NCBI GenBank assembly: GCA_015143295.1
Contig: CM026559.1
Coordinates: 17,622,826-17,686,825 of the forward strand
DNA length: 64,000 bases
Direction of reading: 5' to 3'
Origin: Tetracentron sinense
Lineage: Eukaryota; Streptophyta; Magnoliopsida; Trochodendrales; Trochodendraceae
A program made the translations under genes and the position numbers. Below are positions 1 to 64,000 of this stretch, in pieces; positions within the stretch are counted from its first letter, which is position 1, and each line of letters starts with the position of its first letter. The notes below the pieces were generated by a model that worked only from the letters and a program-made list of their open reading frames with translations, made no database searches and had not been told where the DNA came from.

Positions 1-480
1 TAAATATCCCCAAATATGATAATCATGGCCCTTTGATAGGTCCGTCCAGAATTTTTGATAGAACACTCCCATAGGGATGCGGAAGTCTGTAAGTTCTTCA
101 TCTTCTAGAGCCATTTTGATTTGGTTATAGCCAAAATATCCATCTATGAAGGACAGGGCTTCAAAGTCGATTGTGGCGTCGACCATCATTTCTGTGATGG
201 GCAAAGGGAAGCCATCCTTGGGACATGCTTCATTCAAATCCCGAAAGTTTATGCAAACCCGGATCTATCCGTTCTTCTTTTTTACGGGAAAAACGTTAGC
301 AAGCCAAGTAGAGTATTGAACTTCTCTTATGAATCCTTCTTTGAGGAGTTTATCTACCTCGGCTTCAATTTGAGTGACCAGTTATAGGCGAGCTCGTCTT
401 TGTGCTTGTTTGATCGACTTGACATCTTCTCGAGTTGTGAGATGATGGACTGTAATTTTCGGATCTAAGCCAGACATTTC
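1..480 (-). pseudogene. Gypsy reverse transcriptase, N-terminal part, broken
   Basis: The minus-strand translation contains recognisable RT blocks: a basic stretch ending in KKNG, then RVCINFRDLNEACPKDGFP, then a block like SFIDGYFGYNQIKMALEDEE, then an FRIPMGVF-like stretch. This is the palm/fingers start of a plant gypsy RT, which copies element RNA into DNA. Stops lie before the LVTQIEAEVDKLLKEGF segment and directly after KKNG. The reading also degrades at the left edge, where a PFGLKNA-type block would be expected. The catalytic YxDD block lies outside the window. The + strand reading frame at 121-387 is a shadow of this. Confidence 0.85.
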
Positions 481-585
481 TGTATAGTTCCAGGCAAAGA
501 CATCTTTATACTCTCATAGGAGACAAAGATATTCCTCTTTTTCTATTTTAGAGAGGGAAGCACTGACGAATGTTGGTCTTTGGTC

Positions 586-1650
586 TTATTCTGAGCCAAG
601 GTTAACTTCGAGAAGATCATTAACTATTACCTGACCTCCTGCTTCAAAATCTGGAGGAGCCGGACGGACTTCCGTTTCTTTTAGTGGTTCTTCCATGATC
701 ATTTCTTCTCCCGAAGAGGAGTCTTCATCTACTATAATAGTATTTACAATCCAGACTAGATCTTCACTTAGTGAAGGATCAGAATTTCCTAACTCTGATT
801 TTTCCAAGTTGGAACCAGCCCGCTTATAGGTAGCCGAAGTCCTGAGTGCTGACATAATTTCGTGCTCAGCCTGCTCTTCTTCTTCGGTATTGAATCCATG
901 TTTCTCAAGCATTTTCTTGATTGCTGGATTAAACACAGGCTGCCTTTGCTAAGGGTTCATTCTTCTATTCCTTCTATTGTTCTGAGGGGTGGCTTTGCGT
1001 GCTTGCCCTACGGAATGAAAAACAATAGGCATTTCCCATGTTCCTCTAGATGGAATAATGCCACTGGGAATGACTTCCGTTGTTGGCCATTTTTGTCATG
1101 CACCAAGACTAGCCTTAGCCAGGCCATCAATCATATCTTGATGCGCTGCCTCATCCTATGGGGATGCCTGTAGAGACACCACTTCTTCTGGAAGCCATTC
1201 CATAGAGACTTCTTTTGATGTGGGCTCTTCCTTGACCATGACCATATTGACGGTCTGGTTGTGATTTCCCCCAAATACAAAGACTGGGGATTATACCAAA
1301 TTCCTATCGTATTGGTATCAAAATAGTTGCCAGTATCCAGGGCCTTATGTTGCTCCATTTTGAGCAAGGCTTCGTAAGCCGATAGGAGAGTTCCTTTCAC
1401 TTGCTCTCCTTTGAGATGAAAACCTTGGTTTTTGAGGAACTTGGTAGTTGTTTTACCAAAGAAAATCTTCTTCTTGTAAGGATTCGAGACCCTGCTCTTT
1501 TTATCAGTTCATAAGGAGTTTATCCTGTCATATGCACCTAGGGAATTGAAGAGCATCAGTTTCTGTCACCTTTTCTTGACCAGGATAGTAAGACAAGAGG
1601 TAGTTTCTACCATTGTACAGTCCATCCTCCTCAAAGGGACTAGATGTTCA
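586..1650 (-). pseudogene. Gypsy linker between protease and RT
   Basis: Two minus-strand open segments (586-936, 116 aa; 1131-1400, 89 aa) lie where plant gypsy polyproteins carry a poorly conserved connector. The first has an acidic middle and a segment like PAIKKMLEKHGF, which resembles the 'residue-block before RT' of these elements. No catalytic motif is visible. Stops separate the segments. I assign it by position, not by a domain match. Confidence 0.5.
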
Positions 1651-1676
1651 CATTTTAGAGCTTGAAGATGGTCAAC

Positions 1677-2290
1677 TTATTCAACCTCGCAAATCTGGAA
1701 GGGGTCGGCCGGTTTGTCCTTTTCAGACTTCTGGAAAGATTTGACAAAAGCCAGGGTTGGTTGTCCTTCTTTTCTTTGAGACTTTGAGGTATATTTGAAT
1801 ACCCTTTTCAGAACTGCAGTTTGAGCAGGTCCATGATTGCTTTTCGGGCCGCTCTCAATCTTTTCCCCTTTGGGCTTCTGTTGAATGTTTCTTTGTGCAC
1901 TTTTGACATAGAAATACGCATCTACGTAATATGCCTCTGCATCATAGAAATGATCATTATCAGCATCAATCCTTGCTTGCCCATTCCCCTGAGGGTATTT
2001 GAGACATTGGTGATAAGTGGATGACACAACTAGATGGTTATGCATCCATTGATGCCCCAACAAGGCGTTATATGATGTATCAACATCGATCGACAGAAAC
2101 ATTGTAGTTTCAGCAATATCCCCAAACCTGGTTTTGAGGCTGATCATGCCCATAGGCTTTTGTTCATTTTGGTTGAAGCCTTGGATGATCAGGTTGCTTT
2201 CATGAAGCTGGCTTATTTGTACGCCAAGCTTGTACAACATCATTTTTGGGAGGATGTTGACGGCCGAACCTCCATCGATCATTACTCTGG
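1677..2290 (-). pseudogene. Gypsy aspartic protease (retropepsin)
   Basis: A 201-aa open segment starts at MIDGGSAVNILP, the D-[ST/G]-G-[ST]-A active-site loop typical of plant gypsy retropepsins (here DGGSA). About 70 residues later comes SYNALLGHQWMHN, the second conserved block, followed by a STYHQCLKYP block. Retropepsin cleaves the gag-pol polyprotein and acts as a dimer. Upstream sequence (PLFISEV-like) continues across the LTR inserted at 2348-6900, so the insertion split this domain's N-terminal side. The initiating Met is just the first Met after a stop, not a real start. Confidence 0.85.
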
Positions 2291-4410
2291 AGATACTAGT
2301 TTCATTAACTAGACCTCAGAGATAAACAGTGGCTGATTATACTAGAGTGTCGCGACCCAAAACCCACCCTAGGAGTTAAAGTAATCTTGGACGACTTGAC
2401 ATGACTTACATGTCTTGCTTGACAACCAACCTGCAAAAATACTTGGGGCATATACAAAGAGGACATAATAGTAGAAACATAACTACATGGCACAGCGGAA
2501 GACTAACCAAACCTCTAAGTATATATATATATATACAAGATTCAAGTTTTGAACAAAATAAGAACACAAAAGAAAGTGCGGACAGGCCCATCAAAATACA
2601 TCAATCTAATCTCTCAAGCTCACACCCACAGCGAAATCACTCAGAATCTATCACCTAGTAGTAGCCCTCGACTTGAGATTCCTCCACAGGTTTCTCAACG
2701 TACTCTTCTTCTACCCATGGGCCAGGAGCACAGATATCGAAAGGAGCCGCTGCTCCACTATCACCTGGCACATAAGAAGTACGGCTGAGCATGGAATACT
2801 CAACGGGTAACAAATACTAACCAACAGTCATAGCATAAAAATAGCAATATATAAAGCAGGAAGCAATTCAGATAGTTAACAAGAAAATAAACAGTTTATA
2901 TTCATGCTTGCATCACATAAAAGCTGATAAAACTCTTGAAATCATCGTGCACTTGACTTGACTTAAAATACTCTTTTCATGCTTGAAAAACTTGTCATGC
3001 CTGTCTTGCTTGGTCTTGTCGAGCGTGTCATGCTTGCGTGTCATGCTTGCTTGAAAATTAAACGTGCTCATGTAACTTGTGAGATGCGCTTGTGAGATGC
3101 ACTTGAGAGGAGGGAGGCCCTTCTTTAATGATATGCACTTGAGAGGGAAGGGGGGCCCTTCTTTAATGAGATACACTTGTGAGTGAGGGGAGACCCCTCG
3201 TAGAAGGGAGGGAAGTGTAAACTCCCTCCTATGCGATGCTTGTTCTTGTCCTCTTGTCAAAAGCGAGGTAAAACATATCGTAAGATATGTCCCACCTCTA
3301 AACCGTGTTCTTGAAAATACCGATAAACCATGTCATGCATGTCGTGCTCGTGGAATCGTGTACATACCTTCACTTGAAATTAAATATGACATTTGGGGAT
3401 TTCAACAATACATAGAATATTATAATTTGAAACAAGTAAGTATTCATGCCATTTAACGAAAGCAATTAATCTCACTATCATAAATCCTAGCAATTTCATA
3501 TGCTTTTAAACATGCATTTCTTGATTTACAACTCACTCTCTTCACCTTGGCATTTCATCAAACATGTGGTGTGTACATTATTTGTTAAAGCCTACATCAT
3601 GCTTTTCTAGCTTGGTTTATATTCACAACATACATGTGTGTTTATTATTGGTACAATACCCTTCCTCATTTCATTCATCACAATACATACACACGGTGTC
3701 ACGACCCAAAACCCACCCTAGGAGTTAGAGTGAATCTTAGACGACTCAATCATGACTTACATGACTTGCTTGACAAACCAACCTGCAAAAACCCACAGAG
3801 CATATACAATAGAGGATATTATAGCGGAAACATAACTATAAAACACAGCGGAAGTCTAACAAACCTCTAAGTATATACATATGGTCCAAGTTTATACAAA
3901 AAGTAACCAGAAGCAAGTGCGGACAGACCCGCCAAAATACATGGATATAATCTCTCATCTCACCCACAGCTAATCCACTCAGAATCTACAACCACCTAAT
4001 GGTAACCCTCTACGGGAGGTTCCTCCAAAGGCTTCTCGACGTACTCCTCCTCCACCCAAGGGCTCGAAGCACAGATATCAAATGGAGCAGCTGCTCCGCC
4101 ATCACCTGCCGACATAAGAAGTACGGCTGAGCATGGAATACTCAGCGGGTACTAAGCACTGACCAACAGTCATAGCATACAGATAGCATACGTAAAGTAG
4201 GAAGCAAGTTGCATATATAGAACATGAACAATTTATATCATACAAGGAAGTAAAGCAATTTATATTCATGCTTGCATTCCAAAAGACTGATAAAACCCTT
4301 GAAAACATCGTGCACTTGACTTGACTTGAAATACCATTTTTCGTGATTAGGAACTTGTTAACCGTGTCATGCTTGTCATGCTTGCATTTTCATAATTTAA
4401 ACATGTTCAC

Positions 4411-4624
4411 ATGCCTAGTTGCCGTTCATAGTCCGTCACAACTAGTACCCTATATGCAGATGGGTATGCCTAGTTGCCGTTCATAGCCCGTCGCAACTAG
4501 CATCCATGCGGAATGTGAATGCCTAGTTGCCGTTCATAGCCCGTCGCAACTAGCATCCATGCGGAATGTGAATGCCTAGTTGCCGTTCATAGCCCGTCGC
4601 AACTAGCATCCATGCGTGATGTGT
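4411..4624 (+). repeat. 53-bp minisatellite x4 in LTR
   Basis: Four direct copies begin ATGCCTAGTTGCCGTTCATAG at 4411, 4466, 4519 and 4572 (spacing 55, 53, 53). Each unit contains CCGTCGCAACTAGCATCCATGCG in the later copies. It is private to this LTR among those seen in the window. Confidence 0.9.
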
Positions 4625-5624
4625 GATGCTATGCTATGCGTGTCATGCCATGCTATGCTATGCGTGTCATGCGATGCTATGCATGTCATGCGAGGGGATG
4701 GGAGACCTTTCCCTATACAATGCATGATTGTCTTGCCCTTGTCAAAAGCGAAGTGAAACATATCTTAGGAGATGCCCCACCTCTACGTCTCATACTTAAA
4801 ACATCGGTAAATCACGTCATTTCATGCGTGCTCGTGAGATCGTGTGCATACTTGCATTTGGAATTAAATATGGCAATTTGGGGTAATTCACAAAGCATAT
4901 CATATAACAATTTAAGCGAGTAATAATCTACGCATTTTAAGAAATGTAAGAAACACACTATCATGAACCCTAACAAATTTCAAGAGCAATTAAGCATGGG
5001 TTCCCTTAATTTATCATTTATTTTGTTCACCTTGGCATTTCATCAAACATGGGGTATGTTCATTATTCACTTAAACCTAGATCATGCTTTTCTAGGTGGG
5101 TTATGCTCACATCACACTTGTATGTTCATTATTGGTACAATGCCCTTTCCCATTCGTTCATCACATCATCCACACGGCATCCATTCGCCAACATCCATCT
5201 CCATTCACCATTCATACCACCAATCTCATAACACATATATAAATGAAGGAAAACAAAAAGAAACAAAGGAAAAAGGAAGCTATAACTAGGAGGGTAGTAA
5301 GAAGTACCGACCTTGAACAATGAGGAAGAAATCCCCCTTTCAAAACGACCGTGAGTTGCTGCCCTAGCTTGAGGAGAGTGTCCCACACGAGCTTGAGCCG
5401 AGATCTCGAAGAAAATGGACTTGAGGTGAGTGTGGGTTCACAACCCTTTGATTTCTCCTCCAAAAATCAAACCCTAGGTTAGGGATCGCCTTCTTCTCCT
5501 CTCCTTAGCTCTCAATCTTCTAAGTATTGTAAAATAAGCCCTAAAGGCTCGGGCAAGACTCTTAAGGTAAGAGTAAACTGCCCAAAAGACTAAAACACCC
5601 TTACTAAGTTTTCTGCAAAAACGC

Positions 5625-5820
5625 GAGTACCGAGCGATCGGTGTTAATGACCGATCGATCGGTTGCCTACCGATCGATCGGTTTCATAACCGAGCGATCG
5701 GTTAAAATTTCACTCTCTGGAAAATTTCCCCATACAAAAATCTCGACCAGTCGATAGCCTCCGAGCGATCGGTTTTGGACCGATCGATCGCTCCATGGAC
5801 CGAGCGATCGGTGGTCTGCA
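5625..5820 (+). repeat. Palindrome array, core CCGATCGATCGG
   Basis: About seven copies of a 12-14 bp near-palindrome (ACCGAGCGATCGGT or ACCGATCGATCGGT), spaced 10-40 bp apart, just before the conserved tail of LTR 3697-6024. The same array in the same place is seen at 29445-29640. Confidence 0.9.
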
Positions 5821-6467
5821 GGTCCAAACTGTTTTGGCCATAACTTTTGACTCGTTCGTCCGATTTCGACGATTCAACTTGCGTTGGGTTCGTACTTCGA
5901 AAACGAACATTTCTGACGTTTCGGAATTTCCAATTTCTTCCTTATTTATTAATTATACCTCTTTAAAGGCAAAATGGCAACGAAAGTTTCATGCATTAAA
6001 TGTGAAAAGGTCCGGGGCTCTACACACGGCATCCATCGCCCTTTCATCTCCACACAACTATCCATCTCACATTTATATTCATACTTTGATGGAAAACAAG
6101 AAAGAAGGGAAGAAAATGAGAGAATACAAACTAGGAGGGTAGCAAAAGGTACCGACCCTGAAGAAGTGAGGGAAATCTTCCCAAAATGTGTGTGAAGTCG
6201 CTGCCCTAGTTTGGAAAACGTATTCCTCACGAGTTTGAACCTTAGATTGAAGAATCCAAGCCTTGAGGATGATTGAGGGTTCTCAAAACCCTTGATTTCT
6301 TCTCAAGTGCAAACCCTAGGTTTGGAAGCTCCTTTCTCCTCTCTCCCTATCTCTCAAATACTCTAAGTGTGTTGAATGAGGCCCTCAAGGCTCGGGCAAG
6401 CCTTAAAGAGGCAGGGGTGTAACGCCCAAAAGATGAAAAATCCCTTAATGAAATTCTACAAAATACG

Positions 6468-6645
6468 AAAGACCGAGCAATCGGGGGTTACTACCAAGCG
6501 ACTGGTGTTTTGACCGATCGACTGGTCAAAAACAAGCTCTCTGGAATTTTTTTCCCATACAAAAAAGTGCACCAGTCGATAGCTACCAATCGATCGGTTA
6601 TGTACCGATCAATCGCTACATGGACCGAGCGATCGGTGCTCTGCA
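6468..6645 (+). repeat. Decayed palindrome array in outer LTR
   Basis: Degenerate copies of the ACCGATCGATCGGT motif (GACCGAGCAATCGGGG, TTTGACCGATCGACTGGTC, TACCAATCGATCGGTTA, GACCGAGCGATCGGTGC). More diverged than the nested copy, in keeping with the outer LTR being older. Confidence 0.75.
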
Positions 6646-6905
6646 AATTTCTACGCTGAGTCCATTTTTCACTCATTCCTACTACTTGGACTTATCCTAC
6701 TTCCCCTTTGACCTTTTCTAAATATGCCTGGGACCTCTTTAAGTCTTATAGACATTAATAAATAATTTACTCAATTAGTTATAGTATTCTTGCAACGATT
6801 CTCAAGTTTCCCATTTCTCATTTCATGAAATTGGGGATTACAAGGCATCATGCCTTGACACACATCCCAAGGCACATACAAAAAGTTCCGGGGTTCTACA
6901 TGGAG

Positions 6906-7330
6906 AGTCTCAGCTCGTATGTCTTCATCATCAAAAGTGATTGTGAAGAAGCAAGAAGTTCATATTTGAGGAGGTTGCCGGCAGCTAACTTGTAACTTCT
7001 TTAGAGAAGTCTTCCAGATTTGAAAGGACATATATGAGAGACCTTCTCAATTCAGGGTACATCTTGAGAGTATCATAAACAGTTAGCAAGGAAGGAATTT
7101 TTTTCAGATGGGCTAGAATATTATAGTTGACCCTCTCATTACCAAGAGCTGTTTGGGCTGAGGCTGGTTGAGCTCTAGTCCTATTTTCATGTTGGACTGG
7201 CACAAACCTCAGTTGTAACTTTCTACCTAATCGAAGGTTGAGTTGATCAACTTTGGCAATCGTCTAATCTATTGTTTCAGACGACTCTCCTTCCAAGAGT
7301 TGGACCATGTTCACGGAACTGAAGTCCAAT
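6906..7330 (-). pseudogene. Gypsy gag-pol junction segment
   Basis: The minus-strand open segment 6985-7203 (72 aa) contains NYNILAHLKKIPSLLTVYDTLKMYPELRRSL-like sequence, a block found between gag and protease in plant Tat/Athila-type gypsy polyproteins. Its downstream continuation (ITFDDEDIRAETLH-like, 6906-6960) joins the protease side beyond the LTR insertion. A stop follows the EVTS end. Confidence 0.65.
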
Positions 7331-7503
7331 TTCTATTTCTTGCTTTAAAAGAATGACTGATTTCTTCTTTCATATTGCCCTGTCAGACTTTCAGGATGGG
7401 ATGAAATTTATTCAGGTGCCAATGAACTATTAGCTGGCCCTGAGTTTAGGACTACTTCTTCTGTTGGAGGGTCCTTGTTCAAACCGACTGCAGCAGGTGA
7501 ATT

Positions 7504-7950
7504 TTAATTTTCGGGTTGAGTTGAAATTTGCACTGATCGTCGCATCTGACGATGGTTTTGATTTGAGGTCTCAGGTGTACTTAGCCCTTCTCGAGAGGAA
7601 TCAAATTGCATTTGTTCATCATCCACTTCTTGTTCTCCTTCAGATGAAAATCCTTCAGAAAGATCTAAAAATCTCGTAGGTATCCGTCCTGTTGTGGATA
7701 GTCTTCTTTCTGGGAGTTCGATATCTTTAGATTGGTCTAGCCAATCCTGAAATGTCTGGTGTCTTTCTAGATTGCAGGCTATCATTTGTCTTAGCATGTT
7801 CAACCATGATGACTCTTCATTTAGGACCGCATCAATGACATAGCAAGAGAAGATATTGGATTTATCTCTCGAATCTATTGACTGGAGGCTATCATAATCA
7901 CAGTCGAAGCAGAAGCCTGGAGGGTCGAAGTCCATCAAGGTAATTGTCAT
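7504..7950 (-). pseudogene. Gypsy gag-side segment, unassigned
   Basis: A 148-aa minus-strand open segment with a FDPPGFCFDCDYDSLQS start and an acidic, Ser/Gln-rich C-terminal half. It sits in polyprotein order between the gag CCHH-like block (8272-8682) and the junction block (6985-7203). No domain is recognised. It is probably part of the same polyprotein, separated by frame breaks. Confidence 0.45.
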
Positions 7951-8271
7951 TAATGGCTTTTTTTCCAGAAGAGTATCTTGGGTGGGGCCATTTTTCTTGG
8001 CTTTCCTTGCCCTTTCCCTTTTCTTCTTCTTCTCAGCCTTGGCTATGCGCTTCCTTTCTTTTCTTTGGGCTTAAGTCTGCCTTGTAGCCTGAGCTTGCTT
8101 TTTAGCATCGGCATTTTGGGTCAACTGTTTTTTCTTCTTAGCTCATTTGCTTTTAAAGAGAGTTCAATCTTCTTCATCTAACGGTTTGTCGTCAGGAAGG
8201 TTACCACTTGAAGATGCTTCATCTTTTTTAAATGGTTCTAAAGCTACCACTGTATTAGATGTAGTTGCCTG

Positions 8272-8682
8272 TTAGAAATCTTGACCAATGACAATCTCTT
8301 TATTGTCCAGAAGTCTTTGAATAATGTCCTTCAGTATAAAGATATCACCTATTTTGTGACTGATTATACGATGATAATGACAATATTTTGGATCATCTTT
8401 CATCCCGATCTCTTGAGGTCTCCTGCTTTCTGGGAGAGTGATGAGTTCATTGGCAAGGAGGTCTTCAAACAAGTCTTCGACAATGTCTTCAAATAATGAA
8501 TATATTTTATTCATTATTTCCTCAATGGTGATCTTCTTTGGTGGGTCACGTTTATCTTTCCATTGTGGCCTTCTGGCTCCACCTTGAACTGGCTTAGTAC
8601 CAATCCTAACTGGTGCTTTATTATTGTTTGATCGACTGATCCGTGTACCCGCACTTGGTGCTGGTTGCGTAGTTTTTTTCAT
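8272..8682 (-). pseudogene. Gypsy gag, C-terminal part
   Basis: A 136-aa open segment. A low-complexity basic stretch (residues 1-45) is followed by ITIEEIMNKIYSLFEDIVEDLF and ends with KYCHYHRIISHKIGDIF, then LKDIIQRLLDNKEI. The KYCxYH...SH...C-type block with the following LKDxIQxLI helix is the usual C-terminal signature of plant gypsy gag. The last Cys is replaced here (GDIF rather than DCF), so the Zn-binding set is broken. Gag packages element RNA into virus-like particles. Confidence 0.75.
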
Positions 8683-9260
8683 TTCAACTACTGCGGCTAT
8701 TGGGACTCAAGGCAATCAATGCCTCTACCTCACCTTCTCTTTCCTATGTGGCTCTCCATGTCGTGTGCTTTTATGCACAGGTCTTCAAAACCAACAAAGG
8801 TTTAAGCCATGAGGGCGGCCGACAGATCATGCCTGAAGTTGTTAAAGCACATTCGGATAAGTTCTATTTGAGTGAACTTTTGAGGACAGGAGAGGGTCAA
8901 AGCTCTCCATCAGGCAATGAATTATGTTACAGACTCATTTTCTCTCTGTCTAGTCCTCGGGGAGGTTGATATTTCATGTGAAAGTAGCACCTTCTAGAGA
9001 TTGCACGAAGAGTTGGAGATAGAGAGCTCCTATCTTGGATGCTAATCCACACCTCGAAAGGAAATGAGACAAATGTTGCCTCAAATCTCCGGTACCATCA
9101 AAAATTTTAAATGTTGGTTGAACGAAGCCTGCCGAGAATGGAACCTCATCCATGATAGCTGGATAGGGCTTTACGATCATCTGAACATCCTCTTTTTTTT
9201 CTTTGGCTTACCGCATTCGATTGCGAACAGTCTTTTCGATTGCAGCAAGAAAAGATGGTA
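8683..9260 (-). pseudogene. Gypsy gag core (Retrotrans_gag), broken
   Basis: Minus-strand segment 8974-9180 contains FDGTGDLRQHLSHFLSRCG, then a segment ending in LQLFVQSLEGATFT, the classic start of the plant Retrotrans_gag domain (FDG..DP..HL..F...G.....A....QLF..SL.G.A..W). The remainder (8700-8970) is recognisable only across stops and frame changes. Confidence 0.8.
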
Positions 9261-9738
9261 AAATTCCTCCTATGAGGGCGGCCTAATTTGGAATGAAACC
9301 TGTTATGGGTACCCTTGGATGATTTGGAGGTGCAGGGGCTGTGCCTTGATTGCTGCTATCTCTTTGATACGGGAAACGAGGTCCAGGTGCTGATAAGGAT
9401 TTGAGAGCTGATAATTGAGTAGCCAACTCTTGTATTTGAGACATCATAGCTATGATCTCATCATCCTTGTACCGGAATTGAGCCTATAAGGCTGTTGTTT
9501 GATCATTTGATGGTGGAGGCACCGAAGTTGAAGTGTCATTCCCTTGACCTGCATTTCCATCCAAATTTACCATCATGACCGCTACCGGTCGTTCTGACGC
9601 TAGTCCCTGTAGCTGGAACAGATTCGGAAATTCTTCTTCCGTGAAGTAAGTGTTAGTCATCCCGTATAAAGGATTAGGTGCATTAAAAACCATTTGAGGT
9701 ATTTCTAATGCTGCCTTCGGCATTGCTGACTGGACCAC
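9261..9738 (-). pseudogene. Gypsy gag N-terminal region
   Basis: Open segment 9484-9738 (84 aa) plus stop-interrupted continuation to the gag core at 9180. The visible text includes a Gln-rich helix (MSQIQELATQLSAL) and a Pro-rich linker. It is placed as the N-terminal, poorly conserved part of gag by its position only. Confidence 0.5.
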
Positions 9739-11165
9739 TAGTTCATCGAGTCATAACCCTCGATTGGAAGGATTCTTTCAAATTCTCTTGGAGGGGTTAT
9801 CGGGGTTGCTTCTTGCTCTGATCCCTCTTGATATCCACTGGCATCAGGCTCTGGGGCTGATTGAAATAGGTCTTGAGCTTTTTCTTTGCCTTTGACCTGA
9901 TTTTTGCGGCTCCTCCTCCTTCTCGGAATTGTTTGATCGGGAGCTATTGCTTCAACAACTCTAGAAGATTATGTCTCGTCCAAAGCAGCTAGAATAACAG
10001 CAGCTTAAATCTGAGAACGTTGCCTTTCTGAGAGATTTTGCTCGAGCGGCGTACTGATTCCTTGGAACAACGGAGTTGTAAGCTGATCTGAATCAGGATT
10101 GTTTCTTATACCAACCACATTTACGGACACTCTTTCATAATTGGGGTACGATGTTCTGGTTCTTGGTTCCTCCCGATCACAATGAGTATGAGATGGTCTT
10201 TGCTTTTCAGACCTTCTTGGTTTTGACCGGTAATTATATGCTCTCCTCGGTGGAACCGAGATGTATTTCCCATTTCTGAGCTAGAGGATCTCTTCAGGTG
10301 TTTTCTTCCTTGGAATTTCAAAAGGAGAAGAACTTATATTCAATACTTTAACCCCGAGGGTCATGCAGTACTCTAGTTCTTCTTTCTGGTTCCGTATTTG
10401 TTTGGCCCCAAAATGGGTTGACATCTCTAAATAGAGGTCATTGATGTTGATGATGAACAGTTGCCATCATTACAACGAAGGTCGCTCGATTAACGACTCT
10501 GAATGCATTTGGACCTAGCCTGAACAACAAGTTCTTGTCTGCTAGTGTTAAATCCAGGTTTGCATTTGCATTAATAGCCGACTAACTTTGATCACGGCTG
10601 TTAATGTCCCTTGCGTAGTTTGAAGAAACTTGCAAGTTTGCACCTTCACTTCTTGATCTGATAACATCGTTGATGATGTCATCAGGAGTTGAGCTTCGCC
10701 CAGGGGGACCCTTTTCTTGTTGGCCTTCAGCTGTCAACTTTTCTCTTTCTTAGAAGAGGAACTATGTGTGGATGGTATTGAATCTGTCCATAGGTCCCTC
10801 CTTCTCTTAAGAGGAGCTTTTCCGTAGACTCTTTTGTCCGCGGACTCAGGTCTGCTTCTAGACCTATCCTCGGAGTTGCTTGCAACTCTGCTCGCGGGAT
10901 AAGCCTAAGTTGGACCCTTGGGTTTGGCTTGGCTTTGGGTCCAGGGAACTTGATTGGTGTCTGCGGATGGGCACTGCCCCTTACCCGTGGAGTGACCTTG
11001 GCCACTTCTCCTTCTGTCCACAAGATTATCTTATGGACTGGTCTTTTGATACGGGGACCTGGTCTGTGGATTGGTTCCCTGCAATTTTGCTGGGGAAGTT
11101 TCTGTAAAGTCCTTTAGGCCAGTGGCCTTGTTCTTTTGTCCTGAGATAACTTGGACAGAATCTCC
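9739..11165 (-). other. Gypsy leader or gag N-terminus, unassigned
   Basis: Short minus-strand open segments (10121-10321, 10727-11023) rich in Arg, Ser, Pro and Gly, with no recognised domain. Upstream of gag in the element's own direction, so either leader or a diverged N-terminal gag extension. The LTR at 11166 interrupts it. Confidence 0.4.
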
Positions 11166-11814
11166 TGTAACGCCCCAAAATCCCCCTTAGGAGTTAGGTG
11201 GGACTTTAGACGTTACTGTCATAACCTGTCAAACCATTCTGCAAAATGTATAAGACATACTATAGTGGAAATGAAATAATTACGGAAGCGAAACCATGCG
11301 AAAACATGAACTTGATTTTGCTTTCTATACATATGAATAAATTCCAAGTTTATAAAATAATAAAACCAAAACAAGAGTGGACAAGCCCACCCATCAAAAT
11401 ACAACATAATCTCTCCCTCACCACTCTCACCAATAATCTGAATAAGGCTGCCTATCTAGTGCTCTGTCATCCTGATGATGATGATCCATGATGGGCTCTG
11501 GCCCGAAATACTCCTCCACAATCCAAGGCTCAGGAGCACGCTCATCAACATAACCTGCCGAAGTAACAATTTCAGCTGAGCATGGAATACTCAGTGTCTA
11601 CAAACCACTAAATAATATGTCGTAGTATCACATGATTCATATAGGCAGTTCATAGAGTACACATGCACTGAACACATACAGGAAAACCTCTTTTTAATTA
11701 CACATATGTGATACTTTACAAAACATGTATTCTTCTCACATATCGTTTTCACATGGCTTTTTTACACATGTCTTTTGAACATATCTTTTTGTAGGAAAGT
11801 ACACTTGCACATGA

Positions 11815-12155
11815 CTAATGTCTACCCTACAAGGAGTAGAGGTCACTAGCGTACACTTGCACTTGCACTTGACTAATGCCTACCCTACAAGGGGTAGAGT
11901 CCATTAGCACTAATGCCTACCCTACAAGGAGTAGAGTCCATTAGCTACATCCCACATACACTTGCACATGAATCATTAATCTCTTTATTATTATCTTTAC
12001 ACATATCGTTTCTCTTTGGGATCGAATGACTAATGCCCACCCTACAAGGAGTGAAGTCCACTAGTATCCTCCCCATTGGTATTTGCACATATTGTTTCTC
12101 TTTGGGACCGAATGACTAATGCCCACCCTACAAGGAGCAGAGTCCACTAGTATCC
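11815..12155 (+). repeat. Tandem repeat in family II LTR
   Basis: Five to six degenerate copies of ACTAATGCCTACCCTACAAG followed by GAGTAGAGTCCATTAG, some spaced by ATATCGTTTCTCTTTGGGA. It lies at the minisatellite position of this LTR type. Confidence 0.8.
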
Positions 12156-12846
12156 TCCCACGCACACACTTAAATTCTCACTTGCTTTATACATACACAT
12201 ATGACAAAACTCGATCATATAATACACGTGCACTTAATCAATTGTGAGTAGCATGGTAGACAAAAGAAACACTTTACATATATCCCATATTTCACATTTT
12301 TATCCATAGCAATAGCCCATATACACATAGTTCACATAATTCCATTTCATTGAAACATATAGTTTTCCTCACGGATTTTCCTCAAAAATTATGTATTTTA
12401 CCATGCTTTTCATCTTTGAATGATAATATACCATTTTCATTCTTCATTCTAAGGCACAGAAGCGTCACAATATAGTTCACATCACAAATCCCACTTTTAC
12501 CTTGATTTACAATATGGTTTATGACAAATTATGTAGTGAAGTGTAGTTACCTTAAGGGATAAAATCTCTTTGATCCAAGGCTTGAAAAAGCTTGAGGAAG
12601 CTTATAAAAGAGAAATCCAAGCTTGAGGATGGAGATCCAAGCTCCAATGGCTCATGGTAGCGAGATCCAAGCTTGTGGAAGATCCCCAAACATTGATTAG
12701 GCTCCACTTGATCTTCAATCCAAAACCCCTCTTTTGGAGCCCTAGATTTCCTCCCCTTTTTCTCCCAAATCCCTTCTAGGTCTTCCTCTTCTTCTAAGAA
12801 CTCCCTTTAGGTTTAGGGTAAACCAAAAACCCCCAAAAAGATCTCC

Positions 12847-12856
12847 TATTTATAGG
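12847..12856 (+). promoter_or_regulatory. Putative LTR TATA box
   Basis: TATTTATAGG followed by CCAAGGGG. The same TATTTATAG string precedes the palindrome arrays of the LTRs at 17111 and 62521. Inferred core promoter of the LTR; no transcript evidence. Confidence 0.5.
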
Positions 12857-12899
12857 CCAAGGGGTGAAAACCCAAAAAAAATCGCACCAAAAAATTTGG

Positions 12900-13080
12900 A
12901 TTCGCGTGCCTACGATCATTCGTAGGCCTCTACAATCGTTCGTAGGTTTCTACGATCGATCGTAGCTTCTCCAGTGATTTTATAGCAATTATTTGGCTTT
13001 ACCATTGATCATAGCAACTCTATGATCGTTCATAGCGCTGTTACGATCGTTCGTAGGTCTCATACGAACGATCGCAACTT
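12900..13080 (+). repeat. Palindrome array, core TACGATCGTTCGTA
   Basis: Six or so copies of near-palindromes such as CTACGATCATTCGTAGG, CTACAATCGTTCGTAGG, CTACGATCGATCGTAG and TTACGATCGTTCGTAGG, starting about 50 bp after the TATA-like box and ending just before a CGGCCATAACTTTTGACTCC block. Confidence 0.88.
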
Positions 13081-14068
13081 TTGCAGAAAATTTCTAGATT
13101 TTGGGATTTTCGTATTTCGGCCATAACTTTTGACTCCCTTATCAGATTTTGATGATTCAATTTGTGTTGGACTTTTCTTTTGAAGATGAACAATTTTGGT
13201 GTTTTATAAAAATCCTAATTTTGAGTTTTTATTTACCAAAAATGGCTCTAAAGCCAACTAATATGCAAATGGGTTTCATCAACCCATTTTTGCAGCAAAT
13301 TCGATTTCGGAAATTAGACGTTTGACTTAACCCTAACTCAATATCTAGAAAATTGATGAAAAGGAACCTAAAAGAAGGTTCCAATACATTTCCAAAAATT
13401 CAAGAATCGCTGTATTCCGATCAGCGGTGAGAGAACTAGAGCTTTTCAAAGTTGAGGGGTGATGTTAAGACATTCCCATTCTTGACACTTAAAGCATGTT
13501 ACACTCTTGTTTTTTCATCCCAAACATCCAATAAATACACTTATACTAATTTAAACTATTATTATCATGCCTCATAAATCAAGTTACCAAAATGACCATC
13601 GGCCTTTACGAGACTTGTGCCCATGGCACTATTCTCAACATTGTGAAATGGGTTCCCGGGGTTCTACATTCACACTTAGGGTATTTTATACCCTAGATAC
13701 TTGAGTATTATTATACTCTTGTTTTGAGATTCAACATACACATAAAAATCCTCACTTCACTTTTTCCACTATCAAGAACACATGGTAGGCCGTAGGCCTT
13801 TACATGCATCGCACACTAACACTATTCACTTACAACCCCTTGAGCACTTAGGGTATTTTATATACCCTTGCTTCTACACATAGAGGGTATATTTTTACTC
13901 TCTTTCTGAGATTCAACACCCGCACCTTAACCCTCACTTAACTCACCATACTACCAAGAACAAAATGAACTATGGTACCAAGAACAAAATGTAAAGGCCT
14001 TAAGCCTTTACACTCACCACACAAGGGCACTATTCATGGTCTAGTGAACTCGGTTCCGGGGTTCTACA

Positions 14069-15435
14069 ACTCCCTTCTGTTGATAAAATTTTGAAGGGTG
14101 AGTCCCAACAACTAACTTAGGTTGGGGGATCTCAACAGTCTGTCTTAGGATTGAAGCATACGGCTTTTCCTGTTTAGACTTTGACTGGCATTCGGTTTAA
14201 GCTCGAAACGAGCTTGCTCATTAGTCGACCCCGAAGGGTTAACAAATTTGGAATCCCTTTCCAGAGTTTCAAGTAACATAGGTCTATCTTTTGGGCTGAC
14301 CTGTCGCGAAGCGGCTGAGGCACTTTGCCTTGTGTGCACCCGGTTGGGTGCACCTTTCTTGGTATCCGTAGATAGATATGTCTGCAAATGGGCACTTCTT
14401 TTTTGAGGTGCCCGCGGGCTGGTTGGCATCCTCTAGAATACCCGCGGGCTAACGACTTGCTGTTGTCGGGCAGCCTGGTGTGGGCAGGCTGCCTGTCTTT
14501 GATTTAGACGGGTAGACTGCCTATCCACCCACTGAGTTGATGGGGTGGGTTCTGGTTCTGCAGTGGACTAGGGCACCTTCAACAGAGGCCTGGTCAGGTG
14601 ACCATGACCTTTTTGCAGAGGTCTGGTTAGTTAGTTGGACCTGCTTGGCTGGAGCTGCTGCTACCTCGGCCCAGGTGAAGGACTCCAAATTGGTTCCTTT
14701 TCTGGGAAACCCGGGAGGATCAAATTTTTCCCTCAAAAAGGAAAAAGATTCTTATCTTTCCAGAAAATGGAAGAGATAACTTCCCCTTTCGGATAGGGTG
14801 TCATATGACAATCTCTTATTAAAGAAAGAGAGGGAATCTCTATCTTGGAATTCCCCAAAACTGGCAGAGAGTCTTTTTTATTAAGGATTCCCTGCCACAT
14901 GGCGCTCAGATACTGGCAGCCATCTAAGAAAGGACTGACCTTGGTCAGTCCGTAATTAAAGAGGTGAGACCCATAGTATCACCCAGAGTCTAGGTTAGGT
15001 CCAAGTATATTTGGACTCTAAACCAGGGTCTGACCTTAGTTAGTCCGCGGACCAATATAGGGTGGGACCATGGGTCCAAACCTTGGTCTAGGTTAGGTCT
15101 ATGGCCTTTTATGGTCACGGACTGGGCCAATTATTGACTAGCCCGCGGATAGACTCGTGGCGTCTGTCTGTAAGTTTGAATAAGGGTCTATCCGAGAGGG
15201 CAAACCCTATCCACGTGTTAGTCTCCTAAGGACTGACACAAAGGATGTCTGCGGGCTTTAATGCCCTGCTTCTAGCATTTAATGTTAGGCAGGCTGGCGG
15301 TAAACCATCCCTTGGCTAGCTGGTGCGCGTGCCTTTGGCATGCGGGAAGCCAAACCGCCCATTCAATGGGTGGTGATCCTGTGTAGGCAGGTGCACTATG
15401 CACCTACCTTGCGGGTAGTGAGATTTCACTACCCA
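14069..15435. other. Gypsy-flank or LTR remnant, unassigned
   Basis: No gene found. Continues the minus-strand gypsy debris (open segment 14145-14429, Arg/Ser-rich, unrecognised). It then turns into repetitive sequence with CCGCGGAC/AGTCCGCGG and GGTCTAGGTTAGGTC motifs that may be the LTR or leader of the gypsy element. No clear boundary. Confidence 0.35.
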
Positions 15436-15839
15436 CACTATCACTCCACTCAGTAATAGTCTAGATAGGGCCACACATCTAAATCCCTATCCTCCTGTGG
15501 CTGTAACAGGATAGGCAGCTCTCTTTCTTCCACATATTCCTCTTCAACTCAGGGCTCTGGGTTGCGATTTTCAAATGGACCTGCCGACATGAAATGTACG
15601 GCTGAGCATAGAATACTCAATGTGTACAAGCTACTAGCTAACATTGTTATACAATAAACAATATCATGTGAGCATTAAAGATATAGTTCACAATTTATGC
15701 AATGAGCCGAACATAGAATTCATAATTCAAAACTTAACTTAATCAGCACATAACTTTCAACCTTATCTTAATAGCTTTCGTAGAAAACAAAACATGTCTT
15801 ATGAATTATTATAAATCTTATGAGTCTTGTGAGTTCTTA

Positions 15840-16215
15840 TGAGTTCTTTGAGCTTGTGAGTTCTTATGAGTTCTTTGAGCTTATGAGTTCTTATGAGCCT
15901 TGTGAGCTTAGTAACCGATCTTAGACTTATGATCCATAGAGATATGGTAACCGATCTTAGACTTGATCCTTAGAGTTTGTGAAACGATTAGATATGATCC
16001 TTATGAGCCTTATGAGCCTTACGAGCCACTTGTGAGCCTTATAAACCACTTGTGAGTCTTAAGAGTTTTTATGAGTTCTGATGAGAGTCTTGCGAGACTT
16101 ATGATCCTCAGAGACTTGTGAGCCGATCTTAGACATGATCCTTATGAACATTCGTAACCGATCTTTGACTTATGATCCGTACAAATATGGTAACCGATCT
16201 TAGACTTTGCTAACC
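15840..16215 (+). repeat. Degenerate tandem repeats in LTR fragment
   Basis: Alternating units of TTATGAGTTCTTTGAGC type and GTAACCGATCTTAGACTTATGATCC type, several copies each. Occupies the minisatellite position of the LTR. Confidence 0.75.
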
Positions 16216-17110
16216 CAAAGTTTGGCATTGTCAAATGTTATGAGTTCATTATTCTACCTTCTGAGATTTTCTTTAACCCTCTTCTTATGCATTTTCCAAC
16301 ATTACGCTTATGAGAAACATTGATCATACAAGACTTATAGTACTTGTGGTGCTAGTGGTGCTTGTGGGCATCATATTGGCATGAAAACACTTAGATGAAT
16401 AACATGCATCATTCCATAGATTTGGGAGAACTTAAATAGAACATATAGAGGCATATTAGTAAATTTGATAAATCATGGAAAAACCTTAAATCATGCTTTC
16501 ATAGTCTTAGGTTTAAATTTCATACATGCATCTTATCAAACATATGGCATCCAACATTTCTATAAACCTTTAACTTAGTCAACATTTCATCAAACACCTT
16601 GAGTGCATATTTTATGTGTACATTGCTCTTCCCTATTTTTCCATCATACAACAACCATCACATTCTCCATGGCATTCAATTTCACCTCAAACAATCCATA
16701 CATCTCAACATCTATAACCATTTAAATTAATCCATACATTTTAAGAGACATGATATATTCAAGAAAAGGAACATGCAAGCTCAATCCAACATTCATGCTA
16801 TAAAAACCTAGGTTTTGGATCTAGATTATTATTAAGTTAACTAGAAGGGTGTACCAACCTCTTGAGGATCAATTCCTACTTTGAAGAAAACCCTTGACTA
16901 AGAACCCCCAAGCTTGATGGAGAAGACACACCTTGAGGAGGAAGATCCTTTCTTGAAGAAGATGATTTAAGCTTGATGGGGAAGATTCCAAACCTTGATT
17001 TGAGCTCCCCTCTCTTCAATCCAAAACCCCTCTTTGGAAATCCCTAATCTGTCTTCTCCTTCCCAAGCTCCTTTAGGTTTATGTTAAACCCAAAACCCCC
17101 AGATGGCCTC

Positions 17111-17120
17111 CTATTTATAG
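17111..17120 (+). promoter_or_regulatory. Putative LTR TATA box
   Basis: CTATTTATAG followed by CCCAAGGG, about 50 bp before the palindrome array; same arrangement as 12847. Confidence 0.5.
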
Positions 17121-17159
17121 CCCAAGGGTTGGAAACCCCAATTTCCGTTACTCGGCACC

Positions 17160-17385
17160 CGAGAGCGATCGATCTCACACCAACTGCGATCGATCGTAGC
17201 TTGTAGTGCGATCTATCGCACCTGGAGCTGATCTATTGCACATGAACCCGAATTTTTTTGTAAATTTTCCACTATATGCGATCGATCGCACACCACCAGT
17301 GATCGATCGCAAGTTCACCCGAATGTTTTCTCAGTTTTTTCTCTGACTGCGATCGATCGCACCTTATCTGCGATCGATCGTAAAT
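17160..17385 (+). repeat. Palindrome array, core GCGATCGATCGC
   Basis: At least six copies of TGCGATCGATCGCA-like palindromes, some decayed (GTGCGATCTATCGCAC, GAGCTGATCTATTGCAC, CAGTGATCGATCGCAAG). Starts about 50 bp after the TATA-like box. Confidence 0.88.
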
Positions 17386-20228
17386 CTCATTTTCTCACCT
17401 ATAGATCCTTTGGAAATGTTTTTACTCTTACTCCTCTCATTTTTAGGGCATTCACTCAGCCACTTGTTGCCCAGATATTAACCCTAGTGGGGGGGTGAGT
17501 AGGGTCTATGCAAATTAAAAACAAATTTTTCCTTTTGAATACGAAATTAAATTGACAATGGGAAAGCAACTTAACAGTTCTAAAATAAATGCAATAGAGA
17601 AAGTAAAGTGGAGAGTTAGAGAGAGCAAATACTCAGTCTTTGTTCACGAGATTTGACAACTTGTCTACGTCCTCGCCTTTCAGCTTCCAGCTTCAAGGAT
17701 TCACACGATTTTTATTTCCAAATCGATTAAACTGGTTCCAGGCGAGTCCTAACCTTTACAATCTCTGTTCACAGGTCGAGATAGAACCTTTCCTTGTAAG
17801 AGCACAACTCACACTTGACTTCTTTGAAGCAGTAGCTTCAATTTGCAAGAATCCAAAGATTCTTGACTTCTCTTTTACAAAGTTTGTTTTCGATTAGCAA
17901 TCCAAAATTTTTCCAAGGTTTAAATAGCTTTAACCATGATTAAAAGCTAACCAGGATTGAGTTAAACCCAGTTAAGGGTCTGAGCAAGTCAAAAGTGGAC
18001 CCAGGTAGTATGGCAGGGCCTAGAATGGCCTCTTACCTGATCTGGGCCCTGTGTAAAGCCCACTTACAGAAAGACCAGGAATGGCGGTAAATGGATTACC
18101 ACCATTTCCAATTCTTTACAGAACTGGAATAGCGGTCATCTATTTACCGCCAATTCCAGGTATTTCTGAAACTGAGTTTGCATGATCAGGGGTAAGGTCA
18201 GGAGTAAACCCATTGGGCTATGGGCCCTCAAGGATGGTTAGGGGATTCCCCTATGTGTCTTGGGCCTATTGTGGGCCCCGGGTTTGGTCAGAGATGGGCC
18301 CACAGTGGCCATCTAAACACTATAACTGAAATCCCAGAATGGCGGTAGAACGTTTACCGTCATTCTGGAAAATTTTCAAATTTTAGATTTTTAATCATGG
18401 TTAAGCTATTAGGGTGAACCTGGAAGGATTAGTGTCGCGACCCAAAACCCACCCTAGGAGTTAAAGTGAACTTTGGACGACTAATCATGGCTTACATGAC
18501 TTGCTTGACAAACCAACCTGCAAAAACCCACAGAGCATATACAATAGAGGATGACAGCGGAAACATAACTATAAAACACAGCGGAAGTCTAACAAACCTC
18601 TAAGTATATACACATGGAAATCCAACTTTATACAAAAAGTAACCAAAAGAAAGTGCGGACAAACCCGCCAAAATACATGGATATAATCTCTCTTCTCACC
18701 ACAGCTAATCCACTCAGAATCTAAAACCACCTAATGGTAACCCTCTACTGGAGGTTCCTCCAAAGGCTCCTCGACGTACTCCTCCTCCACCCATGGACCA
18801 GGAGCACAAACATCAAATGGAGCAGCAGCTCCCTCAGAACCTGCCGACATAAGAAGTACGGCTGAGCATGGAATACTCAGCGGGTACTAAGCACTAACCA
18901 ACAGTCATAGCATACGGGTAGCATACATAAAGCAGGAAACAATTCATATCATACAAGGAAGTAAAACAATTTATAATCATGCTTGTATTTCGTAGAAAGC
19001 CGATAAAACCTCTTGAAAACATCGTGCACTTGACTTGGCTTGAAATATCTTTTCGTACTTGAAAGCTTGTTGTGTTTGTCTTACTTGATCTTGTCGAGCG
19101 TGTCGTACGTGTCATGTCATGCATGTCATGCGTGCTTGCTTGTGATCATGTAACTTGTGAGATACACTTGTGAGATATCCTTGTGAGATGCGCTTGAGAG
19201 ATGCCTTGAGAGGGAAGGGAGACCCTTCTTTATGCAATGCACTTGCGAGGGAAGGGAGACCCTTCTTCATGATATGCACTTGTGAGTGAGGGGAGACCCC
19301 TCGTGGAATGTTGGTTCTTGTTTTCTTGTGAAAAGCGAGGTAAAACATATCGTAGGATATGTCCCACCTCTAACCATGTTCTTGAAAACCTCGATAAATC
19401 ATGTCATGCATGCCGTGCTCGTGGGAACCATGTACATACTTGCATTTAAATTTAAACATGACAGTTGGGTAATTTCACAACACATATAACATCAATGATT
19501 GAGCAATGTAATATTCATATCATTTAGGGAAAGCAAGAAAACACACTATCATACGCCCTAGCAATATCCATAATTTATTAGGCATGCATTTCCTAAATTA
19601 CAACTCACTTTATTCGCCTTGGCATTTCATCAAACATGGTGTGTTCATTATTCATTATTCATTTAAACCTAAATCATGCTTTTCTAGGTGGGTTATGCTC
19701 ACATCACACTTGTATGTTCATTATTAGTACAATGCCCTTTCCCATTCATTCATCACATCATCCACACGGCATCCATTCGCCCATTCCATCTCCATTCACC
19801 ATTCACAACCATCCATCTCATAGCACATGTGTAAATGAAAGAAAATCAAAAGAAATAAAGGGAAAAGAGGAACTATAACTAGAAGGGTAGTAAGAAGTAC
19901 CGACCTTGATCAAGTGAGGAAGAAATCCCCTTCCAAAAACGACCATGAGTTGCTGCCCTAGCTTGAGGAGATGCTCCTCACGAGCTTGTGCCTTGATCTT
20001 GAAGAAAAACGAGCTTGAGTTGAGTGTGGGTTCGCAAACCCCTTGATTTCTCACCAAAAATGGAAACCCTAGGTTTAGGAATCGCCCTCTCCTCTCTTCT
20101 TATCTCCCAATCTCTCTAAGTGTCGAAATGAAGCCCTAAAGGCTCGGGTTAAACTCTTAAGGTAAGAGTGAACCGACCAAAAGACCATAATACCCTTACT
20201 GACATTTCTGCAAAAACACGAATGCCGA

Positions 20229-20440
20229 ACTCGTTGAGCTGTGAATAGTGCCAAACACGTTGTGCTGTGAACAGTGCTGAACACGTTGTGCTGTGAACAA
20301 TGCCGAACACGTTGTGCTATGAACAGTGCCGAACACGTTGTGCTGTGAACAGTGCCGAACACGTTGTGCTGTGAACAGTGCTGAACACGTTGTGCTGTGA
20401 ACAGTGCCGAACACGTTGTGCTGTGAACAGTGCTGAACAC
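20229..20440 (+). repeat. 26-bp tandem array, about 8 copies
   Basis: Units starting ACACGTTGTGCTGTGAACAG recur at 20255, 20281, 20307, 20333, 20359, 20385, 20411 and 20437 (exact 26-bp period; the last is partial). A diverged unit precedes them. The long open frames across this stretch are by-products: 26 is not a multiple of 3, and the array reads open in several frames on both strands. Confidence 0.95.
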
Positions 20441-20444
20441 GTTG

Positions 20445-20755
20445 TCCGTTGTCTTATGTACAACGTGCCCGTTGTTGCTGTACAATGTACCCGTTGTTGC
20501 TGTACAACGTACCCGTTGTCTGTTGCACAACGGATGCACAACGTATACGTTATCATAGCTAGAGCTACGTTATCGGAGTACGTCCTTAGTGCCTTCCAAG
20601 CTACGTCCTTAGCGTATAACCGAGCTACGTCCTTAGTGCATAACCGAGCTACGTCCTTAGTGTATAACCAAGCTACGTCCTTAGTGTATAACCGAGCTAC
20701 GTCCTTAGTGCATAACTGAGCTACGTCCTTAGTGTATAACCGAGCTACGATTGCA
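20445..20755 (+). repeat. CGTTGT repeats and 24-bp tandem array
   Basis: First, variants of ACAACGTACCCGTTGTTGCTGT (about four). Then, from about 20575, six to seven copies of a 24-bp unit GAGCTACGTCCTTAGTGTAT + AACC. Ends directly before the conserved GTAGGTCCAGACTGTTTTGG tail. Confidence 0.92.
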
Positions 20756-20968
20756 TGTAGGTCCAGACTGTTTTGGCCATATCTTTTGACTCGTTCGTCC
20801 GATTTTGACGATTCAACTTGCGTTGGGTTCATACTTCGAAAAGGAACATTTCTGATGTTTCAAAATTTCCAATTTCCTCCTTATCTATTAATTATACCTC
20901 TTTAAAGGCAAAATGGCAACGAAAGTGTCATGCATTAAATGTGAAAAGTTCCAGGGCTCTACAATTAG

Positions 20969-21700
20969 GGTAGGCTGAGGGGGGTCCTAGGGACCAAGTC
21001 CAGGCCATGGAATGGACTAGGGCTCAACCAAATGAGGCGTATGGCCACTAGAATGGGAAGATCCAGAATGGCGGTATTGTGTTTACCGTCATTCTGGAAG
21101 TTTTCGAGAAACTAAACTATGCCCCCTGGGCTACACCATGCTGCTTCTAAGGGATCCCTCATGGACTGAGGATCCCCCAGAAACTCAAGGGAGGGTCTGA
21201 GAGTTGTGGGGCCATGAGGCCAAGGGTTTTTCCCTTGAGGAAGACCCCTATGCTTACGATGAAGGCAAGGGTATCCCCCTTAACGGGTTCATAGCGACCA
21301 AAAGCCAAACAAAAGTCCCCTGGAATAGGACCAAGGGCTTACATGGTAATCACAGAGAAGAAAAAGGGGTAGGGGAGGCCCTACCCTGCTGCTACACCCT
21401 CAACAGTGGAGATGGTGGTGAACGGTGGTGGTGCGCTGCTTTGCCAGTCCTTCGAGGTCTTTGAAGTCTTCTCCTTGGTAAAGAATGGTGTTGGTACCCA
21501 AGGGGGAGCAAGGCTTCTCTGAAATTTCCCAGAACTTCGGATAGTGGAATTTTCAGCTAGGAAGATGAAGTGGGGGAGCTCGGATTTTATAGGAGGAGGT
21601 TAGGGACACAGGGTTAATAAGGACAGAGGTAGACGAAGGATTTCAGAGGCATCAGAGATGGCCAGAAGGCGTGCCTGTGCACTTGGGAGGGCAGGTGAGT
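20969..21700. other. LTR-like interior, no gene
   Basis: Middle piece of the element 17465-30453. It contains a hairpin at 21063. The open frame 21204-21464 has no recognisable domain and no homologous partner in the window. Confidence 0.5.
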
Positions 21701-21999
21701 TACAAAACATGCAAACAGGGAATGACGGTAATTCTAATACCATCATTCCCCTACAAGGCTAACAAGATAATGGTGGTAGAAGCGGTAATTCTAGTACCGC
21801 CATTCCCCTGCAATGCTAACAAGATAATGGCATTCGAAACTCTACCGCCATTACTGGTTTTTACCCAAATAAAAGTTTGGCCCAGCTTACACGCAGTACG
21901 GACTTGGGGAATCAAATTTTGGGCCCAGCTTGGGCCTAGGCCAGGGTTTAAGCCCTAGGGGCCTTGGCTTGGTTTTTCATGGGCCTTGGGCCCATGCCC

Positions 22000-22312
22000 T
22001 AGGGTTGACTAGGAGGGGACTTAGGGTTTATCCTAGGGTTTAGGGCTTAACTAGGGTTAGACCTAGGGTTTGACTGAAGTTAACCTAGGGTCAAGAAGGG
22101 TTGACCTAGGGTTAGATCTAGAGTTTGCCTAGGGCTAACCTAGAGTTTAACTAGGGTTAAGAAGGGTTGACCTAGGGTTTGACTGGGGTTATCGTAGGGT
22201 TTACTCAGGCTTAACTGGGAGTAACCTAGGGTATAACTAGAGTTAAGAAGAATTGACCTAGGGTTAGACCTAGGGTTTGATTGGGGTTAACCTAGGGTTA
22301 GACCAAGGCTTT
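22000..22312 (+). repeat. Degenerate TAGGGTT-rich repeat, left part
   Basis: Irregular units built from CCTAGGGTTTGACTGGGGTT, AACCTAGGGTTAGACC and AACTAGGGTTAAGAAGGG. Resumes at 30188 after the LTR insertion. Confidence 0.85.
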
Positions 22313-22524
22313 GACTATGTAGCACCCCGGAACTATTTGTGGCTAATGAATAGTGTTTCATGGCCAAATGACTTTCCATGTATTTGGATTTGGCATTTTG
22401 TAAGAAAATGGATGTTAACGACCCATGTGCAGCATGTAAAATGGGGTTTCGTGTCCTAAGAATGATGGAAATGAGGTTGGAAACACTCCTAAGGGTCTGT
22501 AGGTGGAAGAAACAAGAAAATGGG

Positions 22525-22780
22525 GAGTGCGATTGATCGTAAGTAAGGTGCGATCAATCGCATGCAAGTGAAATTGGTTCAGGACCATTGGGTCCATGTG
22601 CGATGGATGGATTTCAGGTGTGATAGATCGCGTCAAGATCTGCGATCAATCGCAGATGTATATGATTTATCGCATACAGTGGAAAAAGTTTCAGAATTGA
22701 GTGCGGTAGATCGTTCCTCAGGTGCGATCAATCGCACTGACCTATGATCGATCGCAGTTGGTGTGCGATTGATCGCACGT
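22525..22780 (-). repeat. Palindrome array, core GCGATCAATCGC
   Basis: About eight copies of TGCGATCAATCGCA or GTGCGATTGATCGCAC types. Several are reduced to ATTTATCGCAT-like half sites. Confidence 0.85.
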
Positions 22781-23689
22781 GTGTGCTGATTCCGAATTTG
22801 AGGGTTTTAAACCTTTGACTTCTAAGTGAAACTCATTTGGGGGTTTTTCTTAGACTTGAAGGAAATGAAAGGAGAGAAAGAAGAGAAGAGAGATTTGGGA
22901 AAATCTCCAAAAAAAGGTTGCATCCAAGATCAAGAGGAGCCAAGATCAAGGTTGATCTTCCCCCAGCAAACAAAGATTCATCCAATTTGAAGGTGGTGTT
23001 CTTCCACCTAGCTTGGGATTTCCAATCAAGGGATTTTTTTGAAGATCAAGCTTTGATCTTCAAGGTTAGTATACCTTCCTAACTAGCTTAGTAATAACCT
23101 AGGTTTCTTTTTGGAAATGATGATTTTGATATTGTGTTTTCCCTCTTCCTTGAGTTACACTACTACTCCTAAAATAAACAAGATAAAGAATGGTTGTGGA
23201 TGTATGAATTGATGAAGGGTGAGGCGATTGGATACCCTGTGCATGTGATGTAAAGTGTGTGATGGAAAACGGTGAAAGGGCATAGTATACATAATAAACA
23301 CACTCTTGATGTTTGATGAAATATAAATGATGCAAATGGAAGAGAAAGACTTAATGAAAGGTTAAACACCAAGTATTCAATGAAATGTTTGTATGAGAAT
23401 TAATATGGTTAATCAAGTCTAGAACATGCATGATTTGTAGAGTTTTCTTAGATTATGATTTTAACCAATTGCTAGCTATATGTTCTTAAATTCTCTTATG
23501 CCTATTAATGAAATTGAAATGTTATATGACATTCTTAAATTGTTCATGTCATCATGGTTGCCACGATTGCCACACACGAGCACACATGCATGCATTAACC
23601 GAGATTTGCTAAGTATATGTATATGAGAAAACAACCATATATGTATATGAGAAATCACAAAGAATAAGACCCTTGATTTACAAAACGAA

Positions 23690-23965
23690 TGATAAAACCG
23701 GACATCGGGCCGGTCAAGGATAAGGTATATCCTCCGGATATGTCATACTTTGCTCACAAGTAAACAAGCATGATAAAGCCGGACATCAGGCCGGTCAAGG
23801 GTAGGGCATATCGCAAGGTATGTCATACTTGGCTCACAAGTAAAAAAGTTGATAAAATCGGACAGAGGGCCAGTCAAGGATGTTAGTATACATTTTTTAT
23901 ATATATATTCGCTGAAGGATACTAACGTATCCAGCTCACAAGTCGCTACAAGGACACTAACATCT
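23690..23965 (-). repeat. About 80-bp repeat, 3-4 copies
   Basis: Units contain GATAAAACCGGACATCGGGC, then CGGTCAAGGATAAGG, and end GGCTCACAAGTAAA. The third copy is altered around an ATATATATAT run. Minisatellite position of this LTR. Confidence 0.8.
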
Positions 23966-25608
23966 GGCTCACAAGTAAACATGGCAAGACAAGTCAAGAC
24001 ATGACAAGACAAGCATGACAAGTGTGATTCCAAATAAAAACAAGACAAGACATGTGTGATTCCTACAAGGCAAGAACAAGTTTTGACAAGACAAGCAAAT
24101 TTTGGAAACCACGAAGAGTTATTTTTCAAGAACAAGCCACGAATTTCAAGTATGAGTTTTATCAGAGGTTTGCATTATCCCATGCATGTCATGAGCATAG
24201 CATTGTTTTATTTCTTGATGTTGTATTGTTTCAAATATTGTAATTATGAATTGTATTTAGTTATTGTTATCGTAACACGTTATTACTATTGGTAGTTAGT
24301 AGCTTGTACTCGCTGAGTATTCCATACTCAACCGTACATCTCATGTCGGCAGGTCCAGTGGGTAACTTCGACCTTGAGCCTTAGGTTGAGGAAGAATACA
24401 TCGAGTAGGCGGCACCTATTGTCGCGACCCAAAACCCACCCTAGGAGTTAGAGTGAACTTTGGATGACTAATCATGGCTTACATGACTTGCTTGACAAAC
24501 CAACTTGCAAAAACCCACAGAGCATATACAATAGAGGATGACAGCGGAAACATAACTATAAAACACAGCAGAAGTCTAACAACCTCTAAGTATATACACA
24601 TGGTCCAAGTTTAATACAAAGAAATCAAAACAAAGAAAGTGCGGACATGCCCGCCAAAATACATGGATATAATCAATCATGCTCACCCACAGCTAATCCA
24701 CTCAGAATCTAACACCACCTACTGATAACCCTCTACGGGAGGTTCCTCCAAAGGCTCCTCGACGTACTCCTCCTCCACCCATGGACCAGGAGCACAAACA
24801 TCAAATGGAGCAGCAGCTCCCTCAGAACCTGCCGACATAAGAAGTACGGCTGAGCATGGAATACTCAGCGGGTACTAAGCACTAACCAACAGTCATAGCA
24901 TACGGATAGCATACATAAAGCAGGAAACAATTCACGCATATAAAGCAGGAATGATTCATATCATGACAATAAAGTAAAGCAATATAATTCATCATGTTGC
25001 ATTCATAAAAGCCGGTAAAACCCTTGAAATCTTGTGCACTTGACTTGACTGAAATTACCCTTTTTATGCTTGAAACCTTGTCTACCGTGTCATGCGTGTC
25101 ATGCTTGTATCATGCGTGTATCATGCTTACTTGTTCTGAAAAGTAATCTACTTGTGAGGGAAGGGAGACCCTTCTTCCTAGAATGCCCATGCTTGTCCTT
25201 CCACTTGTGAGATTCACTTGTGAGATGTCCTTGTGAGATGCACTTGTGAGGGAAGGGAGATCCTTCTTATGATATGTATGCACTTGCGAGGGAAGGGAGA
25301 CCCTTCTTATGAAAATGCATGATTGTCTTGTCCTTGCCAAAAGCGAGGTAAAACATATCGTAGGATATGCCCCACCTCTAAATCCCATTCTTGAAAACCT
25401 CGGTAAATCATGTCATGTATGCGTGCTCGTGAGGTCGTGTGCATACTTGCATTTGGAATTAAATATGGCATTTGAGTAATTCATAACACATAACATCAAT
25501 GATTTGAGCAATTTAGTATTCATATTATTTAGGGAAAGCGAACAATCACACTATCATGACCCTAGCAATTTCCGTAAATCTTAAACATCCAATTTCTTAA
25601 TTTATTAT

Positions 25609-28600
25609 TGTAACGCCCCAAAACACCCCCTAGGAGTTAGGCGATATTTGAGCTCGTTACCTACCACGACAACCATCCTGCAAGAGCATACAAGGCAAGC
25701 TAAACAGTGAATTGAAATTTTCTTTAACATAAAGGTAATTCCAAGTGTTCACATAAACGAACGACTGAATAAAATACAATAATACAGATGTACAAATGCT
25801 TGAATTACCAATTCAAGCCTACATGAAACTCCCCCCAAGAGTAAATCCCAAAATACATGTCTCTCTCACTCAACCCCACCATAGTACCACATATCCAAGC
25901 CCCCAATGTCTGGTGACAATTCCAAAAAGCTCCTACTCTCTCTGATAACCTCGATCCACGGACCCAGAATGAATACAACATATATTGTACCTGCCGACAT
26001 AAAAGTACGGCTGAGCATGGAATACTCAGCGAGTACAAGCTCCTAGCTAACCATAGTAATAACGAGTAAATAACATATACAAGTGATGGAATAGTACACA
26101 TCATAATTATTTAAAACAACATAATACATAAACATTTACCAAATCATAATTTTCATGAAGTCCAAACTATTGTCTATGAATCATGTGAGTCCTTATGAGT
26201 TTTCCTTTCCATATTTCTTATGAGCCAGAGGTTCCTCGACCTCCTTGACAATTCATTTCTTTTCTTATGAGTCAGAGGTTAGCACTCGCACATCCCTGGG
26301 CTACCAACCTCCTTGATAGTTCCATATCTTTCTTATGAGCCAGGGGTTAGCACCCGCACAATCCTGGGCTACCAACCCCCTTGACAATTCCATTACTTTT
26401 CTTATGAGCCAGAGGTTAATCAACCTCCTTGACAATTCAATTCTTTTCTTATGAGCCAGAGGTTAGCACCCGCATATCCCTAGGCTACCAACCTCCTTGA
26501 CAGTATAATATATTTCTTATGAGCCAGGGGTTAGCACCCGCACAATCCTGGGCTACCAACCCCCTTGACAATTCCATTACTTCTCTTATGAGCCAGAGGT
26601 TAATCAACCTCCTTGACAATTCAATTCTTTTCTTATGAGCCAGAGGTTAGCACCCGTATATCCCTGGGCTACCAACCTCCTTGACAGTACAATATATTTC
26701 TTATGAGTTAGGGGTTAGCACCCGCACATCCTTGGGCTACTAACCCCCTTGACAATACAATACCTTTCTTATGAGCCAGAGGTTAGCACCCGTATAATCC
26801 TGGGCTGCCAACCTCCTTGATAGTTCCATATCTTTCTTATGAGCCAGGGGTTAGCACCCGCACAATCCTGGGCTACCAACCCCCTTGACAGTTCAACATA
26901 TTTCTTATGAGCCAGAGGCTAGCACCCGCACATCCCTGGGCTACCAGCCTCCTTGACAGTCCAATACTTTACTTATGAGCCAGAGGTTAGCACCCTTAAC
27001 CGGGGCTACCAACCTCCTTGACATTTCATTTATCAAACTTATGCATGTGAGGTCTTACTTACTTTCCTTACATTTACCTGTACTCGTTTCACTTCTTAAT
27101 GCTCATTTAAAAACCTTAGTTCATTCACATATCCGTGCTTGTGTGTAGCAAGTTGTGGAAATCATAGTGACATATTCATGCATGCATAACAATTGGTGAT
27201 ATCATGGTGATATAATGATAAACATCATATAGTATTACTATAATCCCAATAAGCATGTGAGTTTTTGAGGAACATGTATAACATTTCGTTCAAGTTTCCC
27301 AATTGGGGAGAAACCCCTAAATCATATTTTCATTATCTTAATTTAGTCCTCATTCATGCATTTCATCAAATATGTGATATGCAATAATTGTTTTAACCTT
27401 TAACTTGTATATTTAAATCAAGCATTTCATCAAACATGTAGTGTATGTGCATTATGGATACATTGCCCTTCCACCATTTTCATCACACAATAATCATCAC
27501 CTCTACATGGCATCCAAGTACCTCTACCATCCACATCCCATACATCCACAACCATTTAATTCATCTTGTTCATTTAGGGCATTTTATACATTATTAAGAA
27601 GAGGGAATATATACAAGATCACACACTAGCATGCTTAAAGGAAAATCTAGGTTATCACTAAGCTTAACTAGGAAGGGTGTACTAACCTTGATAAGGGAAA
27701 GAAAACCCTTGAAAAATGCCGTGGAGAACGCTGCCCTAGCTTGGAATAGGACTCCACACGTGCTTGAGGTTGGATTTGAGAGATCCAAGCTTTAGAGATG
27801 GTCGTGGGTTCCAAAACCCCTTGATTTTCTCAAGTTGATGCCCTAGAGTGAAAACCCCTTCTCTCCTCTCTCACTCCCTCTCAAAATATGTCTAAGGGTG
27901 TTTATGAACCCCCTTGGCTCGAGCCAACCCTTAAAAATAAGGGTGGAGTGGCCAAAAGACCAAAAAAACCCCTAAAAAAATTCTGAAAATCGCGTAGGAC
28001 CGATCGATCGGTGGTTTTGACCGATCTCTCGGTAGTGACTGGTGCTGCAAAACGCACTTCAGTATTTTGCTCATAACTTTTGACTCGGATCTCCATTTTT
28101 GACGATTCAACTTGCGTTGGATTCGTCTTTCGAAGAGGAACAACGTTTATGTTTTGAAGAAATTCTAATTCTTCTTTATTCATAGACCAAAATTCCCTTA
28201 AAACTGACTGGTCTGCAATGGGTTGCGACAGCCCAGATTTGCAGCCAATCCGATCTTGGGAATCCCACTTTTGACTCGACTCCGACTCAAAATCAGGGAA
28301 AGTGATCAACATGAACCTTGAAGAGGGTTCTAATACCTTTCCAAAAATTCAGTAATCACTTGATTCTGAACAACAATGACTAAACTAGAGCCCTTTAAAG
28401 TTGAAGCAAATGCCGAGACATACCTTTTCAACACCTAGAACACCTCGAGTGTTTTCACACTCTTTTCTCTTGTGTCCAACACCCTGCTGATACCTCATAA
28501 ATCATTATCCATAAGTATTTAACCCACCTCAATGATCATTAAATTCACACCGACATGCATGAGAGACTCCGGCCTCTCGATGCCTCATGCACTAGCACTA

Positions 28601-28831
28601 TTCACCAACAACCCATTGAAACACTTAGGGTATGTGTACCCTTGATTTTATCCACTTAGAGTATCTTTACACTCTCTTTTTAAGACTCAAACCATGTATC
28701 TAAAACCCTCACTTGACTAATCATAATATCCAGAACACAATGAAAGGCCTTAGGCCTTTACACACACCATATAAGAACACTATTCACTAACACTATTCAT
28801 AGCATAGTGAACTCGGTTCCGGGGTTCTACA
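25609..28831 (+). mobile_element. Solo LTR, family II, innermost, TSD ATTAT
   Basis: Runs TGTAACGCCCC to CGGTTCCGGGGTTCTACA, 3223 bp, with exact TSD ATTAT (25604-25608 and 28832-28836). Deepest layer of the nest. It carries the largest minisatellite (26195-27035) and a short ACCGATCGATCGGT array near 27995-28045. A CCTGCCGACATAAAAGTACG block at 25990 is shared with the other LTRs. Confidence 0.93.
26195..27035 (+). repeat. Two-length minisatellite, about 13 copies
   Basis: Units start CTTATGAGCCAGAGGTTAG (or CAGGGGTTAG) and end CCAACCTCCTTGACA plus a short AT-rich spacer. Long units are about 65-70 bp and include CACCCGCACAATCCTGGGCT. Short units of about 49 bp lack that block. Long and short forms are interspersed. 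Confidence 0.92.
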
Positions 28832-29444
28832 ATTATTCATTTCATTCACCTTGGCATTTCATCAAACATGGTGCATTCATTATTTATTAACCCTACAACA
28901 TGCTTTTCTAGGTGGGTTATGCTCACATCATACGTGTTTGTTCATTATGGATACAATGCCCTCCCCATTTCATTCATCACATCATTTCACACGGCATCCA
29001 ATCGTCAATTCCATCTCCATTCACCATTCACACCCATCCATCTCATAGCACATGTGTAAATGAAAGAAAACAAAGAGAAATAAAGTAAAAGAAGGAACTA
29101 TAACTAGGAGGGTAGCAAGAAGTACCGACCTTGAAGAAATGAGGAAGAAACCCCTTCCAAAAACGACCGTGAGGTGCTGCCCTAGCTTGGGGAACGCTCT
29201 CCACGGGTGCTTGAGCCGTGATCTTGGAGAAAAGCCGGACTTGAAGTGATCTAGGGTCTCAAAACCCCTTTGATTTCTCTTCCAAAGACAAACCCTAGGT
29301 TGGAATCGCCTTCTCCCCTTTCTCCTATTCTCTCAAACTCTCTAAGTGTCGAATGATGCCCTAAAGGCTCGGGCAAGACTCTTAAGGTAAGAGTAAACCG
29401 ACCAAAAGACCATAATACCCTTACTGAAATTTCTGCAAAAATGC

Positions 29445-29640
29445 GAGTACCGAGCGATCGGTGTTAATGACCGATCGATCGGTTGCCTACCGATCGATCG
29501 GTTTCATAACCGAGCGATCGGTTAAAATTTCACTCTCTGAAAAATTTCCCCATACAAAAATCTTGGCCAGTCGATAGCCTCCGAGCGATCGGTTTTGGAC
29601 TGATCGATCGCTCTATGGACCGAGCGATTGGTTGCCTGCA
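29445..29640 (+). repeat. Palindrome array, core CCGATCGATCGG
   Basis: Same order and spacing of ACCGATCGATCGGT-type palindromes as 5625-5820. Preceded by TTCTGCAAAAATGCGAGTAC and followed by CTGCAGGTCCAGACTGTTTT. Confidence 0.92.
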
Positions 29641-30192
29641 GGTCCAGACTGTTTTGGCCATATCTTTTGACTCGTTCGTCCGATTTTGACGATTCAACTT
29701 GCGTTGGGTTCGTACTTCGAAAATGAACATTTCTGACGTTTTGGAATTTCCAATTTCTTCCTTATTTATTAATTATACCTCTTTAAAGGCAAAATGGCAA
29801 CGAAAGTGTCATGCATTAAATGTGAAAAGGTCCGGGGCTCTACACCTATTCCGCTTTAGCCACAGGAGGATAGAGATCTGGATGTGTGGCCATATCTAGA
29901 TTATTGTGAGTAAGGTCTTATATAGAGAGAGATAGACTCAATCTTTGGTGTTTTGATGGTGGGTATGTCAACTATACTTGTTATGTTTTGTATAAACTTG
30001 GAATACCGATTATGTATAGAAAAAGAAAAAGTTGATTCACACTTCTGCACTATTTAAGTTTCTGCACTTTATTATATGTTTCCATTTTAGGATGTTATTA
30101 CCTTGTTTATTGCAGGATGGTTTGTTAGGTATGTATAGTCACGCTTAAAGTATCCTTTAACTCCTAGGGGTATTTTGGGGTGCGACAGACTG

Positions 30193-30425
30193 GGGTTAAC
30201 CTAGGGTTTATCTAGGGTTAAGAAGGGTTGACCTAGGGTTAGACCTAGGGTTTGACTGGAGTTAACCTAAGATATACTCAGGTTTAACTGAGGGTAACTT
30301 AGGGTTTAACTAGGGTTAAGAAGGGCTAACCTAGGATTAGACCTAGGGTTTGACTGGAGTTAACCTAGGGTTTACTCAGGCTTGACTGGGGGTAACCTAG
30401 GGTTAGGAAGCTTAACTATGGTTAA
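30193..30425 (+). repeat. Degenerate TAGGGTT-rich repeat, right part
   Basis: Continuation of 22000-22312 across the inserted LTR, with the same GGGTTAACCTAGGGTTTACT and AACTAGGGTTAAGAAGGG units. Confidence 0.85.
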
Positions 30426-31479
30426 GGAGGGGTGTAAAAATTGGGTGTTTACACTAATGACATCCACTATCAAATAACACAACCATCTGATCTCAACCAA
30501 TGTGGGGAACCTGTCTTCACGGCGTCCACTATCAGATAACATAACCATCTGATCTCAGCCAATGTGGGAAACTTTCCTCACGGCATCCACTATCAAATAA
30601 CACAACCATATGATTTCAGCCAATGTCAGGAACCTATCCTCACGACATCCACTATTAGATAGCACAACCATCTATTGTCATCACAACCTCTGTTGGGTGC
30701 GTACCTGCCCAAACAGGCTAATGCCTCATCAAGGTAATGTCATTGAGTTCATAAACTTATTACATCATTGGGTCCATAGACCTCAATCAATCCTGGGCCC
30801 ATAGGCCCAATGTCATCCTAACTCTCCTGACTATCAGTCACAGAGGAACCCCAGCTCTTAATAGATATCGCATCTCAGGACCTAGCCAAAGAGGGACCAT
30901 AGATAACATTTCACATAGGTTAGGTATTCTAATCATAGAAAATCTTCAATTAATCCAAACCTTGCTTGATTAATTAAACACATTAGGAATCATGCCCGTG
31001 GACCAAGTTCGAGGGTACAACATTCCGGTGTAGAACATTACCCGGTCGATGAACCCTTTCATCACCTTACCACGTTCAAACAATATCACATCACACATCT
31101 TGTTCCGATAGGGAATATATCCAAGCCGATGGCTCCGTCCATCACCCTATAACATTCAAACAACATCACATCATACAAGATCGTCCCTTTAGGGACATAT
31201 CTGGGCCGATGGGTTAGTCCATCACCCCTACCAAATTTCAATAATTATTACCTTATTCATACAAATCATTCCAAGTCAATACATCGCGTACCAATCGATC
31301 GCCGAGCCTAAATTTTTAGCTATTGAAGCTCGAAACTGAGGACTACGCCCCTCTACTCCATCCACACGCAATATCATCCCTTTCATATACAATCCACCGG
31401 GTCTCAGACCCTTTCATTAATACATCATACATTCACACAATTACAAAACAATAATTACATAAGGATCCCAAAATAGTTT

Positions 31480-32345
31480 GACCACTTTCTATATTTTTTT
31501 ATTTTAACCTACGTTAGGCTCAAAATCAGAAAAAATATTCAACATGAACCTTGAAAAGGGTTTCCATACTTTTTCAACGGCTTAAGAATCGTTCGATTCG
31601 GATAAAGTGTGACAAAACTAATGTTACCTAAAGTTGGATGTTCCTGGGACGAATTACAGTAGACCAGTCTATGGTTTTCGGCCATTTGACCTCACTTAGA
31701 TTCAAAATTAGGAAAAATGTTCAACAAGAAGCTCGAAGAAAGTTTCTATATATTTCCAACGGCTCAAGAATTGTTCGATTCCGATAAAGGGTGGCAAAAC
31801 TAGAGTTTCCTAAAGTTGGCTGTTCCTGAGACAAATTACAGCAGACTAGCCTTCGGTTTTCGGCCATTTAAACTCACTTATACTCAAAATCAAGAAAAAT
31901 GTTCAACATTCCATACCTTTCCAACGGCTCAAGAATTATTTGATTATGATAAAGGTGACAAAACTAGGGTTCCCTAAAGTTAGTTGTTCTTGAAATGAAT
32001 TACAATAAACCAGCCTATAGTTTTTGGCCATTTGACCTCACTTAGACCCAAAATCACGAAAAATGTTCAATATGAACATTAAAGAAAGTTTACATACCTT
32101 TACAACAGCTCAATAATTGTTCGATTTTGATAAAGGGTGACAAAAATAGGGTTCCCTAAATTTGGTTGTTCCTAGGATGAATTACAGTAGACCAGCCTAT
32201 GGTTTTCGGCCATTTAACCTTACTTAGACTCAAAATTAGGAAAAATATTCAACATGAACATCAAATAGGGTTTCCATACATTTCCAACGGCTTAAGAATT
32301 GTTAGATTTCGATAAAGGGTGATGAAACTACAATCATTTAAAGTT
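31480..32345 (+). repeat. About 180-bp tandem repeat, about 4-5 copies
   Basis: Recurring order: TTCAACATGAACCTTGAA, TTTCCAACGGCTCAAGAATT, GATAAAGGGTGACAAAACTA, GTTCCTAAAGTTGG-like, ATTACAGTAGACCAGCCTAT, GGTTTTCGGCCATTT. Copies are diverged. The TTCAACATGAACCTTGAAGA and TTTCCAAAAATTCA motifs also occur singly in families I and II (13355, 28305). Confidence 0.85.
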
Positions 32346-32558
32346 GATTATAAATAACAGGAAAAATAGAGAAGAGGGAAAGAGTTTTTACCTCCCTATG
32401 CGAACTCCGAGGGCATCGCCACTATGCTTAGAATGCCCAAAGACCCCAAGGTAGACCTTCTTCATTCTCTCTACTTTCTCTCCTCTATACACGTTCTCTC
32501 TCTAAAACCAATTTCGGCAGAGCTTTTTTACCGAATGAAAATGAGAGGGCTGACCCTC

Positions 32559-32566
32559 TATATATA
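32559..32566 (+). promoter_or_regulatory. Putative LTR TATA box, family III
   Basis: TATATATA followed by GGCCAAG, downstream of CTGACCCTC; position comparable to the TATTTATAGG boxes of other LTRs. Confidence 0.45.
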
Positions 32567-32648
32567 GGCCAAGACCTCGCCTATGTGGCAAGGCCATGTG
32601 CTTAGCACATGGGCCCGATGATGTGGCTGTTGACTGATTGACCAGTTA

Positions 32649-35064
32649 TGTAGAGCCCTAGAACTTTTGCTATGTATTGGAACTTGTGCCAAGGTATTTT
32701 TACTTTTGTAATCCTCATATTTCTATGAAATGAGAAAATTTAAAGAACTCTAAGTGTTAAGAAGTAGTATTCCTAAGTCAAATATATCGAAAACCCGAGT
32801 TACTGAAACCCATTTGCGGATCAGTCGACTTTAGGGGCAATTTAGTCAATAAATAAGGAAGAAATTAAAAATTCTAAAATACCAGGAATGTTTCCCTTCG
32901 AAAGACGAATCCAACACAAGTTAAATTGTCAAAATCGGGCAACCGAGTCAAAAGTTATGGTCAAATTACCAAAATAAGGGAAAAACTGGGAGAAAACAAC
33001 AAGATCTGGAAGGTGCGATCGATCGCAAGTTTGGTACGATCGATCACATGCAGGCGAATTGGGTCCCAAACTCTTGAGGTCATATGGGATAGATGGATTC
33101 CCTAGGCGCGATAGATCGCAGGGTTCTGCGATCGATCGCAAGAATGTGAGATCGATCGCATACAGGGGGAAATCAGACCAATATGTTCGGGTTCATGTGC
33201 GATAGATCGCATCTAGGTGCGATCGATCGCAAGGACCTGCGATCGATTGCAGATAAGTGTGCGATCGATCGCATACGGTAACTGAAGCCGGTTTGAGGGT
33301 TTTAACCCATGATCTATTTGAGGGTTTTCATTTTGGGGCATTTCTAACCTAGAGGAGAGAAAGAGGGAAGAGAAAAGAGAAGAGGATTCTGAGGAAATCC
33401 TCCAAGGAGCTTGGATTGAGAGATCAAAGGGAGTTCAAGCTTGGGAAATTGCAAGCAAGGGGCTTCCCCAAAGCATCATGAGTTCTCCATACCCAAGTGA
33501 GAGTTTTTCCTCAAGTTGGAATCCACATCAAGGGTGTTCTTCGACCCCAAATCAAGGTCGGTACCCTACACTACCCTCCTAGTTCATAGTCTCTTTTATT
33601 TTATATTTTTCCCTAAATTTTTAAGCACGATAATGTGAGGATGAATGGATGGTCGTGTGTATGTGAATGGGTGATTGGATGTCGTGTGTTTGTTGTAATG
33701 AATGAAATGGGGAGGCAGTGTACCAATAATGAATACACATGTGTGTTGTGATCGTTAACCCACCTAGAAATTCAAGATTTAGGATTAACCATAATACACA
33801 TACCTCGTATTTGATGAAATGTCAATGTGAAGGAGATGAGTTGTAAATCAGGAAATGCATGCTTAGAAGCTTACAAAAATTGCTAGGGTTTATGATAGTG
33901 TGATATGTTGCTTTCCCTAAATTGGTATGAATATTGATTTGCTCAAATTATTGATGTTCTATGTATTACAAAATCCCCAAATTGCCATATTTAATTTCAA
34001 ATGAAAGTATGCACACGATTCCACGAGCACGGCATGCATGACATGTTTTACCGACGGTTTTACAAGAGTAAGGATGTTAGGGGTGAGACATATCTTACAA
34101 TATGTTTTACCTTGCTTTTGACAAGAGGACAAGAACAAGCATTTCTTAGGAGGGAGTTTACACTTCCCTCCCTTCCATTAGGGGTCTCCCCTCACTCACA
34201 AGTGCATTTCATTACAGAAGGGTCTCCCTTCCCTCTCAAGGCATATCACGAAAGAAGGGCCTCCATTTCCTCTCAAGGCATCTCATAAGCGCATCTCACA
34301 AGTACATGAGCATGTTAAATTCTCAAGCAAGCACGCATGACAAGCATGATACACGCATGACACGCATGATACAAGCATGATACGCATGACATGACATGAC
34401 ACGACAAAACAAGACACATGACAAGACGAGTTTTAAAGCACGAAACGAGGATTTTAAGTCAAGTCAAGTGCACGATGTTTTCAAGAGTTTTATCGGTTTT
34501 TATGAAATGCAAGCATGAATATAAACTGTTTTACTTTCTTGTTATGATATGAATCGCTTCCTGTCTTATATTGTATTTGCTATGCTATGGCTGTTGGTTA
34601 GTATTTGGTACCCGTTGAGTATTCCTTGCTCAGCCGTACTTCTTATGTCGGCAGGTGATAGCGGAGCGGCTATTCCTTTTGATATCTGTGCTCCGAGCCC
34701 TTGGGTGGAGGAGTATGTCGAGGAATTTGTGGAGGAACCTCTGGTAGAGGGTTATTATTAGAGGTAGTAGATTCTGAGTGAATAGCTGTGGGTGAGTTGA
34801 GAGAGATGTATTCATGCACTTTGGCGGGCCTGTCCGTACTTTCTTGTGTGTATCTTTTTGTATAAACTTGGATCACATATATATATGTAGAGGTTTGGTT
34901 AAGTCTTCCGCTGTGCCATGTTGAGTATGGTTCCGCTATTTTTGTCCTCTATTGTATATGCTCTATGTATTTTTTACAGGTTATTTCGTCAAGCAAGTCA
35001 TGTAAGTCATGATTAGTCGTCCAAGATTCACTCTAACTCCTAGGGTGGGTTTTGGGGCGCGACA
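32649..35064 (-). mobile_element. Solo LTR, family I, reverse orientation
   Basis: On the + strand starts TGTAGAGCCCTAGAAC and ends GGGTTTTGGGGCGCGACA, 2416 bp. It contains a reversed GTACTTCTTATGTCGGCAGG block (34636) and reversed family landmarks. Flanks AGTTA and GGTTT do not form a TSD. A TTGACCAGTT string lies just outside each end (32639-32647 and 35068-35077). Confidence 0.8.
33013..33280 (-). repeat. Palindrome array, core TGCGATCGATCGCA
   Basis: About nine copies including GGTGCGATCGATCGCAAG, CTGCGATCGATCGCAAG and GTGCGATCGATCGCATAC, plus decayed GGCGCGATAGATCGCAGG. Same core as 17160-17385, although this LTR has family I ends. Confidence 0.9.
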
Positions 35065-35699
35065 GGTTTGACCAGTTTTTGCTTTTTCGCACGTACACGG
35101 TCCTCGTAACCCTATTAAATGACGTTCGATAGTGACGAAACTTCAGGTGACCGAACTTGGGATAGTCCGACACCCACTGTAGAAATTTTAGGAAAAAATG
35201 TTGAGTTTTGGCTATAAAAAGTAAGTCCGGAAGAAAATTGTAAAATCTACAAATTTCTTTATTTTGGACACAAAACACGCTACGGTTTCTTCATTTTAGA
35301 TGATGAACTGCTGAAACGACAGAAAGTCATTCCCACAGTTGACTAACACGCAGTGGTATGAGTTTCACAAATTTCTATTGGAACACTCGATAAATATCGA
35401 ATCTCAACTAAACTTCAAAAATCTGTGAATTCCCTGGTTTTCTTGATTTTTCTTACATACAAGGCTCTCGCGGTCTCACGAATCGATGTGCGACAGAACC
35501 TGTACGACAGGTGATCGTCCCAATAACTGACCAGTACGCTGTGTGCGAGTTCTGGAGAAAAATGCTCGATTTTTATTGGTACACTTCAGTTTCGAATAAA
35601 ACCCACTTTTCACAAATTTATCAAACACTTAACTAATTAACCTCAGTTAAGGACCCATAAACACATAATTTTATTATATTAAAATTTCAGGTCGTTACA

Positions 35700-36398
35700 A
35701 CAAGACTTATAAGATGAATAAGAAACTCACAAGACTCATAAGACTAATAAAAAACTCACGAGACTCATAAGACTGATAAAAGAACTTTAAAGACTCATAA
35801 GTACACACGAACTCAAAAATGATTTAAAGTATGATTTTCGAGAATATGAACTTGTTGGCTTGATTAAGAAAGTATGATTTCTGCACTCTGATTATGCATG
35901 TGTTATTGACGAACTGTATCTTGTATTAAATGTTAATGTTTTATAACATTGTGAGTTAGTAGCTTGTATACGCTGAGTATTCAATACTTAGCCAAACTGT
36001 TACTTCGGTATGTTCTAGGTTGGACGGTCATGCTCCGGAATCATAGGTCGAGGAGGTTTATGGAGAGAAAGAGCTTGCTTGAGATCATCATACAGATGTT
36101 AGGGGCCTTGAAATGTGACCTTCTGGTTGAGTTTGAGTGAGAGAGACATGTATTTTGGGTTACCATTTTTGGAGATTCTTATCTAACTTGGGTTAGGTAA
36201 CCTAAGTCATAATCTCATGCAAAAATGCCTTTTCATGTTCCAGTTTTGTAGACACTTGTGCTTGGAATACAGTTTATGTTATAAAAAAAATTTATGCTTC
36301 AACTTTTAGTAAGCCTTGTATGCTTCTCAGGATGGTTTGAAGTATAAGTCACGACGTCAAAGTCTCATTTCTCTTAGATGAGATTTTAGGTCATGACA
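35700..36398 (-). mobile_element. LTR fragment, reverse
   Basis: Ends on the + strand in AGATTTTAGGTCATGACA, which reversed gives a TGTCATGACC start. It has the reversed family landmark CGCTGAGTATTCAATACTTA near 35969. The other end is cut at 35700, where the family III LTR fragment ends. Confidence 0.65.
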
Positions 36399-36922
36399 CA
36401 TATTCTGTTTTAGTCGGCTGAATTGATAATGAGCTGTCTATTTCTGCTTTTATCCATTCAATTTTATCTTAGCTTCATGAACCATAAAATCTGCTCAAAA
36501 TGGCTTTGTTTATTTGTATTCGATTAGGTGGTTGTTCTCTAAGATCATCGTTGTAGCATTTATTCTTGCTATTGTGACGGGTTTGCAAGGCCGTGGGTGA
36601 GGAGAGTTGCATGAGAGATTTGGTAGATATCCATGTTTCATTGAAGAGAATAAAGTAGGATTGTGGGCTTATGATCCGAAGCAGGGATTGATGGGGATAT
36701 GTGGCTGATTTCTGCTACAAAATACTTGGTTGTAGTCAATGAAAGAGGATTGATGGGGATATGTGGCTGATTTCTTCCTCTCTAAGTACGTAACATTAAT
36801 CATAGTGTTCTTTAAAATTACAAAGGTAGGAGGATATAATAATCTCATAAATTCTTGTGTTAAAAAAAATCAAAGGAACGCCCGGTAATTAGAGAGAGGA
36901 ATCTAAATTCAAATTTGATATG
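36399..36922. other. Unassigned AT-rich flank
   Basis: No supported gene. A directly repeated phrase GATTGATGGGGATATGTGGC occurs at 36686 and 36748. A short hydrophobic open stretch near 36520-36600 has no start context and was not called. Confidence 0.4.
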
Positions 36923-37930
36923 AGGTACATCTCTACCATTATAATGAGAGAAAATGAGGTAGTTGATATTGATTGATTTTTTTTACTATAACAAAAAAAT
37001 CAAATATTATATTATCTTATTACTATTTAGTGAATAGACATTTAAGGGTATTACAAGTCATTTCAAATATATTAATTTTAATCCCATAGATAAAGTTGAT
37101 TCCTTCAACTATCTATTCCTAATTTTTTCTCTCTTACTCTCCCATTTTATGTGTTTCCAATTGCTGCACAACTAGGGCTGTCAACGGATCGGATTCGGAC
37201 CGGATCTGCCTAGATCCGAATCCGATCCGATTAAGAATCCGACTGATCCGAATCCGATCCGAGATCCGTCGAATCATGAAGTAACCGATCCGAATCCGAT
37301 CCGATTATATATCGTCCGATCCGAATCCGATCCGATCCGATCCGATCCGAGTAAGGTTATTTTTTTTAAAAAAAAATCTATTTTAATAATAAAAAATCTA
37401 ATAATACCTTAATTAATACTAATTAATGTTAATTTTTTAAAAAATTAATATTTTATACATAGAAAATCTAAATAATATATTTAAAATAATTAAAAATTAT
37501 TATTATTATCGGATCGGATTTTAATCGGATCGGATCACCCTATATCCAGATCCGATCCGATTATAATCGGATTCCACCGATCCGATCCGAATCCGATCCG
37601 ACGGATCACATATAGGGTCCAAAGTCCGGCTAATCAGATCGGATTCGGATCGGATCCGGATCATGATCCGGTCCATTGACAGCCCTATGCACAACTCACC
37701 GTACTCTACCGTTATAATAAAAGAATGAGGGGTAGTTGGCATACTTTTTTTACTTTGACAAAAATTCAAATATTATATTATTTTATTGCTATTCAGTGAA
37801 TAGACATATTAAGGGGACTACAATTATTTCAAATATACTAACTTAAATTTCCTTAGATAGAATTGATTCTATTAACTATTTAATTCTATTTTTTCTTTCA
37901 ATCTTTACGTTTTCAACCGTTGCACAATTT
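36923..37930 (+). repeat. Direct duplication of about 250 bp split by a hAT element
   Basis: Copy 1 (36923-37172) and copy 2 (37688-37930) share the order TCTACC(A/G)TTATAAT, GGTAGTTG, TCAAATATTATATTAT, GTGAATAGACAT, TTTCAAATATA, TTGCACAA. They are diverged, so the duplication predates the intact-ended hAT element sitting at the junction. Confidence 0.8.
37173..37687. mobile_element. Non-autonomous hAT element, TSD TGCACAAC
   Basis: 515 bp. TIR TAGGGCTGTCAA at the left and TTGACAGCCCTA at the right, perfect over 12 bp. Exact 8-bp TSD TGCACAAC at 37165-37172 and 37688-37695. Both ends are packed with ATCCGAATCCGATCCGA-type reiterations; the middle is AT-rich. No transposase. Confidence 0.93.
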
Positions 37931-38524
37931 ACTGTTTCTAACACATTTTATCTCACCTACGTCTCTCCTCTAACACATGTGCATCACATGATGTTTCACT
38001 AGAATTCCCCTTTCCACTCTCTCCCTCTCCCCTCTCTAACATTGCATGTGCGGTCCATTAGTAAGAGATAATTTGATTTCGAATTGGTAATTTGATTTCG
38101 AATCGGTCTATGATGCTCTCAAATATACTCTCTAATCTCTAATCTTAACTGTTTACAACTAACCACTAAAGGTGATGATTTAGCTTGACTTATTTTTTTT
38201 TTCTAATTCCACATCAGATTGTCCTCACCATTTAACTCAATTCTTTGATTTCAACCACAAGTCTATTTCAAACGGTCAAAGCATAAAATTGAGAAAAGTG
38301 AAGCACATCAGCTACGACTTTTAGACTACAAATGCTGGCTATGTTTCACATCCGGTCAAGTTATTATTATTATTAAACGTAATGTCTCTACCCATAAATA
38401 AAAGAAGCAAATCCTCTACGGTGATAACGGGACGGGATTTGGCAACTCTGGTTATCACCTTAAGGTAGCCACGTGCCTCCAATTTTTTTGTCATATATAT
38501 AGTGACCTCCCAATGGAATTCGGT

Positions 38525-38775
38525 TATGTCCTTGAGGCACCACATTTCCTTATTGACACTTCTTACTATGGTTAAAATTCATATACTTTTAGGATTCACC
38601 TACTTATCCTTGGTTTTTTTTAAAAAAATATTATATATTTTTTTTAACTTTTAGAGTTAGTAGATTTTAACTAGGGTTTAAAGAAAAATTTGATATTTTT
38701 TTTAAAATCAAGGATAAGTGGATGAATCTAAACCACAATTAAGGGTATCAATAGGGACACGTGGTGAACTCAAGG
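38525..38775. mobile_element. Long-TIR miniature element, copy 1
   Basis: Inverted arms of about 85 bp. The left arm includes CTTATTGACAC, GGTTAAAATTCAT and CACCTACTTATCCTTGG. The right arm includes CAAGGATAAGTGGATGAAT and ATCAATAGGGACACGTGG. Long arms with a short AT-rich centre suggest a Mutator-type MITE. A clear TSD was not found. Confidence 0.65.
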
Positions 38776-38936
38776 GCAATACTGGAAAATGAATTCTCAA
38801 AATAAAAAAGATACCCCAAATTTTTTTTCTCAGGGTTATGCTCCCGAATCCCCAAGTTCCATACCCTCAAATTCATTATTTTTTTATACATGTATTTCGC
38901 CTCTGAATGAAAAATTCTTTGGCTCCGCCCTGAATG

Positions 38937-39125
38937 TAGTCAAGATTCACTAACTTCTTAAGGTTCAATAATCCCACCTTAATTTTTAGAAAAATATTTA
39001 AATTTTTTTAATATTAAATATTTTGCTTAAGAACTTTTAACCTTAGGGTAAATATTTTTTTCTTCTAAATACCAAGATTAGATTATCAAACCGCGAAGGT
39101 TAATGAATCTTATCCATAGTTACTA
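38937..39125. mobile_element. Long-TIR miniature element, decayed copy 2
   Basis: Left GTCAAGATTCACTAACTTCT and right GTTAATGAATCTTATCCATA are inverted, with TAACCTTAGGG and CTTAAGGTT inside. Related to copies 1, 3 and 4, without clear ends. Confidence 0.5.
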
Positions 39126-39729
39126 GAGATTAAAAAGGTTGACCTATGGATGTGATTGAACAAAACTCTCCCGATTTCAATCGCAATTGGCTATAATTCG
39201 AGCAAGAGGAAGAGGGAAAAGAGAGAGGCAACCACGTCAGCTACTACTTTTGAGGAGGGGGAATTTTGTTTCAGTCAGCTGCGAAGCGAGAACCTCTCCT
39301 TCTCTCCCTCGCTGGCCATGTGCTCAGCAAAGGGAATCTTCCCTCCTTTCTTTATTTGTAACTACTGATCACGAATTATCGGTTATTATTTATTTATTTT
39401 TAAAATAAAACCCTAAATACTTATATTAGAAGGAAGCGGTTGCTGAATTTGTTGACGAAGAAGAGCGTGACTAACCTCAACCCTTCATTCCCCATGAAAA
39501 TCTAGTCCAATAAATAAAGGATGGCCAGTGTCACGCGCAATAGATTCCGAGTGAAAACCACATTCGGATTCATAGCATTTAATTAAGACAATAGAATTCT
39601 TCTGTCAGATGCTTAAGTATTACATTCAGCATCGCTCCAGAAGACATTTAACTGAGGAAAAAATAGCATGTATTTTAGGTTCTGTTGAGTGGTACACACA
39701 CCTCTCAATTTCGCTAAATATCCTCTTTA

Positions 39730-39945
39730 ACATCCATCGATTGCGGTTAAGATTCACTCGTTCTTAGGGTTAAATAATCTAATCTTAATTTTTTGAAAAA
39801 ATTAATCTTATTAATGATTCACTCACTCATGTGGTTAATTATTTTAAATATTTTTTAAAATCAAGATTATATTATTTAATTTTAAAAATGAGTGAATCTT
39901 AACTATAATTAATGAATGTCAAAGAAACTGCGTGACAAGCTTAGG
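39730..39945. mobile_element. Long-TIR miniature element, decayed copy 3
   Basis: Left arm GCGGTTAAGATTCACTCGTT and right arm AATGAGTGAATCTTAACTAT are inverted around an AT-rich middle. A nearer inverted pair (GATTCACTCACTCATGTGGT) suggests internal duplication. Confidence 0.55.
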
Positions 39946-40013
39946 GTGTGCATCTATAGCCCATTGACGCATGACCTGCATGCTATCACCTCATCAGTTA
40001 AATGTCTTCTCAG

Positions 40014-40525
40014 TAGGGGTGTAAACGAGCCGAGCTGGGCACTGCTCGGGCTCGGCTCGTTGGAATTTTACAGATGCTCAAGCTCGGCTCATTTGAATTT
40101 TTCAGAAGCTCAGGCTCAGCTCGTCCACAAATTGTTAAGCTCGACCTCAGCTCGGCTCGATAATATATATATTTTTAAATACATTGATAAGCATTAAATT
40201 CAATAAAAAAAAAATTGAAAGGACTTTTTTTCTTGGATGTCATATGACTCACGTGAAAGCTTGAGTTAAAACTTAAACGGAAATAATTATGTTAATGTAT
40301 ACTAATTACATTTTACTAAAAAAAAGGTATACTAAATATATAATATAAATTTAACTTTTAAAGGGTATTATTATAAAATTAATCGATCCGAACTGAGTCA
40401 CCTATTGTTCAGGCTCGACTCGTTTATTTTTCGAGCTCACTTTTAAGGCTCGGCTCAACGAGTCCAAAATAAAAGCTCGGTTTATTCGAGTCGAGCGGAA
40501 CTGGCTTGGGAGCTTGACACCCTTA
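40014..40525. mobile_element. Non-autonomous hAT element, TSD CTTCTCAG
   Basis: 512 bp. Left end TAGGGGTGTAAACGAG, right end GCTTGACACCCTTA. Exact 8-bp TSD CTTCTCAG at 40006-40013 and 40526-40533. The subterminal regions reiterate CGAGCCGAGCT and GGCTCGGCTCG strings. No transposase. The reading frame at 39916-40197 runs across its left end and is not a gene. Confidence 0.92.
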
Positions 40526-40594
40526 CTTCTCAGGCCTCATGCAAAGAGTGCAAGGAAATTGGTTTCCTTTAATTAATGACCAAGGGCAGTTTGA

Positions 40595-40855
40595 TTACGC
40601 CACTGATGCTACAACGTGTCCCTTTTGACACCTCTTAACTTTCGTTAAAATTCATCTACTCGTAGGGTTTACTCTCATATTCTTGGTTTTTAGAAAAAAT
40701 CATTAAATAAAAATTAACTCTTAAGAGTTAGTGAATTTTAATCGAGTTAATTTTTTTTAAAATATTTTTTATAAAAACGAAGGATAGGTGGGTGAATCTT
40801 AACCCCAGTTAAAGATGTCAAAAAAAGACACATGGCAGTGTTAGTGGCATAAATA
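40595..40855. mobile_element. Long-TIR miniature element, copy 4
   Basis: Left arm GTGTCCCTTTTGACACC, then GTTAAAATTCATCTAC; right arm GGTGGGTGAATCTTAACC, then AGATGTCAAAAAAAGACACA. Same family as 38525-38775. It lies about 0.4 kb before the villin leader exon. Confidence 0.65.
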
Positions 40856-41234
40856 TCCTAAAGTAGAAAACACGAACAGAATGCGCGTGACACTAGAATT
40901 CCTCCTTACCAGGTGCCCACCAGCATTCGAGATCCTTCCGTTACCTTTTTGGTTAGGCATGAATGGTGACCGGTGGCCGGTGACCGACCGGCCATATATA
41001 CTTTCAGAAAGCGAAAGCAAAAAAGCAATTTGAGTACCTTCATTTTTTTTAATAAAATATTTTTAATCACACATAAGAACGAAATAAATAAAAAAAACTT
41101 TTATTGAAGTCAATTTTTTTGTTGAAAATTCAGTTACTTTTTAGTTATTTATTATCGGTGGGTGAAAATTTTCCCTCTAAAATTTGTTAAAATAAAGAAG
41201 GATTAATAAATAAAATTAAAAAAATGAATTTACA

Positions 41235-41467
41235 GTTCATTCTCTCTGTGCGGGACCTTTGCTTCCGTGAGTGATAGGCACGCCTGGCACTCATCATTCC
41301 CTCCAACACCCCCCACCTCTCTCTCTCTCTTCTTTCTCTCTCTTAAACTATTTTCTACTTTTCTTATTTCTGCTTCTCAAGGACAGCTTTCATTTCTAGG
41401 GTTTTTGCTCATTCAGATTGGATTTCAAGCTTCTTTACGAGGTCAGACCTGATTGATTTCTAGAAAG
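41235..41467 (+). other. VLN4: Probable villin 5' UTR exon
   Basis: A CT-rich leader (CTCTCTCTCTTCTTTCTCTC) with plant 5'-UTR character, ending in TTTCTAGAAAG|GTATGA, a good donor at 41468. Plant villin genes commonly have a leader intron. The left end is a guess: there is no clear TATA box, only an AT-rich stretch 41205-41235. The 61-aa open frame in it is not believed to be coding. Confidence 0.5.
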
Positions 41468-41728
41468 GTATGATCAAATCAAGACTGCAATTTTTTACAA
41501 TTTTTTTTAATGTTTTAATTATTCAATTAGTTTAAAAGAGAAATGTTTTTTTTTTTTTTATAATTGTTTCGATGAGGTATAGATTTGTGGGATGGGTCTG
41601 GTTTATGATTTGTTTTCGGTTCTTGATTGAGAAACTCGAATTTCATTTCGGATTTGGTTTGGGAGGAAAGAGGAGATATTGATCTTTTGTAGGGTTAGAA
41701 TTTGAAGTTCGATCACCTTTGAATTCAG

Positions 41729-41755
41729 ATGAAGCAGTCTGTTTTAGAACACCAG
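41729..41755 (+). other. Candidate 27-nt leader/coding microexon
   Basis: TTTGAATTCAG|ATGAAGCAG...CACCAG|GTAGGG has an acceptor and a strong donor. Spliced to 43324, its ATG is in frame with the villin ATG through 22 further open codons, which would add 31 residues (MKQSVLEHQDIS...). This may equally be untranslated leader or chance. Confidence 0.35.
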
Positions 41756-42824
41756 GTAGGGTATTAACTGGTTTGTTAATCACTAGTTTGGGTTGTTAAT
41801 TATTTTAAATTTTTTTATTGGGGATCCATACTAATCTGTGGAATAGGGTTTGGTGTCTTGGATTTTCAGAATTAGTTTCAATTTCTGGTGGGGCAGATTG
41901 CCATCTCCTAGGATGTGCTAGGTTTTAGTCTCTGAAGTTCTTAAAATCTTCAATTTTTATTTGTTATTTGATTGATCTGTTCTCTTTTCTGGATTTCTTC
42001 TGTTTTTAGGTTCCTCACATCTCCTCCCTTTCACTTGTTTGTTTATTTGATTGCTTTGCAAATGCTTAGTTTTCTCGGCGGCATCGGGGAAGACTGCCCA
42101 TCTCATTCTTAGTCTTTGAAAATGTGGTTAACATGTGTCTTTCTCATCTTATATTTTGAACATTCTTCGGCTATAATGCTGTTTTTTCTATTTGATCTAA
42201 TAGATCCCTTATGTTCTTATTCTATTTCAGATGTTAATTATCCTTGTACTGCTATTTGTGTTTCTTTTTTATTTATTTTTCATCTTTAATTATTAATTAA
42301 AAGGACACTAATTCTACCATTGATTTTATTTATATTCTCTAATTATTGGTTAGATCCTTATACCATCAGATGCATTCATTTCTAACATTCATCTTCATTA
42401 TCATGAGTAAAACCAGAATATACATTTTTTTTTGGGTACAATTAAAACATAATGTAAGGGCCCTTTTGTGCATAGCATAAAGGAAATAGGCTGAAAAATG
42501 TCAACGGGACAAAGACACCTTTTCAGCTAAGTTTGTGTCAACATTGTGTTGGGGTCATTTTGTGTATGACATGAATTAGTGGGCAAAAGTGAGTGCTATC
42601 CAAATGCATTTGATTGGCAAATGCAGTTGCACAATTTGAAACCATTAGCGCCGAGTTTGAACCCCATTTTCGAATAACATACAATTAGTTGGTTCAATTA
42701 GGTAGTCTCCTGGTTATTAAGATTCAGTAGTTGGCATAAAAACATGGGAAGAAAGCGAAACTGAAGTAGGAAGCAGTATATGGTTTAAGTTGTGTTTCTT
42801 TGGCGTCCCTTTTGTCCCCAAAGG

Positions 42825-43180
42825 TTAAAGACCCATTGATCTGGAGTATGCCTCATCAGATACTTGCTCAATCACATTTTCTACCAAAACTGAGTTTCCA
42901 GAGCCTACATACAGCTCTCCTGTGTTCTTAAACCTTGATTGCAGTGGAATGCCTGGCCACTCTAAAGGTTTCATGAGATTCTCTAACAGCTTTAAATAGC
43001 AGATATCGATAAGTAAGTCGATCAACTCCATGATTGAGAACCTCGATATGAATATTATCTTTGAATAAATTGATAGTTGACATTATAGGTTTCATTTTAA
43101 AGTGTGTTCCAACCTGAAACAGTTGTAAACTCATGAGGATGATTCATTAGAGTTGCCCCTCTTCACCAGCTACGATGAAT
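42825..43180 (-). other. Antisense open segments in intron 1, unrecognised
   Basis: Two overlapping minus-strand frames (42825-43031 and 42928-43134) of 68 aa each. One contains LKLLENLMKPLEWPGIPLQS, the other a basic VRESHETFRVARHSTAIKV end. Codon-like composition stands out from the intron around it. I do not recognise a family. Could be a captured exon or a retroelement scrap. Confidence 0.2.
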
Positions 43181-43323
43181 TATATGTTTCAGAGCCATCA
43201 TCTAGTCTCATACAAGCTAGTTTCTTGGAAATTTTTGAACACTTGTGCTTCCTCAAATCTTTTTTGTCAGTTTTTGTATATCCCTTTTTCTTGATTTAAT
43301 TTTTTGTGACAATTATTTTGCAG

Positions 43324-43445
43324 GATATTTCCACTCCTGTTTTCAAGCCAAAATCAGCAGAAACCAAATATTTGGAGCCAAAAAACACTATGGCTGTTTC
43401 CATGAGGGATTTGGATTCTGCTTTCCAGGGAGCTGGACAAAAGGC
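43324..43445 (+). CDS. VLN4: Villin exon with start codon
   Basis: Acceptor TTTTGCAG|GATATT; 66 nt precede the ATG at 43390. Coding part 43390-43445 (residues 1-18 plus two bases of codon 19), donor AAGGC|GTATCC. The 66 nt upstream are also open in frame. Confidence 0.9.
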
Positions 43446-46400
43446 GTATCCTTCTTCTTATTAAATTCTCAATATAAAAAACCGTAATAGGATTAATTAT
43501 GACCTTTATTATTGTTTGATATCTCAATTTATGTACTTCTTGTGAATGATACATCAGCGAGCATTATGTGGAGAACAAATTACACACATTGATGATATAT
43601 TAACCTCCCCCCCCCCCCCAAAAAAAAAAAAAAAGTTAGGTTCATGGAGAGGTGAGTTTGTGCATCCTTTTCTGTTCTTTTACTTTGTAGCAACATGGTA
43701 TATGTGTTAATCATATATGATGCAATTTCGTTATCTATTGCTTGACGGAACTCTATTGTTTGCATGTATAATGTTACTGCTGGAGATTTGCGTAGAAGTT
43801 TGAAATTAGGTCCATTTACGAGCACAATGACAGTTTTTAGGCTCACTAACTGAAATCAATCTTGAAGACTAAATGGCGTTACAGAGGGAATGGTAAAGGA
43901 TTGGATTTGGATACTAAGAACTGTAACTGCCAATTATATCAGCTACATATTCTAGTTGAGTGGTTAGGACCATAGTTACCAAAGCAGGAAGCGAAAACGA
44001 GAAGTAAAGCAAAAACGAGAAGCAGGAAACGAGGCTAAAAAAAACCTTAAGAAATGGGAAGCGAGAAATGAGATATAGGCTCTTCATTCCCATTATATTA
44101 TTATGGGTAACTATATCTTTGATTTTATCTTCCATGAGATTTTTGTGGAAAAGTAGGTGCGTTAGGTTCCAAACCGACGATACTTGCTTAGAGTTTACAC
44201 CCTAGACTATAGATTGTGATCTATCTCTTCACTTCACACAGACAACTACCTTTGACTACTAGATGAGACGTGATGGAAACGAGTCTGTCTGGGGAAACGA
44301 GTTTGAGAAACGAGTTTCCCACCGTGTACATAGCTTCCCTGCAACTATGGTTAGGACTATGATTATTCATGAGGCAACCTGATTAGGTATTTGATATTGT
44401 TGAGTGCATGGTAATAAATATCACTGAAGCCATTATGTTTTCGACAATTCTTGAGCCGATATGAGTCACGTTACATAATACTTGTCACAATATTACTTAC
44501 TGGTTGTTTTAGCAACCGTTTTGACTTATTTTCTTTTGAAATTTTCACTTTCTTCCCCCTTTAGAGCCGGAAAACAATCACTCCTTGTTTTGAGTCAAAA
44601 ACTCGATCTAGGTCATGCTTTGATAATTCAAAACCCACTCTTGGTAAAAAAAATTAGTTTGTAACACTTAAATTGGGTAAAATTTTCTCAACTAATGTTT
44701 GTTAGTTAAAGCATATTAGTAAGTTTAGAACATAGATTTATGGATTTTGAGTAAAATCCATAATTTTATGATGATTTGGGTTATATATTTTCATTTATAT
44801 CAATTAAACTTGATAAAATATTATGTACATGATGTCATGAACAATAGGCATTTAGTAGTATTTTTCTTTTGTCAATTTTATACATTTTCCTTGGTTTTTC
44901 ATTATTAATTTTTTTTATATAAATATCTTATCTTAAAGACGGTGTGTGCGTTACGAGTTTCGGCTGTAATAGTCGAAACTGTTACGTAACGGCGTTATGT
45001 AAAGGTTTCAGCAAGACTTGTTACACACACTGAAAACATTATTTAAAACCTTGGTTGAGTGGCTCATTTTTATTATATATGTGATGTCGAAAGTAGGGTT
45101 TCAACAGTTCCTTGAGTAGGTTTGTTGTTTTTCTTAGATTCATAACAAATAATTAAGGATACCCCTGCTTGTCTAAAGTGGCTAAAGTCTATGTTTGAAA
45201 ATTCCTGACTGAGTTCTGAGGTTTTGAAATTTGAATTTTGAGAAGACCTTGAAAGCTGAAGACTAATGACTTATTTTAAGTATCTTGAGATTGTGGTGGA
45301 TTTTTTATAATAAAAACTCAAATGTATGGAAAACTAACTTCCAAATTTATTTTTGGGGTGTATTTTTTGTTGGTGCTTGCATGGTGCTATGTGGGATCTA
45401 CTGGAGAGACAACAGCTATGCTGACAAAAAACTGAAGCTCTACATAGTGGACCAGGGTTTGTACTTCTGTTATGGACAAAATATTACTTTTGCAATGCAA
45501 TCAGAGGACCAAATTGCGTTTTGGATCTTCTTTGGTATAGTTTTAAAACCCGGCGAGTCAACTTGAAACTTCGGTCGAGTCGAGTCGACTCGGCTAGGTT
45601 TGAGTCGAGTTTGAGGCAAAACTTGGTTTTGACACTAAAAACCAAGTAACTCGCTCCGACTCGTCCCGACTGACCTGAGTTTTTGCACTATTTTTGTTAA
45701 AACAAAAAATCGAGTAAACCGCCTATCCGATTGACTATATTATGTTTTTTTTAAACACATCCCACTTTTTTAAACACATCCCACCCACTCTTAAGTATAA
45801 ATACAAAACAAAAAAGGGGTGTTTAGTATATATTGAATTATATATCTCATTTTAGGCATGATTTATCATTAATTTTGAATTTATATCATATATATAATAT
45901 TAGAAAAATATTATATATGTCTGAGTTTTAGGTGTCCTTACTCGGACGAGTTTTGCCCGAGTTGACTCTACTTGGCAAGTTTCCGAGTCAAGTCGAGTTT
46001 TCGGGTTTTAAAACACTCTTCTTGGTACCTCAACCAAGATGTTGGAGAAACTCTTTGTTCTTTTTCTTGGATTCAACATTTTCAAATGCCCCCATATTTG
46101 AAGTTCAAAATTCGTTTCGCAATGTAATGACAGATCCTAGAGTTAGAAGGGCTAGTAAGCCTAGTTTTGTTGATGGAAGGCTACTTTGACTTATGTAACC
46201 TTGTTTTTTTTATTGTTTATCCAGAATAGAAAAGAAAACTTTGTCTTTTCTATCAAGGAATGGATCGAAAACAATGTCTGATCTAATTTCTTTTTTATGT
46301 TTTCTTATGGATATTATTAAATGAGTTTGTTTCTTCTCTGAAAGTCTGAAGTGGTCACTAGCTTCTTTATGTAAAGGAGCTTGGGCTATGAAGATATACA

Positions 46401-47535
46401 ATTCAGTATTCAAGACTTAGACCAACTCTCGAAGGTCAAAAACACAGTGCCTCAACCTTGAGTCGTATAAATTTATTCCATTTTATTTGTTTATATGCTC
46501 AGGTGTGATTTAGTATGGTTTTCAATTTATGATTTTGTCGTCACTTCCAAAAAAACTGTAAATACAATTTTGCCAGGGAGCCGCCTTCTACACCAAAGAT
46601 GCCATTACGTTTATTAATGTCACAGTCACTTAGTTATGTCATCTAAGATCACCTTTATGAATTCTTACCATAAAATGATATGGTTGCTGTATGGGGACTC
46701 AAATCATTCTTATTAGGATCTAGAAATATATGTTTGTAGTATTACCAATCATAAATAACCAAAAATAAAAGATATGGTTGTAGTATTGGGTATAAAGTCA
46801 TTCCCTATGAATATATGATAAATGGTAGTATCTAGCCAATATTTTCTCCCTTTCTCCTTAGAAAAGAAAAGATATCTCCTTATAAGGAATATCAACAGAT
46901 ATTCGACTGGAAATCATTGAGTCATTTATCAAGAAGTCTGTATTATAGACCTTCAATTCCCATAACACCGGGCAACCTCGTCTGATGGATGAGAAAGATC
47001 CTTTCAGACCCTGAGGCGAGTAATATGATCATGTGGTCTGCTCAAGAGCAATCTTGGTGATCTTGCTTTTAAGTTGCTATGCAATTATCAGAGCTCTTAG
47101 CCATAGGCCCGAGATTTCTTTGATAGAAATTCTGTATGAGTTTAATTTCAAACGTAAAATATTTGGAGTGTTGTCATTTATTATTTCAATGTTTCTCTCT
47201 TATCCTGTGTCATGTATTTTTTTTGTTGTCTTCAAAACGGTAGTTTGTTAACCTAATGAAAGAACAGTTTTCGTTATTCACCACCTAATAAAAAATAGTT
47301 TTTTTTCTTTCGAGGAGGAATTGTAGAACCATGACCAACTGCATGTCAATCATTAATATTTTAGTAGCTATGGATTAGGATATGGTGCATACTGATGAGG
47401 TCCTTTGACTCCTTTCAGTAGTTTTATTTAATGTGACAATTATCTCTCTGAACAAGAAAATTACTTTCCTTATATGATTATTATTATTTGAAAATTAACT
47501 TGAAAAATCATTTTCAAGTATTGAGAAATTCAATA

Positions 47536-47573
<38 letters not shown>

Positions 47574-50500
47574 TGTCTGGGTGGGGGGATGGTTTCCCCA
47601 TCATAGTTATCTAAAAAAGGGGAATGTACTCACCATGTTGTTTGACTCCAAACAAGCACGACATTGTGATACTATTTCAATTTTATGAAATGCAATTGTG
47701 TTTGTGGTGCTATTATTATATTACTATTACTATTGTTGCTAAGTATCTATTCATCTGTGAATTTTGATAAATTCTTTATGGGCAACATACTCTGTATTGT
47801 TTACACCTTGACAATGCATAGTGGAATGGAAATATGGCGTATTGAAAACTTCCGTCCTGTGCCTGTCCCGAAGTCCTCTCATGGCAAGTTTTTCACAGGA
47901 GACTCGTACATGATTTTGAAGGTAAGTTGTCATGTTCTAATCTAATTGCATATGGTTTATTTCCACACAATTAATTTATCTTTGTTTACTGAGTGTGTTG
48001 CAAATTGAATCCAAAAAGGATGGGCTTAATCATATTGTCTATAGTCAGTTGCAAATCATGAGAGCTAAAGGCATTCTTCATTATTCAGTCCTGATTTATG
48101 CAATGGCATGAAACCAAAACCTCATCCTGATTGTCGGAAACATCAGATATTACTTTGAACTTAATACTTCAGATATTCATTCCCTTCTGTAGTTCCAAAG
48201 CATATACCTTAAATAACCTAACTTATATACTTGTGTGGGAGTCAAAAAAGTATTCTTGAAATATTTTGACCTAGATTACTAAACCATCTAAAGATCATTG
48301 TTTGTGCTTATGTGTAATATTTGTCACTTGCTTTTTGTTGTTGTTGTTGAAATTTAACAATCCACGTCAATATTATATATTCTCTTGTATTAATTATCTT
48401 TATTCAATTTGTAGGTCTGATATGTTCTCTACTAGTGATGGATAAGTCCTAAAATAATAGTTGAGAATTAGAGAAGCAAAGGTGGAGATAAAAGAAATCA
48501 TTGTATATTGAATATATTGGGATAATTTTCTTTGACCCTTATCAGGGTTGTAATCTAATATTAGATTGCGATGGATACACCAGTTATGATACAATGTATC
48601 TGAGATACATTACTATGATGATAATTTATTTTGCTAATACTCTTCCTTAAGCTAGAGTATAGAAGATGTCAATTATGACTTGAATAGCTCATAAATACAA
48701 GATGGTTCAATTGATTTGGTGAAGATATCTCCAACTAATAAGAAGTAAGGATGACATAGTAAAAATCAATCCGATAGAAACCCTCTCTTATTAAATTAGA
48801 TGAATCCGAAAGAAACCTTCTCTTATTTCTGCCATCCTTTAACCAATCAGGAACCACATGGTTTTCCTGTAAGCTCTAGGAAGTCCCCTTGCTGCCATAC
48901 CTTGACCAATCAGGGGCCACCACGTGGACCCTGTTTGGCAGCGAAAGGGACTACCTTTGCTTCCATTCTCTGACAAAAAAGCAACCACCAAGTGGCCCAT
49001 GCCTGGCAGCTAAGGGGGAAACCCCTTGCTACGATCCTTTGACCAATCAGGGATCACTCAAAAGTCAGACCAAAAGCCCATCAAAGATGGTATATTATAA
49101 ATTATCACATAATTTGCAAAAAATCCCCAAAATAACAAAGGCAAGGACAATTCACTAAGATTAAAAGGGGTTTTCTACAGGATTGTCACAAAAACAATAT
49201 GGAATCAGAGAGTTATTTTAATGCAACTAATTCATCTCTAGTTTTTGTGGTTTCATGCAAAGTCCCATGATAGATATAACTCTGGTAGTAGGCTTTATAT
49301 TCAAGAGAGATTGCAATTGCTGTATTCTTAGAATAAATAATAAAATGATTAACTGGGAATTTACTAGAAGTTAGTCTCAATACTTTCATGTCCTACACGA
49401 TAAGGAAATTCTTAGATTTGACATATCTTCTCAAATCGAGGGACCGAGATAATATGATTCTAGAGGTGTCCATATAGTCATTGATCTTAGCTGTAAGGTT
49501 CAAAACTCAATCGAGAATACTAGGGTACCGATTGACCAAAGTGGCGTGGAACCAAACATCAAGCCAAAAGAAGGTACTTTGGCCATTTTTACAGGTTTTA
49601 CTCTTATTTTAGAAAGGCAACAATATTCTAACTTTGACGCCCCGAACCCGCACCTAAGGAATCATGTTCCGAGATGTGTGCCTGTTCGTCATTACCACGC
49701 AAGCGGAAGACTTTGCCCATAAAAATGTGAGAATCTTAAACTTTTTTAATGAGCTTACATAAGCAATAACAACTGGTCATCACAATAACTTATCATAAGC
49801 AAATGCGTTACCTCACTTGCTACAGTAGTTTTTACTTTTGGCGCCACTAATGCGCTAGTACACTTTTCCAAATCTATCAAGCGTAGCTCCTTGCCAATTG
49901 GCAACTGCTTCAGGATCTGAAGACATAAAATGAGGGGGGTGGGCTATAGAGCCCAACAACATCTACAGTCTATCTAGACTATTTTCCATATAGTAACATT
50001 CATCAATAATGATATAGTAGTACAATACAATTCTCATATTATAATAATATGTATCGTAATTTGTGACCCGAGGTCACTTAGGGCTATTTCACCATATCCG
50101 AGGTTCCCAACCTCCAAGTGTTTTCCATTGTCAAGTTCATCCAATCATTGTCCACAACACCAGGTTACCATTTCAGATAACCGTGCACGCTTTATCCTTG
50201 AGTCCATAGACTTGATCGACTGGGAGTTCGCCCTCTATCCTTGAGTCCACAGACTCAATTATCAACCAATTGGGACTTCTCCCGATTATGACCAATCCTT
50301 GGGAATGCCGACCTAATTAACCTTAAATTTGTATCTACACATAACTCGGGCCTTCATCCGATGATTGCCAGAAACAACACCTTTGACATAAACCAATGCC
50401 AGGAACAACACCTTTGACATATCACTTTATATTTTCCTAATGTGGGAACACCAGCTCACACAACCACATTTGTTAGGAAACACATTTGATCGCTAGGATA

Positions 50501-53500
50501 CACATCTGATCGTTAGAATACACATCTGATAGCTAGGAAACCCATCTGACCTGTTAGGAAAAGAAATCCATTTGACATGCCAGGGACGCACCTTTGACTA
50601 ACAGGAAATTCCTGACCACCAGGAAACACCTGTCTATTAGGAACACATTTGACATATCACTCTACTAGGCATAACACCTTTGACATAACACTCTTGCCAG
50701 GCAACACAGCTGATAACCAGGATACATATCTGATCGCTACGAAACCCATCTGATAGCTAGGAAACCCATCCGACCTACCAGGAAAAGAAACCCATCTAAC
50801 ATGCTAGGGACGCACCTCTGACTAACAGTAAACACTTGACTACCAAGAACACCTGACTAACAGGAACACCTCTGAAAGTATAACCCTGCCAGGCAAAACA
50901 CCATTGACAGTACCCATGTCAGGCAAAACACCTCTGACATCAAATCTTATCAAAACAACACCTTTGACATCAAATCCTGTTAGACACAACACCTCTGACA
51001 TCAAATCTTGTCAGGCACAACACCTCTGACATCAAATCCTGTTAGACACAACACCTTTGACAGTACAACGCTTAATCTAAACTCTGTTGGGATGTACCTG
51101 CCCCTACAGAACATCATCCCTTAAGATAACCATCTTGTAACATCACAGCCTCTGTTGGGTGCATATCTGCTTACACAGGTCAATGCCCTCTCAAGGTAAC
51201 ATTATTGAGTTCGTAAACTCAATACATCCATGGCTTCGTAGACCCCAATCTAACCTTGGGTCTTTCGACCCAATGCCATCCTAACTCTCCTAACTATCAG
51301 CCACAGAGGAACCCCTGCTCTTAGCAGACTCGCCTCTCCAGACCTAGTCAAAGAGGGACCACAAATAGCGTTTAACACATGTTAGGTTTTCTAACAGTAG
51401 AAAATCCTCAATTATTCAAGCCTTACTTGAATAATCGAACAAGTTGGGCCTCACGCCCGTGGACCAAGTCCGAGGGTATACTGTTCCGGTGTGGAACATT
51501 ACTCGGCTGATGGACCATTCCATTGTCTTACCATGTCCAAACAACATCACATCACATAAAGATTGTTCCGAGGTGGAATTTTACCAGGCCAATGGACCCT
51601 ACCATCGCCTTACAAGCGTTAAAGTAGCATCACATCATGCAAGGAGTGTTCCGAGGAGGAACTTAACTAGGCCAATGGACCCTTCCATTGCCTTATAAGC
51701 GTTAAAGTAGCATCACATCACTTCCTGGGAGTCAAACCGAGCTTCCTGGAGGGTCCAAACACAAACAGGGTCAAAACACCCAAGCCTGTGCACTGGCGAT
51801 CGATTGCCAGTGCTGGGCGATTGATCGCCTAGTATACAGAGCCGAAATTTTGAGTTGTTTATAGCTCGAAACTGAGGGCCATGCCCTTCTTGCTTTTTCA
51901 CACATCCCAACACACTTCATTTCGGGTTTCCGATCATTTTTCATCCATATTTCATCACAAATCATTCCATGTGAGCCAAAATTTCAAGCTATCTAGCCCG
52001 AAACCAAGGGCTACACCCCTCTACTCAATTTCCACACATCCCCATCCATTCGATACATCGGATGTCGGGTCTCTGACCCTTTTTCATCCACACACCATAA
52101 GACAACCCATTCTATGTACAAAAAACATATTTTAAAAGGAAAAATAGAAAAGAAGAAAATAGATTTTACCTCCTACGAGTGTTTAGAGGCTCCGTATAGC
52201 AAAACAGATGTTGCGGTTGCGTCCGGAACGTCGAAGAACCTCAAGGTAGACTTTCTGCTCTTTCTCTTTCTTTAACTTTCTCTCTCTAAAAACCCCACAG
52301 GTAGGGGTCCGGTGCCTCTCACGAAATGGAGATGAGGGGGGGTTGGCCCTCTTTGTATAGAGGGTCGGAGAACTTTAAATCATTGCTACCAAAATTTTTC
52401 TCTAATTGGCCTTGGATAATGTAGGAGAACTTGATACTAGTGTAGTTAAAGCATCCAAGCTACGCCAATAGGGAATTACCTAGGCAAGGCAATATGCCTA
52501 GGCGACCAAAATTTATTTATTTTTATTTACATTATATAAAATTTAGTGGAGGCTTGCCTAGCTCATGAGATAGGCGATAAGGGTCCTGGCTAGCACATTT
52601 TGACAACATTGCTGGGTACTTTATGAGGAGAGCTGCTCTTGTAATGGGTAATAGTGGCAATATCCTCGACGAGTAAGGAATCAGTCTTGTTTTTGCAACT
52701 GACATAATTCCAATTGACTGAAGTGTTGGCCTTTAATATGTCCCATGATTAAAAAGAGGATATTCAATCAATCCATCCACAAACTGATTTTTTTGTACAT
52801 AGTGAGCATTGGAATTTACCACCTTTCCTTCCGGGCCGAGTCTTGTGCGGAATGATGCTAAATGTCTAATCGAGAGTCGCAACCTATTTAATGAGGGGGA
52901 AATAGGATCCCAGATAGAAATGGATTAGTCCTAAGGTCTGCTTTGAAATTCTAGGTAAAAGTTTTGGGGAAGGTGTTAGGTACCCCCCTCCGGACCTACT
53001 CCCTATGTCTGAGCCAAATTAAGTGAAATTACAAAGGAAATTAAGATGCCATTTAATTATGTTAATTAAGAGACAAACCATGATTTAATGAAAAGGGGAA
53101 CTAACCTAGTGGAGTGGTTAGACCTGTCCAGGTTGCCTACATACCCAACCTAGTGGGACCAGACTAATGTAGTTCTCTATCAAGCAATTTTTTTTTTCAT
53201 ATTTGAATGTTTTTGGGATTTTCTGTTTTTATTAAGGCAGTTTAGGCTCATACCGGAGCATAGCGGGGTTGGCAAGTTTAAACATAGTTAAGCTTAATCC
53301 CAAGGGTCAAAGAGGTCTGAGACGTCTGGAGGGTCAGAGCCAATTGTAGAACCCAAGGAAGGTTTCCTACTATTGACCTATGATTACAAAGAACAACACT
53401 GTTCTGGTCTGTGCATTTTTGCTTGAGCCAGCTTGAATTTGTTCAAGCGAGATCTTGCTGGAATTTGATTCTGGGCCAGATTACAGAGGGTGAGCATTGG

Positions 53501-56500
53501 GGCTTTGCCAAAGTAACCAAGGTTAAAACCTAACCCTATTAGAGCCAAGATGGTCTGAAAAGTACCAAGGCAAGTTAACTGCAGTTATAATTTAACCTTA
53601 GGTCAAATTAAGAAGGTCTAGGAGCATTCATAGCATCCATAATCAATTATAGAACCATTGTCGCTTGAGCAAGACTGATCTCCAACACACTGGCTCGAGC
53701 GAAAAAAGATTCTGTATTTGCTGAAAGAAGGGGACAGAGGGTTTTGGTTGAGGATCAGGGCTTAACCAAGAAACCAATGCTACCTCCAGCATTGTTCCAA
53801 AATGGTGGAATTACTAATTAACCAGGGTTAAGGTTTCACCCTAGATTAGTTAGAGTGGCCAAGAAAGTCTACAGAGTTTAGGACTACTTGCAGGACCTTT
53901 CTGTTCAAGCGAGACCGATCTTGCTCGACAACAGGTTCTGTAATTGGTCATCATTACAGAATAGAATTCAAAAAATGGTGGTCTTTTGCACAACACCTTC
54001 CCCTGGGGTTTTGGTCATCATGGGCTGGTCAACACAGTTAACTAAAAATAAAAGAAAGAAAGCATGTAAGAAAGAATAGGAAAGGGGAAGACTTATCCTC
54101 CCTTGTTCAAAGGAGATTCCCTACGGCATTGGAAATGACATAGAGAGGCCCACATGAGTTGAGAGAAGGGATAGGCCTTCTGGAAATAAAACTATCTAGG
54201 AATGCAAATGGCAGTAGAAAACAAAACGAAAACAGAAAGAGAAAGAAGAGACATACTCTTCTTCCTTGTTCCTCAAAGCTCCAAGGTGGGGTATATTTAG
54301 GCCAAAGAGAAGCTAGTCCTAGTGGGGTCTAGCTCAAACGCTTCCACCCAAAATAGACTCAACTCTCTGAGGTTCAGGGGATTGGGTTTCCCTAATGCAA
54401 GAGGTTTCTTGGGAGGAAGAGGCATTTCTCTAGAGTTTCTCTCAGGATTTTTGGAATGGATTGAAAATGTCTATGGGATGTTTATAGATTTAGAAGGCTT
54501 AGGGTAATCTTGTAAGTTGTAATAATGGGGGAGGTTGGAGAGGAGGGAAGCCATTGGTGGGTCGAAACAAAGGGGAGGACATCTGGTTCCGAAACAAGGT
54601 CTCTGTTACTCGTTCAAGCGAAATTGATCTCACTCGAGAGAGATGCAGGTTTTCTTGAAATGGGGCCTGGTTTTGCAATCCTGATTCAGCGAGTTCTGTA
54701 ATTTTGACTGAATTAGGCTGTTTCACATGGGTTTTTGGGCTTGGTTTGGATTGGGCTGAGGTTGGGCCAAGGTTCCTTGGATCTTTTGAAGAAAACAGGA
54801 GAGGAGTAGAGGGGTACAGTAATAAGGTGTTTGCAGTTTGCACGTAGGATAGTGTATCCACTTATTCATTGAATTTTGTTGGAAGCTTTGCCATGTTAAT
54901 TACCATACATTTTCATCAATTTTAATAATTTTTTTACATATTCTAACCATTACACTTTTTTAGACGACTGCCCTAAAAAGTGGTGCCTTCCATCACGATA
55001 TCCATTATTGGCTGGGTAAAGATACTAGTCAGGTTAGTGCTTGATTATTGAGTTTCTTCATTAATCCAATGTCAGGTAGATATTAGTGAACTGGCAACCG
55101 CTTATCTTTTGATGCAAACAGGATGAAGCTGGTACTGCTGCCATCAAGATAGTTGAACTGGATGCAGCTCTTGGTGGACGTGCTGTTCAGTACCGGGAGG
55201 TACAGGGCCACGAAACTGTGAAGTTCCTTTCTTATTTCAAACCTTGTATCATACCTCAAGCAGGTGGAGTTGCATCTGGGTTCAAGCATGCCGAGGCTGA
55301 AGAACACCAGACACGTTTATATGTCTGCAAAGGGAAACATGTTGTCCATGTAAAAGAGGCAAGTCCGAATACCTAGATTCTCTTCTCAAGATGGATTGGT
55401 TTACATTGATCAGCTTATATGCACTTTTATGAACTTTCTTTTTATTTGGGGACAGGTCCCTTTTGCTCGATCTTCACTGAATCATGAGGACATTTTCATT
55501 TTGGATACCAAGTCTAAAATATTTCAGTTCAATGGTTCCAACTCCTCTATTCAAGAGAGAGCTAAAGCTCTAGAAGTTGTCCAGTACATTAAAGATACTT
55601 ATCATGATGGGAAGTGTGAGGTAGCTGCCATTGGTAAGTGGAGATATTAACTGGGAAGTCCAAAAATTATATATGAACAACTAGCAATTTTTTAGTCTAT
55701 TTATTGGTGATTCTATGTAGAGGATGGGAAATTGATGGCTGATCCTGAAACTGGAGAATTTTGGAGTTTCTTTGGTGGCTTTGCTCCACTTCCAAGAAAG
55801 ACGGCCTCTGAAGACGATAAGACTGCTGAAACTCTTCCCACTAAGCTTCTTTGGTAACATGCTGCTGGATTTTCTCTGTCATTTTCCTCAAATTCAATCT
55901 TATGAATCTCTGTTGTGCATATATATGAAATTTTCTAAAACAACACAAATATGTTTGTATATTTTCTCAAACTGGTAAAATCTTTGATTATCACAAAAAA
56001 TTAGATATTTTACAAGAAACTGATTCTTCGTTTTTGTGTTAAACCTTTGCTTAACTATCATTATATGTTTCCCGGACTTGGGTGCTTATTATATAAAGAT
56101 TCTAAGTTTTATGATTAAAAATGAATATATTCTTATATTTCCTTTTTATTCCCCTCTTTTTCTTTCTACTCTCCCAAGATTTTCACAATAAAAACATGGG
56201 AAGAGAAAATAAAATATTGAAATTTCCTGTCATATTTTCTGGCCATAGAATTCCCCAAAATATGATTATCGAGAACAAGATTAGGAGTCTGTTCTTTAAT
56301 TAAATGAAGTTTCCCTTTAGGTAGAGAGCAGTGATTTTCATATTATGTCTTGGCTCTGACAAAATTTTGTTAATCTTTTTAGCGTTGAGAATGGGCAGGC
56401 AGAGCCTGTTCAGGCTGGTTCTCTAACAAGGGAATTGCTGGAGACAAATAAATGCTATCTGCTAGATTTTGGGTTGGAAGTGTTTGTGTGGATGGGGAGA

Positions 56501-57320
56501 AATACATCTCTTGATGATAGAAAAAGTGCAAGTAAAGCTTTAGAAGTAATACCCGATGCTTGCTCGTCAAAATTAGGCTATTTCTTTTATATTCAAATTC
56601 TCTATCCCTATTTGTCATCCTTAAAATATTGTTTACAGGAGTTAGTTCGTGGTCCTGATCGACCAAAATCTCATGTAATCCGTGTTATCGAGGGATTTGA
56701 GACAGTCTTGTTCCGCTCAAAGTTTGATTCATGGCCTCAGACAACTGATGTGACTGTATCTGAGGATGGTAGAGGCAAAGTTGCTGGTCAGTAAATGAAA
56801 TTTGCATAGATGTTTAGTTCTTAACCCGAACGTCTTAATTGAAATATCTTATATCCGTCCCTATCATTACCATCATAATTTATTTTTTCTAATTGTTAAT
56901 TTGTTAGCACTTCTGAAACGCCAAGGATTCAATGTTAAAGGTCTCTTGAAAGCTGCTCCTGCAAAAGAAGAACCTCAACCATATATTGATTGCACAGGCA
57001 ATCTGCAGGTGCTGTTTATAGTATATTGCTTCTGGGCTTTGGGTTGATATTTTTCTTTCGTTGAGAAATAACTAAAATTAATGATTTTACTGTAAGCCAA
57101 CTTGCTGATTACACTTGAAATTCCAGGTCCATTTGCTAACTATTGGTTCCACCGTGGATGCCAGGTTTGGCGTATAAATGAGCAGGAAAAGATTCTTATT
57201 CCAGCTTCTGAACAGTCAAAGTTCTACAGTGGAGATTGCTACATCTTTCAGTATTCATATCCAGGAGAAGATAAAGAAGAATATCTTGTTGGCACTTGGT
57301 TCGGGAAGCAGAGTGTTGAG
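43390..57320 (+). CDS. VLN4: Villin (VLN4-like), 5' half, ten coding exons
   Basis: Villins bundle, cap and in some members sever actin filaments, setting up cytoplasmic actin cables; most activities respond to Ca2+. Joined exons: 43390-43445, 47822-47921, 54964-55032, 55122-55358, 55456-55633, 55721-55853, 56383-56545, 56639-56786, 56908-57008, 57165-57320 = 1341 nt, 447 codons, no stop, all phases fitting. The start [20 protein letters not shown] is the form I know from Arabidopsis VLN4, unlike the MSTK-type start of VLN2/3. Approximate domains: G1 at 20-150 (FTGDSY 43-48, [15 protein letters not shown] 66-80), G2 from about 155 ([20 protein letters not shown]), G3 at about 265-375, G4 from about 390 (KFYSGDCY). 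The family runs to about 950-1000 aa with G4-G6 and a C-terminal headpiece; those exons are not in the window. Introns 1-3 and 11 are long and transposon-filled, while introns 4-10 are 87-529 bp. Confidence 0.95.
43971..44349. mobile_element. hAT-type MITE, TSD GTTAGGAC
   Basis: 379 bp, with left CATAGTTACC and right TGCAACTATG ends and an exact 8-bp TSD GTTAGGAC at 43963-43970 and 44350-44357. The interior has repeated AAACGAG/GAAGCG strings at the left and CGAGTTTGAGAAACGAGTTT at the right. Confidence 0.85.
45541..46012. mobile_element. Miniature element with TTTTAAAACCCG ends
   Basis: Left TTTTAAAACCCGGCGAGTCA and right CGAGTTTTCGGGTTTTAAAA are inverted. The interior reiterates GAGTCGAGTCGACTCGG near both ends, as in the other hAT-like elements here. 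Target duplication unclear; CTTCTTTGGTA lies outside the left end and TCTTCTTGGTA outside the right. Confidence 0.65.
47540..47578 (+). repeat. (GT)n microsatellite
   Basis: About 19 GT units with two interruptions, 240 bp before the next villin exon. Confidence 0.95.
47822..47921 (+). CDS. VLN4: Villin exon, residues 19-52 (G1 start)
   Basis: Acceptor GCATAG|TGGAATGG, donor TTGAAG|GTAAGT. Encodes [17 protein letters not shown], then [13 protein letters not shown]: the first strands of gelsolin repeat 1, with the GDSY turn used in Ca2+ coordination in this superfamily. Confidence 0.95.
48600..48840 (-). mobile_element. Possible Ty1/copia 3' scrap, reverse
   Basis: GCTAATACTCTTCCTTAAGC, then TAGAGTATAGAAGATG, resembles the reversed 3' boundary of copia elements (TTAACACTCCCCCTCAAG-type, reversed polypurine tract and pol tail). 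No coding text survives, so this rests on resemblance alone. Confidence 0.3.
48842..49062 (+). repeat. About 65-bp degenerate repeat, 3.3 copies
   Basis: Units begin ACCAATCAGG at 48842, GACCAATCAGGGGCCACCAC at 48902, a diverged GACAAAAAAGCAACCACCAA at 48971, and GACCAATCAGGGATCAC at 49040. Each is followed by GGCAGC.AAGGG-like text except the last. Confidence 0.8.
49635..52370 (+). mobile_element. LTR, family III, 5' end present
   Basis: Starts TGACGCCCCGAACCCGCACC and runs to AGAGGGTCGGAG. AACTT flanks both ends (49630-49634 and 52371-52375), but the right end lacks CA and the 3' third seen at 35065-35699 is missing. So either the copy is truncated just after its promoter region or the match is chance. 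Shares blocks with 30454-32648. Contains a palindromic pair GGCGATCGATTGCC and GGCGATTGATCGCC at 51797-51828. Confidence 0.72.
50385..51075 (+). repeat. Degenerate tandem repeat, CACCTTTGACAT units
   Basis: Many copies of GCCAGGAACAACACCTTTGAC, CTGATCGCTAGGAAACCCAT and TCAAATCCTGTTAGACACAA, 25-45 bp each. Minisatellite position of the family III LTR. Confidence 0.85.
52850..54880 (+). mobile_element. LTR-like sequence, gypsy-type motifs
   Basis: Starts with CGAGAGTCGCAACC, AATGAGGGGGAAATAGG, GGTCTGCTTTGAAATTCT and GGGGAAGGTGTTAGGTACCC, a set of motifs widespread in plant gypsy LTR/leader regions. It carries four copies of a GTTCAAGCGAGATC...CTTGCTCGA near-palindrome (about 53440, 53665, 53905, 54605). 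The ends are not defined. Several short open frames here are not genes. Confidence 0.5.
54964..55032 (+). CDS. VLN4: Villin exon, residues 53-75
   Basis: Acceptor TTTTTTAG|ACGACT, donor AGTCAG|GTTAGT, 69 nt. Encodes [20 protein letters not shown] then TSQ, the central strands of G1. Confidence 0.95.
55122..55358 (+). CDS. VLN4: Villin exon, residues 76-154, GC donor
   Basis: Acceptor GCAAACAG|GATGAAG; 237 nt. Encodes [20 protein letters not shown], the YREVQGHE helix region, [10 protein letters not shown], and ends GKHVVHVKE. The donor is AAAGAG|GCAAGT, a consensus GC-type 5' splice site. Reading on would hit a stop after five codons. An in-frame GT (CAT|GTAAAA) at 55350 would drop only VKE. 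Confidence 0.93.
55456..55633 (+). CDS. VLN4: Villin exon, residues 155-213 (G2)
   Basis: Acceptor GGGACAG|GTCCCT, donor GCCATTG|GTAAGT. Encodes [40 protein letters not shown] and [16 protein letters not shown]: gelsolin repeat 2, which carries the main F-actin side-binding surface in the superfamily. Confidence 0.95.
55721..55853 (+). CDS. VLN4: Villin exon, residues 214-257 (G2-G3 link)
   Basis: Acceptor TATGTAG|AGGATG, donor CTTCTTTG|GTAACA. Encodes [20 protein letters not shown] then [19 protein letters not shown]. Confidence 0.93.
56383..56545 (+). CDS. VLN4: Villin exon, residues 258-312 (G3)
   Basis: Acceptor TTTTTAG|CGTTGAG, donor TTAGAA|GTAATA. Encodes [40 protein letters not shown] and [14 protein letters not shown]. 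Confidence 0.95.
56639..56786 (+). CDS. VLN4: Villin exon, residues 313-361 (G3 end)
   Basis: Acceptor TTTACAG|GAGTTA, donor GTTGCTG|GTCAGT. Encodes [29 protein letters not shown] and [11 protein letters not shown]. Confidence 0.95.
56908..57008 (+). CDS. VLN4: Villin exon, residues 362-395
   Basis: Acceptor TTTGTTAG|CACTTC, donor CTGCAG|GTGCTG. Encodes [20 protein letters not shown] and YIDCTGNLQ, the linker between the N- and C-terminal halves of the core. Confidence 0.95.
57165..57320 (+). CDS. VLN4: Villin exon, residues 396-447 (G4 start)
   Basis: Acceptor GATGCCAG|GTTTGG, donor GTTGAG|GTAAAG. Encodes [34 protein letters not shown] and [12 protein letters not shown]. The next exon (an EDE.....ASKMVE-type helix) is not found up to 64000. 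Confidence 0.95.
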
Positions 57321-58718
57321 GTAAAGAATTTATTGAGCATTTCATATTTACTCATATATAGAATAGCAGCCTTAGTAGCCGCACTGCATTGTTAGTTCTT
57401 TATCTTTTCATGATTTCACCGTGTAATGCTTTCATACTTCTGGACAAATCTGGAAGAAATGATGTAGACAGATGAAATTGTTAACTACCATAAAAAATTT
57501 ATACACAATTCATCTTATGAGTTCTTAACACCCATCTTGAGATATCTTATCTTAGCATGCATATAAGGCATACTAAAACACGAACTTAAAAATTCTTTAA
57601 TTACTATTCAAATCATGATATCTTAATCAACTGAACCTTAACAACTTAAACCATCCATCAAAGTAAAATCTATTACATGCCCCTTGAAATCTTAAACTTT
57701 AATATCTATTTCCACTAGCTAAGAAATAAAACTAATCAATAGTGGGAAAGTGATCCTCCTCCTAAATGCTCTTGTTCCGCAGGGTCACCTTCTGCCTCCT
57801 CGTAGTACTCTCCTCCTTGGTCTATCACGTACTCTAAACTTGCCAACATAAAAATATTGGCTAAGCACTAATGCGCTCAGTGGATATAAAGTCCTAGCTA
57901 ACAATATCATAAACATACCATATACATGTTCAACATATCTAATTTATCATGACATACTCAACATGGCATAGCATAATATGGTATAACATAAATCAGAGTA
58001 CAGAAACATGTGAGCATCTTATCTTGCTTAACTTGTGAGCTTATTCAACTTGTATACACTTGTGAGATAACTTAAAATAACTCTACAGTCTTACTTAACT
58101 TGTGAGCTTATTCAACTTGCATACACTTGTGACATAACTTAAAATAACTCAACAGTCAACACTATATTTGTGAAGAGGCCATGATAAATTATTCATACCG
58201 AGTACCAACGATTTGACACCCGTCGATAGCCCTAGGATTCTTGTAAACCAGATACTAGTACCATCGTTTCCTACTTGAATCTACTTGCGAACCAGGTACT
58301 AGCATCCTCGATGCTTTAGGTGTAAGCATAGTGACAAAGTTGAGGTTCGGGAATAATTCGGCAGAGGTCAAGTTCGGAATAATTCGAAGAAAAATCAGGA
58401 AAAATTCGGAACAAATAAGAAATTAATTAATAAATATAAAAATATACTGAACAATTCGATTAAAAAATATGTAAAATAAGTAGCTTGCCAAGTTTGAGAA
58501 AATAATTCGGAAAATTCGGGAATAATCCTTAAAATTCGCAAATAATTCAGAAAATCTGCGAATAATTTGGGAATCCAATAATTCGCAAATAAAAAGCAAA
58601 AATGCACGAATAATTCACGAAATTTTGAGAAAAATGGAGTTTTTTGTTACAGAGGGTGCAAGTACCTTGAGATCTTACACTGGTGTTGGTATTCGTAACC
58701 TCTATAACAAAAAACTCA

Positions 58719-59982
58719 GGGGCCGTTTGGATACACTTCCGTTTTTCTATTTTTGTTTTTTGTTTTTAAAAATTGGAAACAACTTTTTATTTTCAATTTT
58801 TTAAAATAGGAAACACGTTTGGTATTAGTAACTGTTACTTATTTAAAAAAAATAAAAACAAAAAAACACGTTTGGTAAATATGATTAAATAATTTCAATT
58901 CATGATGGTGGTAGTGGTGAGTGATGGCGGTGGGTGTAGTGTGGTAGTGAGTGTTGGTAATGGTGGTGGTGGTGTGGTGGTGGTGATGGTGGCGGTGGTG
59001 TGGTGGTGGTGGTGGTGGTGGTGGCATTGGTGGTGGTGATGGTGGCGGTGGCGGTGGTGGCGGTGGTGATGGTGGTGGTGGCGGTGGTGATGGTGGCGTT
59101 GGCGGTGGTGGTGGCGGTGGTGATGGTGGTGGTGGCGGCGGTGGTGGTAGCGGTGGCGGTGGTGGTGGTGATGGTGGCGGTTGTGGTGGTGTGTGGTGGT
59201 GGCGGTAGTGGTGGTGGTGGTTGTGTGGTGGTGGTGGTGGTGGTAGTGGTGAGTGATGGCGGTGGTTGTAGTGTGGTGGTGAGTGTTGGTGATGGTGGCG
59301 GTGGTGTGGTTGTGGTGGTGAGTGTTGGTGATGGTGGCGGTGGTGGTGGTGGTGATGGTGGCATTGGTGGTGGTGGTGATGGTGGAGGTGGTGATGGTGG
59401 CATTGGTGGTGGTGGTGGTGGTGATGGTGGAGGTGGTGGTGGTGTGTGGCGGTGGCGGTGGCGGTAGTAGTGGTGGTGTGTGGCGGTGGCGGTGGCGGTA
59501 GTGGTGAGTGATGGCGGTGGGTGTAGTGTGGTGCTGAGTATTGGTGATGGTGGCGGTGGTGTGGTTGCGGTGGTGATGGTGATGGTGGTGGTGGTGGTGG
59601 TGTGGTGGTGGTGATGGTGGCGGTGGTGGTGATGGTGCCATTGGTGGTGGTGGTGGTGGTGGTGATTGTGGTGGTGGTTGTATTGTGGTGGTGGTGGCGG
59701 TGGAGGTCATGGTGGGTGGTGAGTAGTGGTGGTGGTAGTAGTATTATGGTGGTGGTGAATGGTGGTGGTGGTGATAATGGGTGTGTTTTCTATTTTTGTT
59801 TTTTGTTTTCAAATACAGAGATAGTAGAAAATTTTTGTTTCCTTGATTTTCAAAAATTTTGTTACTAATTTTTAAAAACAAAAAGCAGAAGCATGTTTAC
59901 CAAACATGTTTTGTGTAAAAATTTTCAAATTTTTGTTTTTAAAAACAAAAAATAGAAAACGGAAGTGCAACCAAACAGGGCA
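58719..59982. mobile_element. PIF/Harbinger-like element inside foldback
   Basis: Left GGGGCCGTTTGGATACACTT and right AAGTGCAACCAAACAGGGCA are inverted, followed inwards by CCGTTTTTCTATTTTTGTTT and its reverse. TCA flanks both ends (58716-58718, 59983-59985), a 3-bp TSD as in Tourist/PIF types. No transposase. The middle is taken over by the TGG microsatellite. Confidence 0.7.
58905..59778 (+). repeat. (TGG/TGA/CGG)n microsatellite, about 870 bp
   Basis: Mostly GGTGGTGATGGTGGCGGTGG variants with frequent GTGTGGTGG phase shifts and longer-period repeats such as GTGAGTGATGGCGGTGG. The His/Thr/Pro and Val/Gly open frames up to 271 aa (58895-59710 minus) follow from the absence of stop trinucleotides and are not proteins. 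Confidence 0.97.
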
Positions 59983-60892
59983 TCAGTTTTTTTCAAAAAT
60001 TCACGAATTATTCGCGTATTTTTGCTTTGCCGAATTATTTACGAATTATTGGATTCCCGAATTATTCGCGGATTTTCCGAATTATTTGTGAATTTTCCGG
60101 AATATTCCCGAATTTTCTTAATTATTCCCGAATTATGTTTTCAAACTTGGCAAAAAACTACTTATTTTGTATATTTTTTAATCAAATTGTTCGGTATATT
60201 TTTATATTTATTTTTTATTTGTTCTGAATTTTTCCCCAAAATTTCCCCATTTTTTCCAAACTTGATCTCTGCCGAATTATTCTCGCCGACTTGGTCACTT
60301 TGCTTGTAACTTGTGAAGACTCAATCATGCATTCATGCATACATACTTGTGATATTTTGTGAGCTTATGAGACTTATGAGCGTGTGAGATATCTTGTGAG
60401 TGTGTGAGACTTGTGAACATATCATGCTTGTGAACATATCATAGGTGATAAATATCCGGTTAAACTATACCCTAGATTACAAATCTAATGCCATCGGAAA
60501 ATAGAAATCCATCATAGCGTCCCATACCAACATGATAAATAAGCTAACCAAGAAGACTGTAAATTAAAGGCTTGTCTACCCAAAAATAAATCACATACCT
60601 TACATACATCATGTCATACAGTTCTTGAGGGCAAAACACATATCATACAAATCATAGAATGAAGCATACATGATCATAATTCAAATCAATGAGTTGTCTT
60701 TATTATAACATTATAATTAATTTATAACAATCATGATAGTCCACTCATATTCCTTATTTTACATTCAAATATTTATAAGGCATACAATTTAGCCTTTTTT
60801 TTTTCTCATAAAGTCATCACATGTTTATTTTAGGGTTTCAATAAATTAATTTACATCAAATCATACAAAGATCATATATCTAATATCTTACT

Positions 60893-61613
60893 CAATGTTA
60901 CCTGGTTCGTTGGTTCGCTCGGTTCGAATTCGGGTTCGCAATTCGCCACTCTAGAGTGAACTCAGTTCGCCAGGGGTAGGATGAGACAGTTCATTTATTG
61001 GTTCGCTTAGTTCTTTAGTTTGGTTCACTTATATATATATATATATTTATGGGAAAAACTTGAGTTCACGCAGTGCGTGAACTCCTTAAAAGTCACGCAA
61101 GTGTAAAACAAATGGTATTTTTGTAATTAAAACCAAACATGATGGCATTATTGTAATTATGAAAGATATTTCTTTTTTCAAAATGGCCACCAGTTCAAAC
61201 TGTAATTACAGGCATGCCATCCAAATTCAACCTGCGTGATCTTTAACTGTTTCACGCACTGCGTGAACAGTAGCAGCCCCCTATATATATATATACATCA
61301 ATATATTATAAATACTTATTTGAAAAGGCATTAAAAAATAGGTTATTTAGAAAAAAACATTAAAAAATAAGTTTTATGACCGGTTCGCGAACCTAGAAAA
61401 CAAATTTATCGAACTCAAAGTATAAGTTCGCCGAACTTAAAGAACAAATTCGCCGAACCCAAACAAAAAGTTTGCCGAATCCGAACAAAAAGTTCGCGGA
61501 ACCAAAGCTATTGGGTTTAGGTGGCGGGTTTGCTCATTTTCACGAACCCAAACAAACCGAACCGTGAACTGGCTCGCTGTTCGCATTAGTAGGTAGTGAA
61601 CTAGGTAACACTG
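60893..61613. mobile_element. Non-autonomous hAT element, TSD ATCTTACT
   Basis: 721 bp. Left CAATGTTACCTGGTTC, right GAACTAGGTAACACTG, exact 8-bp TSD ATCTTACT at 60885-60892 and 61614-61621. The interior reiterates GGTTCGC and TTCGCCGAACC strings. It contains a nested miniature element at 61051-61280. Confidence 0.92.
61051..61280. mobile_element. MITE with GTTCACGCAGTGCGTGAAC ends
   Basis: 230 bp inserted in an AT-dinucleotide tract. The left end carries GTTCACGCAGTGCGTGAAC, itself a palindrome; the right end has TTTCACGCACTGCGTGAAC. The tips are GGG and CCC, with TATATAT-type sequence outside both. Confidence 0.75.
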
Positions 61614-62520
61614 ATCTTACTTACATCTTGAATCTCTTATTCTTTTCAAGTCTACATACATGGAATCCCTTATCCTAATTATTAACTTGGGAGATCATAT
61701 CAAACATACCTATCCAAACCTATTCTTAAGGTTTACATACTTATTCATCCTTTAATCTTAAGTCTCAACTTAACAATGATTATAATATCATTAGCTTTAA
61801 GAAGTTATATCAACCCTCAACATGCTTGCTTATATAATCTACATCCTAAAATCATACTTGTATTCTTAAAACAATGATTATGAAAGCATTAACTTAGATC
61901 AGTATATCGAGCACACAAATAAAATTCTTGATCTTAGTCTTATCTTAAAATCTATACTTGTTGATAAATCATACTTTTTCTTAAATCTAAATTTATGAAT
62001 TATTAAGCATAGGAAAATATATCAAACATTCAAAACCTTACTTATTCTTGATCTTACTTGAAATCTTAATCTCTTATTCTTAATCACAAATCAACGATTA
62101 CAATATTATTAATCTGAGAAATTATATCCAACCCTTAAACATGTTTATAACCTCATATTCTTTCTCTTAAAAGCATAGTCTTATTCTTAAAACAATGATC
62201 ATGATATTCTTAGCAAAGAACCATATATCAAACATCAAACCCATTCTTGAACTTATTCTTAATCCATGTTTATCATTAGCTTGAGAAATTATATCAAACA
62301 TTTCTCTATCAATTCCCTACGATCCAAAGCTTGTGAAGGGTTCCTTTCTATGCAGCAAAACACAGATCAAAAGGGAAAGATGAAACGTTGATCACAAACT
62401 CCTTCTCTTCTAAGGTCTTCCCTTCTCCTCCAAGCAAAAGTCCTTCAACTAGGTTTTCCTCTCTATGAAATTCTAAAGTTCTTAGAGTGATTAAAAACCC
62501 TAATCCCACTTTTTTTGACT

Positions 62521-62530
62521 TATTTATAGG
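62521..62530 (+). promoter_or_regulatory. Putative LTR TATA box
   Basis: TATTTATAGG followed by GTTTAGAG, about 60 bp before the 62590-62740 array, as in the LTRs at 12847 and 17111. Confidence 0.5.
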
Positions 62531-62589
62531 GTTTAGAGTCCTAATTCCCTTTTAACTCTCGCAAAAAATTCAATTTTAGTATGTTTCTA

Positions 62590-62745
62590 CGCAATTCCGT
62601 TCGAACGGTCTAAGGATCGTACGAACAGTTCTTAGTTCATTCAAATGGTTTTGCATTCGGGAATTGTGTTTTGTGGTTCTATTGGCACCAATTGAACGAA
62701 CTGGATTTCGTTCGAATAGTTCTTGGTTCGTTTGAACCAGATCCC
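62590..62745 (+). repeat. Palindrome array, core GTTCGAAC type
   Basis: Four near-palindromes: CCGTTCGAACGGT, GATCGTACGAACAGTTC, CGTTCGAATAGTTC and GTTCGTTTGAACC, following the TATA-like box at 62521. Confidence 0.75.
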
Positions 62746-62830
62746 TTGTTTTCTCTTTAGCACACAACACCACCTTTTTTCTTTACAACAACACACTTAT
62801 TTTCATAAAAAACATTTAAGTAAATGATTT

Positions 62831-64000
62831 TAAGTTTTAAATAAAATAAGGAAGTACCCCCCATTTAGATTCAATAAAAATATTTAGAAAATCAAATTCC
62901 TAGTAAATCAAAATCTCATCTTCCAGTTTTAGAACAAAAACGGAAAATCCTGCTTGTTATCCCAAATTAGATAGTCAAATAAACCACTCTATACATAATA
63001 TTAAAATCCCATAAAATTCCATATGTTCATTTATCACATAAACATCAATTATCGGGAAACATTATCTTAAAATTCGATAATGTGATGAGTTGGGTACAAT
63101 ATTGTACTTATTTGGAGAACTAATACTATTGTCAACCTAGTCAAGACGGAAATGAGTCCGAGTCTCCATGCAACTCCATATGTCTCTGATTGTAGTTCTT
63201 GGGGTGGGTTGGATTATGCTATCATTGATGTATTATGTTTGAAATTCTGATTGTATATTTTTATTGTTATGAATGAAACATTTTATGTATGTTATATCAA
63301 TATTAAGTAATCATACATTATTGTCACTCGTCACCGCACATCTTTGTTCACTCTCATTGCATCTTTTATGTACTTTGTTATTTTTTTTTAAAAATAATTT
63401 ATTCTCAAATGTTTATTAACATATATTTTAACATTTGTTGGAGTTTCACTATAAAATTCCATGGTTTTCCCTAATTTTTTTTGCATTTTTTTATCGATGC
63501 ATGCAAAATTCCCGATAAATGAATTATCCTTGATATATCTTTATCCACAACGGGGCATGAACCAAATTATTTATGATATGTCAGCATGGAGCCTAGTAAC
63601 TATGAGTGTGCATCTTCCTTGTATGGAATATGGATAGGGTTACGATGCTCAGTCCTAGTCATTCGGAGCTCATGGGGTATGATACTCAATCCCAAACATC
63701 TAGTAAGTGCAAGTATGGCCTGATGGTAGTCCACAGGTATGCAGTTGGTTGGGATAGGTTATTTTTGTGATGTGAATCATACTAAGAGGTACATGAGAGA
63801 GTACCAGCTAGGTATCATAATTACATGACTTGAGCACAATATTGCAACCCTGTTTGGCACACCTTAATGTGGTATTAAGCTTTATGGTATTAAGCTTAAT
63901 ACCATAAAGCAATGTGGTATTAAGCTTTATGGCTTGTGTTTTCATACTTATTTATCAGCACAATAACATTTTTGTGAATTATAGTGTTATTAAGTCTTGT
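62831..64000. other. Unassigned, AT-rich
   Basis: No gene and no defined transposon end. Text near 63640-63700 has a GATGCTCAGTCCTAGTCATT-like repeat pair. The window ends inside or beside a repeat with AATGTGGTATTAAGC units. Confidence 0.4.
63865..63933. repeat. Direct repeat enclosing a perfect palindrome
   Basis: AATGTGGTATTAAGCTTTAT occurs twice (about 63866 and 63911). Between them 63879-63910 is a perfect 32-bp palindrome centred on AAGCTT. Possibly the tip of a miniature element running off the window. Confidence 0.85.

Follow-up and report, generated by a model that had tools for sequence, protein, structure and literature searches.

The window analysed here, i.e. the whole 64-kb stretch of DNA, carries three solo LTRs (A, B and C) of one Ty3/gypsy family, whose aligned pieces outside an internal slot are 80-93% identical pairwise. 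The slot holds either a cassette of three tandem-repeat modules (referred to below as E) or an array of palindromic sites (P), and the three LTRs are laid out as follows:

18433..20963, minus strand: solo LTR A, with an E-type slot and the perfect 5-bp TSD ATTAG on both sides
20761..20963, minus strand: conserved U3 5' end of LTR A (the right flank in window orientation), which adjoins the polypurine tract (PPT) in full-length copies
20217..20760, minus strand: slot of LTR A with the E cassette, 544 bp
20223..20445, minus strand: E module 1, a 26-bp array of 8.6 copies
20457..20532, minus strand: E module 2, a middle block of CGTTGT/ACAACG with a 22-bp period
20579..20749, minus strand: E module 3, a 24-bp array of 7.2 copies
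19057..19324, minus strand: second variable array slot of LTR A, with 13/37-bp units
24420..29844, minus strand: solo LTR B, with a P-type slot and the perfect 5-bp TSD CCTAT, split by a nested LTR
29442..29641, minus strand: P slot of LTR B, 200 bp, with palindromes ACCGATCGATCGGT and variants
25609..28831, minus strand (by similarity): nested solo LTR (TGTAACGCCCC...TTCTACA) inside LTR B, from a related family, TSD ATTAT
3697..6024, minus strand: solo LTR C, with a P-type slot and the perfect 5-bp TSD CACGG
5622..5821, minus strand: P slot of LTR C, 200 bp
4345-4737: second array slot of LTR C, with 53-bp CTAGTTGCCGTTCATAGC units in place of the 13/37-bp units

Alignment and the exact TSDs confirm what a preliminary description of this DNA had proposed, namely three LTRs with conserved flanks around a slot of differing content. 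The palindrome array of about 190 bp that it reported as common to two of them measures 200 bp in both B and C (95.5% identity between the two), and the roughly 540 bp of 26-bp, CGTTGT and 24-bp units in the third comes to 544 bp. That third content had been called unrelated; this needs correction, as its outermost bases are common to E and P. Long arrays also occur elsewhere in the window: a 184/68-bp minisatellite (TTTCTTATGAGCCAGAGGTTA...) lies within the nested related-family LTR at 26214-27028, and an 868-bp array of TGG-like triplets (~289 units, 72% match) at 58906-59773.

The identity of the element and the position of the slot were read from relatives of these LTRs. Full-length relatives have a TGGTATCAGAGC primer site (PBS GAAG-TGGTATCAGAGC), which we take to be an initiator-Met (iMet) PBS, after ...GGGTCGCGACA, and a PPT that precedes TGTAGAGCCC; the positions of PBS and PPT imply that the coding orientation is minus in the window, and they place the start of the slot ~203 bp into U3, near its 5' end. 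Two pol pieces at locus L012 gave matches to RVT_1, RT_RNaseH, Integrase_H2C2 and SH3_Tf2-1, together with a Chromo match whose score of 24 bits is just below the curated cut-off of 25.1. Judged by these domain matches, this is a Ty3/gypsy element, probably a chromovirus, and from the PPT context and the domain layout we assume that its lineage is Tekay/Del-like.

Genome-wide, the slot proved to be recurrent, with two stable contents in thousands of copies each, so that LTR A is not the one unusual copy that the preliminary description had allowed for. The right boundary of the slot was found 8,308 times at no more than 1 mismatch, E right edges 3,562 times and P right edges 3,816 times at no more than 3 mismatches (controls 0 in both cases). 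The two edge patterns are mutually exclusive by their letters and no place matches both; about 930 of the 8,308 boundaries match neither, and the E and P shares are only rough because the thresholds for boundary and edge differ. Among 100 boundaries listed, the edge is exactly that of E in 55 cases, exactly that of P in 14 and neither of the two in the other 31, and the boundaries matching neither edge pattern may include a third slot content. When every fifth listed boundary was read blind to slot content (n=20, including 4 of the 31 without an exact edge), 15 turned out to be E and 5 P, a proportion that is not the genome ratio of E to P because the sample lies on contigs C1 and C2, of which C1 is rich in E. 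For the E cassette itself a first look yielded 2,913 candidates; all 40 places that were scored, the window among them, matched it, and it was present in all 20 loci retrieved, with boundaries agreeing within 1-2 bases; the P array had 3,720 candidates, of which the best 40 match at 97-100%. Cassette length ranges from 297 to 1171 bp among the copies examined, the largest slot among them being that of L068 (C1:37359872-37361412), which spans ~1,170 bp and in which the 26-bp unit matches 27 times. Among the matches listed, C1 has 50 exact E edges and 12 exact P edges, C2 as far as 62.3 Mb has 50 and 27, and C3 has 55 exact P edges (P edges only); this uneven spread across the three contigs may reflect subgenome or age differences.

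Comparison of the ends of the two contents bears on how the E cassette came to occupy the slot. The P array starts with CGCGAGTACCGAGCGATCGGTG and ends with ACCGAGCGATCGGTTGCCTGCAG, and the E cassette typically starts with CACGAGTGCCGAAC and ends with ACCGAGCTACGATTGCCTGCAG; in L010 the left start of E reads ACGAGTACCGAGC, and L062 ends with ACCGAGCGATCGATTGCCTGCAG, which is intermediate between the E and P ends. At the right end, 33 of 34 E copies resemble P more closely than shuffled sequences do (p<0.01). At the left end this holds at p<0.05 in 21 of 34 copies (at 0.01 in 8 of 34), leaving 13 of the 34 without significant left-end homology against shuffles. Outside its own array, the 24-bp unit finds its best match in the window in a stretch of 11 bp within a P slot. 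Because the E ends resemble the P ends and the 24-bp unit matches a P slot, E most likely retains the outer parts of the two terminal palindromic units of P and has replaced the P interior. Both flanks were kept at the birth of E, with the junctions falling within those two terminal units.

It could be argued that the E cassette is instead a separate mobile or satellite sequence that was inserted into the LTR, as its tandem repeats make up a block with sharp boundaries (297-1171 bp) that P copies lack. The preliminary description had pointed to a cassette TSD as the mark of such an event, and inspection by eye revealed none around E: the CTGCA found at both sides occurs in P copies as well. 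The resemblance of the E ends to P units, the lack of any array of E units elsewhere within the window and the best match of the 24-bp unit, which is to the P slot, also speak against an insertion, and we regard this origin as extremely unlikely. A feature common to both contents was sought at the level of RNA structure and is unsupported, since P folds and E does not: the P slot gave a folding z of -4.9 (0 of 200 shuffles as low), as expected of any palindrome array, and the E slot gave -1.7 (4 of 100 shuffles as low). E also contains 20 ACGT against 8.0 in shuffles, an enrichment that we set aside because copies of one unit are not independent.

Palindromes are found at the same place in other LTR families, three examples of which lie in the window:

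12910..13078 (ends approximate), minus strand (inferred): CTACGATCGTTCGTAG-type palindrome array of another LTR family, beside the conserved block, with TATAAATAGG downstream
27999-28033, minus strand (inferred): ACCGATCGATCGGT and one imperfect copy in the nested related-family LTR, at the place corresponding to the slot
33014..33273, plus strand (inferred): TGCGATCGATCGCA palindrome array of another LTR family, beside the same conserved block

In all six other-family loci whose sequence was examined beside this conserved U3 block, palindromes are present at the matching place, and in five of the six they include perfect 12-bp palindromes. Those of the CTACGATCGATCGTAG type occur at window positions 12910-13078, in L021 and in L039; L030 has two imperfect palindromes around GGTCGAC (by eye). 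The palindromes found next to this one conserved block differ by LTR family, most of them being built around a CGATCGATCG core, and a further palindrome site was seen at window positions 17277-17361. Since palindromes occupy the same place in 6/6 other-family loci, P is likely to be the older content. In coding orientation, a TATA-like box (TATAAATAGG or TATATAAA) follows the palindromes at ~55-110 bp in four of the six loci, three of which are of the CTACGATCGATCGTAG type; of the other two, one has a weaker CATAAAC and one has none. Within 300 bp downstream of the slot, a canonical TATA is absent from 77 of 78 main-family copies. The layout of palindromes and TATA in the other families lends support to a possible role of the slot arrays as upstream activators, against which stand the lack of a main-family TATA and the single palindrome type of three of the four TATA-bearing loci.

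These observations also leave room for a broader scheme, tentative and somewhat short of an even chance, in which several Ty3/gypsy-like families of this plant would possess a dedicated U3 socket, set between a conserved block upstream and the promoter, for family-specific palindrome arrays that evolved in parallel to those of Sireviruses and are swapped as a cartridge, E being a recent non-palindromic cartridge that has spread to roughly half of one family's copies. If this were true, host-factor binding could change in one recombination step.

To follow the two contents through the family we compared slot type with trees of the flanks, a comparison that the preliminary description had proposed and whose outcome is divided. 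The downstream-flank tree (446 columns) has 71 rows, 34 E and 37 P, which represent 70 distinct LTRs; LTR B was entered twice (winB and L029 are one place) in both flank trees and in the scoring of the second slot described below. On this tree the E/P labels need 4 changes, 2 of them forced by well-supported branches, against 23.8 changes for shuffled labels, and a single P clade is rejected (lnL 124 lower, p 2e-5). An earlier version with 52 rows contained the odd-flank rows L009.2 (L009 consists of two LTRs close together), L043.2 and L076 and gave 6 changes, 4 of them forced. The final tree was built without these three, without the pair partners L079-L081 and L083-L085 and without L057, L065 and L068, in which the downstream flank is absent or short; dropping rows cut the changes from 6 to 4 and the forced ones from 4 to 2. 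The upstream flank, which is of low power (205 columns, 73 rows), needs 3 changes with 2 forced, and there one P clade is not rejected (p 0.34). At the pol end (1,100 columns) the split between 5 P and 7 E copies is weakly supported, one clade is again not rejected, and E-P identity is 82.9-96.6% (median 93.4%). Since E and P labels cluster strongly on both flank trees, exchanges appear to have been few in the sample. Because a single P clade is rejected downstream and not upstream, the slot and the U3 5' end look like one block that moves against the downstream LTR.

Block identities along individual LTRs point in the same direction. Over 600 bp of downstream flank, identity to the E copies L014/L018 is 92-100% for three P copies (L074, L055 and L032) and then drops to 54-79%. 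Against the P copies L067, L038 and winC (LTR C) the same three copies reach only 59-80% over the first 200 bp of downstream flank, yet their slots differ from the slots of those copies by just 1-3.5%. For winC the identity to L074/L055/L032 is 68-80% over the first 200 bp and rises to 96-99% from ~400 bp outward. P slots are 95-99% identical throughout the comparisons made. The LTR is a mosaic elsewhere too, with breakpoints that also lie far outside the slot. It follows that the earlier proposal of a slot whose content turns over as a block between kept flanks holds in part: the slot is recurrent, has two contents, and both flanks were kept when E was born, but later exchange does not appear to have involved the slot alone.

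A second slot, further downstream, contains either 13/37-bp or 53-bp units. In the 56 rows that could be scored, E is combined with 13/37-bp units in 19 and with 53-bp units in 1 (L014), and P is combined with 13/37-bp units in 20, with 53-bp units in 4 and with both motifs in 7; the remaining 5 have neither. All four combinations of the two slots occur, that of E with 53-bp units in one copy alone. We weighed these data against the possibility that E and P are simply two old, separate subfamilies and that nested insertions, short flanks or convergent arrays have misled the trees. The strong clustering of the labels (4 changes vs 23.8 in shuffles) agrees with such a history, as does the failure to reject one clade on the upstream flank or at the pol end. 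The downstream flank nevertheless rejects a single clade with the odd rows dropped, and neither the abrupt switches in block identities nor the four slot combinations sit well with two subfamilies that stayed apart, which makes this explanation very unlikely.

Putative LTR pairs of single insertions were then used to place the exchange in time. A scan of C1 and of the first 62.3 Mb of C2 for pairs with exact edges on the same strand 7.0-8.3 kb apart returned 19 pairs, 13 EE, 6 PP and 0 EP, and no opposite-strand pair at that distance. One EE pair (37525693/37532836) is possibly part of a duplicated stretch, as a plus-strand boundary pair adjoins it at nearly equal spacing; without it, concordance of slot type is 18/18. 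TSDs match in 2 of 3 pairs tested (ATTAC and CCTTT), and the third runs into N. Both LTRs of one insertion thus appear to share their slot type, which fits exchange in reverse transcription.

Five pairs were read. In L084/L085 the 26-bp array has been lost from one LTR, together with a piece of the flank. Taken together, four pairs have 54 slot differences in 1,629 columns and 8 downstream-flank differences in 1,476, a 6.3-fold excess (p 8e-9) that becomes 7.5-fold outside CpG sites (p 3e-7), both p values being optimistic because differences within tracts are not independent; an alternative alignment gave 43 slot differences. The upstream flank, with 3 differences in 204 columns, has too few to be ranked. 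Copy number changes as well: L064/L080 differ by about +75 bp in the 25-bp units and by -71 bp in the 24-bp units, and L082/L083 by -39 bp. The TSD-verified pair L060/L079 shows 18 slot differences against 0/373 in the downstream flank; compared with the relatives L073 and L078, 13 of the 18 are private to one LTR (8 in L079, 5 in L060) and 5 match one relative or the other. In L072/L081 the slot differences form a clustered tract beside a nearly identical downstream flank. Because the slots of these two pairs differ and their downstream flanks are nearly identical, change after insertion must also act.

The same two pairs are the observations that suit an exchange occurring after insertion altogether, by ectopic gene conversion between genomic LTRs and not in reverse transcription. 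The concordance of slot type in 19/19 same-strand pairs argues against it, as do breakpoints far outside the slot, and the 13 private differences in L060/L079 resemble new mutation more than a copied tract. We consider gene conversion unlikely as the main route.

Cumulatively, our findings are best accommodated, and we hold this with fair confidence, by a model in which the slot is a U3 array slot of an abundant Ty3/gypsy element in which the interior of P gave way to E, E and P lineages then trading parts of their LTRs through template switching. The slot would house upstream regulatory arrays just ahead of the presumed transcription start, with the palindromic-site array as its older content. 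In one lineage the P array probably collapsed, and tandem growth of new seeds in the remnant would have produced the three-module E cassette. As the minus strand was synthesised through U3 and R, template switches between RNAs packaged together may then have moved LTR segments between E and P lineages. A new insertion would derive its slot, along with the U3 5' end, from one parent and the downstream LTR parts from the other, and its two LTRs would be alike. Within one insertion the arrays go on changing in sequence, copy number and register. The parts that we infer are that the arrays act as activators, that P preceded E and that the exchange took place in reverse transcription; the two contents in thousands of copies, their common edges, the mosaicism, the concordant pairs and the fast divergence of the slot were observed directly.

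Exchange of U3 arrays is known in kind, and recombined U3 modules have already been described from a few families; the case presented here is a large-scale one in a plant Ty3/gypsy family. Subfamilies of the Tnt1 superfamily (Ty1/copia, Solanaceae) differ mainly in U3, the rest being conserved, which was described as modular evolution (PMC1838419). U3 content likewise varies here while other parts are shared, but in another superfamily and with two array contents in similar thousands within one genome. In HERVH, blocks of LTR7 were recombined among subfamilies into regulatory modules (PMC8912925), an exchange of LTR blocks among lineages like that seen here, although HERVH is an animal endogenous retrovirus, for which effects on expression were demonstrated. 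The fungal element crapaud of Podospora has its divergence concentrated in U3, and template switch and gene conversion were both discussed (PMC10787394); some of its full copies carry LTRs of different subfamilies, whereas 0 of 19 pairs here differ in slot type. For Onsen, new insertions from an Arabidopsis burst gave direct evidence of pairwise recombination, which fell at the first template switch in most cases and in U3 in one (PMC5668417), and ours is a historical inference.

The closest parallel for the palindromes is found in Sireviruses, in which most copies of the palindromic repeated motifs start 200-400 bp after the PPT/LTR junction, upstream of TATA, with a sequence that differs by element; the motif was described as Sirevirus-specific (PMC2829016). 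Short palindromes are clustered in U3 at 200-400 bp after the PPT junction here as well. Sireviruses, however, are Ty1/copia, whereas the element here is Ty3/gypsy by its domains and most of the palindromes in the present set have the CGATCGATCG core. A search of titles and abstract openings in the open-licence literature found no palindromic arrays in U3 of plant Ty3/gypsy elements. In relation to the literature found, the new elements are the two contents in near-equal thousands, the birth of one inside a palindrome array, the second slot and palindromic arrays outside Sireviruses. With thousands of copies, two contents, a second slot, full-length pairs and related families at hand, rates, breakpoints and the birth of arrays become measurable. 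Because the Ty3/gypsy palindrome arrays sit at a position known from the Ty1/copia Sireviruses, the analogy would suggest that two superfamilies have converged on one way of recruiting host factors.
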